Positions 1-64,000 of a stretch of DNA of 64,000 nt are shown here, piece after piece; the first letter of the stretch is position 1; each line of letters opens with the position of its first letter. Below the pieces are notes generated by a model that was not told where the DNA came from, ran no database searches, and saw only the letters and a list, made by a program, of their open reading frames with translations. Source of the stretch: Candidatus Thalassarchaeum sp. (GTDB taxonomy: Archaea; Thermoplasmatota; Poseidoniia; Poseidoniales; Thalassarchaeaceae); the NCBI GenBank assembly GCA_022449345.1, contig JAKURL010000005.1, positions 1 through 64,000 of the forward strand, written 5' to 3'. The translations under genes and the position numbers were made by a program.

Positions 1-521
1 AGAAATCTTCTTTCCTTAGCGAAGGTGATGGTATGTGTTGCGAAAAATGTCATACCGTAATGAAATACTACCCTAAGGTGGTAATTGCACACAAAACACA
101 CCCTGATGCTTCAACAGTAGGTCACCGATTGCCGAGAGCACTCGGAGGTAAGAACGGGGGGGGTTGGATTCAACATGAGTGTAAATTGTGTAATGGCGCT
201 CATGGAAATGTTCTCGCTGAATTAATCCAAAAATATGGGGATAATGTGCACGATGTTCCTTTCTTTGTGTTGTTGAAATTCGTAATTTACAGTATAGGGG
301 AATTTAATGACTCGAAGATTAGATATTTTTCCAAAAACTTTGAATCAGAATATCAACGACATCTTCAGGCGTTACGAAAGAAAGCAGCTATCGAGAAGGT
401 CGCGAGCGAAAAACGGAGGAGGGAGGCGCAGCGTGTCTCGCGGGCTCAGGCTATCATTGACGAGGCTAGGAGGCGGGATGGCTTGATTGGAACTACTACA
501 GCAAGGTCGGCAAGATGTTGA
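1..521 (+). CDS. HNH-type nuclease domain protein, probably 5'-partial
   Basis: Small protein with a treble-clef HNH layout: a CxxC pair near the start (CEKC), GHRLPRALGG carrying the catalytic-type His, then CKLCN and HGN. These are the zinc and active-site positions of HNH endonucleases. The tail after residue 110 is a charged helix rich in Lys, Arg, Glu and Ala. An ATG lies at 33, but the frame is open to the window edge and the residues before that ATG (LSEGDG) look like the lead-in helix of an HNH fold, so the true start is probably upstream. The 3' end overlaps the convergent M50 gene by 26 bases. Codons in the first half are AT-richer than in neighbours, which may mean recent acquisition. 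Substrate unknown; it could belong to a restriction or mobile-element context lying outside the window. Confidence 0.6.
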   Translation, partial: KSSFLSEGDGMCCEKCHTVMKYYPKVVIAHKTHPDASTVGHRLPRALGGKNGGGWIQHECKLCNGAHGNVLAELIQKYGDNVHDVPFFVLLKFVIYSIGEFNDSKIRYFSKNFESEYQRHLQALRKKAAIEKVASEKRRREAQRVSRAQAIIDEARRRDGLIGTTTARSARC

Positions 522-1356
522 GGTTGAACCAAATCAACCCTACAAAAATTGAAACCCAGACCCAATAAACTACGTTTGACCAAGTTTTGACTTTCTTTCC
601 ATCAAGTGGTCCGAATGGAATCATGTTGAATGCTCCAAGACCCACATTGCCCCAGCACCAGAGGGAAAGCAATCCTCTTTCTTTCCCATTAATCATAGAA
701 GTGAATTCTGTGGTTTCAAGTCCGAGGGCTATCAAACCGATTCCAACTCCCCACATCATAATATTACTCAGTGGCCCTGCTAGAGCAATTTTGCCAAATT
801 GTTCCTTGGTTGTTTTACCCATCACCATAACTGCCCCGGGAGCCATGAAAACCACCCCAAGTAAAGCCGCGAGAATAATGCCAAACCTTAGCCCGCCAGG
901 TGATGCTCTAAATTCGGCCCAACAACCATAGTGGCGGGCTGATACCTTGTGAGCCATCTCATGAACGATGAACGCAGGGGCTATTGGAATCATCCAAAAT
1001 ATTCCGCCAATGATAAATTCGCTCGGAGAATTAAGTGCTCCAAATATCCCGCCTACAGACATAAATGCTAGAGCAAGAGAGAAGGCAAGTGTTGCCTGAG
1101 TAAGGTGCTCAATTTCAATCTTGGAAAAGTGCCAGATGGAGCCCTTGTGAATGTAGACTCTACGCGGTTTTGGCTCCTCGCCAAAAACTTGGAAGAATGG
1201 CTTTCCTCCGCCCCCCTCACTAGCGAAAACAACCCTGACATGGGGCTGTCGCCAATTGCCATCATCCCGAGCACGAGTGTGACTTCCGGGGGAGTGGGGA
1301 CGATCGAACGGATCGTCTTCCAAGCGCGAGGCGCGAGGGTCTCTCTCCGCTGCCAT
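496..1356 (-). CDS. M50 (site-2 protease-like) membrane zinc metalloprotease
   Basis: 286-residue integral membrane protein. HEMAH at residues 132-136 is the HExxH zinc motif, and GPLDGKK near residue 250 corresponds to the downstream NPxDG-type motif that supplies the third zinc ligand in M50 intramembrane proteases. About five to six hydrophobic segments lie between residues 88 and 286; the first 75 residues are hydrophilic and cytoplasm-like. Family members cut substrates within the membrane or act as membrane zinc proteases; the substrate here cannot be told. ATG start at 1356. Converges on the HNH gene and overlaps its 3' end. Confidence 0.8.
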   Translation of the reverse strand: MAAERDPRASRLEDDPFDRPHSPGSHTRARDDGNWRQPHVRVVFASEGGGGKPFFQVFGEEPKPRRVYIHKGSIWHFSKIEIEHLTQATLAFSLALAFMSVGGIFGALNSPSEFIIGGIFWMIPIAPAFIVHEMAHKVSARHYGCWAEFRASPGGLRFGIILAALLGVVFMAPGAVMVMGKTTKEQFGKIALAGPLSNIMMWGVGIGLIALGLETTEFTSMINGKERGLLSLWCWGNVGLGAFNMIPFGPLDGKKVKTWSNVVYWVWVSIFVGLIWFNLNILPTLL

Positions 1357-1399
1357 TGGTTAACACACTCGCTTCGTCTCGTTTGAAGGCTCGTTCTAA

Positions 1400-1912
1400 T
1401 CAATCCTCATCGAGTAATTCGCCAACCTCTGCCATCAAGTCTTCCCAACTCGGAACATCTGGTCTTTCGGCCGAACCAAACATTTCCAGCATCTCTTCTC
1501 TTTCCTCGGCATCAGGAGCGCGGTCAGACCAAGGATTCTGATTGGCGACTTCGCGAATAAGTGACTTGTCCTTCTTGGCTCTCTGTGCGGCGAATCTTGC
1601 CTCGACTTGTTCCATTGATACGATTTCCTCGACTCCTTGATGTGCTTCTATCAAGCGAACATAACCTAACATGAAATCTCCATGTTCACTATCGTCGATG
1701 TGCTTGCTAGGGTCTGCCAGCATGGTTACCTGCTCGCGTGCGAGGCGCTCTGCCTTCGTACTCGCAGGACCGGTTGTAAGTTTGTCTCGCGCTCTTGCAT
1801 GCGAGTCGATACACTGTCTGCAACGCTCGGTCCCAGCAATATCAGGGGCGTCGCAGGTAAGGCAACAAACGACGAATCCCATCTGTTCCATAGCTCGGCG
1901 AGGTAATGACAT
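1400..1912 (-). CDS. Uncharacterised protein with two CxxC pairs
   Basis: Not recognised. About 170 residues from the ATG at 1912: a CLTC pair and a CRQC pair near the N-terminus suggest a small zinc-binding knuckle, followed by a charged, helix-rich, acidic C-terminal part ending in several Asp/Glu. No membrane segment. A longer version starting at a TTG (1969) would overlap the stop of the upstream hydrolase as TTGA; the extra residues are His/Arg/Ser-rich and look less protein-like, so the ATG is preferred, but translational coupling through the TTG is possible. It lies downstream of the S15-like lipoprotein on the same strand and ends 44 bases before the M50 gene start, so all three may be co-transcribed. 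Confidence 0.6.
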   Translation of the reverse strand: MSLPRRAMEQMGFVVCCLTCDAPDIAGTERCRQCIDSHARARDKLTTGPASTKAERLAREQVTMLADPSKHIDDSEHGDFMLGYVRLIEAHQGVEEIVSMEQVEARFAAQRAKKDKSLIREVANQNPWSDRAPDAEEREEMLEMFGSAERPDVPSWEDLMAEVGELLDED

Positions 1913-1965
1913 GGATGAGGTGCGGTCACGACGATGGGAGATGAATGCTCCCGCTCGATGATGAC

Positions 1966-3765
1966 TCAATCTTCCCTCTGGGGCGTGATGAGGACATTCG
2001 AATCATCTCTGTCGATTAATGGTAAAGATAGCGTGCTATCGTCGATAATGTGCACGTGAACAGGGCAGGCAGCACCACAGGCTGGAGCGAGGTAGTCCTT
2101 GCCTGAGGTAGTCATCACTAGTTTGATTCCATTTCCAGCAGGAATTAAGTGATCTATTCCTTGAAATTCCATCATCATAGTTACCGTCTGGCCAGGAATT
2201 ACTCCTGTTGGTTCGTATCCACCTGAATGATACCGAATATCCATCGTAGCGTGGCCTATCCTAATTCCAGACACAGAATCTTGCATTTCCACGAATACTT
2301 GGCCGCCGTCATACACTGCAGAGGCTAGCAGGTGTAATCGAACAAGGCCGGCGATATGCACGTCTTCATCGAAGGCGGGGCACTCAACAATGACTTCACT
2401 GACACCACCCACAACCGGCGCTCCGCCTACCCAAGAGTTTCCTTGGTTTGTGCAATCGCCGAGAGATATATCGGTCCAGTTAACATCGAGGGGGGGCCAT
2501 GTTTCCTCGATCCTCCACTCACCATCTGAGCGCTGAATCTGGGCGGTGAGGTCTGGTTTTGACCCTATTCCTTTGAGATAGTATTCGAACCACTCAAACA
2601 AATCCTGTGCCCAATCCCAACGGGTCATGTTGTGTCTTGCCTCAAGTCCGTTGCCGCTACTAATCCCATCGTGGCTACTGACTTGGTCTGGGTAATGATG
2701 TCCCCATTGACCAAGGATTCCTCTAACATCATAGCCAGCATCGATGTATTCTTGATACCAATTTACTCCGACAGGGCCTCCGAATACTTGGTGAGGGTCA
2801 ACGTTCCAATCTTGCATTCCCTGAACCCAGTAAATACTTCCATTCCATTTTCCAAATGCCTTGTCAATATGGCTTCGCTCGTCGTAATAGTTCTGCATGT
2901 AGGGGTCCATTTCCCCGCCGATGTAGGTCACCGGTCCAGCGAATAGACCCTCGGCGATATCTGGGCAAACGTTGTCTAAATCGTCCTCATTGTAGTCGAC
3001 TGTGCTCGAGAAGTAATTCATGTGCATAACTTGGCTTCTCGCCTCTGCGCTGCCATTCTTGTACAATAGCGGATGCAGCGCTGTAGTCCCGGAAATCGGC
3101 ACGATTGTCTTCAGGTACTCACTTCCCTGTGCCGCCGCTTCCCATTGAGTTGCCCCCTCGTATGACTTGCCGTAGAGGCCGACATGCCCGTTGCTCCATT
3201 CTTGCGAACCCAGCCACTCTACCACGTGATGGATTCCCCATCCTTCACCTGCTCCTCGATAATCGAAGCACCCGCTGGAAAGTTCGGTCCCGAATACGCT
3301 GGCCTGTGCCAAAGCGTAGCCATGAGGAACGAAATTTCGGAAGATGAATTCGCCTCGTCCAGCGGCGACGACGTTGGTTGGATTGGATTCGTCTCCGGGC
3401 TGACCATAGGAGAAATATGGGCTAATTATCGCAATCACTGGGACTTTCTCTCCTTCCAAAGTGTTGTTTGGAAGCCAGTAAGAGAGGTGTACGGTGGACT
3501 GAGCTGGTCCAGTTTCCCAAACATCACTGGTATCTACTTCAATGAAGGCTTCCTGAACATCAAGGGCATGGTAAGGACCTGGCTCGAGTAGATACGACAT
3601 CGTATCGTTGGTCTGCCACTCTAGAGTGTGCCTTTCCCAAATCGAAGGATATCGGTTTTCTTCGACCGCTTCGGGGGCTTCTTCGCTAGCCCAGAACATG
3701 CAACCTGAGAGGCTCATCGCCAGCAACATCAGGACCGTTGCTATCGCGCGCGTGCGCCGCCTCAT
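1966..3765 (-). CDS. Secreted CocE/NonD (X-Pro dipeptidyl-peptidase S15) family hydrolase lipoprotein
   Basis: About 599 residues. The N-terminus has Arg residues, a hydrophobic stretch and a lipobox ending LSGC (Cys about 22), so it is exported and lipid-anchored. The alpha/beta-hydrolase core has the nucleophile elbow GKSYEG (Ser about 201), as in S15 peptidases and cocaine-esterase relatives, and the C-terminal third matches the beta-sandwich domain of that family. The likely role is hydrolysis of peptides or esters outside the cell. The ATG at 3765 is preferred over the upstream TTG at 3795 because it puts the Arg-rich start directly before the signal core. Its 5' end faces the MFS transporter gene, with start codons about 70 bases apart. 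Confidence 0.85.
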   Translation of the reverse strand: MRRRTRAIATVLMLLAMSLSGCMFWASEEAPEAVEENRYPSIWERHTLEWQTNDTMSYLLEPGPYHALDVQEAFIEVDTSDVWETGPAQSTVHLSYWLPNNTLEGEKVPVIAIISPYFSYGQPGDESNPTNVVAAGRGEFIFRNFVPHGYALAQASVFGTELSSGCFDYRGAGEGWGIHHVVEWLGSQEWSNGHVGLYGKSYEGATQWEAAAQGSEYLKTIVPISGTTALHPLLYKNGSAEARSQVMHMNYFSSTVDYNEDDLDNVCPDIAEGLFAGPVTYIGGEMDPYMQNYYDERSHIDKAFGKWNGSIYWVQGMQDWNVDPHQVFGGPVGVNWYQEYIDAGYDVRGILGQWGHHYPDQVSSHDGISSGNGLEARHNMTRWDWAQDLFEWFEYYLKGIGSKPDLTAQIQRSDGEWRIEETWPPLDVNWTDISLGDCTNQGNSWVGGAPVVGGVSEVIVECPAFDEDVHIAGLVRLHLLASAVYDGGQVFVEMQDSVSGIRIGHATMDIRYHSGGYEPTGVIPGQTVTMMMEFQGIDHLIPAGNGIKLVMTTSGKDYLAPACGAACPVHVHIIDDSTLSLPLIDRDDSNVLITPQRED

Positions 3766-3833
3766 CGAGGCGGCGAGGTAAGGTGGATATCTCAAACCTG
3801 CGGATTCAAAGCCACACGGCTAGTGGTGATTGC

Positions 3834-5351
3834 ATGGATGTCGAAACCGTTCACCGCCGCCGCTGGGCGATTCTAGGTGTAATGAGTATGAGTCTAATCA
3901 TTGTCATGCTGAATAATGTGACTCTGAACGTCGCTCTTCCTGAACTCTCAAAGGATCTTCAGGCCGACAATACAGAGTTGCAGTGGATTCTCGATGCTTA
4001 CGCTCTGGTGTTCGGAGGATTGCTTCTTGTTATGGGCGCCTTTGGTGATAGATTTGGTCGAAAAGGCGCCCTGCAAATTGGACTCTTGCTAGTAGCAACT
4101 GCTTCTGCTCTAACTGCAATGTACGCATCGACCTCAGGGGAGGTAATTGCTGCGCGTGCGGTTATGGGAATCGGAGCTGCTCTCGTCATGCCCGCAACAC
4201 TCTCTGTGGTAGTCGTCGTATTTCCTCCTGAAGAGAGGGGGAAAGCGGTTGGGATATGGGCTGCAATGGCCGGAGTCGGGGCGCCACTTGGTCTACTTGT
4301 AGGAGGATGGGCTGTAGAGAATTACGATTGGCAAATGGTCTTCTGGATTAATGTCCCAATTATCGCTTTGGCGCTACTTCTTGGGCTCTTCCTAGTGCCG
4401 AAGTCTAAGGACAATCAAGAGCGACCTCTAGACCCCGTCGGAGCCTTCCTTTCCATAGGCGCATTGGGTTCGATTCTCTACGCTATAATCGAAGCACCAA
4501 GCCATGGTTGGACCTCGCCTGAAACGCTTGCGGTGGCTTGCCTCGGCCTGCTGTTTACTCTAGCTTTCGTCCAATGGGAAAAGCGTGTTGAATATCCAAT
4601 GCTTCCAATCAATTTCTTCTCCTCTCCGGGTTTTTCGATGGGGTTGGTTGCAATCATGTTGGCATTCTTCGTTATGTTCTCATTCATGTTCACGCAAATG
4701 CTTCATTTCCAATTGGTGCGAGGACATACCGCTCTAGATGCAGCTCTCAGGTTCCTTCCGCTGCCGCTGGGGTTGATGCCGGCAGCAGCTAACTCAGATC
4801 GTCTGGTAGCACGCTTCGGAAGTAACCGAATTGTCAGCACTGGTCTAACTTTGATCGCGGTTGGTATGGTCCTCTTCACCACTGTGAATATTGATACGGA
4901 ATATGTTCAAATCGCTGTAACCTTCTTCCTTCTTGGATTTGGTATGGGGCTAACCATGGCACCTTCTACTACGCTTGTAATGGACTCAATCCCCGCAGAT
5001 AAGGCTGGGGTTGGGAGCGCTACAAACGATGCGAGTAGAGAAATCGGAGGGGCGCTCGGGATTGCAATCGGAGGCTCTGTGCTCAACGAATATTACCAAC
5101 GTAGCTTAGTGGTTCCAGAGGGACTAGAACATCTTGATTCCGTGCTTCGTGAATCCTTCCCTGCAGCGATGAGGATCGGAGAAGATATGCTGGCGGAAGG
5201 CAATATGGTAGGCGCCCAATTAATTGAATCCGCAAGGCTTGCATTTGTCGATGGGATGATTGCATCCGCTTGGGTTGGGGCGATTATTGCACTTACTAAC
5301 GCCTTCCTAGTCTGGAGATTTATGCCTACACGTGCAATCTACGAACACTAG
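3834..5351 (+). CDS. MFS transporter, DHA2 (EmrB/QacA) drug:H+ antiporter type
   Basis: About 505 residues with roughly 14 hydrophobic segments. GDRFGRKGAL after the second segment is the MFS loop 2-3 signature, and the 14-helix layout with LNVALPEL in the first helix is typical of DHA2 exporters. It probably exports hydrophobic compounds at the cytoplasmic membrane using the proton gradient. The ATG at 3834 is chosen because upstream in-frame residues overlap the divergent lipoprotein gene and are not membrane-like. Its stop codon overlaps the stop of the convergent gene at 5348 (shared CTAG). Confidence 0.88.
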   Translation: MDVETVHRRRWAILGVMSMSLIIVMLNNVTLNVALPELSKDLQADNTELQWILDAYALVFGGLLLVMGAFGDRFGRKGALQIGLLLVATASALTAMYASTSGEVIAARAVMGIGAALVMPATLSVVVVVFPPEERGKAVGIWAAMAGVGAPLGLLVGGWAVENYDWQMVFWINVPIIALALLLGLFLVPKSKDNQERPLDPVGAFLSIGALGSILYAIIEAPSHGWTSPETLAVACLGLLFTLAFVQWEKRVEYPMLPINFFSSPGFSMGLVAIMLAFFVMFSFMFTQMLHFQLVRGHTALDAALRFLPLPLGLMPAAANSDRLVARFGSNRIVSTGLTLIAVGMVLFTTVNIDTEYVQIAVTFFLLGFGMGLTMAPSTTLVMDSIPADKAGVGSATNDASREIGGALGIAIGGSVLNEYYQRSLVVPEGLEHLDSVLRESFPAAMRIGEDMLAEGNMVGAQLIESARLAFVDGMIASAWVGAIIALTNAFLVWRFMPTRAIYEH

Positions 5352-5752
5352 TCATCTAAGTGTAGATATCCTGACAATAAAAGACCCGCCGCCATTACCA
5401 TAGGTGGCGCCGCATTAACAGGCTCCTGCGTGAAGGCATACTCCAAATCACCAGCTGCAAGGTACACTAGTATGAAATTGAGGATGTTGCCCGCTCCAAT
5501 AGTCATTGCAAGAATCGCCTGAGATCTCCCTTCAACAAATTGGCCAGAAACTACACAAATAATTGCGATGACGAGGTAGGTAGCAGCCCACGCTTTCTCG
5601 TAGAAAGCGTCGTTAGCAGTGTAATCAGCACCCCATCCCGCTTCCGCTGCGTTCATGATTTCAGCGTAAGTCAACAACATAAGGAGTGTGAATATTGCAC
5701 CTACACCCGTTAGCCACCACTTTGGTTTCATGTATTGTTTGAGTGCGCCCAT
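5348..5752 (-). CDS. Small integral membrane protein, four TM
   Basis: About 134 residues with four hydrophobic segments: WWLTGVGAIFTLLMLL, AATYLVIAIICVVSG, an Ala/Ile-rich third helix and a C-terminal one ending near YLHLDD. No family recognised. The ATG at 5752 lies one base past the stop of the upstream gene, so the two are almost certainly co-translated from one transcript; the longer start would overlap that gene. An acidic loop between TM1 and TM2 is predicted outside. Function unknown; it probably acts with its larger partner. Confidence 0.7.
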   Translation of the reverse strand: MGALKQYMKPKWWLTGVGAIFTLLMLLTYAEIMNAAEAGWGADYTANDAFYEKAWAATYLVIAIICVVSGQFVEGRSQAILAMTIGAGNILNFILVYLAAGDLEYAFTQEPVNAAPPMVMAAGLLLSGYLHLDD

Positions 5753-5753
5753 T

Positions 5754-6554
5754 TCACTCACCGCCGGATGAGTCGGACGACCCCTCATATGCAATACATG
5801 GAGCTAATGTAATAATGCCGATGAAACACAAAATCATGAATAAATCAGCCATTTGATCGCCAGGGGCTCCTTCTACCGTCATCCAGAGATATTGGGCCAT
5901 TAACAAAGCAACCCCTGTCATTACACCACCGTGCCAAGGGCGCATCGGCCCTACCTCCTTGCCCATTAAGGCCGTCAGTAGGAAGACTAGAACTCCGATT
6001 ACACCCACTGCTAGACCGCCCTGTGCAATCGTCTGCTCAGTGGAGTCTAGTACCATGGTAAATTCATCTCCATCATTATCCGTTTCTGAATATTCGCCCT
6101 CCGTAGCCATATCTGCTAAACCAGACATCATGAACAACATGAGCAGAGAGAAGACAATCCAAAGAATACCAAGTCTTTGCAACCTAGATTCATCATCTAG
6201 ACCCAATGTCGGGTCGCCGGACGCCATTGCCGGCATGTAGGCAATTGGACCTATCATTAACAACATGAAAACAGCCCAGAACATCATCTCATTCTCGCCC
6301 ATAGCCAAACCCAATACAACCATCAACGCTGGAATCCCGAGGGTTACTCCGATCCTCGCGTGTGGGACTGAAAGGAAAAGTGCCAAGCCGGCACCAGCCA
6401 TCATAACGAAAAAGACGTAGTCAAAAGCGTCCTCCATTCCTCCATCAACCGACCAGTAGGCGAAAACAGCAAAAACTCCCAGCTGAGAAAGCATCAGTAG
6501 GGATTTAGCAGAAAAGTCGATTGTTGGCATTTTGAACATGGAGGCTTCTTCCAT
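5754..6554 (-). CDS. Polytopic membrane protein, about eight TM, unknown
   Basis: 266 residues, mostly hydrophobic helices rich in Met, Leu and Gly (for example VFFVMMAGAGLALFLSV and FWAVFMLLMIGPIAYM). An acidic loop around residues 155-170 (EYSETDNDGDEF) sits between two helices and is probably extracytoplasmic. No transporter or enzyme motif is visible. ATG at 6554, with an alternative ATG five codons in. First gene of a two-gene unit with the small membrane protein directly downstream. Confidence 0.7.
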   Translation of the reverse strand: MEEASMFKMPTIDFSAKSLLMLSQLGVFAVFAYWSVDGGMEDAFDYVFFVMMAGAGLALFLSVPHARIGVTLGIPALMVVLGLAMGENEMMFWAVFMLLMIGPIAYMPAMASGDPTLGLDDESRLQRLGILWIVFSLLMLFMMSGLADMATEGEYSETDNDGDEFTMVLDSTEQTIAQGGLAVGVIGVLVFLLTALMGKEVGPMRPWHGGVMTGVALLMAQYLWMTVEGAPGDQMADLFMILCFIGIITLAPCIAYEGSSDSSGGE

Positions 6555-6582
6555 AGCTTGTATTTTTTAGGTCAGTTTATTG

Positions 6583-6693
6583 TTATTTCCGCCATTGAAA
6601 CACATCGTAATTAACACAGAATTTTCCCATCCCAAATGATTCCCAGATGCCATCATTTGGGCCGAATCCCTGTGAATTAAAACAACCACAGTA
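6583..6693 (-). pseudogene. Decayed 3' gene tail similar to the end of the gene at 9794-11611
   Basis: Reading leftward, an open frame of 36 codons without a convincing start ends at a TAA (6583-6585). Its last residues, KFCVNYDVFQWRK, match KFGINRDVLQWWK at the C-terminus of the beta-trefoil/TM protein (8 of 13 identical); the last 43 bases match at about 32 positions by eye. An IWE triplet is also shared a little upstream. The frame is closed by a stop at 6694-6696, so this looks like the remnant of a second copy. It could instead be a tiny conserved motif gene, but no ATG fits. Confidence 0.35.
6631..6661. repeat. Perfect 10-bp inverted repeat
   Basis: CCCAAATGAT at 6631-6640 and ATCATTTGGG at 6652-6661 are exact reverse complements around an 11-base loop. 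It lies in the space between the divergent membrane-protein and metalloprotease genes, inside the decayed gene tail. It could form a stem-loop or be an operator for a dimeric regulator. Confidence 0.5.
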
Positions 6694-6802
6694 TTAAATT
6701 AAACAAAGGCGTCATGGAGATATGTGGAGCGCAATAAGTGAAGTGCTTAATTTAATATTCGCGTTATTCAGGGGCAAGAGAAAATCATAAATTGAATCCT
6801 GC

Positions 6803-6810
6803 AATATATT
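6803..6810 (+). promoter_or_regulatory. Candidate TATA box for the metzincin lipoprotein
   Basis: AATATATT lies 30 bases before the ATG at 6840. Archaeal transcription starts about 25 bases past the box, so this spacing would give a very short leader. Judged by sequence and spacing only. Confidence 0.35.
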
Positions 6811-6839
6811 CAATTGTATTGTCAAAATGAGACATTATC

Positions 6840-8849
6840 ATGCGATGGTCTTCAAGAGCCATCTCGATATGGCTTATGAGCACTCTAATGATTGGTGCTT
6901 CATTCACAGGGTGCCTCGCCGGAGTAGATGAGGACCCAATCTGTGAGGGGATCGATTGTGAAATCGGAGATGGAGAGAGCCCGACTGATGGAAGCGAGGT
7001 CGAACTTGAGGAAGAGGCTCAGGCCACCGTCAACCTCTGGGAGGGAGAGAGCAGATTGTTACTGATTCTCGTCCATCCAACGGATTCTGCACCCAATCTA
7101 ACCTCTACTCAAGCTGAGTCAATCATCAGTGACGTCAACGACTGGTACGTCGAGGTGTCGGGCGGCAAGGGCTGGTTCAGCTGGACTGTTGCGGGGTGGT
7201 ACGCTCTCGATGATGCCGGCTATTCGAAGCAGAACGCCTACCAAGCTGCCGCTGAGGACGGGTATGACCTGACCCAGTATGACCGTTTCGTGGTTGGATT
7301 ACAGGACCTGACTTCGCGGAGCGTGTCCACACAGGGGGTCGAATTCTACAATGTCACGATGGGGGATGACACAGTCCAACTACTCGCATCGCGCTGTGAT
7401 ATCAAGAGATTCGCTGATACCGATAGCACACGAAACACGTTGGCTCACGAACTTGGGCACAGCTTCGGGTTGTCGCACGCGAGGTTCAACGGTAGCATTG
7501 GTGGCGAGGTTGAACCATATGGAAACCAATACGACACCATGGGTTCGTCACCGGCTTGGCGTCATTTCGGTGCTGCCTACAAGCATCAGATGGGCTGGCT
7601 GGATGATGAACAGGTCGAACTCGTCACACATAGTGGAGATTACACTCTGAAGCCTCTCGAAAGTAATCAGGCGCATGCTCTGAGGGTCTCGATTGGGATG
7701 ATTGAGGAGGAGAAGGCTGGTGAGACGATTACTGCCGAGCATTTCTACTATCTTGAGGTTAGAGAGGTACAGGAAATCGATACGTCCGACAAACCTGGAC
7801 AGATGCCAGGGGTGCTCAATGGTGTTATCATCAACCATGCTGGTCCACAGGATCAATACGGATATCACAAGTGGCTCGCCACTGCTCAAGATGCAACTCC
7901 AGAGACGCCAACTAGCACCAGCGGCGATTTCTTTCTACTAGAGGGGCGCACCTTCAGTATCAACGGGTCCGGCATCCACATCACCGCGTTGAATGTCTCC
8001 AACGAAGAGACGAAGGTGCACATCGAAATCGATGATGAATCAACCAATTCTCCTCCAACGATAACAAGTGTCGATGCGACTCCGGTGGGAGATGGTTTCC
8101 TGTTCAGTGTAGACGCGAGCGATGACGATAATGACGACCTCGCCATCTTCTGGAACTTCGAAGCAGGATACAGAGATCTCTACACTCCAGAGCGAATCGG
8201 TTCAGGAACATCTGTCGAGCACACCTTCGCTGACGAGAATGGGCGGAGGGTCTTCGTGCGGGTATCGGACATGCGTGGTGGAGAAACCGTTGGTTGGGTC
8301 GATATCAACGGATATGTGAATCAGGCGCCTCAGATAGAGGCGATTACACCCACTTCGGTTGAGGAGGGTGTGTTTGAATTCCAGATTGAAATCGACGACC
8401 AAGAGTTGTTGACCTATTCCTGGGATCTCGGCGACGGCACGACCTCTAATCTACCAGAGCCGCTGCATGAGTATGCCGAGGATGGAAATTACACAGTCAC
8501 TCTAGTGGTCTCAGATGGGGAGTTCACCGCTACTCTTACCGGCCACGCTGATACGGTTGATACTGAGAACGTACCTCCAGTTCCTGATGCGGGCCCCGAT
8601 GTCTCCGCCGCTCCTGGTGAGTCTGTGATTCTCGATGGGTCAGAGAGTGATGACCCGGATGACTACCCCCTAGCCTTCCTCCGCTACATCTGGTCGTCGC
8701 CCGACGGCATCGACATCTCGAATGCTGACGAACCTATGGCTTCCCTCATTGCGCCGATTGAAGCAGGCACCTACATCATCTATCTGCAGGTGAATGATGG
8801 TGTTGAGAGCAGGAGCGATTCTATGGTTCTCACCGTCACCACCTCCTGA
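6840..8849 (+). CDS. Secreted metzincin metalloprotease lipoprotein with PKD domains
   Basis: 669 residues. The signal peptide ends in FTGC (Cys about 25), giving a lipid anchor, followed by an acidic linker. HELGHSFGLSH at 203-213 is the full HExxHxxGxxH zinc site of metzincins, and YDTMGSS (Met about 234) is the Met-turn. Spacing and the YGNQYDTMG segment resemble gametolysin (M11)-type enzymes. After about residue 400 come Ig-like/PKD repeats, including DLGDGTTSN and a following HEYAEDGNYTVTLVVSDG segment, and a last one beginning PPVPDAGPDV. The role is degradation of extracellular protein, with the PKD region as a stalk or substrate-binding part. ATG at 6840. Next gene is convergent. Confidence 0.88.
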   Translation: MRWSSRAISIWLMSTLMIGASFTGCLAGVDEDPICEGIDCEIGDGESPTDGSEVELEEEAQATVNLWEGESRLLLILVHPTDSAPNLTSTQAESIISDVNDWYVEVSGGKGWFSWTVAGWYALDDAGYSKQNAYQAAAEDGYDLTQYDRFVVGLQDLTSRSVSTQGVEFYNVTMGDDTVQLLASRCDIKRFADTDSTRNTLAHELGHSFGLSHARFNGSIGGEVEPYGNQYDTMGSSPAWRHFGAAYKHQMGWLDDEQVELVTHSGDYTLKPLESNQAHALRVSIGMIEEEKAGETITAEHFYYLEVREVQEIDTSDKPGQMPGVLNGVIINHAGPQDQYGYHKWLATAQDATPETPTSTSGDFFLLEGRTFSINGSGIHITALNVSNEETKVHIEIDDESTNSPPTITSVDATPVGDGFLFSVDASDDDNDDLAIFWNFEAGYRDLYTPERIGSGTSVEHTFADENGRRVFVRVSDMRGGETVGWVDINGYVNQAPQIEAITPTSVEEGVFEFQIEIDDQELLTYSWDLGDGTTSNLPEPLHEYAEDGNYTVTLVVSDGEFTATLTGHADTVDTENVPPVPDAGPDVSAAPGESVILDGSESDDPDDYPLAFLRYIWSSPDGIDISNADEPMASLIAPIEAGTYIIYLQVNDGVESRSDSMVLTVTTS

Positions 8850-8860
8850 TTCAATGTAAT

Positions 8861-9757
8861 TCAACCGAGGCGGCGATTAGTTTCGGCAAGCAATTGATTG
8901 GGTATTTCTGTTCCAATCACCATCCTTTCACCATCGGGGTGATTAAACGAAAGTGATGTTGCATGAAGGCAAAGGCGATTCACACTCGCCTTACCAAAAC
9001 CGTGTCTTGTATCCCCAGCAACAGGACATCCAAGATTCGCCATATGCAATCTAATCTGAGCTCGGCGCCCTGTGTCTATTTTGATGCGGATGAGGCTGTG
9101 GGCTGGTCCTTCTTTTTCGAGCCACCAATTTGTGATCGCTTCTCTACCACCCCTCCTTCCAGCCTCGACCAAGCGTACTCGCTTGTCTTTTGTCTCGAGT
9201 ATTCGCAGGGTTTCGACTCCAGAGGTAGTAGGTGGTTTCCTATGTACTACTGCGTGATAAATTCGCTCTACTGAGCGGTCTTTGAATTGTTTTTGGAGCA
9301 TATCTTTGGTTTCTGCAGAACGCGCGAATATCATACATCCAGATGTCTCTCTATCGAGCCGGTGAACTAGGTGTGTGCGGGTTTTACCATTTTCCCAAGC
9401 CCATTTTGCAACTCGATCATACATCGTATCTACTTCGCCTCTGTCGGTTGCTACCGAAAGAAGACCAGCTGGTTTGTCGGCAAGTATTACCTCTGCATCG
9501 AAAAACAAAACCTCGGGTGTTGGAATTATTTCTTTGGGTTGAGTCAGTGGTTTGTCGCCATCTGCTTTCGAAACTACTTCCACCAACGAGCCTTTTGCCA
9601 CTTGCATGTTTGCCCGAGTTGCCTTCTCTCCATCGACTCTGACTCGTCCATGATCTACCATTCGGCGAAGGGAATTTCGTTTGGCTGAGGGATGAAGGGA
9701 CGCCAGAACCTCAAGGAGGATTGTGTCCTCTGTGGTTTCGACAGCGGGGTCCGGCAT
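8861..9757 (-). CDS. RluA-family RNA pseudouridine synthase with S4 domain
   Basis: 298 residues. Residues about 12-65 form an S4 RNA-binding domain (SLRRMVDHGRVRVDG). HRLDRETSGC at 132-141 is the RluA catalytic motif with Asp about 135, and the C-terminal GRRAQIRLHMANLGCPVAGD segment is also typical. It converts specific uridines in rRNA or tRNA to pseudouridine; which site cannot be told. The RluA type is mainly bacterial, so an old acquisition is likely. ATG at 9757; gene ends 12 bases from the convergent protease gene. Confidence 0.9.
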   Translation of the reverse strand: MPDPAVETTEDTILLEVLASLHPSAKRNSLRRMVDHGRVRVDGEKATRANMQVAKGSLVEVVSKADGDKPLTQPKEIIPTPEVLFFDAEVILADKPAGLLSVATDRGEVDTMYDRVAKWAWENGKTRTHLVHRLDRETSGCMIFARSAETKDMLQKQFKDRSVERIYHAVVHRKPPTTSGVETLRILETKDKRVRLVEAGRRGGREAITNWWLEKEGPAHSLIRIKIDTGRRAQIRLHMANLGCPVAGDTRHGFGKASVNRLCLHATSLSFNHPDGERMVIGTEIPNQLLAETNRRLG

Positions 9758-9793
9758 GTGCTTGCCAATAGGCCCTACTCATCAAACTGACCG

Positions 9794-11611
9794 TTATTTC
9801 CACCATTGTAGTACGTCTCGATTAATACCAAATTTTTCTTCCCAAATCTGCCTTGCTGAGGAACGCATATTGAACGGCATAGTCTCCAGCAGATTCGCAA
9901 AAATTAACTCCGCTTGATCCCTAGATTTGCCTTTGTCTTTGGGATCTATTACCGAGATAATTAGATCGATTAATTCGACCAATTCTTCATTGGTATTCGG
10001 CTCTGATTTGTCTAACAACGCCAATGCTAACGAGTCCAATACACCATCAGGATCGAGACTGTTATTTGTCTCGAATTCCATCAAAGCGGCTTTTGTTTGG
10101 GTCCCAAAGTGGCCGTCGACAGCCAAATTGGAATTTGACATTTTATTGAGTAATTCTTGCAGTCTCGAGACGTCCTTACCCCTGTCCCCCTCGTGCAGAA
10201 CCCTAGAGCCTAATTCTCCTGCAAACGGGGGAGGAGGGGAACTATGGGTTCCGAAGAAAATAGCTTGGAGGCAATAATAGGTAGGTGCAAGAGCGACCCA
10301 GCCGACAGCTGGAATTGCAATCCAAGAAAAGGTCCAGTATAGTTCACGACTCCCCATATCATAATTATCTGATATACCCAATGAACCTTCAACCCAAGTG
10401 AGTAAATCAAAAGAGATCAAGGCAAGCATGAACCAGAATGTTGCCATTGGTAACCCCATCAACAACCAACCAGCCATCTCATTCCTGCGCCATTCGGGTG
10501 TGGGGAAAATACTCCACCAAAGAAAGAGGAAAACTAGTAGGAATGGTAGTACCGCTCCGAAATTGGCGATTGGAGTTAGAAGGCCCCACCAAATCTCGCC
10601 ATTTTGGAATTGAGCATCTGGACAATACGCGCACTTCCCAATCCATATTGTGTTCAGGAAATCGAGTGCCCAGACAAAATACGCAAACAAAAACCAAGGA
10701 ATTCCAAACAAGAATGATGTCATGATGGGGAGGAAAAGAGGCGTTTCGGGTACTGGATATAGTGCCTTTTCTTCCTTGGTGAGTTTGTGCCATGGCTTAC
10801 CGATATATGTTGGCGATGAGGATTCTGTTGGCAGCGAAAATGCTTCACGTTTAGGCTCAACAGCGAAATCTTTTCTTTCGTGTAACCTGTATCCGCCATC
10901 TGAGAATACGCGTATGCTCCAATTGCCTTCGGATTGCTCGGGCAATGATGCGTTGTTCACGTCTAAGTCCCTGAGCCATTCCCATTGCTGCTTCTGCTTC
11001 CCAATTTCCTGGTCACTCGAACTTGGGTGATAGATTCCAACCCAGGCATCGTTGCTACTTGGAGGGTTGTTGATTTTGAATCGCACGGGTTTGCCAGGTA
11101 CAGCTTCTAAAATTTCAATGGATTCTCTCTTGGGTGACCTCGATGTAAAATCACTTGGGACTCCATGATCGTCAAGAGTCTTCTTGAACAAGCGGATTGC
11201 TTCCTCGTCGTGTATTTCTGAATTACTGCCCTGATACTCTATCTGGATATCTTCCCAACCGCCAGGCGGCGCGTGGTCGCGGTTCCACTGTGCTGTGCCA
11301 TTCTGCTGCGCACTCAGGTACTTTCCATGACTGGACTTTAGGCACACTACGTCGCTACCGCGGTCCTCGACAGTGAACTCTTCCCAGCCACCTTCTGGTG
11401 CCTCTCTGCGGTTGATCTGTACGCTGCCGTCTGGCTGTGCCGACAGGTACATGCCGTGCACGCCCTTGAGGGTAATCTTGCCGTTGTGCCGCTTTTCTAC
11501 ATGGAAGTGTTCCCAGTCATGAGCTTCGTCGCGGTTCCATTCCGCGCGCCCGTCGGGTTGCGCGCTCAGAAACTTCCCGTGTACACTCCGAAGTGACACA
11601 GTTCCGTGCAT
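9794..11611 (-). CDS. Beta-trefoil (fascin-like) / Ig-like / four-TM / peptidoglycan-binding-like fusion protein
   Basis: 605 residues with a mosaic layout. Residues 1-140 hold three repeats of about 46 residues, each with a VHGKFLSAQPDG-type core (HGKFLSAQ, HGMYLSAQ, HGKYLSAQ), the pattern of fascin/actin-crosslinking beta-trefoils. About 165-258 is an Ig-like sandwich (VRFKINNPP, WVGIYHP). About 290-470 holds four hydrophobic helices. About 478-545 resembles a PG_binding_1 helical domain (GDRGKDVSRLQELL, VDGHFGTQTKAAL). A C-terminal helix ends QWWK. There is no signal peptide, so the trefoil may face the cytoplasm. Archaea lack peptidoglycan, so the last domain must bind something else. ATG at 11611. 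Function unknown. Confidence 0.75.
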   Translation of the reverse strand: MHGTVSLRSVHGKFLSAQPDGRAEWNRDEAHDWEHFHVEKRHNGKITLKGVHGMYLSAQPDGSVQINRREAPEGGWEEFTVEDRGSDVVCLKSSHGKYLSAQQNGTAQWNRDHAPPGGWEDIQIEYQGSNSEIHDEEAIRLFKKTLDDHGVPSDFTSRSPKRESIEILEAVPGKPVRFKINNPPSSNDAWVGIYHPSSSDQEIGKQKQQWEWLRDLDVNNASLPEQSEGNWSIRVFSDGGYRLHERKDFAVEPKREAFSLPTESSSPTYIGKPWHKLTKEEKALYPVPETPLFLPIMTSFLFGIPWFLFAYFVWALDFLNTIWIGKCAYCPDAQFQNGEIWWGLLTPIANFGAVLPFLLVFLFLWWSIFPTPEWRRNEMAGWLLMGLPMATFWFMLALISFDLLTWVEGSLGISDNYDMGSRELYWTFSWIAIPAVGWVALAPTYYCLQAIFFGTHSSPPPPFAGELGSRVLHEGDRGKDVSRLQELLNKMSNSNLAVDGHFGTQTKAALMEFETNNSLDPDGVLDSLALALLDKSEPNTNEELVELIDLIISVIDPKDKGKSRDQAELIFANLLETMPFNMRSSARQIWEEKFGINRDVLQWWK

Positions 11612-11878
11612 GATTAAACGGAAACCAAAGAGAATATGGATGTTGTTAAGATGAAAATCTAAACTGGTTTGACCTCTTTTCCGGTTGTCATGATAAAGTT
11701 CTCAATACAAACAACTTCAATTGATTCGAAATCTAACACCTGTTTTTGATACTTCAAGTATCTCGATAGAGTCAGACACGATTTGGCCAACAATAGATTA
11801 GATAAGGCGTTTGTGTAGGTTAAAAAAACGAGGCCAAGGAGGAGAATTGTTGAAGTCTCGTATCTTACTTCGGTATAC

Positions 11879-12778
11879 ATGAACGCCAAGTATGCTGTTC
11901 TGATTATGAGCGCGCTAATGCTGACTGCCGGGTGTATAGGAGAGACTGGGCCTACGGGTGAGGAGGGCGCTCAAGGTCCTCCTGGTCCCCAAGGGCCGGC
12001 AGGAGAGGAAGGAGCACAGGGGCCGCCAGGCGAGCAAGGTGAGGTAGGACTGATAGGAGAGGAAGGAGCACAGGGGCCACCGGGAGAGCAAGGTGAGCCG
12101 GGGCAAGACGTAAACATGTCTTACATCACTCAACTAGAGGCGGATATCGCAGCCAATGAAGCCACGATTGCGCAACTGGAGCTCGCCCTTGCCAATGCTA
12201 CGTCCTGCCAACTTGTTCCGAGAGGAAATTGTGCAGGGGCTTGGCTATATGGAGCGAATCTTTCTGGTTTGGATTTGACAGGAATAAACCTGCGTGGCGC
12301 ATGGCTCAATAATGCAAATCTGGATGGTGCGGTGTTGCGGAACGCCGATATGAGGGGGGCGATAATGCACTATGCTTCCTTCAGAAATGCCACTATGGAC
12401 TATGTTGAAATGCGCGCCGCACAGGCTGATTATACTGATTTTTCTAACGCTGGCCTTCGATACGCAGACCTTTCTGATGTGAAGAGTGTTTCAGGAAACC
12501 TCTCAAACGCTGATCTTGAACATGCAAATCTGAATGGAATTTGGGCGGTGAGCGTTGATCTTACCCTCGCCAATTTAGAAAATGCCGACCTAACAAGCGC
12601 TATTCTATGGTTAAGTGATCTGTCCAATTCCTCCCTCAGGTATTCGGATCTTAAATTCGCTGAATTACAGACAAGTGTTGTGGAAGATGTTGGAATTGAT
12701 TGGCACGGAGCATATTGTTTTCAAACGATTCGTTCAGGTCCAACGGATGATTGTGAGGAAATATTTGAGGACATTTAG
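11879..12778 (+). CDS. Lipoprotein with collagen-like and pentapeptide repeats
   Basis: 299 residues. The signal peptide ends LTAGC (Cys about 19). Residues about 22-78 are Gly-X-Y triplets ([16 protein letters not shown] and similar, with the unit [14 protein letters not shown] repeated), which can form a collagen triple helix. About 80-108 is a coiled-coil-like segment ([16 protein letters not shown]) that could trimerise it. About 112-280 is a pentapeptide-repeat region with A(D/N)Lxx units ([23 protein letters not shown]), forming a right-handed beta-helix. A surface stalk with a rod-like head is the likely structure; the ligand is unknown. Divergent from the trefoil fusion gene; its stop overlaps the stop of convergent purQ. 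Confidence 0.85.
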
Positions 12779-13587
12779 AGAAGGTTGCGGGCATACTCAA
12801 CGGCATTGTGGAATATCGCCATGCCCTCTCCCTCACCGTGCTCGCCACTCTCTCGCGTCCAAGTTGCTCCTAGCCAAGTTGAGTGGTTCGCCTCTGGGTG
12901 GGGCATTAGCCCAAAGACAAGCCCGGTTGGGTCGCAAACTCCTGCAATGTTTCGCCAGCTCTGATTAGGTGAGAGGGGGTAAGTGAGAACTTTGTCTCCG
13001 GCACTCGGGTAATCAGTAGATGGGTCAACATAACGAACAACGAGTTGCCCTGATCCTGCCCAGTGGTCGAGAAGTTCTCTATCATCGGTGACGAACTTAC
13101 CTTCTCCGTGGCGGACTGGTACTCTCATTCTGGTGAGTCCTTTGGTCCAAATGCATGGGCTATTCGGGTCGAACTCAAGAGTTGCCCAGCGATTCTCATA
13201 ATGGCCGCTATCGTTGAGTGCAAGTGATGCAGTTTGGGTCAGGCTGACTTCTTCGTCGCCTGGAAGCAGGCCCATCTTGACGAGGACTTGGAATCCATTG
13301 CAGATACCGATTACTGGTTTGCCTGCCTGCACGAAGCGTCTGACTTGGTCGCGTAATCAGAATCTCAATCGGTTGCCCTTTAACCTACCACTACCAAGGT
13401 GATCGCCGAAAGAAAAGCCTCCTGGCACAGCCATGATGTGATAGTCGTCTAGACTCAATTCTCCATTGACTAGCCTATTGACGTGAACTCTGTCCGCGCT
13501 AGCACCAGCCATCTCGAAGACCGCCATAGTTTCGGTTTCACAATTGATTCCAAAACCGGAAAGTACTGCAACGCGAACTTGACTCAT
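12775..13587 (-). pseudogene. purQ: PurQ, FGAM synthase glutaminase subunit, interrupted by an in-frame TGA
   Basis: Glutaminase subunit of phosphoribosylformylglycinamidine synthase, step four of purine synthesis. The 271-codon frame reads MSQVRVAVLSGFGINCE, GGFSFGDHLGSGRL, then NRLRF, a TGA (13357-13359), then LRDQVRRF in the same frame and on through GICNGFQ (nucleophile Cys about 96) and PHPEAN (His about 230, Glu about 232). No bases are gained or lost: only one codon is wrong. Homologues usually carry NRLRYRL-like residues here, so CGA to TGA is the simplest change. A GTG at 13332 could restart the second part but would lack the oxyanion region. ATG overlaps the purL stop (ATGA). It is a sequencing error, a strain mutation or readthrough. 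Confidence 0.85.
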
Positions 13588-16500
13588 TTAGGGCCACCTC
13601 CGTCTAGGGTGCCTTTCCAAGCGCTTCGCAAATCACTCATCGAGGTAGATGTTAGGTTGTCTTCTCCATTTCTAACCGAGATCTTGTCTCCATCCTCAAC
13701 TGTACCCAAAGCATAGCATGCGTGGTCGGCCATTGAGGTCTCAAATACTTCGCAATCCTCTGGTTTTACGCTAACCAAGATGCGCCCAAGGGATTCCCCA
13801 AACATAGCCCCCCAAGCATCGATTTGGGTGCAGTCTGACATAATCGAGGAGAGGTCGATACCTGCGCCGGAGTCTGAGCCAAAGCAGCATTCTGCAAGGG
13901 CTACTGCTAATCCTCCATCGCTGCAATCGTGAGCACTTGCAACAAGCCCCTTCTCCATCGCGCTGGTAAGGGCTCTGTACATCGCTAGGTTACGGGTTGT
14001 ATCTATTTCTGGTACTCGACCACCAATGCCGGACTTACCTCCTGTCTCATCTCTCAACATGTATGCTAATTCACTAGCTCCGAGTTCATAGTGGGACTCT
14101 CCGCAGAGATATATTCGGTCGCCTGCGGACTTGAAATCGCTTGATACTGCCTTGCGTACATCCGAGTGGTTTCCTATCAGACTGAAGAGAATTGTCGGGG
14201 GGATACTGATTTTCTCTCCGTGCAATGTAGCATCGTTCTTCATCGAATCTTTACCGCTGATGCACGGCAGATTGTAGGCACGGCAGACGTCGTCTAAGGC
14301 TCGGTTAGCTCTGACTAATTGCGCCAGTTTGTAGCGGCCGTCTGGAGTCTTTGCAGATTCTACTGGGTCAGGCCAACAGAAGTTGTCTAGTCCTGCTATT
14401 AGATCGAGGTCTACGCCAACGCAGACCGCATTTCGTAGGGCTTCGTCGATGGCAGCAGCAGTCATTGCGTAGGCATCGATATCTGAGTATCGAGGAACAA
14501 TACCGTTGGAGATTACAGCGCCCTGAGTTTGCCCTTGAATCGGGGCAATTACTGCTGCATCGCCGGGGGCGTCGTGGTTGACTCCACAAAACGGCTTGAT
14601 GACCGATTGAGCGATGACTTCGTGATCGTAGGAACGTACCCACCACTCTTTACTTGCAACATTGGGGCGCGCCATAAGTCGCATTAGTACGTCTCCAATT
14701 TCCGATATGTCTGGAAGGATTGGATCTGTGTGAGTTGGGGTTTTCCACTCGGAATTGAGTTCTAATTGGGGGCAGCCATCGTGCAAGAATGAAATAGGTA
14801 AATGCGCCACCACATCTTCTCCCATTCGAACAACAAACGCACCCGAATCGGTGAATGTTCCAACCGCTGTAGCCTCTACTTCGTGTAACTCTGCTAGCGC
14901 TTCGAATTCCGCGCAGTCCACCGGTCTTACCCCTACTGTCATCCTTTCTTGAGACTCAGAAACTAGAATTTCCCAAGGGCTTAGGCCGGCCTGCTTGAGA
15001 GGAACTACAGTTAGGTCAAGATCTGCTCCACCTGTTAGTTCAGCCATCTCCCCCACAGAACTTGAAAGCCCGCCGGCACCATTGTCTGTGATTACTTGGA
15101 TTAGTCCCTCGTCGCGGGCTTCGATAATCATGTCAATCATTTTCTTCTGGGTAATTGGGTCACCAATTTGAACCGCTGAACTTGGACTCTCTTCGGTTAA
15201 TTCAAGGCTTGAGAAAGTAGCTCCGTGGATACCGTCAGAGCCGACTCGCCCCCCCACCATGTAAACTACATCACCTGGGGTTGGCGTCTTGTCGTGAGAT
15301 TCCCTTCCGTCGGGTAATACACGAGGCATTAGACCGACCGTCCCGCAGTAAACTAGAGGTTTGCCGAGGTATCTCTCATCGAAGATAATCGCACCGTTTA
15401 CTGTAGGGATTCCTGATTCGTTTCCTCCCGCTCGAACTCCGGCGTGCACTCCTCGAAAAACTCGTGAAGGGTGGAATAGGCCCTCTGGAATGTTGCCTGA
15501 GTAATCCGGCGGACCGAAACAGAATACGTCCGTATTAGCAATAGGTCGTGCGCCCAATCCTGTACCGAGAATGTCTCTATTTACTCCAACAATTCCTGTC
15601 ATCGCGCCTCCAAATGGATCTAGTGCGCTGGGTGAGTTGTGAGTTTCAGCCTTCATGCAAAGGCTCCAATCATCGTTCCAAGCAATCACTCCGGAGTTGT
15701 CATGGAAAATCGACAATAGCCAATCGACCTCTTTCTGAATGTCTAGGGTCGGCTTCATGATGTGTGTCTTGAATAGAGAATCTATCGTCGAATCTTCACC
15801 CGTCTCTGTGTCCTTGTGGTGAATCTTTGCGGCGAATATCTTGTGAGAGCAGTGCTCCGACCAAGTCTGCGCCAAACACTCCAATTCTGCATCTGTTGGA
15901 GCATTTGGTGGTAGTCCTAGCTCCCTCCTCTCAGCTTGCACCACCGGCTCACTGTAATGTGATTGTATGGCCTTCATTTCGTTCAAATTTAATGCGAGAA
16001 GGCCGGTATCGGAAATCTCGATTAGTTCTTCGTCAGAGACCTCTAAATCGACTATTGAGGGAGCTGCTTGGTCAAGTGCTGGTCTGTCTGGGAAGTCTAG
16101 TGTGGGCCAAGCTGAGTTTTGGCAATCTGTGCGGCTTGCAATAGCGGCTCTCTCAATCATTGGGTTGTGCAACTTACTGGCTAACCATTCAGCAGAAGTG
16201 TTCACAGGGACCCCCCAGAATGCGTAAGTTCGGGTTGTAGCAACGGCGGCATCCGAAACAAGGCGGGGGAATAGTGTCAGTAGCCCGTCCAAACCTGCTT
16301 GACCTGCGTTGTCGGTAACTCCAGGCTTAAATCCGACTTGAATAACAATTTGCGGCGGCTCTGAGAAAATCTCCGAGTCGTCAAGAAGTCTTGAGTTTAC
16401 ATTCCCCTGTTCGATGACTGGATCTGCAAAGAGATCGTAGACGGTTTGTTGAGCCTCATCATCCGAGAGCTTAGCGCGAACCTGATATCCGAGGATTACT

Positions 16501-16631
16501 CGAACAGAGTCGATATTTAGGTTGTAATTTGAGGTGAGCATGCTCTTGACTGAGTCGCCACGAGCATCGGGGAGGCCTGCGAGGTCTCTGGTGGTGACCT
16601 CGAAAGAAAAAACCGGGGTCGCCGCGCCCAT
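13584..16631 (-). CDS. purL: PurL, FGAM synthase synthetase subunit with fused N-terminal PurS-like region
   Basis: 1015 residues. Residues about 5-170 resemble two PurS-like halves (SVRVILGYQVRAKL and PQIVIQVGFKPGVTDNAG), as in large FGAM synthases. The ATP-binding PurM-like halves follow: AETHNSPSALDPFGGA, GGRVGSDGIHGATFSS and ITDNGAGGLSSSVGEM in the first, and GVDLDLIAGLDN, ISGKDSMKND and HDCSDGGLAVALAE in the second. It makes FGAM from FGAR using ATP and ammonia from PurQ. PurS is normally a separate archaeal gene; the fused form resembles the large bacterial/eukaryotic layout, but the glutaminase stays separate (purQ, 4-base overlap). ATG at 16631; divergent from pyrF. Confidence 0.93.
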   Translation of the reverse strand: MGAATPVFSFEVTTRDLAGLPDARGDSVKSMLTSNYNLNIDSVRVILGYQVRAKLSDDEAQQTVYDLFADPVIEQGNVNSRLLDDSEIFSEPPQIVIQVGFKPGVTDNAGQAGLDGLLTLFPRLVSDAAVATTRTYAFWGVPVNTSAEWLASKLHNPMIERAAIASRTDCQNSAWPTLDFPDRPALDQAAPSIVDLEVSDEELIEISDTGLLALNLNEMKAIQSHYSEPVVQAERRELGLPPNAPTDAELECLAQTWSEHCSHKIFAAKIHHKDTETGEDSTIDSLFKTHIMKPTLDIQKEVDWLLSIFHDNSGVIAWNDDWSLCMKAETHNSPSALDPFGGAMTGIVGVNRDILGTGLGARPIANTDVFCFGPPDYSGNIPEGLFHPSRVFRGVHAGVRAGGNESGIPTVNGAIIFDERYLGKPLVYCGTVGLMPRVLPDGRESHDKTPTPGDVVYMVGGRVGSDGIHGATFSSLELTEESPSSAVQIGDPITQKKMIDMIIEARDEGLIQVITDNGAGGLSSSVGEMAELTGGADLDLTVVPLKQAGLSPWEILVSESQERMTVGVRPVDCAEFEALAELHEVEATAVGTFTDSGAFVVRMGEDVVAHLPISFLHDGCPQLELNSEWKTPTHTDPILPDISEIGDVLMRLMARPNVASKEWWVRSYDHEVIAQSVIKPFCGVNHDAPGDAAVIAPIQGQTQGAVISNGIVPRYSDIDAYAMTAAAIDEALRNAVCVGVDLDLIAGLDNFCWPDPVESAKTPDGRYKLAQLVRANRALDDVCRAYNLPCISGKDSMKNDATLHGEKISIPPTILFSLIGNHSDVRKAVSSDFKSAGDRIYLCGESHYELGASELAYMLRDETGGKSGIGGRVPEIDTTRNLAMYRALTSAMEKGLVASAHDCSDGGLAVALAECCFGSDSGAGIDLSSIMSDCTQIDAWGAMFGESLGRILVSVKPEDCEVFETSMADHACYALGTVEDGDKISVRNGEDNLTSTSMSDLRSAWKGTLDGGGPK

Positions 16632-16754
16632 GAGTGAACCTCGGTGGCTCGCTCCTGTGTCGTGCCGTCAATGAACAAACCGGTGCAGGCCTATGGCCTG
16701 AACTGGTGAATTATAGGGAAAGACTTGAGACGGTCGCGTCGGCGGAATGGCCTG

Positions 16755-17558
16755 ATGCGAGCCGAAGGACTCTGGGGGGTGCGCTGGTCATCCTGCGCTA
16801 ATCCATTGGCGCATCGCTTCATGGAAACCGCCGCTAGAAAGGGTACTTTGGTGTGCCTGGCGGCGGATATGAGAAGCGTCGGCGAACTCGTCGATTTGGT
16901 GGAAGAAGTAGGGCCTCATATCGCCGCATTAAAGACTCATGTTGACTTGGTCGATGACTTTTCCACAGAGTCTTGGCAGAGTCTTGTCGATGCCGCCAAG
17001 AGGCACGACTTATTGCTGTTTGAAGATCGAAAATTTGCTGACATCGGAAAGGTGTCTCAAAACCAGATGGCTGGTGTTCACGACATTCGCTCGTGGGCGG
17101 ATATCGTAACTGCCCATCGTGTTTCTGGACCAGATATTGTCGATGGGATTGCAGCCGGTTGGGCAGATGTAGAGAGAATTGGTGGTGTTTTGCTCTTAGC
17201 CCAGATGTCAAGCAGCGGTAATCTCCTAGATGGAAGTTACACAGATGAGGTGATTGCCACAGGAAGTGGTTCTCCACACGTAATCGGTTACATCGGGAAT
17301 GGAAGTTCCGCTGAGGAAGTTGCAGCCCTCCGAGAAAAAGTAGGAGACGGGCAGATGATTTGGACTCCTGGGGTTAATCTGGCGGTTGGTGATGGTGCGA
17401 TGGGTCAGAGATATGGTCATCCAAGAAATGCCATTCTTGCGGGTTCTGACGCGATTATTGTTGGTTCAGGGATTCATGGGGTAGACGAGAGAGCGAAAGC
17501 AGCCGCTGAATATGCTCGGGCGTCATTCGAGGCTCTTTCAGAACGCGAGGGGGAATAA
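16755..17558 (+). CDS. pyrF: Orotidine 5'-phosphate decarboxylase, eukaryote (URA3)-like type
   Basis: About 267 residues. LFEDRKFADIGKVSQNQ carries the DxKxxD-type catalytic array, and CLAADM, ALKTHVDLVDDF and the late segment beginning TPGVNLAVGDG fit the longer URA3-like class. It makes UMP from OMP, the last step of de novo UMP synthesis. The ATG at 16755 is chosen since SCANPLAHRFM just after it aligns with the conserved N-terminal helix of this class; a TTG at 16725 is possible. Divergent from purL; its TAA overlaps the ATG of the next gene. Confidence 0.9.
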   Translation: MRAEGLWGVRWSSCANPLAHRFMETAARKGTLVCLAADMRSVGELVDLVEEVGPHIAALKTHVDLVDDFSTESWQSLVDAAKRHDLLLFEDRKFADIGKVSQNQMAGVHDIRSWADIVTAHRVSGPDIVDGIAAGWADVERIGGVLLLAQMSSSGNLLDGSYTDEVIATGSGSPHVIGYIGNGSSAEEVAALREKVGDGQMIWTPGVNLAVGDGAMGQRYGHPRNAILAGSDAIIVGSGIHGVDERAKAAAEYARASFEALSEREGE

Positions 17559-17782
17559 TGCTCGATTCAATTGCGAATTTGCTAATTTTAGTCGTAACCC
17601 TTTTGATTCTCGGATTCATTCTAGCTCGGGAAGTCATCAAACGATGGAGAATAGGATTGAGGATTACGGCAGCCGATGAGAGTTTGCTGACAGACAATTC
17701 TGTATCGGTCAAGATGATTACCGATGCGCCGGAAGGAAGTGTAATAGTTTCACATGTACCCGCTATAGAAATTAATGAATGA
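17558..17782 (+). CDS. Small single-TM protein after pyrF
   Basis: 74 residues: one N-terminal hydrophobic helix (LLILVVTLLILGFILA) followed by a basic stretch (REVIKRWRIGLR) and a short polar domain. The positive-inside rule puts the C-terminal domain in the cytoplasm. ATG shares an A with the pyrF TAA, so it is translationally coupled. No family recognised; a scaffold or regulatory membrane peptide is possible. Confidence 0.65.
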   Translation: MLDSIANLLILVVTLLILGFILAREVIKRWRIGLRITAADESLLTDNSVSVKMITDAPEGSVIVSHVPAIEINE

Positions 17783-17790
17783 AGAATCTA

Positions 17791-18492
17791 TTAGATTGGG
17801 ATTTGGTCTAGCAAAGCGTTGAGATCTAACAAACCGGCGTAGTGCGCTCCACCTACTGCTCCACCTGCGATAATTAAGAGGAGGATTAATCGGATTATCC
17901 AACGGCCCTTACTATCCCGTTTAGCGGGAGGGGGAGGTACTGGGTTAGTTGGCAACACAGGAGGAAGTTCAACATCCTCTGAGGGGAGGGGAGGGTTCTC
18001 TGGAAGTGGGGGCATACCAGGTTGTGGCGGGACGGTAGGGCCGTCTGGCTCAGGGTCCTCTAGAGTTGGATAAAGCGCGTCCAAATCAGTAAGTCCTGGG
18101 GCTTCTGGAATTATACCCATCCACTGTTCCCAAGCCTCTTCCACCGAAGAATTGGTGAAGGGGGTCATCAGAACTCCCACTGCCCCAGCGGAATATGCTG
18201 CGTCTTCGGCAAGGTCCATTCGCCCGCGGCTGGAAACGAATACAACGCGGGCTTTCGGATCTGATTCTCTCATCTCCAAAGCGGCAACGTGGCCGTTAAG
18301 AGTGGGAATATCTACCGCGATGAATACCAAATCGGGGCGCAATGCTACGAATTCGTCGACGGCTTTGTCTCCATCCTTGACAATCTCTGCCGCCCACCCA
18401 CGCTTGCGGAGGGCCATCTGTAACTGGCCTTCTGTGATTGGGTTTCCAATCACGATGAGGGCGGTCTTGGACTCATCCGCTGACATGTTCAT
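17791..18492 (-). CDS. Receiver-like domain protein with C-terminal membrane anchor
   Basis: About 233 residues. Residues 10-120 resemble a CheY-type receiver (LIVIGNPITEGQLQMAL, DLVFIAVDIPTLNG with the phospho-acceptor-position Asp about 61, ARVVFVSS). The usual Lys before the last Pro-Phe is replaced (VLMTPF), so it may not be phosphorylated normally. A Pro-rich linker (PPQPGMPPLPENPPLP) leads to a C-terminal hydrophobic helix (IIRLILLLIIAGGAVGG). The ATG at 18492 is preferred over a TTG at 18564 that would overlap ftsY. It sits downstream of prefoldin and ftsY on the same strand; a membrane-tethered pseudo-receiver is the best description. Confidence 0.7.
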   Translation of the reverse strand: MNMSADESKTALIVIGNPITEGQLQMALRKRGWAAEIVKDGDKAVDEFVALRPDLVFIAVDIPTLNGHVAALEMRESDPKARVVFVSSRGRMDLAEDAAYSAGAVGVLMTPFTNSSVEEAWEQWMGIIPEAPGLTDLDALYPTLEDPEPDGPTVPPQPGMPPLPENPPLPSEDVELPPVLPTNPVPPPPAKRDSKGRWIIRLILLLIIAGGAVGGAHYAGLLDLNALLDQIPI

Positions 18493-18527
18493 GATGACAC
18501 AAGAGGTGTTGTTGAAGAAAGACGCGG

Positions 18528-19826
18528 TCAGTTTTCTTGGGAAAGAATAGAATCGATAAGCCAATCTGGTTCGAAGTCCTGAAGGTCGTCATATCCTTGT
18601 CCGACTCCTGCTAGCACTATTGGTCGGCCCGTGGTGTGAGAAATTGAAAGTGCCGCGCCTCCCTTTGCATCAGTATCTAATTTACAGAGAACAGCACCAT
18701 CGAAGCTGAGCATTCTCTGGAATTCTTTTGCTTGAATTACCGCATCATTTCCGGCGAGGGCGTCGGCGACAAATAACACGAGATGAGGGCGGGTTACTCT
18801 GTGCACCTTACGTAGTTCTTCCATTAGGTTAGTTTTGTTCTGCATTCTGCCCGCGGTATCGATAATCACAATGTCTTCTCCACGGGCCTTGGCGCTTTCC
18901 AGAGCGTCTCTTGCAACAGCTGCTGCATCGCCGCCTCGCTGACTGCGAATGCAGCGTACTCCGAGCTTGTCGGCATGACTTGCTAACTGGTCGATAGCCC
19001 CAGCACGGAAGGTGTCAGCAGCCGCTAGAACAACTGAATATCCTTGGCCACTAAGGCGATTTGCAATCTTCGCTGTTGTGGTTGTTTTTCCTGTACCATT
19101 TACTCCAACCATCATTATAGATACGGGAGTTCCTTGCTCGGAGAATGTTTTGACTGTCTTATCGAAATCCCAGTAGCCGGCTTCTAACAGAGAGAGTAGT
19201 GAATTACGCAAGGCGGTCTCAATAATCTCTGACAAATCCGCCTTGCGAGCTATACGGGCACCAATCAAAGAGCCTCGAAGTGTAGTCATTACATCCTGAA
19301 CTGCTTCGTGCCCCATATCGGCCATCAAGAGGTCCGTCTCCAGCTCCTCTAGGATATTTTCCAGGGTGTCACTGGCCGCAATTACTCTACCGCCTCGGCT
19401 CACTTCAGCATCGCCAAGATCAATTTTGAATCCCACAGTTTCAGTTGCCACTAACTCCCTACCAGTAGTACTCATCATCGGGTCGTGCGCAGGGGGTTCT
19501 GATTCCTTTTCAGCAACCTCTGCTTGAGCGACGGCCGCCGCTCTCTCGGCCTTCTTTCGGGATTTCTTATCCGTAGGTGAACTGAATGGTTCCTCTGGAA
19601 GTTCTTCCACAAAATCATCCCACTGCTCCTCTACTTCTTCCTTGAATTGTTCAAATCCAGGCGGTGGTGGTGGTGGTGGCGCGTTCTTTGCACGCTCAAT
19701 TGCTTCCATTAGTTGACGGCGTTGAAGAAGTGCTTCCTCTGCCTCGATTGAGTCTTCTTCAACGGTGAATTCTTCCTCTTCTGCGGCTTTTTTTGCCTTC
19801 TTTTTGAAGCGGTCGAACAAGCCCAT
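18528..19826 (-). CDS. ftsY: FtsY, signal recognition particle receptor
   Basis: 432 residues. SRP-family GTPase: P-loop GVNGTGKTT at 241-249, DTFRAGA at 271-277, DTAGR at 323-327 and LCKLDTDAKGG near 385-395. The first 130 residues are charged and Pro-rich (an acidic A domain with Lys-rich patches) for membrane association; the N-domain helices follow. It docks SRP-ribosome complexes at the membrane. Ten bases downstream of the prefoldin alpha gene, a neighbour pair common in archaea. ATG at 19826. The poly-Pro stretch (APPPPPPPGF) is a visible low-complexity part. Confidence 0.95.
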   Translation of the reverse strand: MGLFDRFKKKAKKAAEEEEFTVEEDSIEAEEALLQRRQLMEAIERAKNAPPPPPPPGFEQFKEEVEEQWDDFVEELPEEPFSSPTDKKSRKKAERAAAVAQAEVAEKESEPPAHDPMMSTTGRELVATETVGFKIDLGDAEVSRGGRVIAASDTLENILEELETDLLMADMGHEAVQDVMTTLRGSLIGARIARKADLSEIIETALRNSLLSLLEAGYWDFDKTVKTFSEQGTPVSIMMVGVNGTGKTTTTAKIANRLSGQGYSVVLAAADTFRAGAIDQLASHADKLGVRCIRSQRGGDAAAVARDALESAKARGEDIVIIDTAGRMQNKTNLMEELRKVHRVTRPHLVLFVADALAGNDAVIQAKEFQRMLSFDGAVLCKLDTDAKGGAALSISHTTGRPIVLAGVGQGYDDLQDFEPDWLIDSILSQEN

Positions 19827-19835
19827 ATTGACACC

Positions 19836-20357
19836 TCAATCATCCAATGTAAGATCGGTTCCTCTCTTGCGCCGACGGCGTTTCGGTTGAGTTTCGGTAT
19901 CTTCTGGCGCGGATGTTGTAGAGGTTTCAGTTTCCTCGCCTTGTAGCTGAGCGACGCCATCATTGAATTGATTTGCAAGTTCGATGACGAGTTTCTCTGT
20001 CTCATCAAATTCCGACTTCAGGCTATCCATCAAGCGCAATAATTCCTGATTTCTTGCGAACAGTATCTCAAGTGCCTCTTCGCGGGTCTTCTCGGCTTGG
20101 ATCCCGCTACCAATATCGACGACTGCTCCGGCTTCGGAGGGTATGTCCGCTACGATTTGCACGCCGCCGCCGAGTGGAATCATTGCGTCGCTAGCACCGT
20201 CCTTGGGAATGGTTTCCAGTGCTATGATGGCCCGTGCCTGTTCCTGCCTTACTTCTTCCAATCTAACCACTTGCGATTCGATATTCTGAAGCCTCTCGCG
20301 GTTAACCTCAACCAGTTGCGCGATATGTTGCAGTTCGGCCTTGTCGGGGGTGCTCAT
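19836..20357 (-). CDS. pfdA: Prefoldin alpha subunit
   Basis: 173 residues with the prefoldin layout: an N-terminal coiled coil (ELQHIAQLVEVNRERLQNIESQVVRLE has heptads), a central beta-hairpin region (AMIPLGGGVQIVADIP, VVDIGSGIQAEKT) and a second coiled coil (ILFARNQELLRLMDSLKSEF). The hexameric chaperone holds unfolded proteins for the thermosome. It has an extra C-terminal tail rich in Thr/Glu then Lys/Arg (QPKRRRRKRGTD). Adjacent to ftsY as in many archaea. ATG at 20357. Confidence 0.88.
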   Translation of the reverse strand: MSTPDKAELQHIAQLVEVNRERLQNIESQVVRLEEVRQEQARAIIALETIPKDGASDAMIPLGGGVQIVADIPSEAGAVVDIGSGIQAEKTREEALEILFARNQELLRLMDSLKSEFDETEKLVIELANQFNDGVAQLQGEETETSTTSAPEDTETQPKRRRRKRGTDLTLDD

Positions 20358-20411
20358 TGGGTCGTCGAGATGTTTGGGTGCAATGAAGCCGTCGATGATT
20401 CAAAGTCGTGA

Positions 20412-20419
20412 TTTATTTA
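20412..20419 (+). promoter_or_regulatory. Candidate TATA box for the His-rich lipoprotein
   Basis: TTTATTTA, 24 bases before the ATG at 20443. The spacing fits a leaderless or nearly leaderless archaeal transcript. Based on sequence and spacing only. Confidence 0.35.
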
Positions 20420-20442
20420 TCTAAGATAACTCAAAGCATTGG

Positions 20443-21357
20443 ATGATGAGGCTTACTTCACTGTCAATCATCTGTTTGATGTTGGCCGCATCATTTTCTG
20501 GTTGTTTGGCCAGCGACGAGGTTGTTGACGAAGGCCAGTATATCGACAATGAAGAGGATTTGATTGACTACATTGCCGAGGGCATTTGTGGAGATATTGA
20601 TGGAGATGGGATTCCTGATTGCCCGCTAAGCGGCTACATAGAGGGAACAGACCCTTGGTGGTGCACTTCAAGTGGAATTGGAGGACATCATGTGGATGCA
20701 GCCTATGAGGGAATGGAGAAAGGCTCTCTGAGTGATGAAATTTGTGAGGAGTTAACTTACGAACTGAAAGAGGCAATTGAATGGGCTCGTGAATGGCCCA
20801 CTTTGGGGGATGCGGAAGCCGCTGGTTACACGATGACGGTCGGCTATGTAGAGGGTATGGGGACACACCATGTAATGCTGAATGACTTCTCTATGGAAGA
20901 CTCTGCCTTCGACGCTGAGGATCCTCTTTTCCCTGGAACAAGGATTGATTCTGTCTTTGAATTTGAGCGACCCGAGTTCCTAATGTATGCGGGCGAGGAA
21001 AACGATTCTGAGTTGGTTGGTTTCGCTTGGTTCGTACATGCTCCTGTAGATACTCCACCGGAAGGGTTCTCGGGCGTCAATGATTGGTGGCATAGGCACG
21101 AGTCTCTTTGTTTCCAGCCGGATATCTTCTTCCTAGTCGGTGCTGATTTGAGTGAGGAAGAGTGTGAAAGCAGAGCGGGAGAAAATCTCAATCTTGAGGA
21201 ATATTGGATGGTTCATGCTTGGGTTGTAAGGCCTTGGTTGACCTTTGATGATGTATTCACTAATCACCACCCCTGCTTGCTTCAAGATGGGGTAGAAAGT
21301 GACCCAGAAGCGGAATGTTGGTCAGAGAGTACCGAACACGTCGGCCATGAAATCTGA
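20443..21357 (+). CDS. Secreted lipoprotein with conserved-looking His/Trp motifs, unknown
   Basis: 304 residues. The signal peptide ends ASFSGC (Cys about 21). The mature part is acidic and holds a Ca-like DIDGDGIPDC motif, several HH pairs (GGHHVDAA, MGTHHVMLN, TNHHPC), NDWWHRHESLCF, and six or more Cys that could pair outside the cell. The order 'GY..GMGTHH', 'PEFLMYAGE..ELVGFAWFV' and 'WHRHESLC' is reminiscent of an uncharacterised bacterial secreted family, from memory only. The clustered His suggest metal binding. It stands alone on its strand between prefoldin (divergent) and the APS kinase fusion, and may or may not belong to the sulfation cassette. Confidence 0.7.
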   Translation: MMRLTSLSIICLMLAASFSGCLASDEVVDEGQYIDNEEDLIDYIAEGICGDIDGDGIPDCPLSGYIEGTDPWWCTSSGIGGHHVDAAYEGMEKGSLSDEICEELTYELKEAIEWAREWPTLGDAEAAGYTMTVGYVEGMGTHHVMLNDFSMEDSAFDAEDPLFPGTRIDSVFEFERPEFLMYAGEENDSELVGFAWFVHAPVDTPPEGFSGVNDWWHRHESLCFQPDIFFLVGADLSEEECESRAGENLNLEEYWMVHAWVVRPWLTFDDVFTNHHPCLLQDGVESDPEAECWSESTEHVGHEI

Positions 21358-21431
21358 TTTCGGCTTGGAGCGCTTACCCCGTCGTAGTCAAATAGGCCTC
21401 TCCTGTCGGCCGACTGCTGGAAGGTTATCCG

Positions 21432-22313
21432 ATGGGTAGAGTAGTTTGGTTCACCGGCCTTTCTGGGGCTGGAAAGACCACCATTGCAATGGCGGCGGGA
21501 GAACGATTCGGTTGTGAAGTTCTAGATGGGGACACCATTCGTGATTTCTTTGCCAACCACGACTTTAGTCGAGAGGGGAGAGAAAGGCACTTATTGGGAA
21601 TTGCAAAGATGGCTCGAATGATATCAAAGCATACCGATGTTATTTGCTCATTCATCACTCCTTACGAAGACGTGCGAGAGAAGATCCTCGACATTCTTCA
21701 TGATGATGCGGTTATGGTGCACGTCTCGACTTCTCTGGAAGTCTGTGAAGAGCGAGACGTCAAGGGATTGTACGCGAAAGCGCGTAGTGGAGAGATTTCC
21801 AATTTCACTGGTATTTCAGACCCATTTGATGAGCCGCAATGCGCGCATATCACACTCAACTCAAGTGGCGACGCAGGCAACACCGTCGATGATATGGTCG
21901 AGCAGTTGGCTCACCTTTTTGAGAGGAAAAGAGCCGTCCTCCTTCCTGGACGTTGGCAGCCGCTCCATGTCGGACACGAGTGGTTAATTCAGAGAGAATT
22001 AGACCAAGGCAAGCGGGTTGTCGTAGGAATACGAGATACGCCTGTATCTGATTCCGACCCCTATTCTGCTGATGTACGAAAGAGGATGATTGAGCACCGC
22101 TACGAAGGTGAAGATGTTGAGGCTTGGATTATGCCGGACATCGAGGCTATTTCCTATGGCCGAAAGGTCGGATATGAGCTTCGTGAGGCTGACGATATTC
22201 CTCCTGAAGTATTCGCAGTGTCGGCAACTGGGGTCCGAGGTGGAAATAGAGCAAATGTATCTCAGAAAGTCATGGAATTCATGATCGCTGAGGGTATTTG
22301 GGACGGCGAGTAG
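21432..22313 (+). CDS. cysC: Adenylylsulfate (APS) kinase fused to an HxGH nucleotidyltransferase domain
   Basis: 293 residues. Domain one (1-165) is APS kinase: P-loop GLSGAGKTT at 9-17, LDGDTIR at 31-37, FSREGRERH, ICSFITPYEDVR, and RDVKGLYAKARSGEI followed by FTGISDPFDEP. It phosphorylates APS to PAPS. Domain two (168-293) is an alpha/beta nucleotidyltransferase: GRWQPLHVGH with HVGH at 179-182, and SATGVRG near 264-270 as the second nucleotide-binding motif. This fold includes NMN and cytidylyl transferases and, more distantly, ATP sulfurylase; the exact substrate cannot be read. A domain that makes APS from sulfate and ATP would be attractive but is unproven. Two sulfotransferases and a PAP phosphatase lie downstream. 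Confidence 0.85.
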   Translation: MGRVVWFTGLSGAGKTTIAMAAGERFGCEVLDGDTIRDFFANHDFSREGRERHLLGIAKMARMISKHTDVICSFITPYEDVREKILDILHDDAVMVHVSTSLEVCEERDVKGLYAKARSGEISNFTGISDPFDEPQCAHITLNSSGDAGNTVDDMVEQLAHLFERKRAVLLPGRWQPLHVGHEWLIQRELDQGKRVVVGIRDTPVSDSDPYSADVRKRMIEHRYEGEDVEAWIMPDIEAISYGRKVGYELREADDIPPEVFAVSATGVRGGNRANVSQKVMEFMIAEGIWDGE

Positions 22314-22351
22314 CCCGCTAAGGCTAAGCCGATTGACGCTTACCAACTACT

Positions 22352-23230
22352 ATGTTGCAAGTTCTTCATGCACGAGATGGAAGGGCTCTCGATGTCCTAG
22401 TCGCTGGGGATAGTGAAGCCGATATAGCGCTGGTTTGTCACCACGGAACGCCAAGTGATGCAACAATTTGGTCTGGATGGCATGAAGATGCTCTAGAGAA
22501 TGGTTTGCGTCTAGTTGCTATTTCCAGACCTGGTTACGGATTGTCTGACCGAAGAAAGGGACGAGACGTTTCTTCTGTAGCTAACGATGTCGAAGACGTC
22601 CTAGATTCGCTTAGTATTGAGAGATTTTTCTCAATAGGTTGGTCTGGAGGTGGTCCGCACGCATTGGCTTGCGGTGCAGCACTTCCAAGTCGGTGTCTAG
22701 CTGTATCTTCACTAGCTGGTGTCGGCCCGTATGGTGAGCCTGATCTCGACTTTCTCGAAGGTATGGGGCCGGAGAACGTTGAGGAGTTTGGAATTGTATT
22801 GCAAGGCGAAGGCCCGCTTCGAGAATGGATGGATGAGCACGCTGATGCATACCGCACCATTGGAGATGATGAGTTAGCCGAAGCCTTGGGTGGATTGGTG
22901 CCAGATATTGACGTCATCGCACTCAACGAGAAGGGATTGGCTTCAACCTGGGCTTCCAGTATGAGGCGTTGTTTCACAAACGGCTGGGACGGTTGGATAG
23001 ATGACGATTTGGCGTTTTGTGAGAAATGGGGATTCGCGCCCTCAGAGATTTCTGTACCAGTTACTGTTTGGCAGGGAGATCTTGACTTGATGGTGCCGTT
23101 TTCGCACGGAAAGTGGCTGCTGAAGCACATCCCAACGGCGAAAGCGAGGCTTGAGGTTGGACACGGACACCTCTCTTTAGTTGCGGATTTGCGTCAGGAA
23201 ATAATCGACGACCTAGTTTCCCATCGATAA
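22352..23230 (+). CDS. Alpha/beta hydrolase
   Basis: 292 residues, no signal peptide. HHGTPSDATIW near residue 30 is the oxyanion segment, GWSGGGPHA holds the nucleophile (Ser 98), DLDLMVPFSHG carries the acid, and VGHGHLS the catalytic His near residue 270. Substrate class (ester, epoxide, other) not determinable. It follows the APS kinase fusion by 38 bases on the same strand and is probably co-transcribed, so it might act on a sulfated or related small molecule, but that is only inference. Confidence 0.85.
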   Translation: MLQVLHARDGRALDVLVAGDSEADIALVCHHGTPSDATIWSGWHEDALENGLRLVAISRPGYGLSDRRKGRDVSSVANDVEDVLDSLSIERFFSIGWSGGGPHALACGAALPSRCLAVSSLAGVGPYGEPDLDFLEGMGPENVEEFGIVLQGEGPLREWMDEHADAYRTIGDDELAEALGGLVPDIDVIALNEKGLASTWASSMRRCFTNGWDGWIDDDLAFCEKWGFAPSEISVPVTVWQGDLDLMVPFSHGKWLLKHIPTAKARLEVGHGHLSLVADLRQEIIDDLVSHR

Positions 23231-23248
23231 GTTGGTTTGAGAAGGAAA

Positions 23249-23686
23249 TCAGATTTCGTCAATGCCGACGTTGTCGCCGAAGTCGTTGCCAGGGATGTAC
23301 CCCCCGCCGGTAGGGATGTTATCAAAAGACCAATCCTCATCAATGCTCAGCGAGATTACAGGTGGTAGGGTGTCGCGCACGAACAGGTTGTGGTTGTCAA
23401 TGAAGGTCTTGCCGTCATCACCAGTGCTCAGTGAAATCACAGGTGGTAGGGTGTCGTGCACGGACAGATCCTTCTGACCGTCATCACCCGAGCCACACTT
23501 GGACTGGGTTGACGTGGTCTTGTAGTAGACGTTGAAGCTGTCAAAGTCCATAGGAGTACAGTCCCCAGAGCCGTCATCCAATTCGGTCGTCGTTTCAACT
23601 CCTCCAATGTCTTCACCGGAGGCGAGGCCTGCCGTGCCAGCCAAGAAGATTAGCGCGGCGATTGTCAGTTCGGTTTTTCCGTCCAT
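23249..23686 (-). CDS. Secreted acidic protein with a tandem repeat
   Basis: About 145 residues. The N-terminal signal peptide (LTIAALIFLAGTAGLASG) has no lipobox. The mature protein is Asp/Gly/Thr-rich with two copies of a (V)RDTLPPVISLS unit, 27 residues apart, each followed by an acidic segment. Three Cys in the first half could form a disulfide. No family recognised. ATG at 23686 (a TTG precedes it by one codon). It lies convergent with the hydrolase gene and divergent from the first sulfotransferase. Confidence 0.6.
   Translation of the reverse strand: MDGKTELTIAALIFLAGTAGLASGEDIGGVETTTELDDGSGDCTPMDFDSFNVYYKTTSTQSKCGSGDDGQKDLSVHDTLPPVISLSTGDDGKTFIDNHNLFVRDTLPPVISLSIDEDWSFDNIPTGGGYIPGNDFGDNVGIDEI
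23341..23467. repeat. Two direct repeats with 81-bp period inside the secreted protein gene
   Basis: Copies begin near 23341 (CAATGCTCAGCGAGATTACA) and 23422 (CAGTGCTCAGTGAAATCACA) and are nearly identical for about 45 bases, sharing GGTGGTAGGGTGTCG. The period is 27 codons, so the repeat keeps frame. Suggests a recent in-gene duplication. Confidence 0.75.
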
Positions 23687-23771
23687 CAAAAAGAAGCGAT
23701 TGGTGTTTTAGACATAAGGGGCTTGGTAAACAGATTTGACAATTACACAGTGAATATACGGCTTAGAATCT

Positions 23772-23786
23772 CAGACTTAGAGTCTG
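23772..23786. promoter_or_regulatory. Short palindrome upstream of the first sulfotransferase, candidate operator
   Basis: CAGACT, TAG, AGTCTG: perfect 6-bp arms around 3 bases, 34 bases before the ATG at 23820 and next to an AT-rich stretch. In this position it could be bound by a dimeric regulator. No regulator is known for it. Confidence 0.25.
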
Positions 23787-23819
23787 TATACTCATAACTG
23801 CGTAGTTCAGGCGAGTTGT

Positions 23820-24698
23820 ATGGTTGATGTGCCACATGTGGGCGCTTTCCTACTCGGTGCGCCGAAGTGCGGCACTACTTGGTTGGCCGAGGCGTTGACT
23901 CAGCACCCCGAACTCTGTGTCTCAGACCCAAAGGAGCCTAACATCCTTGCAACTCACAAAGGCACCTTCGGCCGAGACGTTTCTGAGCCCGATTGGTCGG
24001 CATATGCGGATTGCTTCAATGGAGGGGGTTTGCGAATAGACTGTTCAGTTCATGCAATGGCTTGTCCTGTTGCTCCTTCACGTGTAGTAGCTAATTGGCC
24101 AGATGCGCGGCTAATCGTTTGTTTACGAGAACCAGTAAGCCGAACGGTTTCTCATTGGAATATGATTCTCGATACCAAAGAAGACCAAGAAAATGAAGTA
24201 GATTGGTCGGATTTTGAGAGTGCTTGGGCAGATTCACGCCTTTCGGCCGATACTCTGTATGGCGCTGCGATTTCTCGTTGGTTGCAACATTTCGATAGGG
24301 GTTCTATTCTATTGATTGAAGCAAATCGGATGCGACATGAGCCGGTGGTCGTTCTAGAAGAGGTTTGTAGCCATCTAACCATATCCTCTCACTCGTTTGA
24401 GCTCGATTCCGTTCACAATGCAAATATTGCCTCGGACCGGCGTCCAATCACTGCCTTTGGTCGTCTATTCCGTTTTATTGCGAGCCTGTTGCCTAATTTT
24501 ATCAAAAATCCAATTGTCAGAAGATTGCAGTCTCGAGGGGTTAATGTGTACAAAATACCGGTTCTCTCTAGCGAGGCCCCGCCAAAAAGGGAAATTACTG
24601 AGCAACAACGGGAACTGCTAGCTGCTGATGTTAATGCAGATTTGGTTTTACTTACCGAATCAACCGGTTTCGATTGTTCAAAGTGGCACATTCAGTGA
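23820..24698 (+). CDS. PAPS-dependent sulfotransferase, first of two
   Basis: 292 residues. GAPKCGTTWLAEAL at 13-26 is the 5'-phosphosulfate-binding loop, and LIVCLREPVSRTVSHW near 99-114 is the 3'-phosphate-binding segment (Arg and Ser). EPNILA after the first motif and the late 'RRPITAFGRLFRFIASLLP' helix fit the heparan-sulfate/NDST-like class that modifies glycans, though the acceptor cannot be read. No signal peptide; it acts on the cytoplasmic side where PAPS is made. It is convergent with the PAP phosphatase, ending 4 bases before that gene's stop. Confidence 0.88.
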   Translation: MVDVPHVGAFLLGAPKCGTTWLAEALTQHPELCVSDPKEPNILATHKGTFGRDVSEPDWSAYADCFNGGGLRIDCSVHAMACPVAPSRVVANWPDARLIVCLREPVSRTVSHWNMILDTKEDQENEVDWSDFESAWADSRLSADTLYGAAISRWLQHFDRGSILLIEANRMRHEPVVVLEEVCSHLTISSHSFELDSVHNANIASDRRPITAFGRLFRFIASLLPNFIKNPIVRRLQSRGVNVYKIPVLSSEAPPKREITEQQRELLAADVNADLVLLTESTGFDCSKWHIQ

Positions 24699-24702
24699 TG
24701 TG

Positions 24703-25491
24703 TCATTGGTGCTGAACCCATATTTCTGTCCAACGGTCATCCGCAGCGACTAGGAAGTGGGGGTTGAGTACGTTCTCTACCAAGTCGTAATCGAGAGTTT
24801 TGCCATCTGGGCCGACTACGATTCCACCAGCACCCTCGACTACTGCGTGGGCCGCAGCGATATCCCAACAGGAGGTTGGGCCGAATCTCGGGTAGAGATC
24901 GGCGCTTCCTTCCGCAACGATGCAAGCCTTGAGGGAAGAACCCATTCGGACCAATTCGTGGTCGCCTACTGCTTCTGCGAATGATTCGTCCATTTCTCCT
25001 CGATGAGACCCGCTGGCGACCAATTTCACCTTGCCCTCACTGGGTTGGACCATCATCGGACCAGAACCTTCTGGGCCTCTTCTGTCGGTGGTTACTAGAG
25101 CCCCTCCTGTCCAAATGGTGCCCGAAGCTGGTGCGTGAACTACCCCAATCAATGGTTTCCATCTAGAACCGTTGCGTTGCATTAGGGCAATATTGACTGT
25201 AAACATCCCATTTCTCTTGATGAATTCCTTTGTTCCATCTAATGGGTCCACTAACCAGCAGGTATTGCTTGACATCGGATCTCCAACCCTACCTTCTTCC
25301 GATACTATGGGTGTAGAATCAAGTGCCTGCAAGCCTGCAACGATTACTTCGTGGGCAGCAATATCTGCTTTTGTTAGTGGAGATTCGTCACCCTTTTGAG
25401 TAATTTCAAAATCATCTGCATTCTCGTATACATCCATGATTGCTTCGCCCGCGTGCTTGGCTATCACCATCATTTCTTCTCGGAGCAACAT
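24703..25491 (-). CDS. cysQ: 3'(2'),5'-bisphosphate nucleotidase (CysQ-like, inositol monophosphatase family)
   Basis: About 262 residues. DPLDGTKEF at 82-90 is the metal-binding signature of the lithium-sensitive phosphatase family; the form with TKEF is characteristic of CysQ/Hal2-type PAP phosphatases rather than inositol monophosphatase (usually DGTxNF). An earlier Glu-Glu (IVSEEG) and the C-terminal SCWDIAAAHAVVEGAGG supply the other ligands. It turns PAP into AMP, relieving inhibition of sulfotransferases. ATG at 25491 chosen over a GTG three codons earlier. It lies between the two sulfotransferase genes, which supports the assignment. Confidence 0.87.
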   Translation of the reverse strand: MLLREEMMVIAKHAGEAIMDVYENADDFEITQKGDESPLTKADIAAHEVIVAGLQALDSTPIVSEEGRVGDPMSSNTCWLVDPLDGTKEFIKRNGMFTVNIALMQRNGSRWKPLIGVVHAPASGTIWTGGALVTTDRRGPEGSGPMMVQPSEGKVKLVASGSHRGEMDESFAEAVGDHELVRMGSSLKACIVAEGSADLYPRFGPTSCWDIAAAHAVVEGAGGIVVGPDGKTLDYDLVENVLNPHFLVAADDRWTEIWVQHQ

Positions 25492-25505
25492 CCTCGCCAC
25501 CGCGT

Positions 25506-26042
25506 TCAGAATTCTTGCAGTTCGTCGGACGCTTTTTCCAAACTTTCTCGTGCGGAGTCAGAAAGGTGTTGCATATACGGATCTTCGTCGCCTACGATAG
25601 TTTTCAATGAGCTCATCGTGCGCTGCCAAATTTCCTGTTGAGAATTCCATTCAAGCCATCTGTCGACAAAGTCGCAGTGGCGTTGAACTTCTTCGTCATC
25701 CTCGGACACTTTGCGAAGAATTGTGTTAGTCTGAGAAAGTATGATTCCGAAGGGCGCATTCAATTTGTAAGTTGTAAATGGATTGCGTTCCTGTACTACT
25801 GTTAGGTGCTCTCGCCACAATCCAAATGATACGTCATACATCCAACCTATTGAGAGGACTATTGCTAGTACTGTTGCAAATATCCCAAGTAGACCGAGAT
25901 AGGTTGATGGGATGCCCATTATAGTGTCCATTTCTTCGAATCTCCAACTGACTAAGGGCCAAATTAGGAGGGTTAGTGTAGTGCACCAGAACGCCATAGA
26001 AATGAGGGTCTGGCTCTGCTGGATGCGCCAGTACTGACGCAT
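25506..26042 (-). CDS. Two-TM membrane protein, unknown
   Basis: About 178 residues. Two hydrophobic helices (LISMAFWCTTLTLLIWPL and YLGLLGIFATVLAIVLSIGW), then a polar, helix-rich cytoplasmic domain with several Trp. No motif recognised. ATG at 26042; a GTG six codons upstream is possible. It ends 14 bases before the CysQ start on the same strand, so the two genes are probably one transcript. It might anchor or gate a sulfation step, but nothing in the sequence proves this. Confidence 0.65.
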   Translation of the reverse strand: MRQYWRIQQSQTLISMAFWCTTLTLLIWPLVSWRFEEMDTIMGIPSTYLGLLGIFATVLAIVLSIGWMYDVSFGLWREHLTVVQERNPFTTYKLNAPFGIILSQTNTILRKVSEDDEEVQRHCDFVDRWLEWNSQQEIWQRTMSSLKTIVGDEDPYMQHLSDSARESLEKASDELQEF

Positions 26043-26161
26043 GGCTGTCTTCTTCAGCACGCTTGGGGCTCCTCGCTATCCTCTTTCACGATTGCGCATA
26101 GATGTCGGTGATGTTCGATATATTCATCTCTAGTGCGCCAGACGATTGGTGGGGCATCTAA

Positions 26162-27013
26162 GTGTACTTCCCAGGGCTTTGGACCGCGAAACAGATTGTA
26201 TTGGATCTGAGGCGAGTTTTTGGTAGCAAGCCATCAGAGCCGGTCTTTGTCATTACACATCACAAAGTTGCTACTGTACTAATTCGAAAAGTGATGATGG
26301 AAGTTTCCGAAAAAATTGGTTGGAGATATAGTAGCACTATGGGTGTTGCAACAAACATCCCAAGCAAAACCGACTTGTTGCACGTTATCCACGGAACGGT
26401 TTCGGACAGTTTTTTCCAATCTAGGAATAAGGGGGTGAGAATAATTCGCGATCCAAGAGATGTGATTGTTTCTGGTTACTTATATCATCAAAGATGCTCT
26501 GAAAAATGGTGTGTTAATTCTGATTTTTCGGACCCCAGTCGCCCATTTCCTCAAGTCCCTTGGCCTCTGGTTGGTGCAGACTTAGCAGCCAAGGAAGAGT
26601 TTGTGTCTCGTTTAGATGGGTTATCGTATCAAGAGAAAATTAGTTCACTGAGCAAAGCTGAGGGGCTAATCTTCGAAATGGATGGTTTTGCCAAGATTAC
26701 TATTGATGAAATGATTCGTTGGAAAGATAATGACTACGTATTGACTATCAAAATGGAGGATTTGGTCGAAGATTATGATAGTGTGTTTGAGAAGATTTTT
26801 CGGTGGATGGGTATAGGTGAGGAGGATATTGATAATTGTCTAAAAATTGCAATTACTCACGATATGAATAGGATGGGTGAGGACTTAATCGCATCGAATC
26901 CGCATATTTCTACAGGTGAATTGCGTAAATGGAAAGATTTTTTCTCGCCAGAAGTTGAAGAGGCTTACCAAAAAAGGTTTGGTGAGGCCCACAAAGAATT
27001 GGGGTATGGTTGA
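26162..27013 (+). CDS. PAPS-dependent sulfotransferase, second of two
   Basis: 283 residues. FVITHHKVATVLIRKVMM near residues 30-47 matches the 5'-PSB loop of a divergent class (HHKVATVLIRKV rather than PKxGTTW), and RIIRDPRDVIVSGYLYH near 95-111 is the 3'-PB motif. GTG start: an in-frame TAA lies immediately before it, so no longer frame exists. Codons are clearly AT-richer than in neighbours (for example the GATTTTTTC stretch near 26936), suggesting separate or recent acquisition. Only distantly similar to the first sulfotransferase, so it likely has a different acceptor. Confidence 0.82.
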   Translation: MYFPGLWTAKQIVLDLRRVFGSKPSEPVFVITHHKVATVLIRKVMMEVSEKIGWRYSSTMGVATNIPSKTDLLHVIHGTVSDSFFQSRNKGVRIIRDPRDVIVSGYLYHQRCSEKWCVNSDFSDPSRPFPQVPWPLVGADLAAKEEFVSRLDGLSYQEKISSLSKAEGLIFEMDGFAKITIDEMIRWKDNDYVLTIKMEDLVEDYDSVFEKIFRWMGIGEEDIDNCLKIAITHDMNRMGEDLIASNPHISTGELRKWKDFFSPEVEEAYQKRFGEAHKELGYG

Positions 27014-27015
27014 TT

Positions 27016-27282
27016 TTACTCTTCTTCATTACGTGGGCGCGGCGCTGAAAAATCGTGTGTGTCTCGAAAGTGAGCAATTACCCGCGGTGCCGTCGAATTC
27101 AAGGGATTGATTTCAGATAATGAGGTGATAATTACGAAGCGGCGGGGCGTACCGTGGCGACTGCCGAAGTTCGAGTAAATTCGGTGTCTCGCCTCTTCTT
27201 CATCTTTAGCAACAAGGTCGAGGGTGTAATTTTGCTCGGTCTTTCCGGAGCGGAATGTACCAATGGCTCGGTATGCCTTCAT
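27016..27282 (-). CDS. rplX: Archaeal ribosomal protein LX (L18a/eL20 family)
   Basis: 88 residues starting MKAYRAIGTFRSGKTEQNYT, with AKDEEEARHRIYSNFGSRHG then RRFVIITSLSEI: the beta-alpha-beta fold and the SxxGSRH segment of ribosomal protein LX, homologue of eukaryotic L18a. Part of the large subunit. The C-terminus runs about 25 residues past the usual end with an Arg/Glu tail. ATG at 27282. Convergent with the second sulfotransferase (2 bases between stops). Confidence 0.9.
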   Translation of the reverse strand: MKAYRAIGTFRSGKTEQNYTLDLVAKDEEEARHRIYSNFGSRHGTPRRFVIITSLSEINPLNSTAPRVIAHFRDTHDFSAPRPRNEEE

Positions 27283-27344
27283 GGCCTTCGCGACCTGAGT
27301 TTGTGTTTTAACCCAAACGGAGGTCTAATGATCGTATGTTGCAA

Positions 27345-28829
27345 CTATACTTCATTGTAAATTGGAGACTCGTCAAGATACATTGTTAGATTGAATAGCC
27401 ACCACGATATCAGATCAAATGATTCTACGAGATTTTGCACTCCCGTTCCATTGTCGGTGATCATCATATCTACCATTGTCTGCAGTGTGTCACATGCTGC
27501 GTGGTAGCAGTCGGAGCCACCAGTCAGCGAGCCGAAATCCATTGATACGACTCCGAGTTGGTCGGCAATTCTCTCGTAATCACTACGGCCTCTTTGAGAT
27601 TCGTGAACTGAAATCGAAAGGCGCTTCTGTTCACTTGAATCTACATCCTTCATTGAGGCGTAGCCTTCGGTGTTGTAGATGTCGCGGCCTAAACGCAATG
27701 CTGCGGCTATGTCGTTATTGTTCGAACCTATCCACTCAGCCAATCGAACCATAGGCCACTGCTCATTGATTAGGTTGTCCGTTTCTGGAATTATATCTAC
27801 AACTAATGTGTAGTATCCCGGCCAGTTTGTACCGACAGCGTCTGCGTTCAGATAGTTGGAAAGTGTGACGTCAACAGGGAGGTTTTCAATCCACATATCT
27901 ACCCCATCATAGCCATTTTCTTCATTGGACCAAAAACAAGCAACGATTGTTCGCCGATGATCGAATTGTGCCAAGCCTCGTGCGGCTTCTAGGACTAAGG
28001 CAACACCTGCGCCATTATCGTGGGCGCCTATATGGGCGCCTCCACCGGGTGGGCTTCCTGGTTCTGCAATATCTAAGTGGGCGCCAAGAACAAGCCACTC
28101 ATCTGGAAATTCGGTGCCTGTTTTGTAGCCGCATACATTCACTGCATAAGAGAAGTCTGAAATCCAATATCGATGGATTTGTGAATCATAACCCATCCCT
28201 TCTAGTTCTGATTGCATGAAATCTACAGCTCTCATGTAGGTGGGATCGTATATGGTGAAAGGCCCCCACCTGTCATTGTATCCTGAGTCTGGGTCGGAGA
28301 AGATTTCCAACCACTGGTAAACATTCAATCCTGAGATTAATCCTGTGCTGTGTCTGGCACCGGATTCATTCGTATGTGCCTCATCAATTTCTCTCAAAGT
28401 AGGGTGCTCAATGTAGGTGTAGGGTGAGTCTAGAAATTCATTCGAGGAGAACCATTCAGACCAACTAAAATTCGTCTCGCGCATAGCCCATACTTGGCGC
28501 CCATATTGACCTAGTAGGAAATAGGTTGAGTTGAGATTTGATGGAGTCATAATCTGAATTGTTTGGGCTCCTGGTGCGTCGAAATCGATTGTTGTTCCGT
28601 TAACAAATTGGTTGGTCTCGGGTTGATAAATTAGGTAGGGGATATGGATGCTCATCGGGATAGATGCAGTAAGAGTAACGTCCTGTAATTGGGCGCCTAC
28701 TAAGATATCTGGTGATATGTTTAGTTCGCCTTCAGGAATTAACGCAGATTCTTGGTCTGGTGAAAAGCAACCCATCGTTGGAGAAAGTAACACGATGATT
28801 GTAAGATACGCCGCTACTGTGCGGGACAT
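27345..28829 (-). CDS. Secreted M28-family zinc peptidase lipoprotein
   Basis: 494 residues. The signal peptide ends SPTMGC (Cys 21), giving a lipid anchor. The peptidase domain in the second half has LGAHLDI (first zinc His and Asp), GAHDNGAG (bridging Asp), FWSNEENG (Glu base and ligand), and a late SDCYHAACDT segment with the last His. M28 enzymes are aminopeptidases or carboxypeptidases, so it likely trims peptides produced by the other exported proteases here. Residues 30-230 form an N-terminal region with no recognised domain. ATG at 28829. Confidence 0.87.
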   Translation of the reverse strand: MSRTVAAYLTIIVLLSPTMGCFSPDQESALIPEGELNISPDILVGAQLQDVTLTASIPMSIHIPYLIYQPETNQFVNGTTIDFDAPGAQTIQIMTPSNLNSTYFLLGQYGRQVWAMRETNFSWSEWFSSNEFLDSPYTYIEHPTLREIDEAHTNESGARHSTGLISGLNVYQWLEIFSDPDSGYNDRWGPFTIYDPTYMRAVDFMQSELEGMGYDSQIHRYWISDFSYAVNVCGYKTGTEFPDEWLVLGAHLDIAEPGSPPGGGAHIGAHDNGAGVALVLEAARGLAQFDHRRTIVACFWSNEENGYDGVDMWIENLPVDVTLSNYLNADAVGTNWPGYYTLVVDIIPETDNLINEQWPMVRLAEWIGSNNNDIAAALRLGRDIYNTEGYASMKDVDSSEQKRLSISVHESQRGRSDYERIADQLGVVSMDFGSLTGGSDCYHAACDTLQTMVDMMITDNGTGVQNLVESFDLISWWLFNLTMYLDESPIYNEV

Positions 28830-28977
28830 TGTGACGGAGGAGTGGTTTGGGGTATTTCACTTCAAAGGGGTAAAAAATTCCATCTCGCGAGGAATAAAGC
28901 AGATTGGAAGTTAGAGGTCGGTGAGATAATTTCCTCAAAATTGAAGTGCGTCGTGGGTGCGATTCTCCTCGGTTGTT

Positions 28978-29466
28978 GTGGCGGCAGAAGAAGTCGGCGT
29001 CAATGAGGCGGCGGATTCAGATCCGATGAAGAAGGAGGAATTGCTCGCCCAACTCAACACCTTTCCAAAGGATCGATTAATAGAAGAAGTAGTATCGATG
29101 TGGGAAGAATTGGGTGAATTAGAACGGGATTTGGCGATGGCTAGACAACGTGCGCGCGCCCTTGATGGGGAGTTGGTTAATGTTCGCTCAAGATCGGGGG
29201 GACGAGCCAATTTAGCCGAGTTGGAGGAACGGTTTCGGGTTGCTGAAGCTCGTAGAAGTCAGTTAGAAACTATGCTAGCTAACGAGCAGGGACGACGGAA
29301 AGATTTGGAAGAGGTTGTTGGTGAAGGGAGAATTGACGAGTTGCGGAGAGAGAATGCTGCATTGATTCGTCGTGAAGAAGAACATATGCTACTAATCCTT
29401 GATATGGAGTCTAAAATTGATAAATTGATGGAAATAATTACTGAGTTGCAAAATCAAGAAGGATAG
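28978..29466 (+). CDS. Coiled-coil protein, unknown
   Basis: About 160 residues, nearly all helix with long heptads (LEERFRVAEARRSQLETML, IDELRRENAALIRREEEHML). No membrane segment or enzyme motif. Start uncertain: GTG at 28957 or 28978, or the only early ATG at 29026 (MKKEELLAQL). The residues between (VAAEEVGVNEAADSDP) look coding, so 28978 is given. It is divergent from the M28 peptidase and convergent with GGGP synthase. A structural or scaffold role is possible. Confidence 0.55.
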   Translation: MAAEEVGVNEAADSDPMKKEELLAQLNTFPKDRLIEEVVSMWEELGELERDLAMARQRARALDGELVNVRSRSGGRANLAELEERFRVAEARRSQLETMLANEQGRRKDLEEVVGEGRIDELRRENAALIRREEEHMLLILDMESKIDKLMEIITELQNQEG

Positions 29467-29474
29467 TTGTGGTT

Positions 29475-30287
29475 TCATGAGTTCATTTTTGTAATGAATT
29501 CTGTCAGCACTCTTTGTAGCTCGTCTGCATCATCAAAAGATTCTGTTAGATTTCCAGTTATTATCCAATCAGCACCTGCTTGTACTGCCTTACGAGCAGT
29601 TTCACCATCACGAATCCCCCCGCCGACAACTAAGGTTAGATTGCAGGCTGATCGGGCGGCCTGAATCAGTTCGGCACTAACTGGGGTATCTGCTCCGCTG
29701 CCGGCCTCAAGGTAGAGGAGATTGAATCCATAGGATTGTGCTGTCATCGCATAGGCTGAGGCGCGATCTGTTTGGTCTTCTTCCAGAAGGTTGGCTTGGC
29801 CGACCTCTCCAACTCGTCCTCCAGGGGCACAAACGACGTATCCCATCGGCAGAGTTTCTACCCCTGCCTCACGAATGTATGGTGCACCTGCCAGCTGTTC
29901 TTCGATGAGGAATTTTGGGGTTGTACTATTCATCAACATCATGAATGTGATACCATCTGCAGCTGGAGATAGGGCTGCGGCTCCTGCTGGGAAAAGTACG
30001 ATAGGTATGCTCCAGGATTCTTCATCAAGTCCGGAATCTTGACTGGATGCCCATGTTACTAATTCCAAGGCTTCCTTAATTGCGACTACAGTGTTGTGGA
30101 CATTTTTCATATCAGTGCCTGTGGAGCCGCCAACTAGAACCATACTAGAACCGGCAGACACCGCCGCCATGCAACGTTTTGCTGCAGTCTCTGGTGTCTG
30201 ATCTGCGGGGTCGATGAGGATGGCGTGTCGAGCTTTTCCACTAGTGTTGGTGACGTAGTGCAAGGTTGGCCCTGGCTCTCCGACCAT
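29475..30287 (-). CDS. (S)-3-O-geranylgeranylglyceryl phosphate synthase
   Basis: 270 residues, PcrB-type TIM barrel. AILIDPADQTPETA, GGSTGTD, VLFPAGAAALSPAAD, YLEAGSGA and VGGGIRDGETARKAVQAGADWIITGN are the phosphate- and prenyl-binding motifs of GGGP synthase. It joins geranylgeranyl diphosphate to sn-glycerol-1-phosphate, making the first ether bond of archaeal lipids. ATG at 30287. It follows the Rossmann-like gene by 32 bases on the same strand and is probably co-transcribed with it and the ferredoxin. The strongest single archaeal marker in the window. Confidence 0.93.
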   Translation of the reverse strand: MVGEPGPTLHYVTNTSGKARHAILIDPADQTPETAAKRCMAAVSAGSSMVLVGGSTGTDMKNVHNTVVAIKEALELVTWASSQDSGLDEESWSIPIVLFPAGAAALSPAADGITFMMLMNSTTPKFLIEEQLAGAPYIREAGVETLPMGYVVCAPGGRVGEVGQANLLEEDQTDRASAYAMTAQSYGFNLLYLEAGSGADTPVSAELIQAARSACNLTLVVGGGIRDGETARKAVQAGADWIITGNLTESFDDADELQRVLTEFITKMNS

Positions 30288-30319
30288 GTCCTTGCGTGGC
30301 GATTTACTGTCTAAGTGTT

Positions 30320-30973
30320 TCAGATGGTATGGGCCTTACTGACGGTTGCTGCGAGTGAAAGCCCAAGATTCACTTCTTCTTTCAGCGATTTTCGGGGGTC
30401 TTCACCCTCCCATTCCATCAATTGCAACCACTTACCTTCGGCTTGAGGAGGTTTGTCATCGGCGGGCCACCAAATTTCGATTAGTCCGTCGGGGCGATGG
30501 CCTTCATAATCAGATCCTGTTAACTCTTCGTTGTGAACTCCACCACACCAGCGACCTAGGTTCTCATTATTTGGTGCCGAGATGATTTGCTCAACTACTA
30601 GTGTAGAGCCTGTAGAATATCCTGCGCCGGATAGATGCAATAACTCTCCTGATTCTGATTGAGTTTGATTTGTTGTGGTTCGTAAATGGAGATTTGCGCC
30701 ACGCTCTACAAGTTTTGTCGCCATGGCCTTTTCCAACCAAGAACGTCGTACTGCGGTGTTGTTTTTGGTTGGGTTTTGAGAGCCTAGCCGACTAATCCAA
30801 TTAGATGGAATGGTTTCGGAAAATGGTTCTTTGATTAGGCCGGGAAGTTCACCTATTAGGCCAGCTTCAGCCTTTTCTGAAATTAGATGGATTTCTGTGT
30901 CTAAATTTTGGTCTAAGATGGTGTGGCTACAAACTAAATGGGCTAAGTCTAGGCCAAGAATTGCAATTTTCAA
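30320..30973 (-). CDS. Rossmann-like protein of the ferredoxin-GGGPS operon, unknown
   Basis: 217 residues. The N-terminus MKIAILGLDLAHLVCSHT has a beta-strand and turn like a dinucleotide-binding fold but lacks a full GxGxxG; EIHLISEKAEAGLIGE fits the second strand with an acid. The remainder (AMATKLVERGANLHLRT, TLVVEQIISA) resembles flavoprotein oxidoreductases, such as the geranylgeranyl reductase superfamily, only weakly. The TTG start overlaps the ferredoxin stop as TTGA. Best guess is a redox partner of the ferredoxin in lipid synthesis; confidence in that is low. Confidence 0.6.
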   Translation of the reverse strand: MKIAILGLDLAHLVCSHTILDQNLDTEIHLISEKAEAGLIGELPGLIKEPFSETIPSNWISRLGSQNPTKNNTAVRRSWLEKAMATKLVERGANLHLRTTTNQTQSESGELLHLSGAGYSTGSTLVVEQIISAPNNENLGRWCGGVHNEELTGSDYEGHRPDGLIEIWWPADDKPPQAEGKWLQLMEWEGEDPRKSLKEEVNLGLSLAATVSKAHTI

Positions 30974-31182
30974 TTATCATTCACTCCAATCTCTTCGAAG
31001 AATAATGCGTGTACGGGGCATGCAGGGATGCAAAGCTCACAATGAGTGCAGGTTGGTTCGTCGATAATCACTAAGAGGTCTGACAGATCTAACGCATCAA
31101 CTGGACAAAGGGCAACGCAGGCGGCACACCCAAAGCACCGGCTCTCGTCAAGTGAGAGGATTTCCCCTGGACGCCTCGCCAT
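30970..31182 (-). CDS. Two-cluster (2x[4Fe-4S]) ferredoxin
   Basis: 70 residues from the ATG at 31182. Cys at 16, 19, 22 and 26, and again at 45, 48, 51 and 55, give two CxxCxxCxxxCP motifs. A low-potential electron carrier. A GTG at 31218 would add 12 residues. It overlaps the next gene by 4 bases and leads the operon that ends in GGGP synthase; archaeal geranylgeranyl reductases are known to take electrons from ferredoxin, which would fit, though this is inference. Confidence 0.9.
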   Translation of the reverse strand: MARRPGEILSLDESRCFGCAACVALCPVDALDLSDLLVIIDEPTCTHCELCIPACPVHALFFEEIGVNDN

Positions 31183-31237
31183 CAGTTCTTGCAGGTGGTG
31201 TTTACTTCTCAAACCCACCCCAACCCCTTCGTTTCTT

Positions 31238-31414
31238 TTGGAATTATTTCTTGACTTGGAAGATGCGATAGAATCTTTGTTTCTAACTCAATTAGCGATA
31301 TTCATTGAGTCTATACCGCTGCCAGCCAATAGCCATTGGGGCATTTCTCCTCAAGCCGATTTAGCCCCACCACAACTAGAGTGGAAACGAGGGGGGTCCC
31401 CCCCCAAACGGTAG
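31238..31414 (+). CDS. Possible small protein upstream of the beta-CASP gene
   Basis: A TTG-initiated frame of 58 residues: a helical first half (FLDLEDAIESLFLTQLAIFI) and a Pro-rich, Arg/Lys-rich end. The frame looks protein-like and ends 34 bases before the beta-CASP start, but TTG start and small size leave it doubtful. Its last codons lie in the run of six G and eight C at 31391-31405. Confidence 0.25.
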   Translation: MELFLDLEDAIESLFLTQLAIFIESIPLPANSHWGISPQADLAPPQLEWKRGGSPPKR

Positions 31415-31448
31415 CGAAGTTGATGTGGAAAGAATATCTCGACTCAAT

Positions 31449-32756
31449 ATGGTCCTCTATTCACCCGGCCGGACAACATCTTACCCAGATCACCCAGTCA
31501 AGGAAGGAATCAGACTACACTTCCTCGGTGGTGGAAACGAAGTTGGTAATGTTGGTTGCGTGCTTGAAGACAAGACAGGAACCAGACTCCTGATCGATTA
31601 CGGATTAGCCCCGACAAGACCCCCCAAATACCCATCAGAATGCCCCCCAATAGACCACGCAATAATCACCCACTCACATATCGATCATATTGGAATGGCA
31701 CCTTGGTTAGTCGGCCATCACCAAACAACTCTTCACGGAACCGAACTTACAGCTGCAGTTTCAGAAATGATGTGGCGAGACACCTACAAAGTTTCCAACA
31801 TAGAAGGCTACCCTCTTCCATGGGATTTGAGAGATCTGGACGTAGCTCTCGATGCTTGGCAGACCCATAATTTTGGAGAATGGTTCGATATAGGAGAATG
31901 GAGATTAAGATTTCATCGCGCTGGCCATATTCCTGGTGCGGCCATGATCGAAATTGAAACCCCAGAACTTCGCTTACTTTGGGGTGGTGATATGGACACG
32001 CGTAATAGTCCCAACGTTGGAGGAGCCAAACCAGTAAGTTGTGACATACTCTGCATTGAGTCCACCTACGGCGGTCGTGAACACCCCAATCGTGTAGAAG
32101 AAGAAGCCCGCTTTGTAGCGCGCGTTAAGGAAATCGTTAGTAGAGGAGGGGTGGCACTTGTTCCAGCGTTTGCCTCGGGTAGATGTCAGGACATTCTTCG
32201 TATTCTGCATGACGCAGCACCACATCTCGAGGTCCACTTCGACGGTATGGGTACGCGCATTACCCAACATTGGATGAACAACCCACAATATATTCACGAG
32301 CCAAACGGACTAGAGAAGATGTGGCGTTGGGCAAGAAAAATTAGAAGCAAATCAGACCGCAAGAAAGCTCTCAATTCAGACGTAATCGTGACTACCAGCG
32401 GAATGTTGGATGGAGGCCCAGCAATATGGTATCTCAATCGTCTAAGGCACGACCCAGCAAATGCAATTCTCCTCACTGGATATCAAGCAGAAGGCTCAGG
32501 AGGTAGGAGCCTTTTAGATAACAGAAAGCTACCAATTTTTGGGAATATAACACCAATTGAACTAGATGTAGATCAATTCCAATTATCTAATCATGCAGGC
32601 CATTCAGAACTCGAATCCTACGTGCGCGCGTGCGGGCCTAGACATGTGGTCTTCTTTCACGGCGATGTGGAAGCAAGACAGGCAATTGGCGCCGAATTCA
32701 CACAAGAACCGAAACCCTCATTTCCACTGAATGGAACCCCTTTAGAACTCAAATAA
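31449..32756 (+). CDS. Beta-CASP metallo-beta-lactamase-fold ribonuclease (aCPSF2/RNase J group)
   Basis: About 435 residues. LHFLGGGNEVGNVGC starts the fold; THSHIDHIG is the HxHxDH zinc motif; GHIPGA and GGDMDTRNS carry further ligands; ESTYGGREHP opens the beta-CASP insertion; LVPAFASGRCQDIL, TTSGMLDGGPA and SNHAGHSELE are beta-CASP motifs A to C. No N-terminal KH domains, so it belongs to the short archaeal group with exo- or endonuclease roles in RNA processing. ATG at 31449 preferred over a GTG at 31425. Upstream is a 230-base region with only a doubtful small frame. Confidence 0.88.
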   Translation: MVLYSPGRTTSYPDHPVKEGIRLHFLGGGNEVGNVGCVLEDKTGTRLLIDYGLAPTRPPKYPSECPPIDHAIITHSHIDHIGMAPWLVGHHQTTLHGTELTAAVSEMMWRDTYKVSNIEGYPLPWDLRDLDVALDAWQTHNFGEWFDIGEWRLRFHRAGHIPGAAMIEIETPELRLLWGGDMDTRNSPNVGGAKPVSCDILCIESTYGGREHPNRVEEEARFVARVKEIVSRGGVALVPAFASGRCQDILRILHDAAPHLEVHFDGMGTRITQHWMNNPQYIHEPNGLEKMWRWARKIRSKSDRKKALNSDVIVTTSGMLDGGPAIWYLNRLRHDPANAILLTGYQAEGSGGRSLLDNRKLPIFGNITPIELDVDQFQLSNHAGHSELESYVRACGPRHVVFFHGDVEARQAIGAEFTQEPKPSFPLNGTPLELK

Positions 32757-32762
32757 TTCTGA

Positions 32763-32770
32763 TTTATATA
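32763..32770 (+). promoter_or_regulatory. Candidate TATA box for the purine permease
   Basis: TTTATATA, about 45 bases before the ATG at 32816 and 78 before the ATG at 32849. Transcription would start near 32795, leaving a short leader. Sequence-based guess. Confidence 0.4.
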
Positions 32771-32848
32771 GTATTTATCATAAGCCGACTGCCTTCTTCC
32801 CGTGCCACGTAGCCTATGCGCTACACTAATGGAAAGACAGGTGAAAAA

Positions 32849-34420
32849 ATGGAAGCACTAGACAAACAATTTGGAATTACCGACGCTGGAAGCACGGTAG
32901 AGGGAGAAATACGCGCAGGAATTACAACATTCATGACGATGGCGTATATTTTGTTGGTTAACCCAGCAATGCTCTCTGGAACAGGACTCGGATTTGACGA
33001 AGCACTGTTCGCTACTGCAATTGCGGCCTTCGTTGGATGCACAGTTATGGGGTTATGGGCGAACTTACCGTTCGCCTTAGCGCCAGGAATGGGCCTAAAC
33101 GCCTACTTCACTTTTGGAGTAGTCATAGGTATGGGAATCGCTTGGGAAGTGGCTCTTGCAGCAGTACTTGTTGAAGGAATTATATTCATGGTAATATCAA
33201 TTCCTCAAGTCGGCTGGAGAACCAAAATGATCAATGCAATTCCTACTGATTTGAAGATCGCCACAGGAGCTGGTATTGGAATGTTCCTAGCAATAATCGG
33301 TTTGGAAGAGACGGGATTAGTAGTCAATAACGCTGTAACTCTAGTCGACCTACCAGCCACGGGAATGTGGGAGTACGACTCTGGTGAATTGATTGCAATA
33401 GTTGGTCTAATTGCAATGGCCGGTATGATGGCCCGAGGAATGAAGGGCGCAATCATATGGGGAATCATTGGAATGTCAATTTACGGTTGGGCAGTTGGGG
33501 CCACAGACCCTTACAACATGCTCGGCAACGCTGACCCTCTAATCTTCTACTTAGACGCAGAAGGCAACCCAGTAGACGTCTTAGCAATGGCATCATACAT
33601 GTGTGAGGGTGGTTCTTGTTACTACGCTAATACAGATGTAATAGTTGCAGTAAACGTACCTGCCGGATGGGGTGCTGGTGAAGCAGCGGCCCCTGCTTTG
33701 GGTGATATCATCACTACAGACGCACTAACTGCAACCGGAGCACTATTTGCTTCTGCAGAGGCACTAATGGATGTAGGAGAAACAGGCGGAACCCCATGGG
33801 GAGACTTCCTCCTTGTGATGATCACGTTCCTATTCGTCGATATCTTCGACACCGCAGGCACACTATACTCAGTGGGCCGTGCAGCAGGATATGTTGACGA
33901 GAACGACGAGCTACAGAACTCAGATGAAGCCTTCATGTCAGACGCCGCAGCAACAATTGTAGGTGCACTATGTGGTACTAGCACAACAACCACTTACATC
34001 GAATCCGCCGCGGGTGTAGAAGAGGGTGGAAAGACAGGACTAACCGCAGTAACAGTCGGTGTTCTGATGCTTTCCGGCTTGTTCCTATCTGGCTTGTTCA
34101 AGGCGATTCCACAATTCGCAATGGCGACCGCACTAATTGTAGTGGGCTCACTAATGATGAAGCAAGTAGCAGACATCAACTGGAATGATTTGGAAATCGC
34201 AGTACCAGCGTTCTTGACAATGGTCCTAATGCCATTTACCTTCTCGATTGCAGACGGTATTGCGTGGGGTGTAATATCCTACGTAGCCATCCAAATCATC
34301 GTTGGAAAGGGCAGGGATGTAAACATGGTAATGTGGACAATCTTTGCACTAATGTCGATGTTCTACCTCGGCCCAGGAAACGAGACCACCTTCGAGTGGA
34401 TTCTCGGCAACCTAAACTGA
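32849..34420 (+). CDS. NCS2-family purine (adenine/guanine/hypoxanthine) permease, AzgA type
   Basis: About 523 residues, 12 or more hydrophobic segments. EGEIRAGITTFMTMAYILLVNPAML near the start, MGLNAYFTF, ATGAGIGMFLAIIGL, DIFDTAGTLYSVGRAAG and GTSTTTTYIESAAGVEEGG+KTGL are AzgA/PbuG signatures (the TTTY-ESxxG segment binds purines). It imports purine bases. The ATG at 32849 is chosen to fit the family N-terminus; one at 32816 is also possible. Followed by apt after 66 bases, making a purine-salvage pair. It has an extra acidic loop with Cys residues (around residue 250) not usual for the family. Confidence 0.92.
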   Translation: MEALDKQFGITDAGSTVEGEIRAGITTFMTMAYILLVNPAMLSGTGLGFDEALFATAIAAFVGCTVMGLWANLPFALAPGMGLNAYFTFGVVIGMGIAWEVALAAVLVEGIIFMVISIPQVGWRTKMINAIPTDLKIATGAGIGMFLAIIGLEETGLVVNNAVTLVDLPATGMWEYDSGELIAIVGLIAMAGMMARGMKGAIIWGIIGMSIYGWAVGATDPYNMLGNADPLIFYLDAEGNPVDVLAMASYMCEGGSCYYANTDVIVAVNVPAGWGAGEAAAPALGDIITTDALTATGALFASAEALMDVGETGGTPWGDFLLVMITFLFVDIFDTAGTLYSVGRAAGYVDENDELQNSDEAFMSDAAATIVGALCGTSTTTTYIESAAGVEEGGKTGLTAVTVGVLMLSGLFLSGLFKAIPQFAMATALIVVGSLMMKQVADINWNDLEIAVPAFLTMVLMPFTFSIADGIAWGVISYVAIQIIVGKGRDVNMVMWTIFALMSMFYLGPGNETTFEWILGNLN

Positions 34421-34486
34421 GTGTAATAACGTAACAAACACTCCTTGGAGAAATCCAAAGAGCACGCGCACTTTGAGGCGAATAGC

Positions 34487-35029
34487 ATGTCGAATGATAT
34501 GACGCAAAAGTTGAGGGACGCCGTTCGGACGGTACCGGACTTTCCCATTGAGGGAATCATGTTCCGGGACATCACACCTGTCCTGTCCGACGGCACCCTC
34601 CTCTCTGCTACAACGGATCTTTTCATCGAGAGAATGAATGAGGCCGGATGGAAGCCCGAAGCAATAATCGGTCCTGAAGCCCGTGGCTTCATCTTCGGGG
34701 CGTTACTTGCGGCGGAATTAGGAATCTCATTTGTCCCCGTTCGTAAACCAGGAAAACTCCCAGCCTCAAAAATGAGAGTTGAATATTCGCTTGAGTATGG
34801 AAGCAACTCCCTTGAAATGCACGAAGACGCGCTAAAGCCCGGTGAAAGAGCAGTAATCGTAGACGATCTTCTGGCAACCGGAGGAACAGTAAATGCCTGC
34901 GCACAACTTTGCAGACAAGCAGGCGCAGAGATAGTAGGGGCACTATTTTTGATTGAATTAGATGGCTTAGATGGAGCTGCGGTGATTTCACCAATACCTA
35001 GCATTTCACTGTTGAAATTCCCTGCTTAA
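34487..35029 (+). CDS. apt: Adenine phosphoribosyltransferase
   Basis: About 180 residues, type I PRTase. FPIEGIMFRDITPVL, IIGPEARGFIFG, FVPVRKPGKLP and VIVDDLLATGGT (PRPP-binding loop) match Apt. It makes AMP from adenine and PRPP. ATG at 34487 chosen, a TTG at 34445 being the only longer option. Lies just downstream of the purine permease on the same strand: uptake followed by capture. Confidence 0.93.
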   Translation: MSNDMTQKLRDAVRTVPDFPIEGIMFRDITPVLSDGTLLSATTDLFIERMNEAGWKPEAIIGPEARGFIFGALLAAELGISFVPVRKPGKLPASKMRVEYSLEYGSNSLEMHEDALKPGERAVIVDDLLATGGTVNACAQLCRQAGAEIVGALFLIELDGLDGAAVISPIPSISLLKFPA

Positions 35030-35089
35030 GTAGGCATCAACGCCCCGATTCTTTCATAGCATCACCGGCTTTGCCATAGGTGAATTATC

Positions 35090-35671
35090 ATGGCCGAGAA
35101 GTCAGCCCCCCCTCCTCCACCACCAAAGAAGGGGGGCGCACCACCAGCTCCGCCAAAGAAGAGAAAGGCCCCTCCACCACCTGGCCCTCCTCCAGCGAAA
35201 AGGAAAGCACCACCCCCTCCGAAGAAGGGTGGAGCCCCTCCACCACCAAAAGGCAAGAGACCCCCCTCCAAGGGCAAGCGCCCCGCGCCGCCTGGAAAGA
35301 GACCAGCTCCAAAGGGCAGAGGAAAACCACCCGCCAAGCGCAGGCCCCCTCCAAAGAAGCCAAAGGGCCGCCCGAAAGCAGCGCCTACTGGAAAGAAAAA
35401 GCGCAAGCGCCGCCGCCTCCGAATCAAATTAGGCCTCCGGGAATCAGAGATTTCAGAAGAAAGCGAGCGATACCAGGACGAGGTTGGTTGGACAGTCCAC
35501 GGGACGGTATTAGATGAGATCGAAGAAACAGGGCCAAAGGAGCCCGAAATAATCACTCATCAATGTTCTATGTGCGGTTCAATTCTACAAATTCCTAAAC
35601 CCAAGCGCGAGAGATACAAAGTAGAATGTACCTATCCAGAATGCGGTCATGCAGATATGATTGGCTTGTGA
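35090..35671 (+). CDS. Lys/Pro-rich protein with a C-terminal zinc ribbon
   Basis: 193 residues. The first 115 are low complexity: runs of Pro alternating with Lys/Arg/Gly (KSAPPPPPPKKGG, KRKAPPPPGPPPAKRK, GKKKRKRRRLR), strongly basic and surely disordered. Residues about 120-160 are acidic and helix-like. The end has CSMCGSILQI then CTYPECGH, a four-Cys zinc ribbon. The basic tail suggests nucleic-acid binding, perhaps chromatin or transcription. ATG at 35090. It sits alone between apt and the convergent TauE gene. Confidence 0.75.
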   Translation: MAEKSAPPPPPPKKGGAPPAPPKKRKAPPPPGPPPAKRKAPPPPKKGGAPPPPKGKRPPSKGKRPAPPGKRPAPKGRGKPPAKRRPPPKKPKGRPKAAPTGKKKRKRRRLRIKLGLRESEISEESERYQDEVGWTVHGTVLDEIEETGPKEPEIITHQCSMCGSILQIPKPKRERYKVECTYPECGHADMIGL

Positions 35672-35676
35672 AACAA

Positions 35677-36462
35677 TCATCCGATTAGCAATAATCTACG
35701 CGCCGCAGCGAATAGCAGCACCACAACTAGAACGATTCGAACCCTTCGTTGGGGCGCGAAATCAGCCCCCAATCGAGAACCAACAAATCCACCGATCAAG
35801 ACTGCGGCGCCGAAAGGTGCAAGCGCACCAGTTTCAACCATCCATTGCCCTGAGAGATATGAGCCGGTTAGGGCCGCTGCTGAATTTACCCAGATGAATA
35901 GTGCGGCAGTAGCAGCCGCGGCCTTTGGAGTAGCCCAACGCCTTAGCAGCACAAGAGGAGAAAGGAAAATACCACCACCAACACCAACCACTCCACTAAG
36001 GAAGCCAATCCCAGCTCCTGCAGGGGCAGCCTGCACAACAAGGGGTCTTTCGACCAAACCATTGGCCAAATCGGAATCTAATCTGAACAAACGAACAGAT
36101 GCCCAAACAAGAGTAATCGAAAGCAACGTATCGTATAGTGCACCGTCAACTAGGATGAATCCTCCCACAAACGCAAATGGAATGCTCGCCACAACGAATA
36201 TCCCAGTTAATCGAGGAATGTGGTGTCCAGCCCTTTGATAATGATAGAATGCTATTGCTGCTACAATGAGGTTGAGACACCAAGCATGTTGCTTCAACCA
36301 AACCTCTTCCATGGTAGCAAAGGAGGTTAGAGAGAGCACAGCCAGGTATCCAGATGCGCCGCCGTGACCAACAGAGGAATATAGCGTTGCGACTACCAAC
36401 AAAGCAAGCGCAATCAGCACTTCCTCAGTACCCAGCACACACTTAGGAGGCGGGAAGAACAC
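35677..36462 (-). CDS. TauE/SafE family membrane exporter
   Basis: About 261 residues, eight or so hydrophobic helices. LYSSVGHGGASGYLAVLSL near the start and FLSGVVGVGGGIFLSPLVLL near the middle are the paired family motifs. Members move sulfite, sulfoacetate or other organosulfur anions outward or take up small anions. GTG start at 36462, or at 36438 (V9); the short space to moeA (26 bases) leaves little room for a promoter. Whether it relates to the PAPS cassette 10 kb away is unknown. Confidence 0.82.
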   Translation of the reverse strand: MFFPPPKCVLGTEEVLIALALLVVATLYSSVGHGGASGYLAVLSLTSFATMEEVWLKQHAWCLNLIVAAIAFYHYQRAGHHIPRLTGIFVVASIPFAFVGGFILVDGALYDTLLSITLVWASVRLFRLDSDLANGLVERPLVVQAAPAGAGIGFLSGVVGVGGGIFLSPLVLLRRWATPKAAAATAALFIWVNSAAALTGSYLSGQWMVETGALAPFGAAVLIGGFVGSRLGADFAPQRRVRIVLVVVLLFAAARRLLLIG

Positions 36463-36488
36463 TTCAACGAGGCGGTGTCTGCCAAATC

Positions 36489-37694
36489 ATGGAGTGGGGC
36501 GTGTCGCTTGAGAGAGCACTCGAATTAGCCCTACAATATCCATTGACAAAACGAACAGAGACATTACCTCTTGATGACGCTAGAGGACGAGTTCTAGCAA
36601 TCCCTCTGGCCTCGAAAGTAGATGACCCACGCTTCGATAATTCAGCAATGGATGGCTTCGCTGTAAGGGCATCAGATTGCTCCGATTTAGAAACTGTTCT
36701 TACAATTGTTGGAACTAGCCAGACAGGAGGGGAACAACCCCCCACAATCGTTGAAGGAGAAGCTTGTAGAATCATGACAGGCGCCCCCCTCCCTCAAGGA
36801 GCAGATGCAATCGTAATGGTCGAAGATACAGATGTGGACGGAGACCAAGTCTCCATCAACGGACCAGCTCGTACCGGATACATTCGAAAGAGAGCAGAGA
36901 ATCTATCGAGAGGGCAAGAAGCGCTCCCAGCAGGAACTCTACTGGCTTCGGCGAGCATTGCATTAGCAGGAACCATGGGCCACGGAGAAGTCGAGGTAAT
37001 CAGGAAACCTAAGATTGCAATCCTATCTACTGGTGATGAACTGGTACAACCAGGTTCAGATCTAGCGCCGGGACAAATCTACGAATCCAATTCACAAGCC
37101 CTCACCTCGTTAGTAGAATCGATGGGTTGTGAGGCTGTTAGGCACGAATCAGCGAACGACTCAATGGGTGAATTGAGAACTACCCTAAACTCTCTTTCTG
37201 ATTGCGCCGCAATCATCACGAGTGGAGGGGTTAGCATGGGAGAATGGGACCTTGTGAGAAAAATCATGGAGGAAGAAGGCAACATCCACTTCTGGAGGAT
37301 GAAAGTTAGACCAGGAGGCCCACCTCTCTTTGGGACTTGGAAGAATACACCCCTATTCGGCCTTCCAGGAAACCCAGTCAGCAGTCTAGTAGTATTCCAC
37401 ATCTTAGTTGCACCATGGATAGCCAAATCACTCGAGTATAATGAGGAAATGGGCCTCAGACTAAGTCAACAAGTATCTGTAAGGTTGGCAGAGGATGTGT
37501 CAGGTGCACCAGGCAAACTTTGCCTAAGGAGGATTAGGATAACATCAGAGAACGGTGAACTAATCGCGACTACCCACACACATCAGGGCAGTGGGAATAT
37601 CCACAGCATGATTGCTCATAACGGCCTGACATTACTTCCACCTAACACCGATGGAAAAGCCGGAGATATCATCGATGCTCTATGGTTTCTCTAA
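36489..37694 (+). CDS. moeA: Molybdopterin molybdenumtransferase
   Basis: 401 residues. LDDARGRVLA, FDNSAMDGFAVR, GEACRIMTGAPLPQGADAIVMVEDT, ILSTGDELV, ITSGGVSMGEWD and LFGLPGNPVSSLVVF are the MoeA signatures. It inserts molybdate into molybdopterin to give the cofactor. Ends inside the first codons of uvrA (about 20 bases of overlap). No molybdenum enzyme lies in this window. ATG at 36489; divergent from TauE. Confidence 0.93.
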   Translation: MEWGVSLERALELALQYPLTKRTETLPLDDARGRVLAIPLASKVDDPRFDNSAMDGFAVRASDCSDLETVLTIVGTSQTGGEQPPTIVEGEACRIMTGAPLPQGADAIVMVEDTDVDGDQVSINGPARTGYIRKRAENLSRGQEALPAGTLLASASIALAGTMGHGEVEVIRKPKIAILSTGDELVQPGSDLAPGQIYESNSQALTSLVESMGCEAVRHESANDSMGELRTTLNSLSDCAAIITSGGVSMGEWDLVRKIMEEEGNIHFWRMKVRPGGPPLFGTWKNTPLFGLPGNPVSSLVVFHILVAPWIAKSLEYNEEMGLRLSQQVSVRLAEDVSGAPGKLCLRRIRITSENGELIATTHTHQGSGNIHSMIAHNGLTLLPPNTDGKAGDIIDALWFL

Positions 37695-40600
37695 TCTTCA
37701 ACACAAGGCATCGGATGAGTTCAAGGACACCCTCGCTCACGGCAAGACTGCGCACGGGGGGAAACATCTGGCTCAAGGCATGAAGAACGGAGCGTCCGAC
37801 GAGGGTTGGATAGTAGTCAAGGGTGCGCGGACGCACAATTTACGAGACATTGACGTCTCAATTCCTCGCGGCAAATTCGTCGTCATATCAGGAGTCTCTG
37901 GCAGCGGCAAATCCAGCCTCGCATTCGACACCCTATACGCAGAAGGTCAGCGAAGGTATGTTGAGTCCCTATCGTCATATGCAAGACAATTCCTCGGTCA
38001 GATGAAAAAGCCTGACTGCGATAGCATTGAAGGGCTCTCACCAGCTATCAGCATTGATCAGAAACAAGGCAGCCACAACCCAAGATCTACCGTAGCAACA
38101 GTAACTGAGATCATGGATTATCTGCGACTACTCTGGGCCCGAATCGGCCTTCCTCACTGCCCAGATTGTGGCAAAGAGGTTGCACGGAGAACAGTACAGG
38201 AAATTGTCGACGATGTTCTTTGGCGATTCGAAGGCCATGCGATTGCAATCTGGTCTCCTGCAATTCGCGCAAGAAAAGGAACTCATGCAGACCTATTCAA
38301 AGCACTAGTCGAACAAGGCTATCTTCACGGCAGAGTCAACGGACGAGAAGCGGAATTCGATGACCCACCAATACTCGAGAAGAATCTGCGGCACGATATC
38401 GACGTCAGAATCGATCGCTTACGCCTTTCTCGCGCAGTAAAACAACGCCTCACAGAAGCCGTCGCCGAAGGGATGCGCCTCGGCGGCGGGGCAGTCGCCA
38501 TCGAAAGTCTTGAAGCCCCTATTGCAGGCAAGGACGAGGACGCCAAGGAACAAAAATTCCAGACACAAATTGGCGAGACAATCTCTTACACAGAAGAGTT
38601 CGCCTGCCCTGAACACGGTTCGTTCCTTCCAGAGGTCAGTCCCCGCGTTTTCTCTTTCAACAATCCACTTGGCGCATGCCCTGCCTGTCAGGGCCTCGGA
38701 GTCCAGCGAGAATTTTCCCCTGACTTGGTAATTGACCGCTTGGCGACGGTGGAAGAGGGATGCATTCGCCCCTTCCGCTCTTCGATGATGTCCGGTTGGT
38801 ATCGTTCTCAAATGACTCAAGTCTGCCAACATTACGGGATTCCCTCAGACGCTCCATTCGGTGAGTTAGACGACGATGCTAAAGACATCTTACTCTATGG
38901 TACAGGTAGCACCGCGATTAACTTCGAATTCACCTCAGAGAAAGGCTCCGCTTACCACATGACTCGTCCTTGGGAAGGCGTCTTCTCTCGAATTCGTAGG
39001 ACCTACATAGAGACGGCATCCGACCGAACCCGCTCTCGGCTGGCTTCTTACATGACCGACGAACATTGTCCCGACTGCAACGGCCGCAAACTAAACCGCG
39101 CAGTCAGCGGAGTTACCGTCGGTGGGGTTACACTTCCAGCATTCTCAGCTTGCAGTGTTATCGAGGCACTAGCAGTCGTCCAGAATTGGCGTCTCGGTGA
39201 AGTCGATGAGACATGGGACAAACTGGAACGAGATGTACCTAAGACACAGATTGTTGCGATTGCAGAACACCTCGACGAACGGAATTTATACATCGGCCGA
39301 GAAGTCATCAAAGAGATTGAGGCGAGGTTGAGATTCCTCGCCCTTGTGGGTTTAGATTATCTCACACTCGACCGCCGAGCAAGTACCCTTTCAGGTGGCG
39401 AATCGCAACGAATTCGCTTAGCTACACAGATAGGAACACGGCTGACGGGGGTCATGTACGTTCTCGACGAACCTTCGATTGGCCTTCATCCCAGAGATAA
39501 TGATCGACTACTGGAAACATTACGTGAATTGACTGAATTAGGCAACACCCTCCTCGTCGTCGAGCACGATGAAGCAACCCTTCGCCAAGCCGACTGGCTA
39601 GTCGATATGGGAGTCGGCGCAGGTAGAGACGGCGGCGAAGTGGTCGCTAATGGAAGCCTCAAGACATTGCTTTCCACCAAGGACAGCATCACCGCCGCCT
39701 ATCTTTCGGGACGAAGTGAAATACCTCTTCCAGAAGACCCAGCGATACCTGACGATGAACGTATGTTGACGATATTAGGTGCTAGACAGAACAACTTACA
39801 AGATCTCGATGTACAGATTCCCCTCGGGTGCATGGTTGCCGTTACAGGAGTTTCAGGCTCAGGTAAATCTTCCCTTATCACAGAGACTCTTGCACCTGCC
39901 CTATTGCGTGAATTGCATGGTGCAGACACAACGCCAGGAAGCCACGACCGCCTAGAAGGAATCGACCAAATCGACAAAACGATTGTAATTGACCAATCCC
40001 CAATTGGGAGAACACCTCGCTCTAACGCTGCCACATACACCGGGGCATTCACTCCGATAAGGGCCCTATTCTCAGAGACTAAATTATCCCGTGAGCGAGG
40101 CTACGAACCAGGGCACTTCTCATTCAATGTCAAGGGCGGTCGATGCGAAGCCTGCAAAGGAGCGGGTTCAATGAAACTGGAGATGAATTTCCTTCCAGAT
40201 GTCTGGGTTACTTGTGACATTTGTAAGGGTAAAAGATACACCCGTGAAACCTTAGAGGTAAAGTGGCGAGGGAAGACCATTCACGATATTCTTGAGATGC
40301 CTGTAGAAGAGGCTTGCAAATTCTTTGAGAATCAACGCAGGATTCACCGAATTCTTTCGACTATTCAAGATGTAGGCCTTGGCTACATTCGTTTAGGGCA
40401 GCCAGCGACCACACTCTCTGGTGGGGAGGCACAGAGGGTAAAATTGGCTACCGAACTCCATCGACCTGCTAGAAAGCACACAGTCTACATTCTTGATGAG
40501 CCAACAACCGGACTAGCGATGTCCGATATTCACCAACTAATCGATGTACTTCTCAGAATTCGTCGAAACGGACACACAGTCATCATTATCGAACACCACC

Positions 40601-40749
40601 TAGATGTCGTCAAGTGCGCTGATTGGGTTCTCGATCTAGGACCGGAGGGTGGAGAACGTGGTGGAGACATCGTAGCGGAGGGGACTCCTGTTGAAGTGGC
40701 AAATAACTCATCGAGCTACACGGGCAAGCATCTGAAACCTTTAATCTAA
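37675..40749 (+). CDS. uvrA: UvrA, excinuclease ATPase subunit A
   Basis: About 1024 residues. Two ABC modules: Walker A GVSGSGKSS in each (near residue 80 and 730), signatures LSGGESQRIRLA and LSGGEAQRVKLA, D-loops ending VLDEPSIGLHP and ILDEPTTGLAM. Zinc-finger Cys pairs occur at CPDC, CPACQG, CPDCNG and in CEACKGAG...CDICKG. It scans DNA for damage with UvrB and UvrC, which are not here. Bacterial origin is established for archaeal UvrABC. The start is uncertain: ATG 37675 overlaps moeA by 20 bases, ATG 37651 by 44, and ATG 37780 removes the non-conserved first 35 residues. Confidence 0.93.
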   Translation: MLYGFSNLQHKASDEFKDTLAHGKTAHGGKHLAQGMKNGASDEGWIVVKGARTHNLRDIDVSIPRGKFVVISGVSGSGKSSLAFDTLYAEGQRRYVESLSSYARQFLGQMKKPDCDSIEGLSPAISIDQKQGSHNPRSTVATVTEIMDYLRLLWARIGLPHCPDCGKEVARRTVQEIVDDVLWRFEGHAIAIWSPAIRARKGTHADLFKALVEQGYLHGRVNGREAEFDDPPILEKNLRHDIDVRIDRLRLSRAVKQRLTEAVAEGMRLGGGAVAIESLEAPIAGKDEDAKEQKFQTQIGETISYTEEFACPEHGSFLPEVSPRVFSFNNPLGACPACQGLGVQREFSPDLVIDRLATVEEGCIRPFRSSMMSGWYRSQMTQVCQHYGIPSDAPFGELDDDAKDILLYGTGSTAINFEFTSEKGSAYHMTRPWEGVFSRIRRTYIETASDRTRSRLASYMTDEHCPDCNGRKLNRAVSGVTVGGVTLPAFSACSVIEALAVVQNWRLGEVDETWDKLERDVPKTQIVAIAEHLDERNLYIGREVIKEIEARLRFLALVGLDYLTLDRRASTLSGGESQRIRLATQIGTRLTGVMYVLDEPSIGLHPRDNDRLLETLRELTELGNTLLVVEHDEATLRQADWLVDMGVGAGRDGGEVVANGSLKTLLSTKDSITAAYLSGRSEIPLPEDPAIPDDERMLTILGARQNNLQDLDVQIPLGCMVAVTGVSGSGKSSLITETLAPALLRELHGADTTPGSHDRLEGIDQIDKTIVIDQSPIGRTPRSNAATYTGAFTPIRALFSETKLSRERGYEPGHFSFNVKGGRCEACKGAGSMKLEMNFLPDVWVTCDICKGKRYTRETLEVKWRGKTIHDILEMPVEEACKFFENQRRIHRILSTIQDVGLGYIRLGQPATTLSGGEAQRVKLATELHRPARKHTVYILDEPTTGLAMSDIHQLIDVLLRIRRNGHTVIIIEHHLDVVKCADWVLDLGPEGGERGGDIVAEGTPVEVANNSSSYTGKHLKPLI

Positions 40750-40807
40750 GCAAAAAACCAAATTTCCGGCATGAACTTTTTGAAGGTAGGGGGAGGAAGA
40801 AAATCCA

Positions 40808-41578
40808 ATGATGCGTTCAGGGAATCCAGCATTGAATGACAACACATTCTCTTCCTCAAGTTACAAAGACAAACCTTGGTGGGATGGGTTTGACCTCGCA
40901 GACGAATCAACCACTATGTCGATAGAAGGGACTGCAGAGAAGACAGGAATACTTCTTGCAATCACAACACTCACGGCATTGGTGACGGCATTTTCTATGC
41001 CGGAATCTATGCCTTTGGCGCTTATTGGATGGATAGGGGGTTTCATCACAGCAATGGTTGTGATATTCAGTCGTTCAACAAACCCCGTTCTAGTTTGCCT
41101 CTATGCCGCGTTTGAGGGAATGGCCTTAGGTGGCCTAACTTGGATTTACGAATCAGTGCCAAGTTTGGAAGGTATTGGAATAGTTGCAGCACTTATCACG
41201 TTCTCCATACTAGGTGCAATGCTTACAATTTACAGATACGGATTGATTCACTGGGATGAAAATACTGCAATAGCAGTAAGATCCGCACTAATTGGAATCT
41301 TGCTTGTGTACCTCATTTCCATAATTGGGGTATTTGTTGGATTTGAAGTCCCTTACATCCATGGAGCAGGCCCCATTGGAATCGCCTTCTCTTTATTCGT
41401 GGTAGGCATTGCGTCATTTTGCCTCGCTGCGGATTTTGATTTCATAGAGAGAGGAGTTCTTTCTGGGTCTCCTAAAGAGCTTGAATGGAGAGCTGCCTTT
41501 GGGTTGATGGTTACTCTCATTTGGTTATATGTAGAAATTCTACACCTCTTAGCCAAGATTGCTATAGCCACCCGATAG
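40808..41578 (+). CDS. Bax inhibitor-1/YccA family membrane protein
   Basis: 256 residues, about seven hydrophobic helices. SGNPALNDNTF near the N-terminus is the conserved opening of the archaeal/bacterial BaxI group, and the C-terminal 'DFIERGVLSGSPKELEWRAAFGL' and 'WLYVEILHLLAKIA' parts are typical. Function in prokaryotes is unclear; related proteins leak calcium or protons. ATG at 40808. It is followed by a LysE transporter after 13 bases. Confidence 0.83.
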   Translation: MMRSGNPALNDNTFSSSSYKDKPWWDGFDLADESTTMSIEGTAEKTGILLAITTLTALVTAFSMPESMPLALIGWIGGFITAMVVIFSRSTNPVLVCLYAAFEGMALGGLTWIYESVPSLEGIGIVAALITFSILGAMLTIYRYGLIHWDENTAIAVRSALIGILLVYLISIIGVFVGFEVPYIHGAGPIGIAFSLFVVGIASFCLAADFDFIERGVLSGSPKELEWRAAFGLMVTLIWLYVEILHLLAKIAIATR

Positions 41579-41591
41579 TTCGAGAGCACCA

Positions 41592-42236
41592 GTGCAACTG
41601 GATTTGATCCTCGGTCTTGCGTTTGCGGGAGCCACCTTCGGAATCACAGAGGGAATCAAACCAGGGCCATTGCTAACCATGGTAATTCGTGAAACATTGT
41701 CTGGCGGGCTTCGCGCAGGGCTGTGGACGGCAGCCGCTCCTATTTTCACCGATGGTCCCCTGGTGATTGTCAGCCTCTTTGCCGCTGCTTGGATTGCGAC
41801 AAATCCCTCAGCATTATTGTTAATCACCGTTGCAGGGGCGATCTTTCTTGCTCAAATGGGATACGAGTGTTTTGGCTTGGAGCCACCCGATGTAAATGCA
41901 GACGCCCCCCCTCCAACAGGGTCATTTCTTAGGGGAGCAATCACGAATTTATTGAATCCAAACGTCTACGTCTTTTGGTTCCTCATAGGAGGGCCTTTGA
42001 TGGCTTCAGCAGCCGACGAGGAAATTCTTGCCCCGGTCGCTTACGCAATCACTTTTCTTGTGACAATTATGCTGACAAAAGCAACAATCGCCTATGCTGT
42101 CAATCGGGCCAGCGGAAATATTTCAACAACTGTTTATCGAAGATTACTAGCTATTTGTGGTATGATAATGATCGGCTTTTCACTCTACTATGCGATTGAA
42201 GCATATGGTTTACTCCAAGAGGTTGGAGTTCTCTGA
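41592..42236 (+). CDS. LysE-family amino-acid exporter
   Basis: 214 residues, six hydrophobic helices. ITEGIKPGPLLTMVIRETLSGG is the PGP signature of LysE/RhtB exporters, and the LNPNVYVFWFLIGGPLM helix is typical. Likely exports amino acids or their analogues. GTG start, only 13 bases after the BaxI gene. The substrate cannot be told. A second LysE copy lies at 50198. Confidence 0.83.
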   Translation: MQLDLILGLAFAGATFGITEGIKPGPLLTMVIRETLSGGLRAGLWTAAAPIFTDGPLVIVSLFAAAWIATNPSALLLITVAGAIFLAQMGYECFGLEPPDVNADAPPPTGSFLRGAITNLLNPNVYVFWFLIGGPLMASAADEEILAPVAYAITFLVTIMLTKATIAYAVNRASGNISTTVYRRLLAICGMIMIGFSLYYAIEAYGLLQEVGVL

Positions 42237-42273
42237 GAAGACTAAGCTGAGGAGTTTCCACCAGTAGGATTGC

Positions 42274-43734
42274 TCACAATGTTGTAGGTCCACCGGGAGG
42301 TAACTCTGTGAGCGTCCCATTTCCACGGAGAGAGGGACCAATAGTCATGGCTCCGAAGATACCAATCTCTCCACCTACATTGTGAGCCAGACCGAACCAA
42401 ACACGTCCGTGTTGGTCGATGATGATGTCATTGAAGTCCCCAAACCCGCCACACCTGTTGTAACCACAATCAGCACTCGTATCGAGAGGGTCTCCCCACG
42501 CATTGACCTGAACTGTGGTCATCAATGGCATCGGGCTGAATGCATCAGAAATCACAGTAAGATAACCATTCCATGTATCCCCACCTGAATCACCCAGATA
42601 GCCTAGGGCGACCTGCCCTGGCCCTCCAGCAGCAATCACTGGGAAACCAGTCCCATTCAACCCAATCGGGGGGGCTACCATCAATGGTTCACTCCAAGTA
42701 TCCCCCTCGTCTCTTGAGTACGAGTAGTAGGGCATATTGTCCGACCCCATCCACATCGCGTGTACCTTGTCCTCTGAGTCGGGATAGACCTGAGCCTCCT
42801 CGAAGTTCCAAGTCTCTGCAGTTCCAGTAGTTTCAGTCGGTAGTGGATGCTCAGTCCAAGTCAACCCACCGTTCGTGCTTCGGTAGATTGAGTACCCCTC
42901 ACCACCATTACAACCTCTGTTCCCTCGGTAGAAATTACCATTGTCGGATCCCATGATGTGTCCTGTGAGTCCACCACTATTGCAGTTTGAAGGAGCACCG
43001 GGCACTTCAGGCCCCCAAGTAAGCCCCCCATCATTACTGGTTGAGCAGACTGGGTATGGATAGTTCCCGTTGACGCAGAACACCCATGTTGTAGGGTGCA
43101 GAACAGCGGGGTAGGGTGAGGAAGCAATCGTCTGATGGTCTTGCACCGACCAGCCTGTAGCAACTGAAGGCCCAGTCCAACTCTCTCCTTCATTATCTGA
43201 CCATTCTACAGTCATCCCCAACAATGCATGCATATCGAATTTCATTACTCGGTCAGTCCATGGGTCGACGTACACATACGGATCGTTGCTATTGGCGACC
43301 GGTGCGAACACGCTGTAAACATCCTCACAGACATAGTCGCTGACGTTCGTCATACCAATCAACCCAGAACACCGAACAATCGCAGTCGAGCCAGCATCAC
43401 CATTACCCCAGCTCGTCATGTACAGATTGTCCGCCGAAGTCACCCCTATTGTGGGCTCGAAGGTAGTCAGACCAATTCCATAGTAAGTGCCAATTGCACA
43501 GACAGGAGCGTTACTCCCAACAAGTACGGAGGTGCCGTTGAACACATCAGAGACCTTAGTTGCGTCAGTTGCGTTGGAATAATGATACCATGTGTTGTTA
43601 GCGATTCCCTCAGGGCACAATTCATCAAAGTTGAACATTTCAACCTCTTCTTCAATCACTTCATCGCCGCCAAAGCAGCCAGAAAGCATCGGCGCCAGAA
43701 TCAACAGAACGACTGCACCTACCGCACTTCGCAT
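42274..43734 (-). CDS. Secreted lipoprotein with Asp-box (BNR) repeats, sialidase-like propeller
   Basis: 486 residues. The signal peptide ends MLSGC (Cys 20). Four S/T-x-D-x-G-x-T/S-W boxes are seen (DNEGESW, SNDGGLTW, STNGGLTW, SRDEGDTW), as in sialidases and BNR propellers. No clear catalytic Arg triad is visible, so a sugar-binding or structural propeller is as likely as an enzyme. Several Cys in the middle suggest disulfides. ATG at 43734; next gene on the same strand starts at 44766, ending 9 bases upstream. Confidence 0.8.
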   Translation of the reverse strand: MRSAVGAVVLLILAPMLSGCFGGDEVIEEEVEMFNFDELCPEGIANNTWYHYSNATDATKVSDVFNGTSVLVGSNAPVCAIGTYYGIGLTTFEPTIGVTSADNLYMTSWGNGDAGSTAIVRCSGLIGMTNVSDYVCEDVYSVFAPVANSNDPYVYVDPWTDRVMKFDMHALLGMTVEWSDNEGESWTGPSVATGWSVQDHQTIASSPYPAVLHPTTWVFCVNGNYPYPVCSTSNDGGLTWGPEVPGAPSNCNSGGLTGHIMGSDNGNFYRGNRGCNGGEGYSIYRSTNGGLTWTEHPLPTETTGTAETWNFEEAQVYPDSEDKVHAMWMGSDNMPYYSYSRDEGDTWSEPLMVAPPIGLNGTGFPVIAAGGPGQVALGYLGDSGGDTWNGYLTVISDAFSPMPLMTTVQVNAWGDPLDTSADCGYNRCGGFGDFNDIIIDQHGRVWFGLAHNVGGEIGIFGAMTIGPSLRGNGTLTELPPGGPTTL

Positions 43735-43743
43735 GAATAACCC

Positions 43744-44766
43744 TCAGTCCCAGCCATTTTCAAGAATTGGGGGCGTAGTGTCTAGAATTGACTGCAAAGG
43801 CCCTCTCCACGTCATTCCTAACTCATCCTCTGCAGGAGTTGCATCCCAGTAAAGTTTCTTTCGAAGATGCCTTCGAGCCCAAGACACATCTATCTTCGGA
43901 TGGAAAACAGACACAACAATCGCTAGCCAATACGGCGCTTCCCAAGTCGCCCACCTTCTTTCTGGATGAGCAACTTTCAGTGATTTTGCGATATCATTCA
44001 TCATCATCTCACCCGATACCGTTAGGTAACGGCCCATGTCTTCTCCCCCCCTCAATGCTCGAACATGGGCTTCTGCTACATCCCTTACATCGACGATATT
44101 GATTTGCATCGGTAGGTTAAGTGGCACTTCACGCCGAACCATTGCCATGAGGATTGCTAGTGAGCCTCGTAGGTGGCGCGGCGACATTGGAGGTCCGAAC
44201 ACCATGCAGGGGTGAATCGTCACCAACCGAGGTCGATTTTCTTCATCTTGAGTCGCGTGCCAATCTCTGATCAACCGCTCAGCACTTACCTTGGCTAAGC
44301 CATAGGGGTTTTCTTCTAGAGTAGCATCATCGGCCCAAGTCTCAGTGGTTAGAACCGTTCCATCCTGCCAATCCATAGGACGGATTGCAGCAGTTGATGA
44401 AGTGTGAACAATCCTCTTGATGGTGCCTGACTTTTCAACCGCTGAAACCACATTTTTGGTTCCAATCACACTTGGGTCAACAATCTTTCTTTGCGGGTCT
44501 CGAGAGCGCACAACAACTGTCGCTGCTGTGTGAATTAAATCACTGCATCCGGCAATAGCAGAATCAACCGAATCAGAATCGAACAGATCCATTTCTACAA
44601 TCTCCAAATTCCCTCCTTCTGCAATTGGAAGAGCGCGGAGATGGGCAACACGATCCGGGTCAGAGACATCTCTGACAGTAGCCCTAACCGACGCACCTCG
44701 AGCCAGTAGGTTAGCTACAACATGGCTTCCAATGTACCCCGAGGCGCCGGTGACTACTGTTCCCAT
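43744..44766 (-). CDS. NAD-dependent epimerase/dehydratase (extended SDR)
   Basis: 340 residues. GASGYIGSHV at 7-16 is the Rossmann GxxGxxG; YGLAKVSAERL near 154 carries the catalytic Tyr-x3-Lys, and VHTSSTAAI the Ser/Thr. The overall pattern (RDVSDPDRVAHLRALP) resembles dihydroflavonol-reductase/3-beta-HSD-like SDRs rather than a sugar-nucleotide epimerase. Substrate unknown. ATG at 44766. Followed by the Asp-box lipoprotein on the same strand. Confidence 0.85.
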   Translation of the reverse strand: MGTVVTGASGYIGSHVVANLLARGASVRATVRDVSDPDRVAHLRALPIAEGGNLEIVEMDLFDSDSVDSAIAGCSDLIHTAATVVVRSRDPQRKIVDPSVIGTKNVVSAVEKSGTIKRIVHTSSTAAIRPMDWQDGTVLTTETWADDATLEENPYGLAKVSAERLIRDWHATQDEENRPRLVTIHPCMVFGPPMSPRHLRGSLAILMAMVRREVPLNLPMQINIVDVRDVAEAHVRALRGGEDMGRYLTVSGEMMMNDIAKSLKVAHPERRWATWEAPYWLAIVVSVFHPKIDVSWARRHLRKKLYWDATPAEDELGMTWRGPLQSILDTTPPILENGWD

Positions 44767-44801
44767 CGAACCGGGATGAGCAACCCGGCTTCAATCCTAA
44801 C

Positions 44802-46280
44802 TCAGGCCAGCCCCTCAGTCAACTGGTCAAGTAATTCGTCCAATTCATCTTCTTCCGGCATCAAAGCGGCTGCTTCTTGAGCTGCAAATAACGCCGAGGT
44901 AGTCTGCCCCATCTCTAGGTGGGCGCGTGCAAGATTTGCCCATGCCGCCCCTCTCTCACAGTAGTTGACTGAATTAATCGCTCCACGGAACCATTTGATA
45001 GCCATCTCAGCTTGACCACGTTGCAGCAACGCCTCCCCAATTTCGTTCCATGAACCACCGTAGTTTGGATTTGTTTCAATAGCACGTCGTTGCCAAGCCA
45101 ATCCATCTTCTTCATCATCGGCGAAGGTCATTCCAAGATAGCACGCAGCCTCTGGAGATGGACTGAGTTGGAAGGAAGTTCCGTGATGTTCGGCGGCTAC
45201 GCGAAGGATGCCAAGCCTCTGCAACACGTTACCCATACGAAACAAGTCTTGAGCCAAAACTTCACGGAGGTCCACACCAATTCCTTCACTTTCTGTTGTA
45301 GCTTCTACCTCACCCCATACTTCTTCGATCATTTCCAACAGAGCCGAAGGCCCCATTCTATCTCTGGTAGGATTTTCGTTAGCATGCATCCAAGCCGCCT
45401 TGACGGAAGTAGTCTTCGACTCAGGTAAGGCCGGCATCTCAACTATGGGCGCCAAATCACATAGTGACTGCGCAATTTCATCTGGAATCATGTCAACATT
45501 CCAAATCGCCAACCACTGAGCTTGAAACTCACCCTCCCCCTGTCGAGTAATGGTCTGTAGAACAGTACCGGTATTTTCTCCAATTGCAGTAATCGCAATT
45601 CCCTCGAAAGAAAGCCGCATCAACAAACCAACAGGTACTCTTGGCAATCCACCGGTTACCAATATCTTGTCCCAGCCATCTTCGGGTGTGCCCTTGTAGA
45701 GGTCTTCAATTCCACACCATTCTATCTGACACCCACAGGCATCGGCGACGATGTCTAGTCGTAGGGCACTCCAGCGTCGTTGCAGTTCTGCACGCCGAAC
45801 CTCATCAACTTCGACAATCCTCAATCTTAAGACGCCCAATTGCATCAGAATTTCAGTCCACCAATTCCCGCGAGGCGCGACCAACATCACAGAGTCGCCA
45901 CGCTCAATCTCCAACATTTGAATCACTTGAGCGGTTTCGTAAATCCCAGGAAGCAGAGAGTTCGGAGCATCCACATCGGACCACCAAGGCATTCGCAAAG
46001 CGCTACCTTCGATGTTAACACCATCTTCACCAATTGGCAAAGGTAGTGCATGTACTCCACGTGGTGAGCGTAACAGCACATCACGTATTTCATCATCTTC
46101 AATCGCCCCCATGAGAACTAGGCGCTCAACAGTCTCAGCATAAGGAGCCAATCCAGGCCATGTCCTAACAAGTGGGAGCGCATTCAAATCGCAGTCCGAA
46201 CCGTCCTGAACGTTCCAATCTCTCTCCACGATTGTAAGTCTGCAATCTAGCCTATTGAAACCCCCGCCCATCCGATACAT
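44802..46280 (-). CDS. Isoaspartyl-methyltransferase-like domain fused to TPR repeats
   Basis: 492 residues. Residues about 55-280 follow the order of a PCMT (protein-L-isoaspartate methyltransferase) fold: ALPLPIGEDGVNIEGSAL, ETAQVIQMLEIERGDSVMLVAPRGNWWTEIL, RLRIVEVDEVRRA, DGWDKILVTGGLPRVP. The SAM-binding GxGxG is altered to APRGNWW. Residues about 365-490 are TPR-like helices (EEDGLAWQRRAIETNPNYG, AEMAIKWFRGAI). A SAM-independent or altered-substrate role is likely. ATG at 46280. Confidence 0.6.
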   Translation of the reverse strand: MYRMGGGFNRLDCRLTIVERDWNVQDGSDCDLNALPLVRTWPGLAPYAETVERLVLMGAIEDDEIRDVLLRSPRGVHALPLPIGEDGVNIEGSALRMPWWSDVDAPNSLLPGIYETAQVIQMLEIERGDSVMLVAPRGNWWTEILMQLGVLRLRIVEVDEVRRAELQRRWSALRLDIVADACGCQIEWCGIEDLYKGTPEDGWDKILVTGGLPRVPVGLLMRLSFEGIAITAIGENTGTVLQTITRQGEGEFQAQWLAIWNVDMIPDEIAQSLCDLAPIVEMPALPESKTTSVKAAWMHANENPTRDRMGPSALLEMIEEVWGEVEATTESEGIGVDLREVLAQDLFRMGNVLQRLGILRVAAEHHGTSFQLSPSPEAACYLGMTFADDEEDGLAWQRRAIETNPNYGGSWNEIGEALLQRGQAEMAIKWFRGAINSVNYCERGAAWANLARAHLEMGQTTSALFAAQEAAALMPEEDELDELLDQLTEGLA

Positions 46281-46343
46281 AGAGACGTCATTTTCGCCCC
46301 TTTTGTGAACGCGGATTATGACTGTATACTAGATAGATTCATC

Positions 46344-47135
46344 TCAGCAACTTCGACAACAAAGTTCGGCAACTGATTCGACAACCAAACTAGGATTCTG
46401 TGGGGCGGAAGCAAGGGTTTCTCGTGTCGCTTCACCTGAAAGGACTAGCACCCCATGAACCCCCGCTCGCTCTGCCATTTCCATATCTGTGTACAACCTA
46501 TCTCCTACCATCGCACACTCTTCCGGTGCCAGACCCAATTCCTCCACCTTGTGGAGAATCATTCCAGCATTTGGTTTCCCCGACACGTGGCTAGGTTTCT
46601 TCCCCGTCGTAGCTTCAAACAACGCCATGTATGCACCAGTATCTGGCAAACCTCCATCTGGCGATGGGCAGACAATATCGGGATGACTTACGACTAGAGG
46701 AACACCTCTATGCATGAGAATACTCGCAATACTCAATTTTTCATAAGTTATCTCTGTGTCATATCCAAGAACGACGTATTGAGGATCTGTAGAAGCAGTT
46801 TCTATACCCGAATCTTCTAGCATTTCCTTCATGCCTTCTGTTCCAACAAGATAGGTCTGGTTCACACCTTCCTTTGCAAGCCAAGCGAGCAAATCATGGG
46901 TCGACAATAGCACATCATCATCTGTTGCTGGGATGCCCATTCTTTGTAATTTTGAAACATATTGCTTCACCGAGCGACTCGAATTATTTGACAGAAAAAA
47001 CCTCTTAATTCCAACCTCTTCGAGTCGAGAGATGAACTCCAACGAACCTTCAATCAAATTGTCTCCGAGATATATTGTTCCATCTAGGTCTAGGAAAATC
47101 GCTTTAATTCCAGAAAGGGTTTTGTCGAGAACCAT
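46344..47135 (-). CDS. HAD-family phosphatase, NagD/p-nitrophenylphosphatase type
   Basis: 263 residues. FLDLDGTIYLG with the nucleophile Asp 16 and acid Asp 18, FLSNNSSRS as motif 2, GKPNAGMILHKVEELG with the motif-3 Lys, and MVGDRLYTDMEMA as motif 4. The C2-type cap lies between. Archaeal relatives act on small phosphate esters such as phosphoglycolate or nucleotides. ATG at 47135, 9 bases downstream of the geranylgeranyl reductase stop and same strand. Confidence 0.87.
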   Translation of the reverse strand: MVLDKTLSGIKAIFLDLDGTIYLGDNLIEGSLEFISRLEEVGIKRFFLSNNSSRSVKQYVSKLQRMGIPATDDDVLLSTHDLLAWLAKEGVNQTYLVGTEGMKEMLEDSGIETASTDPQYVVLGYDTEITYEKLSIASILMHRGVPLVVSHPDIVCPSPDGGLPDTGAYMALFEATTGKKPSHVSGKPNAGMILHKVEELGLAPEECAMVGDRLYTDMEMAERAGVHGVLVLSGEATRETLASAPQNPSLVVESVAELCCRSC

Positions 47136-47144
47136 TTAATCACT

Positions 47145-48557
47145 TCAGGGGAGGACGATTGTTTTGAATAGGAACCAAGGACTCCAGAGCTTCTTCTGAG
47201 CTTCTTTACTTGCAATCATTTCGGACATCATCTCTCCGATTTCTGGTTTCTTTGATGCACGCTTGACGAACCAATTAGTCAATTTCTTCCATTTCATCAT
47301 ACGCTGTAATTTTGTGGAATTACTCAATTCTTTACCCAAAGTGCCCCAAAGCTCTCTCATATATTCATCTGCGGCAGTTTCTGGAAATCCTTGCGAATGA
47401 GCAATTCGATCGAAATGAGCACTTGTCATTTTTGCAGTAAGCAATGCGTTTCCAATTCCCTCTCCACTGAATGGGTCGACTAGGCTGGCGGCATCTCCAA
47501 CTGTCATAGCTCCAGCCATCGCACTTCGGCGTGGCTGGAAAGAAGAGGGATTCCGTCTCGGCGAACCGAATGGTAATTGCCATCCTTTTGCAGATCCTTC
47601 CAACATCTTGGCCTTTGTGAATCGTTGCTTAAATCGAGGGTGCTCCTTGATCACCCAATCTTGGATTTTCTTCAGGGATTTTTTCCTTCCTTTCTGTTTT
47701 CTTTGCTCCGAGATTAGCATTCCAATTCCTACATTAACAAGTCCATCGCGTACAGGGAAGAGCCAGAAGTATCCTGGAAGAACCTCATCGATGAAGTGAA
47801 TCTCAATCGGCCCTTCATCCCCTTCAAATCCATCAACTCCTTCCCAATATTCACGATATCCTCCGCAAAAGTGCTCATCATCTCTGAATGGTTCTTCGAA
47901 GATATCAGAAACCATTGTTCGGGCAACGGGGCAGTTGTAACCACCCGCTCCTATGGTTACTCTAGCAGTATAGGCAAGCTCATCCCCTTCACCCCTTAGA
48001 CCGCCAGATTTTACCCGTACACCAGTAATTTTAGGACCATCTTCTGAAGTTTCATGTGTAACTTCTAGAACACTGAATCCCTGCAGGACAAATCCACCAT
48101 TTTCTCTAACAATTTGCTGCCCACGATAGAACATCAACCAGTCAAATTGTTGCCTAGGAAGTGCATATCCAGATTGCAAACCCTTTGCTTCATATGCCTC
48201 CTTTGGAAGCATGACCCTAACCTCTGAGCCATTTGCACTTCCAAATATGATTGAATCAACAACGTAATGAGGCGACTCATCCACTAATTGGAGAACTCCT
48301 AATTCCTTTGCATGGGACAGTGATTTACCACCCACAGCATCTCCACAGACCTTATCTCTTGGCCACACATCTTTCTCGATTAGCAATACCTTGCAACCAT
48401 TCATCGCGTTGTAGGCAGCCGCGGCGGACCCTCCTGGTCCTCCGCCGACTACAATGACATCAAAATCCGTCCCATCATCAGGGATAGAACCAGTCTCGAT
48501 TGGTTGTTTGTAGTCCAACACAACGCTCCCTCGGGCGTGCCTAACGTCGTTGTGCAT
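47145..48557 (-). CDS. Geranylgeranyl reductase family flavoprotein (archaeal lipid reductase)
   Basis: 470 residues. VIVVGGGPGGSAAAAYNA near residues 34-51 is the FAD-binding motif, DKVCGDAVGG the family's KxCGxxxxG box, and GDAASLVDPFSGEGIGNAL near 345-365 the second flavin motif. It saturates double bonds of digeranylgeranylglycerol lipids. The family usually needs ferredoxin, and one sits with GGGP synthase about 16 kb away. ATG at 48557. The C-terminus is basic and helical. Confidence 0.87.
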   Translation of the reverse strand: MHNDVRHARGSVVLDYKQPIETGSIPDDGTDFDVIVVGGGPGGSAAAAYNAMNGCKVLLIEKDVWPRDKVCGDAVGGKSLSHAKELGVLQLVDESPHYVVDSIIFGSANGSEVRVMLPKEAYEAKGLQSGYALPRQQFDWLMFYRGQQIVRENGGFVLQGFSVLEVTHETSEDGPKITGVRVKSGGLRGEGDELAYTARVTIGAGGYNCPVARTMVSDIFEEPFRDDEHFCGGYREYWEGVDGFEGDEGPIEIHFIDEVLPGYFWLFPVRDGLVNVGIGMLISEQRKQKGRKKSLKKIQDWVIKEHPRFKQRFTKAKMLEGSAKGWQLPFGSPRRNPSSFQPRRSAMAGAMTVGDAASLVDPFSGEGIGNALLTAKMTSAHFDRIAHSQGFPETAADEYMRELWGTLGKELSNSTKLQRMMKWKKLTNWFVKRASKKPEIGEMMSEMIASKEAQKKLWSPWFLFKTIVLP

Positions 48558-48604
48558 TCAAACTTCACCATCTAATTGATTGCCGCGACCCCTTGTCGGC
48601 ACAC

Positions 48605-48922
48605 ATGGAAGACACAGTCTGGGTTATCCAAACTACTCTACCAGGGGATTGGTCAGAGGCAATGGTGGGTGAATGGTGTTTTGATTTAGTAGAGAATGGC
48701 TTAACCGCTTGTGCTCAACATTCCAAAATTGCTTCCGTCTTTCGATGGGACGGTAAGGTGGAGAATGAAGTCGAATGGCGCATTCAGTGCAAAACCGACG
48801 CACCTCGAAAGCAACCATTGGTCGATGAAATCCACTCAAAACACCCTTACGATTTACCGATGATTATTTGTTTTGAGGCTAAAACCACGATGGATTACGC
48901 AGAATGGGTTGGCAAGAAATAA
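48605..48922 (+). CDS. cutA: CutA1-type divalent-ion tolerance protein
   Basis: 105 residues. VWVIQTTLP at the start, ENGLTACAQHS, SVFRWDGKVENEVEWRIQCKT and SKHPYDLPMIICFE are CutA1 signatures; it forms trimers. The role is not well known, linked to metal tolerance in E. coli. ATG at 48605 chosen over a TTG four codons upstream. Divergent from the lipid reductase (about 50 bases between starts). Confidence 0.88.
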   Translation: MEDTVWVIQTTLPGDWSEAMVGEWCFDLVENGLTACAQHSKIASVFRWDGKVENEVEWRIQCKTDAPRKQPLVDEIHSKHPYDLPMIICFEAKTTMDYAEWVGKK

Positions 48923-48985
48923 CTCCACCTCATTCATCTATACTCCTAGCGTTCACTTGATTTGCCCCCCCTATGTCCGAGGGCC

Positions 48986-50188
48986 ATGAATGAGAAGCAC
49001 TCCGACAAGGAGTTCGCTACGAGAGCTGTATGGTCTGGTACACAAAATATCGAGGGAGCAGCGGTCACCCCGATTTTCAATACCGCTACCTACCAACTAA
49101 CCGATGAGCGGTATGCAGGTTGGGCTGCAGGCGCTCAGCACACCACACTTTACTCGCGCCTTTCTAGTATCAACTCCGAAGGAGTTGCAATGAAAGTTGC
49201 ACAACTTGAAGGAGCCGAAGATGGCGAGGTATTCGCAAGCGGAATGGCTGCAATTTCAACGACCCTGATGTCTTTACTCTCTGAAGGAGACCACATGATA
49301 GCTAGCCCCGATTGCTATGGAGGCGCCTATGGCCTCATGACAGAAGATCTCCCTCGCTTTGGCATAGAAGTATCAATGGCAGACATGCGCGACCCATCCT
49401 CCTATGAAGCCGCCATTCAAGAGAACACCAAGATTCTCTATGTCGAGACAATTACCAATCCAGTCATCAAAGTATGTGATCTAGAAGCAATGGCTAACTT
49501 AGCAAAGAAACACAATCTCATCTCCATTGTCGACAATACATTCGCAACCCCTTGGGCCTGTAATCCAATCGATCTAGGATTCGATTTGGTAATCCACTCA
49601 GGTACCAAATACCTCGGCGGACATTCCGATTTAATCGCCGGAATAGTCGTCGGCCGCAAGGACCTAGTTTCAGAAATTTTCCCAAAGAAAGTCCACTTTG
49701 GTGGTGCCGCCGACCCGCACATGTGCTACATGCTCGAGAGGGGTATGAGAACCCTGCATGCTAGAATGCCAATTCACACTTCAAACGCTGCCGAATTGGC
49801 GCGCCGACTGGAGACTCACGATATGATTGAACACGTCAATCATCCGAGTCTTCCATCCAACTCTGATTACGAGGTAGGCCAAAGAATTACTCCGAAGGGA
49901 ACGGGTATGATGTCATTTGTTGTCAAGGGTGGCGACGAAGCGGCACTGACTTTCATTCGCAATCTTGACCTTATCTTTGAAGCCACCAGTCTTGGTGGCG
50001 TCGAGAGTTTGGTCGAATGTCCTTTCAATTCAAGCCACATGTTTGTCCCAGAGGAAGTTAGGAACGAAGCAGGAATAGTTCCTGGATTCGTCCGTCTGAG
50101 CGTCGGAATTGAGAGTGTTGAAGACCTTTGGAACGACATCTCTTCTGCACTTGCCGAAACAGAGAAACACCTCACCACTCTTGCTTGA
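48986..50188 (+). CDS. PLP-dependent trans-sulfuration enzyme (cystathionine gamma-synthase/lyase family)
   Basis: About 400 residues. YSRLSSINSEGVAMKVAQLEGAE and SGMAAISTTLMSLL in the N-terminal part, VETITNPVIKVCDLEAM, and HSGTKYLGGHSD with the PLP Lys near residue 208. Which reaction (MetB, MetC, cystathionine gamma-lyase or methionine gamma-lyase) cannot be told from sequence. It handles sulfur amino acids. ATG at 48986; ends 9 bases before the LysE gene, whose ribosome-binding site lies across its stop. Confidence 0.9.
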   Translation: MNEKHSDKEFATRAVWSGTQNIEGAAVTPIFNTATYQLTDERYAGWAAGAQHTTLYSRLSSINSEGVAMKVAQLEGAEDGEVFASGMAAISTTLMSLLSEGDHMIASPDCYGGAYGLMTEDLPRFGIEVSMADMRDPSSYEAAIQENTKILYVETITNPVIKVCDLEAMANLAKKHNLISIVDNTFATPWACNPIDLGFDLVIHSGTKYLGGHSDLIAGIVVGRKDLVSEIFPKKVHFGGAADPHMCYMLERGMRTLHARMPIHTSNAAELARRLETHDMIEHVNHPSLPSNSDYEVGQRITPKGTGMMSFVVKGGDEAALTFIRNLDLIFEATSLGGVESLVECPFNSSHMFVPEEVRNEAGIVPGFVRLSVGIESVEDLWNDISSALAETEKHLTTLA

Positions 50189-50195
50189 GGTGAGG
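50187..50195 (+). promoter_or_regulatory. Strong ribosome-binding site that supports a TTG start
   Basis: GAGGTGAGG lies 2-4 bases before the TTG at 50198 and overlaps the stop codon of the PLP enzyme gene. The match to the 16S 3' end and the short spacing explain why the TTG is used, and tie the two genes together in translation. Confidence 0.6.
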
Positions 50196-50197
50196 TC

Positions 50198-50797
50198 TTG
50201 AACGAAGCTGATTTTCTTGCTTTGCTAGTGTTCATCGTGCCGATGTGCTTCACACCTGGCCCGAACAATCTGCTTTGTGCGGCACATGGCTCACAACATG
50301 GATTCCGTGCAACGATTCCAATGACACTTGGGATGCTGGTTGGCTGGTCCAGTCTAGGGGTCGCAGTTGGTGTGGGAACCGTATTCATTGAAGAAAATCA
50401 GGAGATATTTCAAGCATTGACTTGGGTAGGCGCAGCCTACATTGCTTACTTGGGATGGAAAGTCGCAACATCTAATCCTAAATTGGAAGATTCGCAAGAG
50501 ACGGACCGCCTTGGATTCAAAACCGGCCTTATTCTACAAGTCGTGAACGGCAAGGCATGGATCCACTTTCTTGTTATGATGACAAGCTGGGGTTTGCTTT
50601 TCGGGAGTGGTATTTCTGGCAAGGTACTTCTAGTAATTCTCAACGCTTTGATAGGATACCCAGCAGTTCTGACTTGGGCGGCTTTTGGAATGGGGCTTCG
50701 CAAAATTTTCTCTTCCCCAGAAATGGCTAGAGTTCTGAATGGAGCGCTTGGTCTTTCTCTAATTTTAGTCGCGATTTGGGTTGCCCTTCCTCATTAG
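50198..50797 (+). CDS. LysE/RhtB-type amino-acid exporter
   Basis: 199 residues, six helices. FTPGPNNLLCAAHGSQHG is the family signature and VNGKAWIHFLVMMTSWG the conserved later helix. Its place right after a trans-sulfuration enzyme makes a sulfur amino acid, homoserine or threonine a plausible export substrate; this is inference. The TTG start is backed by the strong Shine-Dalgarno sequence at 50187-50195. Confidence 0.85.
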   Translation: MNEADFLALLVFIVPMCFTPGPNNLLCAAHGSQHGFRATIPMTLGMLVGWSSLGVAVGVGTVFIEENQEIFQALTWVGAAYIAYLGWKVATSNPKLEDSQETDRLGFKTGLILQVVNGKAWIHFLVMMTSWGLLFGSGISGKVLLVILNALIGYPAVLTWAAFGMGLRKIFSSPEMARVLNGALGLSLILVAIWVALPH

Positions 50798-50824
50798 GAA
50801 TAAGAAGAAAGATATTCCCGGAAA

Positions 50825-52522
50825 TCACGAAGTTATTGCCCCAGCCCCAGATACTTCAGCCAACCACTTCATCGAATTGACATAATCCTCTTTTGCGTCT
50901 AGTATGTCTTGGTTGAGTAAGGAATCTGCAGCGTCCCAAAGCGCGGTCATTGCAGGAACCCAATCACCACCTTTGTCTCTACTTGCCTCGTCAAATCTCC
51001 ACGCGTCGGATTCAGTACGGTCGTGAACTACCAGCCACGCCCATCCCATTGCAGCATCAAGTCCCTTTGCCTTTCGACACATGGCAACCGTTGATGCCAC
51101 ACCATCTTGAGCAGCCTTCCGAATCAAGACCTCTGCAAAATCAAGCGGAGAGGGTAAAGTGCCTTCTTCCCACGGCAGGCGCTCAAGTTTTCTAGCCGAG
51201 GATACAGATTCATTGAGTTCTCTCAAGAATGCCCCGAAACCCTGTTTTCTCTTCATTTGTTTCGCATGAATCTTCTCTGCTTCTCCCTCCTCAATTCCAA
51301 ACATTGATTGGAGAATTTCCATACCATTGTCTTCCCAAAGAGCCACTAGGATTGGATGACAGGAGCTGTCTTCGAATCGAATCACCTCGCTTTCGGAGTC
51401 CAAAACGACTCCATCGGAACGGACCAATACCCCCTCTTCCATTCCATCCAGAACAACCCCAAGGGCTTGTTTTTCTTCCTCACTACCTTGAAGATGATTG
51501 AGGAAATCTTCACGCGCATTGCCATCAAACCAATGGTTGCCAGCGATGTAACCGTCCTCAATCGAGCTAAGAATTGCATTCCGACAAGAGCGTGCAAGCT
51601 TGTCGTCAGGAATCGCTAAATTCATCCAAGCAAGCAGAACCTCTTCGAGTTTTTCTCTTGCTTCTGCGGGCAATTCACGTTCGGCCGGCCAACCAACTGG
51701 CCTCCACATCCAGTCCGCTTCAGCGACAGCTGACATCTTGGGCGGCATCATTCCAAGCGCGATTGAGGGTACAAACGGTTCATCCCCTGTCTTTGCCAAA
51801 GCAGCGCCTGTAATTCCAACCTTTACCCCCTCAAAATCGAGTTTCAGCCAACCGGAATCGGAGAATTCACCATTTTCAACAACTTCTTCGTCCAATCCTT
51901 TTGAATATCTAATCTCTTCTCCAGTTAAATCAATACTCGATTTGTTGAGACTTTCATCAATCCACTCAGCAGGAGCAACCGCTTTCTGGCCCGAACAGAC
52001 AAATCCCCCGTCCCAAGAGAAGAACCACCAGCCCGCTTTGGCATGATCATCCCACACCAATAGCCTCAGTCGTGGGTGAGTGAAATTCTGAATCCCAACC
52101 ATATGGGATTGCTTCCCATTCCCCCTTCGAATAAAACTGGATGCTCCATAAATGGGGCTATTGTAGACTGAAACTGTTGAGGTATCCGCCTCTCCAGCGG
52201 CTAGCAAACTACCCGCTAAGGCCCTACCGACAACATTTCCTCTTCTTTTTCCCATTCTCCTGCTTAACCATCGACGGTTATGACGCTTCTTAGATATGGA
52301 ATCGATATCTCTCAGAGTAGCCGCTAACATATCTCTCCGTGGTTTACCCAACTCACATTCAATGTCTGGGACGAAGACTTCAGGATTATCTAGCAAAGTC
52401 TCAAGATTGTGGTCAATTCTTTGCTGAATTTGTTTCGAAGCCTTCTTGATTCCTCGCACCCGCACCTTTCTCTTTCGATTTTTGTCGCCAGGAAACTGAA
52501 CCTCGGCGGGGGGTCGTGCCAT
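50825..52522 (-). CDS. Large protein of unknown function downstream of dphB
   Basis: 565 residues, no known domain recognised. N-terminus basic (RKRKVRVRGIKKASKQ) with a second basic patch (SKKRHNRRWLSRRMGKRRGN). The middle has a Trp-rich stretch (AKAGWWFFSWDGGFVCSG), then acidic helices. No signal peptide or TM. Only 24 bases after the dphB stop, so probably one transcript with it. Basic N-terminus and its partner suggest a translation or RNA role, but there is no motif evidence. Confidence 0.7.
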   Translation of the reverse strand: MARPPAEVQFPGDKNRKRKVRVRGIKKASKQIQQRIDHNLETLLDNPEVFVPDIECELGKPRRDMLAATLRDIDSISKKRHNRRWLSRRMGKRRGNVVGRALAGSLLAAGEADTSTVSVYNSPIYGASSFIRRGNGKQSHMVGIQNFTHPRLRLLVWDDHAKAGWWFFSWDGGFVCSGQKAVAPAEWIDESLNKSSIDLTGEEIRYSKGLDEEVVENGEFSDSGWLKLDFEGVKVGITGAALAKTGDEPFVPSIALGMMPPKMSAVAEADWMWRPVGWPAERELPAEAREKLEEVLLAWMNLAIPDDKLARSCRNAILSSIEDGYIAGNHWFDGNAREDFLNHLQGSEEEKQALGVVLDGMEEGVLVRSDGVVLDSESEVIRFEDSSCHPILVALWEDNGMEILQSMFGIEEGEAEKIHAKQMKRKQGFGAFLRELNESVSSARKLERLPWEEGTLPSPLDFAEVLIRKAAQDGVASTVAMCRKAKGLDAAMGWAWLVVHDRTESDAWRFDEASRDKGGDWVPAMTALWDAADSLLNQDILDAKEDYVNSMKWLAEVSGAGAITS

Positions 52523-52546
52523 GATGTCTCCTCCACTTCCCTCGTT

Positions 52547-53374
52547 TCATGCTTGGTATCGCCTGCGCTCGTAAGCATCTCGCTCTAAACCCACGAATTT
52601 AGCAGGTAAAATCAGGCAATGAATTCGCCCACCGGTAATTTCCCCAATATCTAGTAAATCTCCAGACGCTACTCTCTGGTCTGGCGTGCCGAGGTCGCTG
52701 AGTAGTATCGCGTCCCAATTTGCAATAGGTGTGGCCATACTCTCTCGCCCCCCTCCCTCGTTTTCTACGAGTTTCTCAACCATCGCTTGTAAAATCTCAA
52801 TAGCCTGTTTAGGTTGCATTGGTTTTGGTTGTTTAACACCCATTCCTGTAGGGTCAAGATCTAACAGAACCAAGGTGTGTAGATTGTTGGTATAATTTGC
52901 ATCAATCATTTCCAAGGGAGATGTCGGCAAGTATTCCCCATATGCGAATGGAAGGGTTACCTGCCGGCCGAATCGATATGATTGGAGGCCGGACAATGAA
53001 ATCGCCAGAGAGGTTGCAGATAGTCCTGGAATAATAGAAAAATCGACTCCTTGCTCGGCACAGTGTGCTTCTAAATCAACATGAGTAGTCGCTTGCATAG
53101 GGTCTCCGACAACTAGCAAAGCGACCGAACTTTCTCTTGCTAAGGATAGTAACTCATTTGGTTCTTCAACCATCGGGCGCATGGCTCTTTTCCAATTTCC
53201 AACCAACCCTTCAAGACGCCCTTCTTGGTCTTCAGGTAAGGTAGCTGTGTAACCCTCTAGGAATCGATACTCACAGGCTCTGGCATGCTCGATGGCATCC
53301 GAGGTCATCAACCCAAGATCACCAGGTCCTAGGCCGATTAGCCAGAGACCGGGGGGGAGTCCGCCGTCCGTCAT
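52547..53374 (-). CDS. dphB: Diphthine synthase (methyltransferase for diphthamide)
   Basis: About 275 residues from the ATG at 53374. LWLIGLGPGDLGLMT with the SAM-binding GxGPGD, LVVGDPMQATTHVDLE, IIPGLSATSLAISLSGLQSYRFG and the YTNNLHTLVLLDLDP segment are the archaeal/eukaryotic Dph5 signatures. It trimethylates the modified His of elongation factor 2. The longer frame to 53770 overlaps trm5 and is not conserved, so 53374 is chosen. Divergent from trm5 with little spacing. Confidence 0.9.
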   Translation of the reverse strand: MTDGGLPPGLWLIGLGPGDLGLMTSDAIEHARACEYRFLEGYTATLPEDQEGRLEGLVGNWKRAMRPMVEEPNELLSLARESSVALLVVGDPMQATTHVDLEAHCAEQGVDFSIIPGLSATSLAISLSGLQSYRFGRQVTLPFAYGEYLPTSPLEMIDANYTNNLHTLVLLDLDPTGMGVKQPKPMQPKQAIEILQAMVEKLVENEGGGRESMATPIANWDAILLSDLGTPDQRVASGDLLDIGEITGGRIHCLILPAKFVGLERDAYERRRYQA

Positions 53375-53408
53375 GGTGAAGCGGGGGGCGTGCCTGCCCG
53401 TCATCAAC

Positions 53409-54593
53409 ATGATGCGCCACTTGGTCGTTCCAAATCGCGAGGTCGAGGCCGTTTTGGGCCACGTTAGGGCTCGCGAATGGGGTTCGTTGAACCATCGAGT
53501 ATTCTCCAGTGATGACGGCCTTTCCCGCCTAATTCCACTAGACCCAGGGGCTCCATTGGAACTACCAGCAGCACTTGACTTTCCAATCGAAATACACGAA
53601 GGAATTCCTGATGAGAAAACTGAGACAGATTGGCTAGCCTTACTTGCTGCGGAAGTAGATGAGGAGACGATTTCCGAAAAAGGAGAATCTTGGCCTTCAA
53701 ACCACGAATTCATTGGAGACATGATGATTGTTAGAATCGATGAAAACGTAGTTGAGTTTACCGATTCCATTGCCAGAGCAAAACTCGGCGCTCACCCTCA
53801 CATTCGTTTACTCCTCGCCGACGATGGAGTAGAGGGGGAGTTCAGAATCAGACAACTGAGGCCAATTGGTGCCAGACTTGCCGACAGAATCCTCGCAGGC
53901 CCGAGTCTAGAATTTGCACCTCCTGACCTACTATCTACAGAGGTTGCTGTCAAGGAAAGCGGTCGAGTAATCCGATGCGACCCAACACGTGCATATTTCT
54001 CCACAAAATTGCAAACCGAGAGACTAGAGACACTCGCTCTAGCAAAGGTGTTGCGAGAAGAACTCGGCCAACCCTTGAGAGTCGCAGACCCATTCTGTGG
54101 AGTTGGACCGGCTCTTGCTACATTACTCGGCGAATCAGATTTGGTCTCAGACCTACTAGCTGCAGATCTAAATCCAGACGCTGTTGAACTTCTGATGAGC
54201 AACCTGTCTAAGTGGGATAGAAGGCCATATCCGGAGGGCGCACCAGATCTTCAGCGAGTGCACGATAATCGTCTCGTAGGTATGGCCGATGCGCTGAGCT
54301 TAGCCGACGACCCAACCATTTCAGGACAATGGAATCTAGTATTGGCGAATCTACCTCACAGGACCATCGAATTCCTTCCTGCACTAATCCCGCTATTAGA
54401 CAGAAATTATCCATCAATGATACGCGGCAGAGCGCTTGTCGAAGAGGATGCCATTGAGGAAGCAAATCAAGCGATACGCTCTGCATTACCAAGCACGATG
54501 AAAGACAAACCACAACCTTCTCTGCAAATCAAGAGAGACTACAGCGCCTCGCTAAGACTTTGTTCGTTTGAGGCTTGGATTGATTCGGAATAA
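53409..54593 (+). CDS. trm5: tRNA (guanine37-N1)-methyltransferase Trm5
   Basis: About 394 residues. The N-terminal MMRHLVVPNREVEAVL fits the Trm5 start; then IHEGIPDEKTE, FIGDMMIVR, EFRIRQLRP and VADPFCGVGPALATLL (SAM motif), AADLNPDAVELL, and NLPHRTIEFLPAL as the catalytic NPP-like segment. It methylates G37 next to the anticodon. The ATG at 53409 (doublet with 53412) matches the family; an ATG at 53373 would share CATG with dphB. Confidence 0.9.
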   Translation: MMRHLVVPNREVEAVLGHVRAREWGSLNHRVFSSDDGLSRLIPLDPGAPLELPAALDFPIEIHEGIPDEKTETDWLALLAAEVDEETISEKGESWPSNHEFIGDMMIVRIDENVVEFTDSIARAKLGAHPHIRLLLADDGVEGEFRIRQLRPIGARLADRILAGPSLEFAPPDLLSTEVAVKESGRVIRCDPTRAYFSTKLQTERLETLALAKVLREELGQPLRVADPFCGVGPALATLLGESDLVSDLLAADLNPDAVELLMSNLSKWDRRPYPEGAPDLQRVHDNRLVGMADALSLADDPTISGQWNLVLANLPHRTIEFLPALIPLLDRNYPSMIRGRALVEEDAIEEANQAIRSALPSTMKDKPQPSLQIKRDYSASLRLCSFEAWIDSE

Positions 54594-54655
54594 ATCAAAT
54601 CAGAACACTACAGCGCCGGCATCATCTTTTTCCCCCCCTATTATTACAGTAGAGT

Positions 54656-54961
54656 GTGTCAATATTAGGAAGCCTTCTCAAGTCCGCCGTCCGAGGAACC
54701 TTTCAAGATCACAAGAAATACGCCGATTATGAAAAGGAAATAGCCGCTAAAATGGCCGCGGATGACGCAAGCAAGTCTGCTAAGGAAACAGGCCTTACCG
54801 TAGACGAGGCCGAGGGCTTAATTGAGGAATCTCGCGTTTCTGCTGTTGCCGAAACCCAAGAGAAAACCAACAAACAACAACACAAAATTGTGTTACTAAT
54901 CTTTTTCTCCATCATTGCATTCATTGTTTTTGGTGGAGGGCCAGACCCTTCGGGCTACTAG
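54656..54961 (+). CDS. Small single-TM protein, first of a cluster of three
   Basis: 101 residues. MSILGSLLKSAVRGTF then a charged helical region (DYEKEIAAKMAADDAS) and one C-terminal hydrophobic helix (IVLLIFFSIIAFIVFGG) before GPDPSGY. GTG start. Tail-anchored layout. Followed by two more small proteins on the same strand within 540 bases. No family recognised. Confidence 0.6.
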   Translation: MSILGSLLKSAVRGTFQDHKKYADYEKEIAAKMAADDASKSAKETGLTVDEAEGLIEESRVSAVAETQEKTNKQQHKIVLLIFFSIIAFIVFGGGPDPSGY

Positions 54962-54982
54962 ACATTATTACGAGGAAACAAC

Positions 54983-55204
54983 ATGCCACTAGACATTATT
55001 GGATTGATTGCCGTCGATGCTGCGGGGGGGTCAATCAAAAAAAGCAGCGACAAAAAGAAACTAGAAGCTGCCAAAGACGATCCAGAAGAGTATGAGCGAA
55101 TCTTGGAAGAAATAGAAAAGAGGAAGGAAAGAAACAACAAGATCGCCCTTTATCTGTTTGGTTTTTTTGTTGTTTATCTGTTTTGGGCATCAATATTTGG
55201 ATAA
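54983..55204 (+). CDS. Small single-TM protein, second of the cluster
   Basis: 73 residues: MPLDIIGLIAVDAAGGS, a highly charged helix (KLEAAKDDPEEYERILEEIEKRKERN), then one C-terminal hydrophobic helix (IALYLFGFFVVYLFWASIFG). It has the same order as the first gene: charged helix then tail anchor. ATG start; the spacing of 21 bases to the previous gene fits one transcript. Confidence 0.6.
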   Translation: MPLDIIGLIAVDAAGGSIKKSSDKKKLEAAKDDPEEYERILEEIEKRKERNNKIALYLFGFFVVYLFWASIFG

Positions 55205-55221
55205 AGGAGTGACTAGCAATT

Positions 55222-55491
55222 ATGTCAATTTTGGATTTATTTCTTCATGACCTCGCCCAAGCCAAAAAAAAGAGGGCCGAAGGGGTAGATGTAGAGGCCG
55301 CGAAGAAAAACTCGGAAAAACTCTCCCCTAAAGAACGCCAAGCCCTTATGTCTCGAAAGTGTTCAGTACCTGGGTGTAACACAGGAAATTTTCGAATGAC
55401 AGATTATTGTCATAAACATCAAGACCACATTTCATCAAATTCAGAACCAGAAACTGAGGAAGAAGAAAACTGGTGGGAAGACGAGAATTAG
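55222..55491 (+). CDS. Small zinc-binding-like protein, third of the cluster
   Basis: 89 residues: MSILDLFLHDLAQAKKKR, a charged stretch, then CSVPGCNTGNFRMTDYCHKHQDH, a Cys/His cluster like a small zinc knuckle, and an acidic end with two Trp. It shares the MSIL opening with the first gene. An AAGGAG stands 12 bases before the ATG. Function unknown. Confidence 0.6.
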   Translation: MSILDLFLHDLAQAKKKRAEGVDVEAAKKNSEKLSPKERQALMSRKCSVPGCNTGNFRMTDYCHKHQDHISSNSEPETEEEENWWEDEN

Positions 55492-55567
55492 TGGCGCCCC
55501 GACCGGGATTTGAACCCGGGTCGAAGCCTCGACAGGGCTTCATGATAGGCCACTACACCATCAGGGC
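55492..55567 (-). tRNA. tRNA-Asp (GTC)
   Basis: Complete cloverleaf on the minus strand. The acceptor stem pairs GCCCTGA with TCGGGGC (one T-G pair), the anticodon stem AAGCC/GGCTT encloses CTGTCGA with anticodon GTC, and the T arm is CCGGG-TTCAAAT-CCCGG with a four-base variable loop. Discriminator G and encoded CCA. The GTC anticodon reads Asp codons GAC/GAT. Confidence 0.95.
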
Positions 55568-55701
55568 AGGAGTCGGCACGACTACCGTTCTGTATTTCAA
55601 TCGCTCGCGTGGCGTGGGTGTTGCTATTTCAGAACATCAGAAGCAATTGTTGAGACGAAAACGGGGCATTATTCATCATCCCTCTTCTGCCCCATTTCTG
55701 T

Positions 55702-56286
55702 ATGAGTGATGACCGCCTTGTAATCGATGTAATCGACAATGGCGGTCAATGGACCCATCGAGAATGGCGTATGTTGCGTTACATGGGAGTCGACACACAG
55801 ATTCTAGCCAACGACACGCCAGTTCCCGAACTTCGCGAATTAGACGGGCTTGTTCTTTCAGGAGGCGCAGCCCGTGTTGGATTAACTGGGGAATTAGGCA
55901 ATTGTGGAGCCTATCTCGATCTTGATATTCCAATTCTAGGAATTTGTGCCGGCCACCAGTTCATGGCTGGATATTATGGTGGCCGAGCTGCCGAAGCACC
56001 CGCACCAGAATTTGGGGCGGCTAGAATCAATCTAGTCGATGGTGGCGGCCCATTATTCGCCGAAACTCCCCAGACTCAGACGGTTTGGGAGAGCCACAAT
56101 GACGAGGTAGTTGAACTACCAGAGGGATTCAGAATCACAGCTAGTAGCGAATCCTGCGAAATCCAAGGCATGGAGAACACAACTTTGGACCGCTTTGGAC
56201 TACAATTTCATCCAGAAGTGAACGACTCCGAGTATGGTGCAAAGATATTCGAGAACTTCGTCGATATCTGTCGCAGGGCCCTTTAG
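55702..56286 (+). CDS. guaAA: GMP synthase glutaminase subunit (stand-alone GuaAA)
   Basis: 194 residues. LVIDVIDNGGQW, LVLSGG, ILGICAGHQFMAG (nucleophile Cys about 82), WESHNDEV and LQFHPEVNDSEYG with the His/Glu pair. It supplies ammonia to the separate synthetase subunit in XMP to GMP conversion; archaea often split GuaA this way. The synthetase is not in the window. ATG at 55702. Confidence 0.9.
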   Translation: MSDDRLVIDVIDNGGQWTHREWRMLRYMGVDTQILANDTPVPELRELDGLVLSGGAARVGLTGELGNCGAYLDLDIPILGICAGHQFMAGYYGGRAAEAPAPEFGAARINLVDGGGPLFAETPQTQTVWESHNDEVVELPEGFRITASSESCEIQGMENTTLDRFGLQFHPEVNDSEYGAKIFENFVDICRRAL

Positions 56287-56300
56287 GGCCCATTTTGTCA

Positions 56301-56609
56301 ATGAGCAGATTGAAGAAGGGCTGGAAGGTCGGCGGCTCGATGGCGAACAGGCTTACACTCTACAAGTGCCGCTCCTGCAACCGCACAGACCGAAAGGAGT
56401 ACGATCCAGATGATAATGTATCTTGCAACCACTGCAACTCCTCAATGAACTCTTTAGAGCCACGATACAAGTGTGTACGCTGCGGACACATCGAGTGGAT
56501 TGAAGTCGGAACAGTCGGTAAGTCATGCCACAAGTGTGGTTACCGTATCTTCGTCAAGCCTCGAAAGGAAGGAACCGATCGCGGCTACAAGATCCTCAAG
56601 GCGCGCTGA
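56301..56609 (+). CDS. RNA polymerase subunit P (Rpo12)-like protein with an extra zinc ribbon
   Basis: About 102 residues. C-terminal part: YKCVRCGHIEWIEVG then CHKCGYRIFVKPR and ILKAR, the zinc-ribbon and C-terminal pattern of RpoP/Rpo12. A second four-Cys ribbon lies before it (YKCRSCNRTDRKEY then SCNHCNSSM), which normal RpoP lacks (usually 45-60 residues). ATG at 56301, or 56340 (MANRLTLYKC), or a TTG at 56295. Follows guaAA by 14 bases. Confidence 0.75.
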   Translation: MSRLKKGWKVGGSMANRLTLYKCRSCNRTDRKEYDPDDNVSCNHCNSSMNSLEPRYKCVRCGHIEWIEVGTVGKSCHKCGYRIFVKPRKEGTDRGYKILKAR

Positions 56610-56674
56610 AATCTGTTACATCCTAGTGGAAGTAATGGCGCGGAGTTCAAGACCCGCCTAATTCACGCTGATAC

Positions 56675-57814
56675 GTGGCGAGTTGGCTGAGTACTCATGC
56701 TCCGCGCACCTTCGATGAATTGGCTATACCAGTAGGCGTTCGTGAAGCCTTGAAGAGCGCAAGTTTGGCATCAGAACCACCACACCTTCTGATCACTGGA
56801 CCAGCAGGGGTCGGAAAGACTGCCTCTTGGCGATTGGTCGCACGCCAGATGCTAGGTCCAGGGTGGGAATCCACCACACACGTTTTGCAAGCGCGCGACT
56901 TGATGCGGACCCGTGGTGCAATGACCAAGTTTGAGGAATTTCTCAGACCGGGAGGCTCGGGTTCCTCCGATACATTGGCTGGTAGGATGAGCCTTGACGC
57001 CTACGATCGGGGAATCATTACCGCCTCTGAGGGAGATGTAGCTCCTGCTGGGGCAGAGTTAGAAATTGAACCCGGACGAATACCAGTTAGTAGATTATTG
57101 GTGATTGAGGATGCAGACCACTTAGGTGGGATTAGACAAGCCTATCTTCGTAGAATGATGGAAACTGTTGGCATAGCTAGCAGATTCATCCTTGTTGCCA
57201 GAGCCCCTTCACGACTCATTGATGCAATCCGCTCTCGAACCCAAATGATCCGAATCCCTTCCACGGAACGAGAGCTAGTCATCGAAAGAATGCGTTTAAT
57301 CGCCAAATCAGAAAATGCCATTGTGGATGAGGGAGTCTTAGGCGATTTGGCCTATATTGCAGAGGGTAATTTGCGTCAAGCCCTCTTTACCCTAGAAATG
57401 CTCCATGCTCGAGGACTTACAGAAGACCGAGCCGCGGTCCACCGATTAGTTCAGGCCACAACGCTGCAAGCCGGTAGGTATCTTCTGGAACTTGCTTTAC
57501 GAGGCCGAGTTGTTGAATGGAAATGGGAGAATGTTCGAGGCCGCCGCTCCAAGGTATTAGGTGGTGCAATTGCTGAGATAGACCGGCTGATGAATGATCA
57601 CGGCCTCGATGCCGACGACATAATCTCCCAACTTCATGATGTCATAGTCGGCCGTCGACTTTCGCTTCCAGATGAACTCCGGACCGAGTTGCTCGCAGCG
57701 TTGGCGCTTTGTGATACTCAACTCCGTAGTACAATGCACGCTAGAATTCCCTTTGAGAACTTCCTCCACAAGGCCGCAGCCTCGGGTAGAAAGCACGGCC
57801 TTGCGTTCGGTTAG
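56675..57814 (+). CDS. Divergent replication factor C small-subunit paralogue (AAA+ clamp loader-like)
   Basis: 379 residues. THAPRTFDELAIPVGVREAL opens as in RfcS; Walker A GPAGVGKTA near residue 42; Walker B region LLVIEDADHL has EDAD instead of DEAD, and IRSRTQMIRI replaces the SRC arginine-finger motif. About 50 extra residues (GRMSLDAYDRGIITASEGD region, 95-150) sit before Walker B. The C-terminal collar helices are RFC-like. It may be a non-catalytic clamp-loader subunit. GTG start; its stop touches tRNA-Arg. Confidence 0.75.
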   Translation: MASWLSTHAPRTFDELAIPVGVREALKSASLASEPPHLLITGPAGVGKTASWRLVARQMLGPGWESTTHVLQARDLMRTRGAMTKFEEFLRPGGSGSSDTLAGRMSLDAYDRGIITASEGDVAPAGAELEIEPGRIPVSRLLVIEDADHLGGIRQAYLRRMMETVGIASRFILVARAPSRLIDAIRSRTQMIRIPSTERELVIERMRLIAKSENAIVDEGVLGDLAYIAEGNLRQALFTLEMLHARGLTEDRAAVHRLVQATTLQAGRYLLELALRGRVVEWKWENVRGRRSKVLGGAIAEIDRLMNDHGLDADDIISQLHDVIVGRRLSLPDELRTELLAALALCDTQLRSTMHARIPFENFLHKAAASGRKHGLAFG

Positions 57815-57892
57815 TGGCGGGCGCGGCAGGATTCGAACCCGCGGTCCCTGGCTTAGGAGGCCAGTGCATTATCCAGGCTATGCTACGCGCCC
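57815..57892 (-). tRNA. tRNA-Arg (CCT)
   Basis: Minus-strand cloverleaf. Acceptor GGGCGCG pairs with CGCGCCC; anticodon stem CTGGC/GCCAG encloses CTCCTAA with anticodon CCT; T arm GCGGG-TTCGAAT-CCTGC. Discriminator G and encoded CCA. It decodes AGG. The 3' end abuts the stop codon of the RFC-like gene with no gap. Confidence 0.95.
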
Positions 57893-57998
57893 AGTTCGGC
57901 GACCGCGTCCTCCTCAAGAACTCTAAGGGTCTGAAAATTGCCTGTTTTACCCCTAATCCGAGCCGAGAGAATCAAGCCATGTTCGATGTCGGAAGAGC

Positions 57999-59462
57999 AT
58001 GGCAGGTGAGCGCACCCTACCAACTCCTTACGCAAAGGAGAGCGACCGTCAGGTGCAGCAAGAGCAAGCGCTCAGCTTGCGAGTCAAGGCTAGGGATGCG
58101 GGTAGAAGGTTCTGGGTTAGGATAGCCACAAGCCGCCCTCAGCCGCAATTACGTTCCCTTCTTTCGTTAATTGCCCCTATCACTTCGGCTCTGCTTATTA
58201 TCGGCTGGGAATATGCATCATTCCCTATTGCGATTGTAGTCCATGTTGCTCTGAGTGCCAGTTTAATCCCAGCCCTATTTGCTGCGTCATTCGCTCGAAT
58301 GTCCGCACGAGACAGACTCCGCTTGAGAGCGGTGGGTTTTCGTTCAATGAATTCCTACCCCGGGGTGGAACGCATCCTCAACTCGCTCGATGAAAGAAGA
58401 ATTAGGGAAAGGGTTCGGATATCCTGCAGCATATTGGCAACAGTAGCCCTGGCCTCCCTTTGGAATCTCGATGCTGGCGAAACGCTAAGCTCACTCGTAT
58501 TGGGTGTATGTATCGTTTTGTCAGTAATTTGTGCCCTGAACACACAGCAACTGGAAGCCACGATTCCGATGCGATCTAATTCCTTCCCCCTTCTTTCTCT
58601 ACATGCACCAACGCTGCATGATAGTACCCTAGATCGAGTACTATCCGACCTACTGGTCGCCCACTTAGATCCTGAAACTGCTAGTCATTGGGATATTTGG
58701 ATTAAATCTTTAGTTCACGATGTTCGAAGCGACCAAACTCCAGATTCTGCAGTCGAACATCTGCTTCAGGCAATCCACCTCGAACACCTCGGCCTTCTAG
58801 ATGACAATGGCTTGCTAAGTGAGACAAGACGAGTTTTCAAGGTCTCAGCAATCGACGGTCTTTTTTCATCAACATCAAAATTCAATATGATAACACTCAG
58901 GCGCCTTCTCGCCCATACAAGGGCTTGGCAACCCGGCCTATTCCGTTTAACAGATAGATTGCAGGATTCTGTTATCAGAGGAGACCCCAGTCTTACCGAG
59001 GCGGTTTGGAGATTGGATCTCGACTTGCCGCCAAGGTGCGGCCAAGGCCAAGGCAATCTTTTCGTGATGATACACAACCACTCCGGCAAAAATCAAGCGA
59101 TTGAAGTGAACATTCTAGCCGCCGAAGGCGAGCCGGAAATTCAGAACCTCAGAGTATTCGCCAAAGCCTCGTCTCAACCCAAATCTCCTATTTCTGTTGG
59201 TGAGGAGAGAGGCGCTTTGACCCAGTCATTTGGCCGTCTTCTCTCAGACTCCACAGTGCTATGGATAGGCTTGGCGTGGCCGGATTCTATTTCCGGTCCT
59301 CACCCTGTGCAAGTAACTCTGAGAGATGAGGAAGGCGAGACCCTAGAATCGTTTGTCGTCACTACTATTTTATCATCAGGAGTTCAAGCAGAAAGCATGG
59401 GTCATCGCATGGCTGACGCCGCATCCGAGGTGCGAAGAATCGCCCTCGCTCTTACTGACTGA
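57999..59462 (+). CDS. Large membrane protein with a soluble domain, unknown
   Basis: 487 residues. Two or more hydrophobic segments between residues 50 and 95 (LSLIAPITSALLIIGW, IAIVVHVALSASLIPALFAAS) and two more between 140 and 185, then a polar region with a winged-helix-like stretch and a beta-rich end (GNLFVMIHNHSGKNQAIEVNILAAE). No family recognised. ATG at 57999. A long soluble C-terminal domain suggests binding or regulation; direction in the membrane is not clear. Confidence 0.65.
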   Translation: MAGERTLPTPYAKESDRQVQQEQALSLRVKARDAGRRFWVRIATSRPQPQLRSLLSLIAPITSALLIIGWEYASFPIAIVVHVALSASLIPALFAASFARMSARDRLRLRAVGFRSMNSYPGVERILNSLDERRIRERVRISCSILATVALASLWNLDAGETLSSLVLGVCIVLSVICALNTQQLEATIPMRSNSFPLLSLHAPTLHDSTLDRVLSDLLVAHLDPETASHWDIWIKSLVHDVRSDQTPDSAVEHLLQAIHLEHLGLLDDNGLLSETRRVFKVSAIDGLFSSTSKFNMITLRRLLAHTRAWQPGLFRLTDRLQDSVIRGDPSLTEAVWRLDLDLPPRCGQGQGNLFVMIHNHSGKNQAIEVNILAAEGEPEIQNLRVFAKASSQPKSPISVGEERGALTQSFGRLLSDSTVLWIGLAWPDSISGPHPVQVTLRDEEGETLESFVVTTILSSGVQAESMGHRMADAASEVRRIALALTD

Positions 59463-59533
59463 GCCCACTTTTCGGGACAGAGTCCCGAGCGTCATCTTCA
59501 TGTCGCAAACACGGCTCGCCCGAGACGAGAACC

Positions 59534-60964
59534 ATGGAGTCCTGGGATATAGTGATCGTCGGCTCTGGCCCTGCCGCCCTGAGAGCTGCTGTCGCCGCAG
59601 CAGATTCTGGAACCAAACCACTGCTCATCGAATCTTCAGGAATTGGTGCAGGAGCGACAGGTTCCGACCTCGCTGGACTGGCTGCCTCGATCGATGAGGT
59701 AAGCTCTTCAGACCACCGTGATGATACAATTTCGGCCGGCGGCGATTCAACCGACAAAGTTGCTGCGGCCAGGGTTTGTGGAGAAGCTGTAGGAGTTCTC
59801 GCAGAGTTGGAAAGGTGGGGGCTTGTACTTCGCCGCCGTGAAGGGGGTCTACCTCACGCGGCTCAGATTGCAGGACACAGCATGCCTCGACTAACCGGTT
59901 GCGGAGACGCAACCGGCCGGAACATAACTCGCATCCTCGAAGAGCAGGCGATGAAGAGAGGAGTTGTTCGACGTTCAGATGTTCAAGCAATGTCATTAGT
60001 AATGGATGGCAAGCAGGTAAGGGGACTAACCGCTTACGACAATAGTTCCGGGGAAGTAATAGGCATTCAAGCAAAGGCGGTAATCCTCGCGACTTCAGGC
60101 CATCAAGGAATTTGGTCAAACCCATCTAGCGGCGCAGGCTTAGGTGCCTCCCTAATCGCATCCGTAGGCCTCTCACTAGTCGGAATGGCAAGCAATCCCC
60201 CTCATCCACTTACCGTTCGAGAAACCGATCTCAACATCAGCCTCGACGTCTTAGGCTCAGGAGGCAGGGTAAGGAAATCCAACGGCGAGGATGTAGATCC
60301 TAGCGATGTATGTGAAGACGATTGCATCCTCGACCTTAGGGGGTTAGATGCAGATGCAAAGGCTTGGTTCGCCAACACCCGTTCAAGGGTCAAGGCTCGA
60401 ACCGGAATCGATATCTCAAGAGAGGTTATTCCAATCACAACTAGTATTGCAGCAACAACAGGCGGGGCTCCTGTTGATGAGTATGGCAGAGTGTCTTTCT
60501 CCAAAGGCAAAAAGTGGGCTACTGGCCTCTATGCAGCCGGCCGTTCTGCAAACAATGGTATGCATGGTGATGGCTTGTTAGCTGGCAATTTAATCCTCGA
60601 CGATATCGTTGGCGGAAGCAATGCTGGAAGCCATTCAGGGGTATGGGTAAAAGACACCTCATTCGGCGGCTCTAGCTTGGTTGAGGAAGCAATCGAGGCC
60701 TCGTCTAAGAGACTAGATTCACTCAAGGCAGGAGACGGCGCTTCGGTGGGCCAAGCCTCAGCGACTCTGGCCTCAATCATGGCCTCTTGCACAAACGGTT
60801 CGCGAGATGAAGCCTCTCTCAAGGCGGCCGCTGCTGCCATTACTAAAATGAAGCAAGCCGGAATCAAGGTCTCAGACAACTCAAGCATCATGAACACAGA
60901 GATGTGTAATGCTCTGAAACTCCAAGGAATGTTAACTCTGGCAGAGCAGATTGCAAAGTCTTGA
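59534..60964 (+). CDS. Fumarate reductase/succinate dehydrogenase-family flavoprotein, orphan
   Basis: 476 residues. VIVGSGPAALRAAVAAADSG is the FAD motif; GHSMPRLTGCGDATGRNI, ATGGAPVDEYGRV-like TTGGAPVDEYGRV and GLYAAGRSANNGMHGDGLLAGN match SdhA/NadB. The early GATGSDLAGLAAS lacks the His that covalently binds FAD in SdhA, so FAD is likely non-covalent, as in L-aspartate oxidase or soluble fumarate reductase. No iron-sulfur or membrane partner lies next to it. ATG at 59534. Confidence 0.75.
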   Translation: MESWDIVIVGSGPAALRAAVAAADSGTKPLLIESSGIGAGATGSDLAGLAASIDEVSSSDHRDDTISAGGDSTDKVAAARVCGEAVGVLAELERWGLVLRRREGGLPHAAQIAGHSMPRLTGCGDATGRNITRILEEQAMKRGVVRRSDVQAMSLVMDGKQVRGLTAYDNSSGEVIGIQAKAVILATSGHQGIWSNPSSGAGLGASLIASVGLSLVGMASNPPHPLTVRETDLNISLDVLGSGGRVRKSNGEDVDPSDVCEDDCILDLRGLDADAKAWFANTRSRVKARTGIDISREVIPITTSIAATTGGAPVDEYGRVSFSKGKKWATGLYAAGRSANNGMHGDGLLAGNLILDDIVGGSNAGSHSGVWVKDTSFGGSSLVEEAIEASSKRLDSLKAGDGASVGQASATLASIMASCTNGSRDEASLKAAAAAITKMKQAGIKVSDNSSIMNTEMCNALKLQGMLTLAEQIAKS

Positions 60965-60973
60965 GGTATCGTA

Positions 60974-61393
60974 ATGAGTGAAGAACCGACCATCTTCACA
61001 CGAATAATCAATGGAGAAATTCCGTGCCACAAGGTGTATGAGGACGAATACGTAATTGCATTCCTCGACATTCAACCCTTAACGAGAGGACATACTCTAG
61101 TAGTTCCAAAAGAACCCGCCCCGTCCATCGATAGACTCAGTGAAGAATCAGCCTCTGCCCTAGGGGGGGTCCTTCCTACGATATGTCGAGCAGTCATGAG
61201 GGCAACCGGAGCGGTTGCATACAACCTAATACAAAACAATGGGCACGAGGCCGGAATGTCAATTGCTCACGTACACATTCACATAATTCCAAGATTTCCA
61301 GACTCCACTCATTCTTTCCTCTGGGAATACGGAAAGATAGATCATGATGATGCAAAAACACTCGCTGAAAGCATATTTAGAGCCATAGAGTAG
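60974..61393 (+). CDS. HIT-family nucleotide hydrolase/transferase
   Basis: 139 residues. TIFTRIINGEIPCHKVYEDEYVIAFLD opens the fold and AHVHIHIIPRF (His 99, 101, 103) is the histidine triad. Hint-type members cleave AMP from phosphoramidates and related adenylates. ATG at 60974, ten bases after the flavoprotein gene. Confidence 0.92.
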   Translation: MSEEPTIFTRIINGEIPCHKVYEDEYVIAFLDIQPLTRGHTLVVPKEPAPSIDRLSEESASALGGVLPTICRAVMRATGAVAYNLIQNNGHEAGMSIAHVHIHIIPRFPDSTHSFLWEYGKIDHDDAKTLAESIFRAIE

Positions 61394-61432
61394 AATCGGT
61401 GTATTCTCAACCCCCACCCTCCTCCCGACGAC

Positions 61433-62923
61433 GTGTCCAACTCCCAAAACGCGCCAGAGATACTTCCCGAGTTATCGGAAAGCGCAACCAGATTGAAGCG
61501 AGACAAATTGGATCGCGTGCCCTACGATCATAGCGGAAAGCACCCTGGAAAACGATGGGCCCAGAATGCATTAGACATCATGTTTGAATTGGGTAATCGG
61601 GCTATATTCAGACGCTATGACTCGGACTCAGTTCCACCCGCTGAAGGCGGTGTGATCTACGTTGCCACTCACATCAATGGGCTAGTCGACCCGATGGTAA
61701 TTACTCGAGTACAGAAGAAGCGAGTAATCTCACTTGGTCGCCACGACCTAACCACCCGACCGGTGATTGGTTGGTGGGCACGTCGCTTCGGAACTCAACC
61801 GGTTCTGAGACGAGCTGAGGTGGAGGCGGGGGTGGTCGACGCAGAGTTTGCTCGTTACATCAACGACAGAAGCATGCTGACAGTAGCATCCTGCCTAGCA
61901 ACCGGGCACTCTGCTGTAGTAATGCCAGAAGGCAAATCGCACCAAGATTCCAAGTTACACGCTTTGCGAACAGGCTCCTCCCGTTCCGCTCTTGCATCGG
62001 CAGCAATCGCTGACCAGAAGGGATTGCCGGCACCTGTAATCCAAACCGTTGGTTTGCATTGGCGAACTCACCATTGGCTGCGTACCGACAATTATGTTGA
62101 GTTCGGGAAAGAGATTGACATTCCCTCCACTTACTCCGCCGAGGACCGTGCTAGGTTAGTTTCGGGTGAATGGGTTGAACCAGCCCATGAAGACACCATC
62201 GAATTGCGCGATCGCATCTTTGAAACACTCTCTCCAATGACTCCCGGTTCGCCAGACTGGGACTCCCACCGAGCTTGGAAACTCTTGGCCCACATTGGAG
62301 CGAACAAAGCCAATGCACCCCTGAAGACCCTTGCTCAGGAAGTTCATGCAACTCGAGAAGTTCGAGAGACTATAGGTAGAGATGAAAACAATCCATTAAT
62401 CGAGCAAGCTAAAGAAGCGGCAGAAATCCTTCACAAAAATGACCTCTACGCTACTGCCTTAGACTCCTCAAATCGTTTGCGAGGCAAATCAAAATCTGAG
62501 CATTTCAGAGGCATTCTTGGATTACTATTGATGATTTCGACACTGCCGATAACCCTACCTTCGTCAGGATTCCAATGGGGGCTTGCGAAAGTCATGGCAG
62601 AGAGTAGCGACGAAGGGTTGGATTCTCGGACTTCTTACTTCATGCTTGCAGGAATGTTCTCTCCTGTTTTCTTCTGGCCTCCCGCCGCGCTCATTGGAAC
62701 AATTCTATACGCAGGAATTTCCTTTGAATTAGATACCCTTTACACATTCATCTTGCTGATGCTTTCGTTTTACATCTCTGCCTCGATTGCAATATCAGGT
62801 TACGATTTGTGTTCGGACTCAGCCGCCGCATCGCGGCGTGTGAAATTGAGTGTTAGCGAGGAGGGGGAGAGACTCCACAAACTCATTGATGCGATATCAT
62901 CCAGACTCGGCGCTCTCAAATAG
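61433..62923 (+). CDS. Glycerol-phosphate acyltransferase-like (PlsC/GPAT superfamily) membrane protein
   Basis: 496 residues. YVATHINGLVDPMVI with His 80 and Asp 86 (spacing x5, the GPAT-like HPNGLVDP variant of the HX4D motif), then GWWARRFGTQPVLRRAEV and VVMPEGKSHQDSK near 165-178 as the phosphate-binding motif. Two or three hydrophobic helices lie after residue 350 (GILGLLLMISTLPITLP, YFMLAGMFSPVFFWPP). It would acylate glycerol phosphate, a bacterial-type lipid step. GTG start at 61433. Unusual in an archaeon that also has ether-lipid genes. Confidence 0.8.
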   Translation: MSNSQNAPEILPELSESATRLKRDKLDRVPYDHSGKHPGKRWAQNALDIMFELGNRAIFRRYDSDSVPPAEGGVIYVATHINGLVDPMVITRVQKKRVISLGRHDLTTRPVIGWWARRFGTQPVLRRAEVEAGVVDAEFARYINDRSMLTVASCLATGHSAVVMPEGKSHQDSKLHALRTGSSRSALASAAIADQKGLPAPVIQTVGLHWRTHHWLRTDNYVEFGKEIDIPSTYSAEDRARLVSGEWVEPAHEDTIELRDRIFETLSPMTPGSPDWDSHRAWKLLAHIGANKANAPLKTLAQEVHATREVRETIGRDENNPLIEQAKEAAEILHKNDLYATALDSSNRLRGKSKSEHFRGILGLLLMISTLPITLPSSGFQWGLAKVMAESSDEGLDSRTSYFMLAGMFSPVFFWPPAALIGTILYAGISFELDTLYTFILLMLSFYISASIAISGYDLCSDSAAASRRVKLSVSEEGERLHKLIDAISSRLGALK

Positions 62924-62944
62924 GACAGTCAGTAGCCGCCATTG

Positions 62945-63580
62945 ATGGACGGCAAGTCGGCGGCTAGTGCAGTGAAGGCTTGGTTAGCCCGTGAGAAACT
63001 GGAGTCTCGTGAGGTGCCCGACGCTCAAGCACTCATTCACCTTCACGTCAAATATCCACCAACTAAGCAGGGCCACGTGTTCAATGTGGTAATACCAAAG
63101 AATCGAGATTTAGTCCTGATTTACTCAATTACCCGTGTAGACGAAGGTCAGCAAAATGAGATGAGGGAACACGGCAAGGAAAATCCAGACGCTTGGGAAA
63201 AGTGGCTTCATTCAATCCGAATCCAACTGACGCGCTCAAACCTCGATTGGGTTCTCCACGTAGGTAAACCAAAGGAGGAGTTACCCGGCCCTCTTCAAGC
63301 ATTCAATCTCTCTAGACCAATTTGGTTCGACGGTCTTACTCAAAACGAATTTATGCAGACTATGAGAAGCGTCTGGCTATCGAAATTAGAATTAATCCAT
63401 CAAGTGAAATATGCTTACGGGCAAGGAATTGGTAAACCCGGAAAGGTGGATGATTGGGAAGCAAAGAAAGCCAAACAACGATCATCTCCGATTCGTAAAA
63501 GAAAGCCAGAAAGCCATTCCATCGACACCGATGAAACCGGCGGGTTTGGTAGTGATTTTGACCCCGCCGAATGGGTATGA
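62945..63580 (+). CDS. Uncharacterised archaeal protein (DUF2299-like)
   Basis: About 211 residues. An N-terminal alpha/beta region (AWLAREKLESREVPD, FNVVIPKNRDLVLIYSITRV) that may match an archaeal DUF2299-type fold by memory, then helices and a basic, disordered C-terminus (SSPIRKRKPES). No catalytic motif seen. ATG at 62945, one codon after a possible TTG. It lies 21 bases past the acyltransferase. Confidence 0.6.
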   Translation: MDGKSAASAVKAWLAREKLESREVPDAQALIHLHVKYPPTKQGHVFNVVIPKNRDLVLIYSITRVDEGQQNEMREHGKENPDAWEKWLHSIRIQLTRSNLDWVLHVGKPKEELPGPLQAFNLSRPIWFDGLTQNEFMQTMRSVWLSKLELIHQVKYAYGQGIGKPGKVDDWEAKKAKQRSSPIRKRKPESHSIDTDETGGFGSDFDPAEWV

Positions 63581-63695
63581 TTTTTCGACATACTAAACAA
63601 AATTCTCTCCTTCATCCTCGCGCGCACGCATGACGTGTGGGCGTCGAGGTTAAGTATCGAAAGAAAACCAACAAAGGTGTTGTAGCATCATTGCT

Positions 63696-63700
63696 GGAGG
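63696..63700 (+). promoter_or_regulatory. Shine-Dalgarno sequence for the edge gene
   Basis: GGAGG, 7 bases before the ATG at 63708. Good match and spacing support that ATG as the real start. Confidence 0.6.
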
Positions 63701-63707
63701 AAACGAG

Positions 63708-64000
63708 ATGGAGACAATGAAGGTAAGGAGTAGCATAACGATGGTCCTCATTATGACGATGAGCCTGTTTGCTACATTGGAATTCTCAGAAAGAGCAGAA
63801 GGCAGCGAGATTGTATTGACAGAGGCAATTCAAGTTGTGAACGGAGGCACACACAGTGACAGAATGGTCGCTGTGGATGCTGATTCAATGGGCAATACCC
63901 ATTTTGTTTGGTCCAGAAATACTCACCACCTTTACTACAAGATGCTCGACGCTAGAGGTGATGTGTTAATTGACGAAACTCAAATTTCCAATCCAGGAAC
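63708..64000 (+). CDS. Secreted protein with signal peptide, 3'-partial
   Basis: Starts METMKVRSSITMVLIMTMSL, a signal peptide with hydrophobic core ending near ERAEGS, no lipobox. The mature part (VVNGGTHSDRMVAVDADSMG, THFVWSRNTHHLYYKML) has the feel of a beta-propeller repeat as in Asp-box or WD-like secreted proteins. Runs off the window with no stop. Backed by the GGAGG at 63696. Confidence 0.7.
   Translation, partial: METMKVRSSITMVLIMTMSLFATLEFSERAEGSEIVLTEAIQVVNGGTHSDRMVAVDADSMGNTHFVWSRNTHHLYYKMLDARGDVLIDETQISNPG

Follow-up and report, generated by a model that had tools for sequence, protein, structure and literature searches.

A fixed chromosomal slot in a Poseidoniales genus holds shuffled-module membrane proteins, including a CBM92-like trefoil predicted to be cytoplasmic

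The 64,000-nt stretch studied here (the window) belongs to a Marine Group II (Poseidoniales) metagenome-assembled genome (MAG) of 1.47 Mb and 93.8% completeness, a placement based on close relatives; genomes and loci compared with it carry G and L labels, respectively. On the reverse strand, positions 9794-11611 hold an open reading frame (ORF) of 605 amino acids (aa), which starts with ATG and has no internal stop. The encoded protein is composed of a CBM92-like β-trefoil (aa 1-127; 11231-11611), an Ig/fn3-like β-sandwich module (aa 161-258; 10838-11131), four transmembrane (TM) helices (aa 293-453; 10253-10735), a PG_binding_1 domain (PGBD; Pfam aa 477-532 plus flanks; 10016-10204) and a helical C-terminal region that ends with the aromatic tail LQWWK (9797-9991), all on the reverse strand. 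A preliminary description had read the trefoil, Ig-like, four-TM and PGBD parts in one chain lacking a signal peptide. The ORF, Pfam and AlphaFold2 confirmed the chain, and no signal peptide is apparent.

In Pfam, PG_binding_1 (PF01471) matches aa 477-532 over nearly the full model (E 5.4e-12, 46.1 bits versus a cut-off of 23), and Fascin (PF06268) matches aa 5-63 in two stretches (E 2.3e-8, 34.6 bits versus a curated cut-off of 23.1). The Ig-like domain gives a weak fn3_PAP match (12.5 bits versus a cut-off of 33). Structure prediction, a check suggested in the preliminary description, agreed with its reading: the AlphaFold2 model, built on a 32-sequence alignment of related loci, shows a 12-stranded trefoil at aa 3-126 (pLDDT ~94), a β-sandwich at ~165-251 (~87), helices at 293-323, 339-368, 373-409 and 422-453, and past these three PGBD helices (~73) followed by the helical C-terminus. 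With a whole-chain pTM of 0.33, the model describes the individual domains rather than their mutual placement. A simple hydropathy scan puts three of the four TM helices above threshold. The domains of the 605-aa chain are thus real.

The gene lies 36 bp from an RluA-type pseudouridine synthase gene (8861-9757, reverse strand; Pfam and neighbourhood comparison), with which it is probably co-transcribed. This synthase is a conserved neighbour marking a slot, which within the genus is flanked by the synthase on one side and by selO and/or purQ-purL on the other. The same neighbours are found in G000, G002, G004, G008, G009, G010, G011, G012 and G013, with differing gene content between them. In the window, the usual place of selO, which is missing there, is taken by a gene for a lipoprotein-like protein with collagen-type and pentapeptide repeats (11879-12778, forward strand). 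A gene for a secreted metalloprotease-like protein (HELGHSFGLSH) with PKD domains is located at 6840-8849 on the forward strand.

A 22-bp element, CAATTGAAGTTGTTTGTATTGA (11702-11723, reverse strand), occurs once, with no base changed, in each of 7 of the 18 genomes of the genus. It is found at this slot in all seven carriers, the empty slot of G009 included, with no control matches, and it lies near the selO start wherever selO is present. Because G009 keeps the element without the gene, the element belongs to the slot, and a private promoter of the 605-aa gene is ruled out. It is probably the promoter region of the slot, and genes landing there may use it. A second conserved sequence, AACAACATCCATATTCTC (11630-11647, reverse strand), located about 20-35 bp before the ATG, is a probable TATA-type promoter.

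The new finding of this study is that, from one species of the genus to another, a single slot is occupied by differing members of one modular family. This fixed locus with swapped modules is the main feature, and it was not visible to the preliminary description. The window slot holds trefoil-Ig-4TM-PGBD. That of G002 (UBA105, L027) holds a Vps62 tail-Ig-4TM-PGBD gene interrupted by a contig end, that of G013 an Ig-4TM-PGBD gene 47% identical to the one in the window, and that of G012 4TM-PGBD alone. Another membrane part occurs in G008 and G011 (both trefoil-GXY-Ig-membrane part-Ig), in G004 (trefoil-C-lectin-Vps62-Ig-membrane part-Ig) and in G010, where a trefoil and Vps62-membrane part-Ig lie on two contigs that both break inside the gene. 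Thus, the exchange covers modules and even the whole membrane part. The slot is empty in G009, where the synthase and selO genes are divergent and 47 bp apart, and in G006 it spans only ~300 bp, with no ORF of 60 aa. In G014, a 4TM-only relative without PGBD lies on the opposite side of the synthase. In two sister-family genomes (L077 and L091), a trefoil gene is again divergent from selO, and other genera have other slots, such as one next to an ABC-F ATPase gene. At that second slot, trefoil/Ig/C-lectin proteins of both families end with SK(F/Y/L)KKK (L037, L099, L102 and L103).

The chain in the window is not a product of chance, because Ig-4TM-PGBD or 4TM-PGBD orthologues are present in G002, G013 and G012; 4TM-PGBD relatives were found in contigs named Ca. 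Thalassarchaeaceae and Euryarchaeota UBA105. The exact trefoil-to-Ig junction is known from one assembly, and the trefoil-then-Ig order is also found in L083, L091 and L097. The data are MAGs, with one genome per species, and several slots lie at contig ends; this coincidence hints at strain variation and limits certainty as well. The exact trefoil-Ig-4TM chain might then be an assembly chimera of related strains, since many module copies end at contig ends and a 294-bp exact tract (see below) could join assembly paths. However, no stop interrupts the reading frame at any junction, the Ig-4TM junction is found independently in G002, the trefoil-helix-Ig order recurs in the three loci above, and other genomes show the general mosaic as well. 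We therefore consider a chimera very unlikely.

The 294-bp tract (10782-11075, reverse strand; DNA alignment) is identical base for base to G002 and takes in the greater part of the Ig module together with its junction to the 4TM region. The DNA flanking the tract is about 65-90% identical; over the shared gene outside it, identity to G002 is about 65-97% per 60-bp block and ~88% overall. An exact tract of this length within ~88% identical DNA indicates recent recombination below the level of the gene. The TM region is closest to that of G013, where stretches of 82 and 90 bp match exactly, and the trefoil is closest to those of other genomes (79-86% protein identity). The host genome carries a single copy each of trefoil, Ig and PGBD, so the sources of these modules are other genomes and not its own paralogues. 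In a separate observation, L032 (G004) and L084 (G114), which represent two genera, are 97.9% identical over 3.4 kb including the trefoil start; this may reflect transfer or a mis-binned short contig.

Of 293 Poseidoniales genomes sampled, 34 contain PF06268, and these represent both families. The modules of the family are the trefoil, the Ig-like module, a C-type lectin fold, a Vps62-like module, GXY and an ectodomain-bearing membrane part, and they occur in many orders. The Lectin_C and Vps62 matches in relatives are above the Pfam cut-offs, and the C-lectin module keeps the EPN and WND motifs and has no cysteine. GXY is an unnamed module of ~105 aa (NGNYEF...HENRHWGTIAGHYQHTQNPEIFIAFQDCG) with no Pfam match, found at aa 189-293 of the L031 ORF 6290-8728 and in relatives; it is mostly 86-100% conserved among genomes despite differing contexts. 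In most membrane members, irrespective of the membrane part, about the final six residues include an aromatic pair, WW or FW (L031, L032, L033, L083, L096, L101 and others), with the variants QWWK, QWWKD, RWWED, AFWE, PFWGND and NFWDNV. Of 317 host-genome proteins sampled, just 4 end in this way. This rules out a genome-wide trait and makes the tail a trait of the family; it may serve as a docking tail. As to a viral origin of the modules, pattern scans of IMG/VR gave no relatives of the 4TM core, Ig or trefoil, and phage records gave PG_binding-type matches and one weak match to the 4TM-PGBD region; we rejected this origin. Our literature search returned nothing on these modular membrane proteins.

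The trefoil has the CBM92-type motifs WEHF (aa 33-36), WEEF (aa 76-79) and WEDI (aa 119-122), each preceded by NR. The third deviates from WExF in that Trp-Glu is kept and Phe is replaced by Ile. A census of 26 related trefoils found Trp conserved in 21, 26 and 22 and Arg in 21, 25 and 21 at sites α, β and γ, respectively. Among natural PDB sequences, 7zoi/7zoh, named CBM92 there, match best; these two solved members (Chitinophaga pinensis CpCBM92A/B) are 29% identical to the trefoil, and in Foldseek they match it with TMt up to 0.90 and 1.4 Å. Foldseek also matches fascin, at 22% identity. CBM92, formerly called "bacterial fascin-like", is a three-repeat β-trefoil in which the Trp-Glu pair of the WExF motif in each repeat forms the glucose site with assistance of Arg; β-1,6-linked or glucose-terminated β-glucans are its ligands, and laminarin and yeast β-glucan are bound (PMC11039641). 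Within the published set of 164 domains, identity is at least about 37%, and because one of the domains is from Euryarchaeota, an archaeal CBM92 as such is not new (PMC11039641).

The trefoil of the window resembles CBM92 in its three repeats, its size class (125-150 aa) and the Trp-Glu with adjacent Arg in each repeat. It differs in that its chain is membrane-tethered and predicted to be cytoplasmic, in the third motif and in its lack of an enzyme: Pfam found no glycoside hydrolase or polysaccharide lyase domain in the 605-aa protein or the scanned relatives. It resembles fascin in the fold and in the PF06268 match above the cut-off, but it is one trefoil versus four in tandem and has the Trp-Glu sugar-site motifs, and the 93.8%-complete host genome has no match to the actin family (PF00022) at E ≤ 1. 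On this negative we rejected an actin partner. Considering the conserved Trp-Glu/Arg motifs, the fold match to CBM92 and the lack of actin, sugar binding appears to be a better reading of the trefoil than actin binding. The preliminary description had named both as properties of fascin-type domains, and of the two we favour the sugar part.

Sidedness was assessed in 19 relatives whose predicted TM helices are even in number; since the sequences are related, no nominal P value was used. All 71 recognised modules lie on the side of the N-terminus (71/71). In the flanks, Lys/Arg make up 141 of 755 residues on the module side versus 26 of 656 on the opposite side. In the other membrane type, the ectodomain opposite the modules has four cysteines in every copy. 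The C-lectin, Ig and PGBD modules have no cysteine, and the trefoil has one. L099 (633 aa) has the same modules with no predicted TM helix and no leader. In the 4TM type of the window, the region before TM1 is K-rich and RR lies between TM2 and TM3, and CxxC and acidic loops are opposite; the TM1-TM2 loop, which carries the CAYC cysteines, is predicted to be outside. The charge bias of the window protein itself is modest and in the same direction; it is strong in relatives that have a different membrane part. Because the modules lie where K/R are enriched, across the membrane from the four-Cys ectodomain in proteins that have one, the trefoil, Ig and PGBD of the window protein are predicted to be cytoplasmic. 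The topology prediction thus agrees with the suggestion in the preliminary description that trefoil and PGBD could share one side of the membrane. A cytoplasmic CBM92 is unexpected, because known CBM92 domains are mostly enzyme-linked in polysaccharide-degrading proteins, about half of which have a secretion signal (PMC11039641).

The predicted sidedness bears on two other explanations. One is a surface adhesin or receptor, the outward modules of which bind algal β-glucan (laminarin) for particle attachment or nutrient capture and vary under pressure from viruses or grazers on an exposed protein. Variable slots are typical of surface genes, and Marine Group II archaea are planktonic. The binding of laminarin and yeast β-glucan by CBM92, and its occurrence mostly in polysaccharide-degrading proteins (PMC11039641), also favour an adhesin. 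However, there is no signal peptide, the modules are always placed on the side rich in K/R, away from the four-Cys ectodomain, the C-lectin modules lack any cysteine, and a TM-less, leaderless version exists (L099). An adhesin is accordingly unlikely in our estimate. The other is a link from an actin-like cytoskeleton, a surface sugar layer or a cell wall to the membrane, a proposal that goes back to the cytoskeleton or surface sugar layer suggested in the preliminary description. It agrees with the Pfam Fascin match and the structural match to fascin trefoils, but not with the missing actin family or the single trefoil with CBM92 motifs, and the G014 relative dispenses with a PGBD that is itself predicted to be inside. 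A link to a sugar layer or cell wall is unlikely because the shared module side is predicted to be cytoplasmic, and the proposal as a whole seems hardly tenable. Thus, the preliminary interpretation was borne out in its domains and sidedness and not in its proposed functions.

Archaea lack peptidoglycan. The PGBD resembles usual PG_binding_1 domains in its match across nearly the full model, but it has an archaeal host, is predicted to be cytoplasmic and is dispensable, being absent from the G014 relative. It would be a cytoplasmic binding domain rather than a cell-wall anchor.

The architecture and the locus are well supported, and the function is what we infer from them. Our preferred reading, to which we assign a probability of about 0.4, is that the 605-aa protein may be a membrane-tethered, fast-diversifying cytoplasmic glycan-recognition protein of a shuffled-module Poseidoniales family. 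The three Trp-Glu sites of the trefoil would bind glucose-type glycans, the modules, tethered at the cytoplasmic membrane face, would serve as multivalent arms for recognition, and the TM part would act as the output. The quick exchange of modules would reflect selection for a changing set of ligands, perhaps for intracellular discrimination between self and non-self, such as virus- or damage-associated glycans or glycoproteins. It counts against glycan recognition of this kind that the family protein has no NTPase or nuclease and that the slot sits among housekeeping genes and not in a defence island. Six family members gave no match in PADLOC at E ≤ 0.1, and we rejected a known anti-phage defence protein on this result.

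The same neighbourhood favours a cytoplasmic membrane scaffold for the metabolism of glycans or storage polysaccharides, in which the modules track the sugar set of each species and have no immune role. The conserved sugar-site residues, the predicted cytoplasmic modules and the constant housekeeping neighbours are consistent with a scaffold. However, no glycosyltransferase or hydrolase is linked to it in the slot, and presence/absence and recent recombination are unusual for such a role, so we regard it as rather unlikely.

Polymorphic modular recognition genes at fixed loci are known from defence hotspots and kin recognition. The slot shares with them a fixed site, presence/absence, module exchange and recent recombination, but differs in having no known defence domain, a housekeeping neighbourhood and modules predicted to be inside the cell. 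A more specific form of the glycan-recognition reading is a locus-fixed combinatorial intracellular sensor, similar to innate immunity, in which lectin-type modules recombined between species would signal through a membrane output. We consider this form doubtful, and in the literature searched no such sensor family was described in archaea. Sugar-binding modules are normally studied as parts of secreted enzymes or adhesins, and here CBM92, C-lectin and related modules are predicted to sit at the inner side of the membrane in an archaeal family that is reshuffled at one slot. This raises the question of what inside abundant ocean archaea needs changing glycan-binding arms. Should the answer be recognition of viruses or of self and non-self, the family would add a new kind to the conflict genes of archaea; outward-facing modules would challenge the positive-inside prediction for a large family.

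The Ig/fn3-like module is common to many Poseidoniales proteins, and the 30 listed carrier genomes are all Poseidoniales (390 genomes of the phylum were sampled). The module and its relatives score 12.5-16 bits against the fn3_PAP profile (cut-off 33), and SKICH is matched weakly in relatives. All profile matches are below cut-off and the best Foldseek E is 0.015, so no family was assigned; the likeness to SKICH/fn3_PAP consists of the weak profile resemblance (DAWVGIY...W..L...G.WSIRVFSDGGY) and the β-sandwich model. Distant paralogues in another genus (L039:13452-15506 and L040:8934-11078) have four TM helices, PG_binding_1, an Ig-like module, a long linker and a C-terminal domain, that is, the same parts in a changed order.
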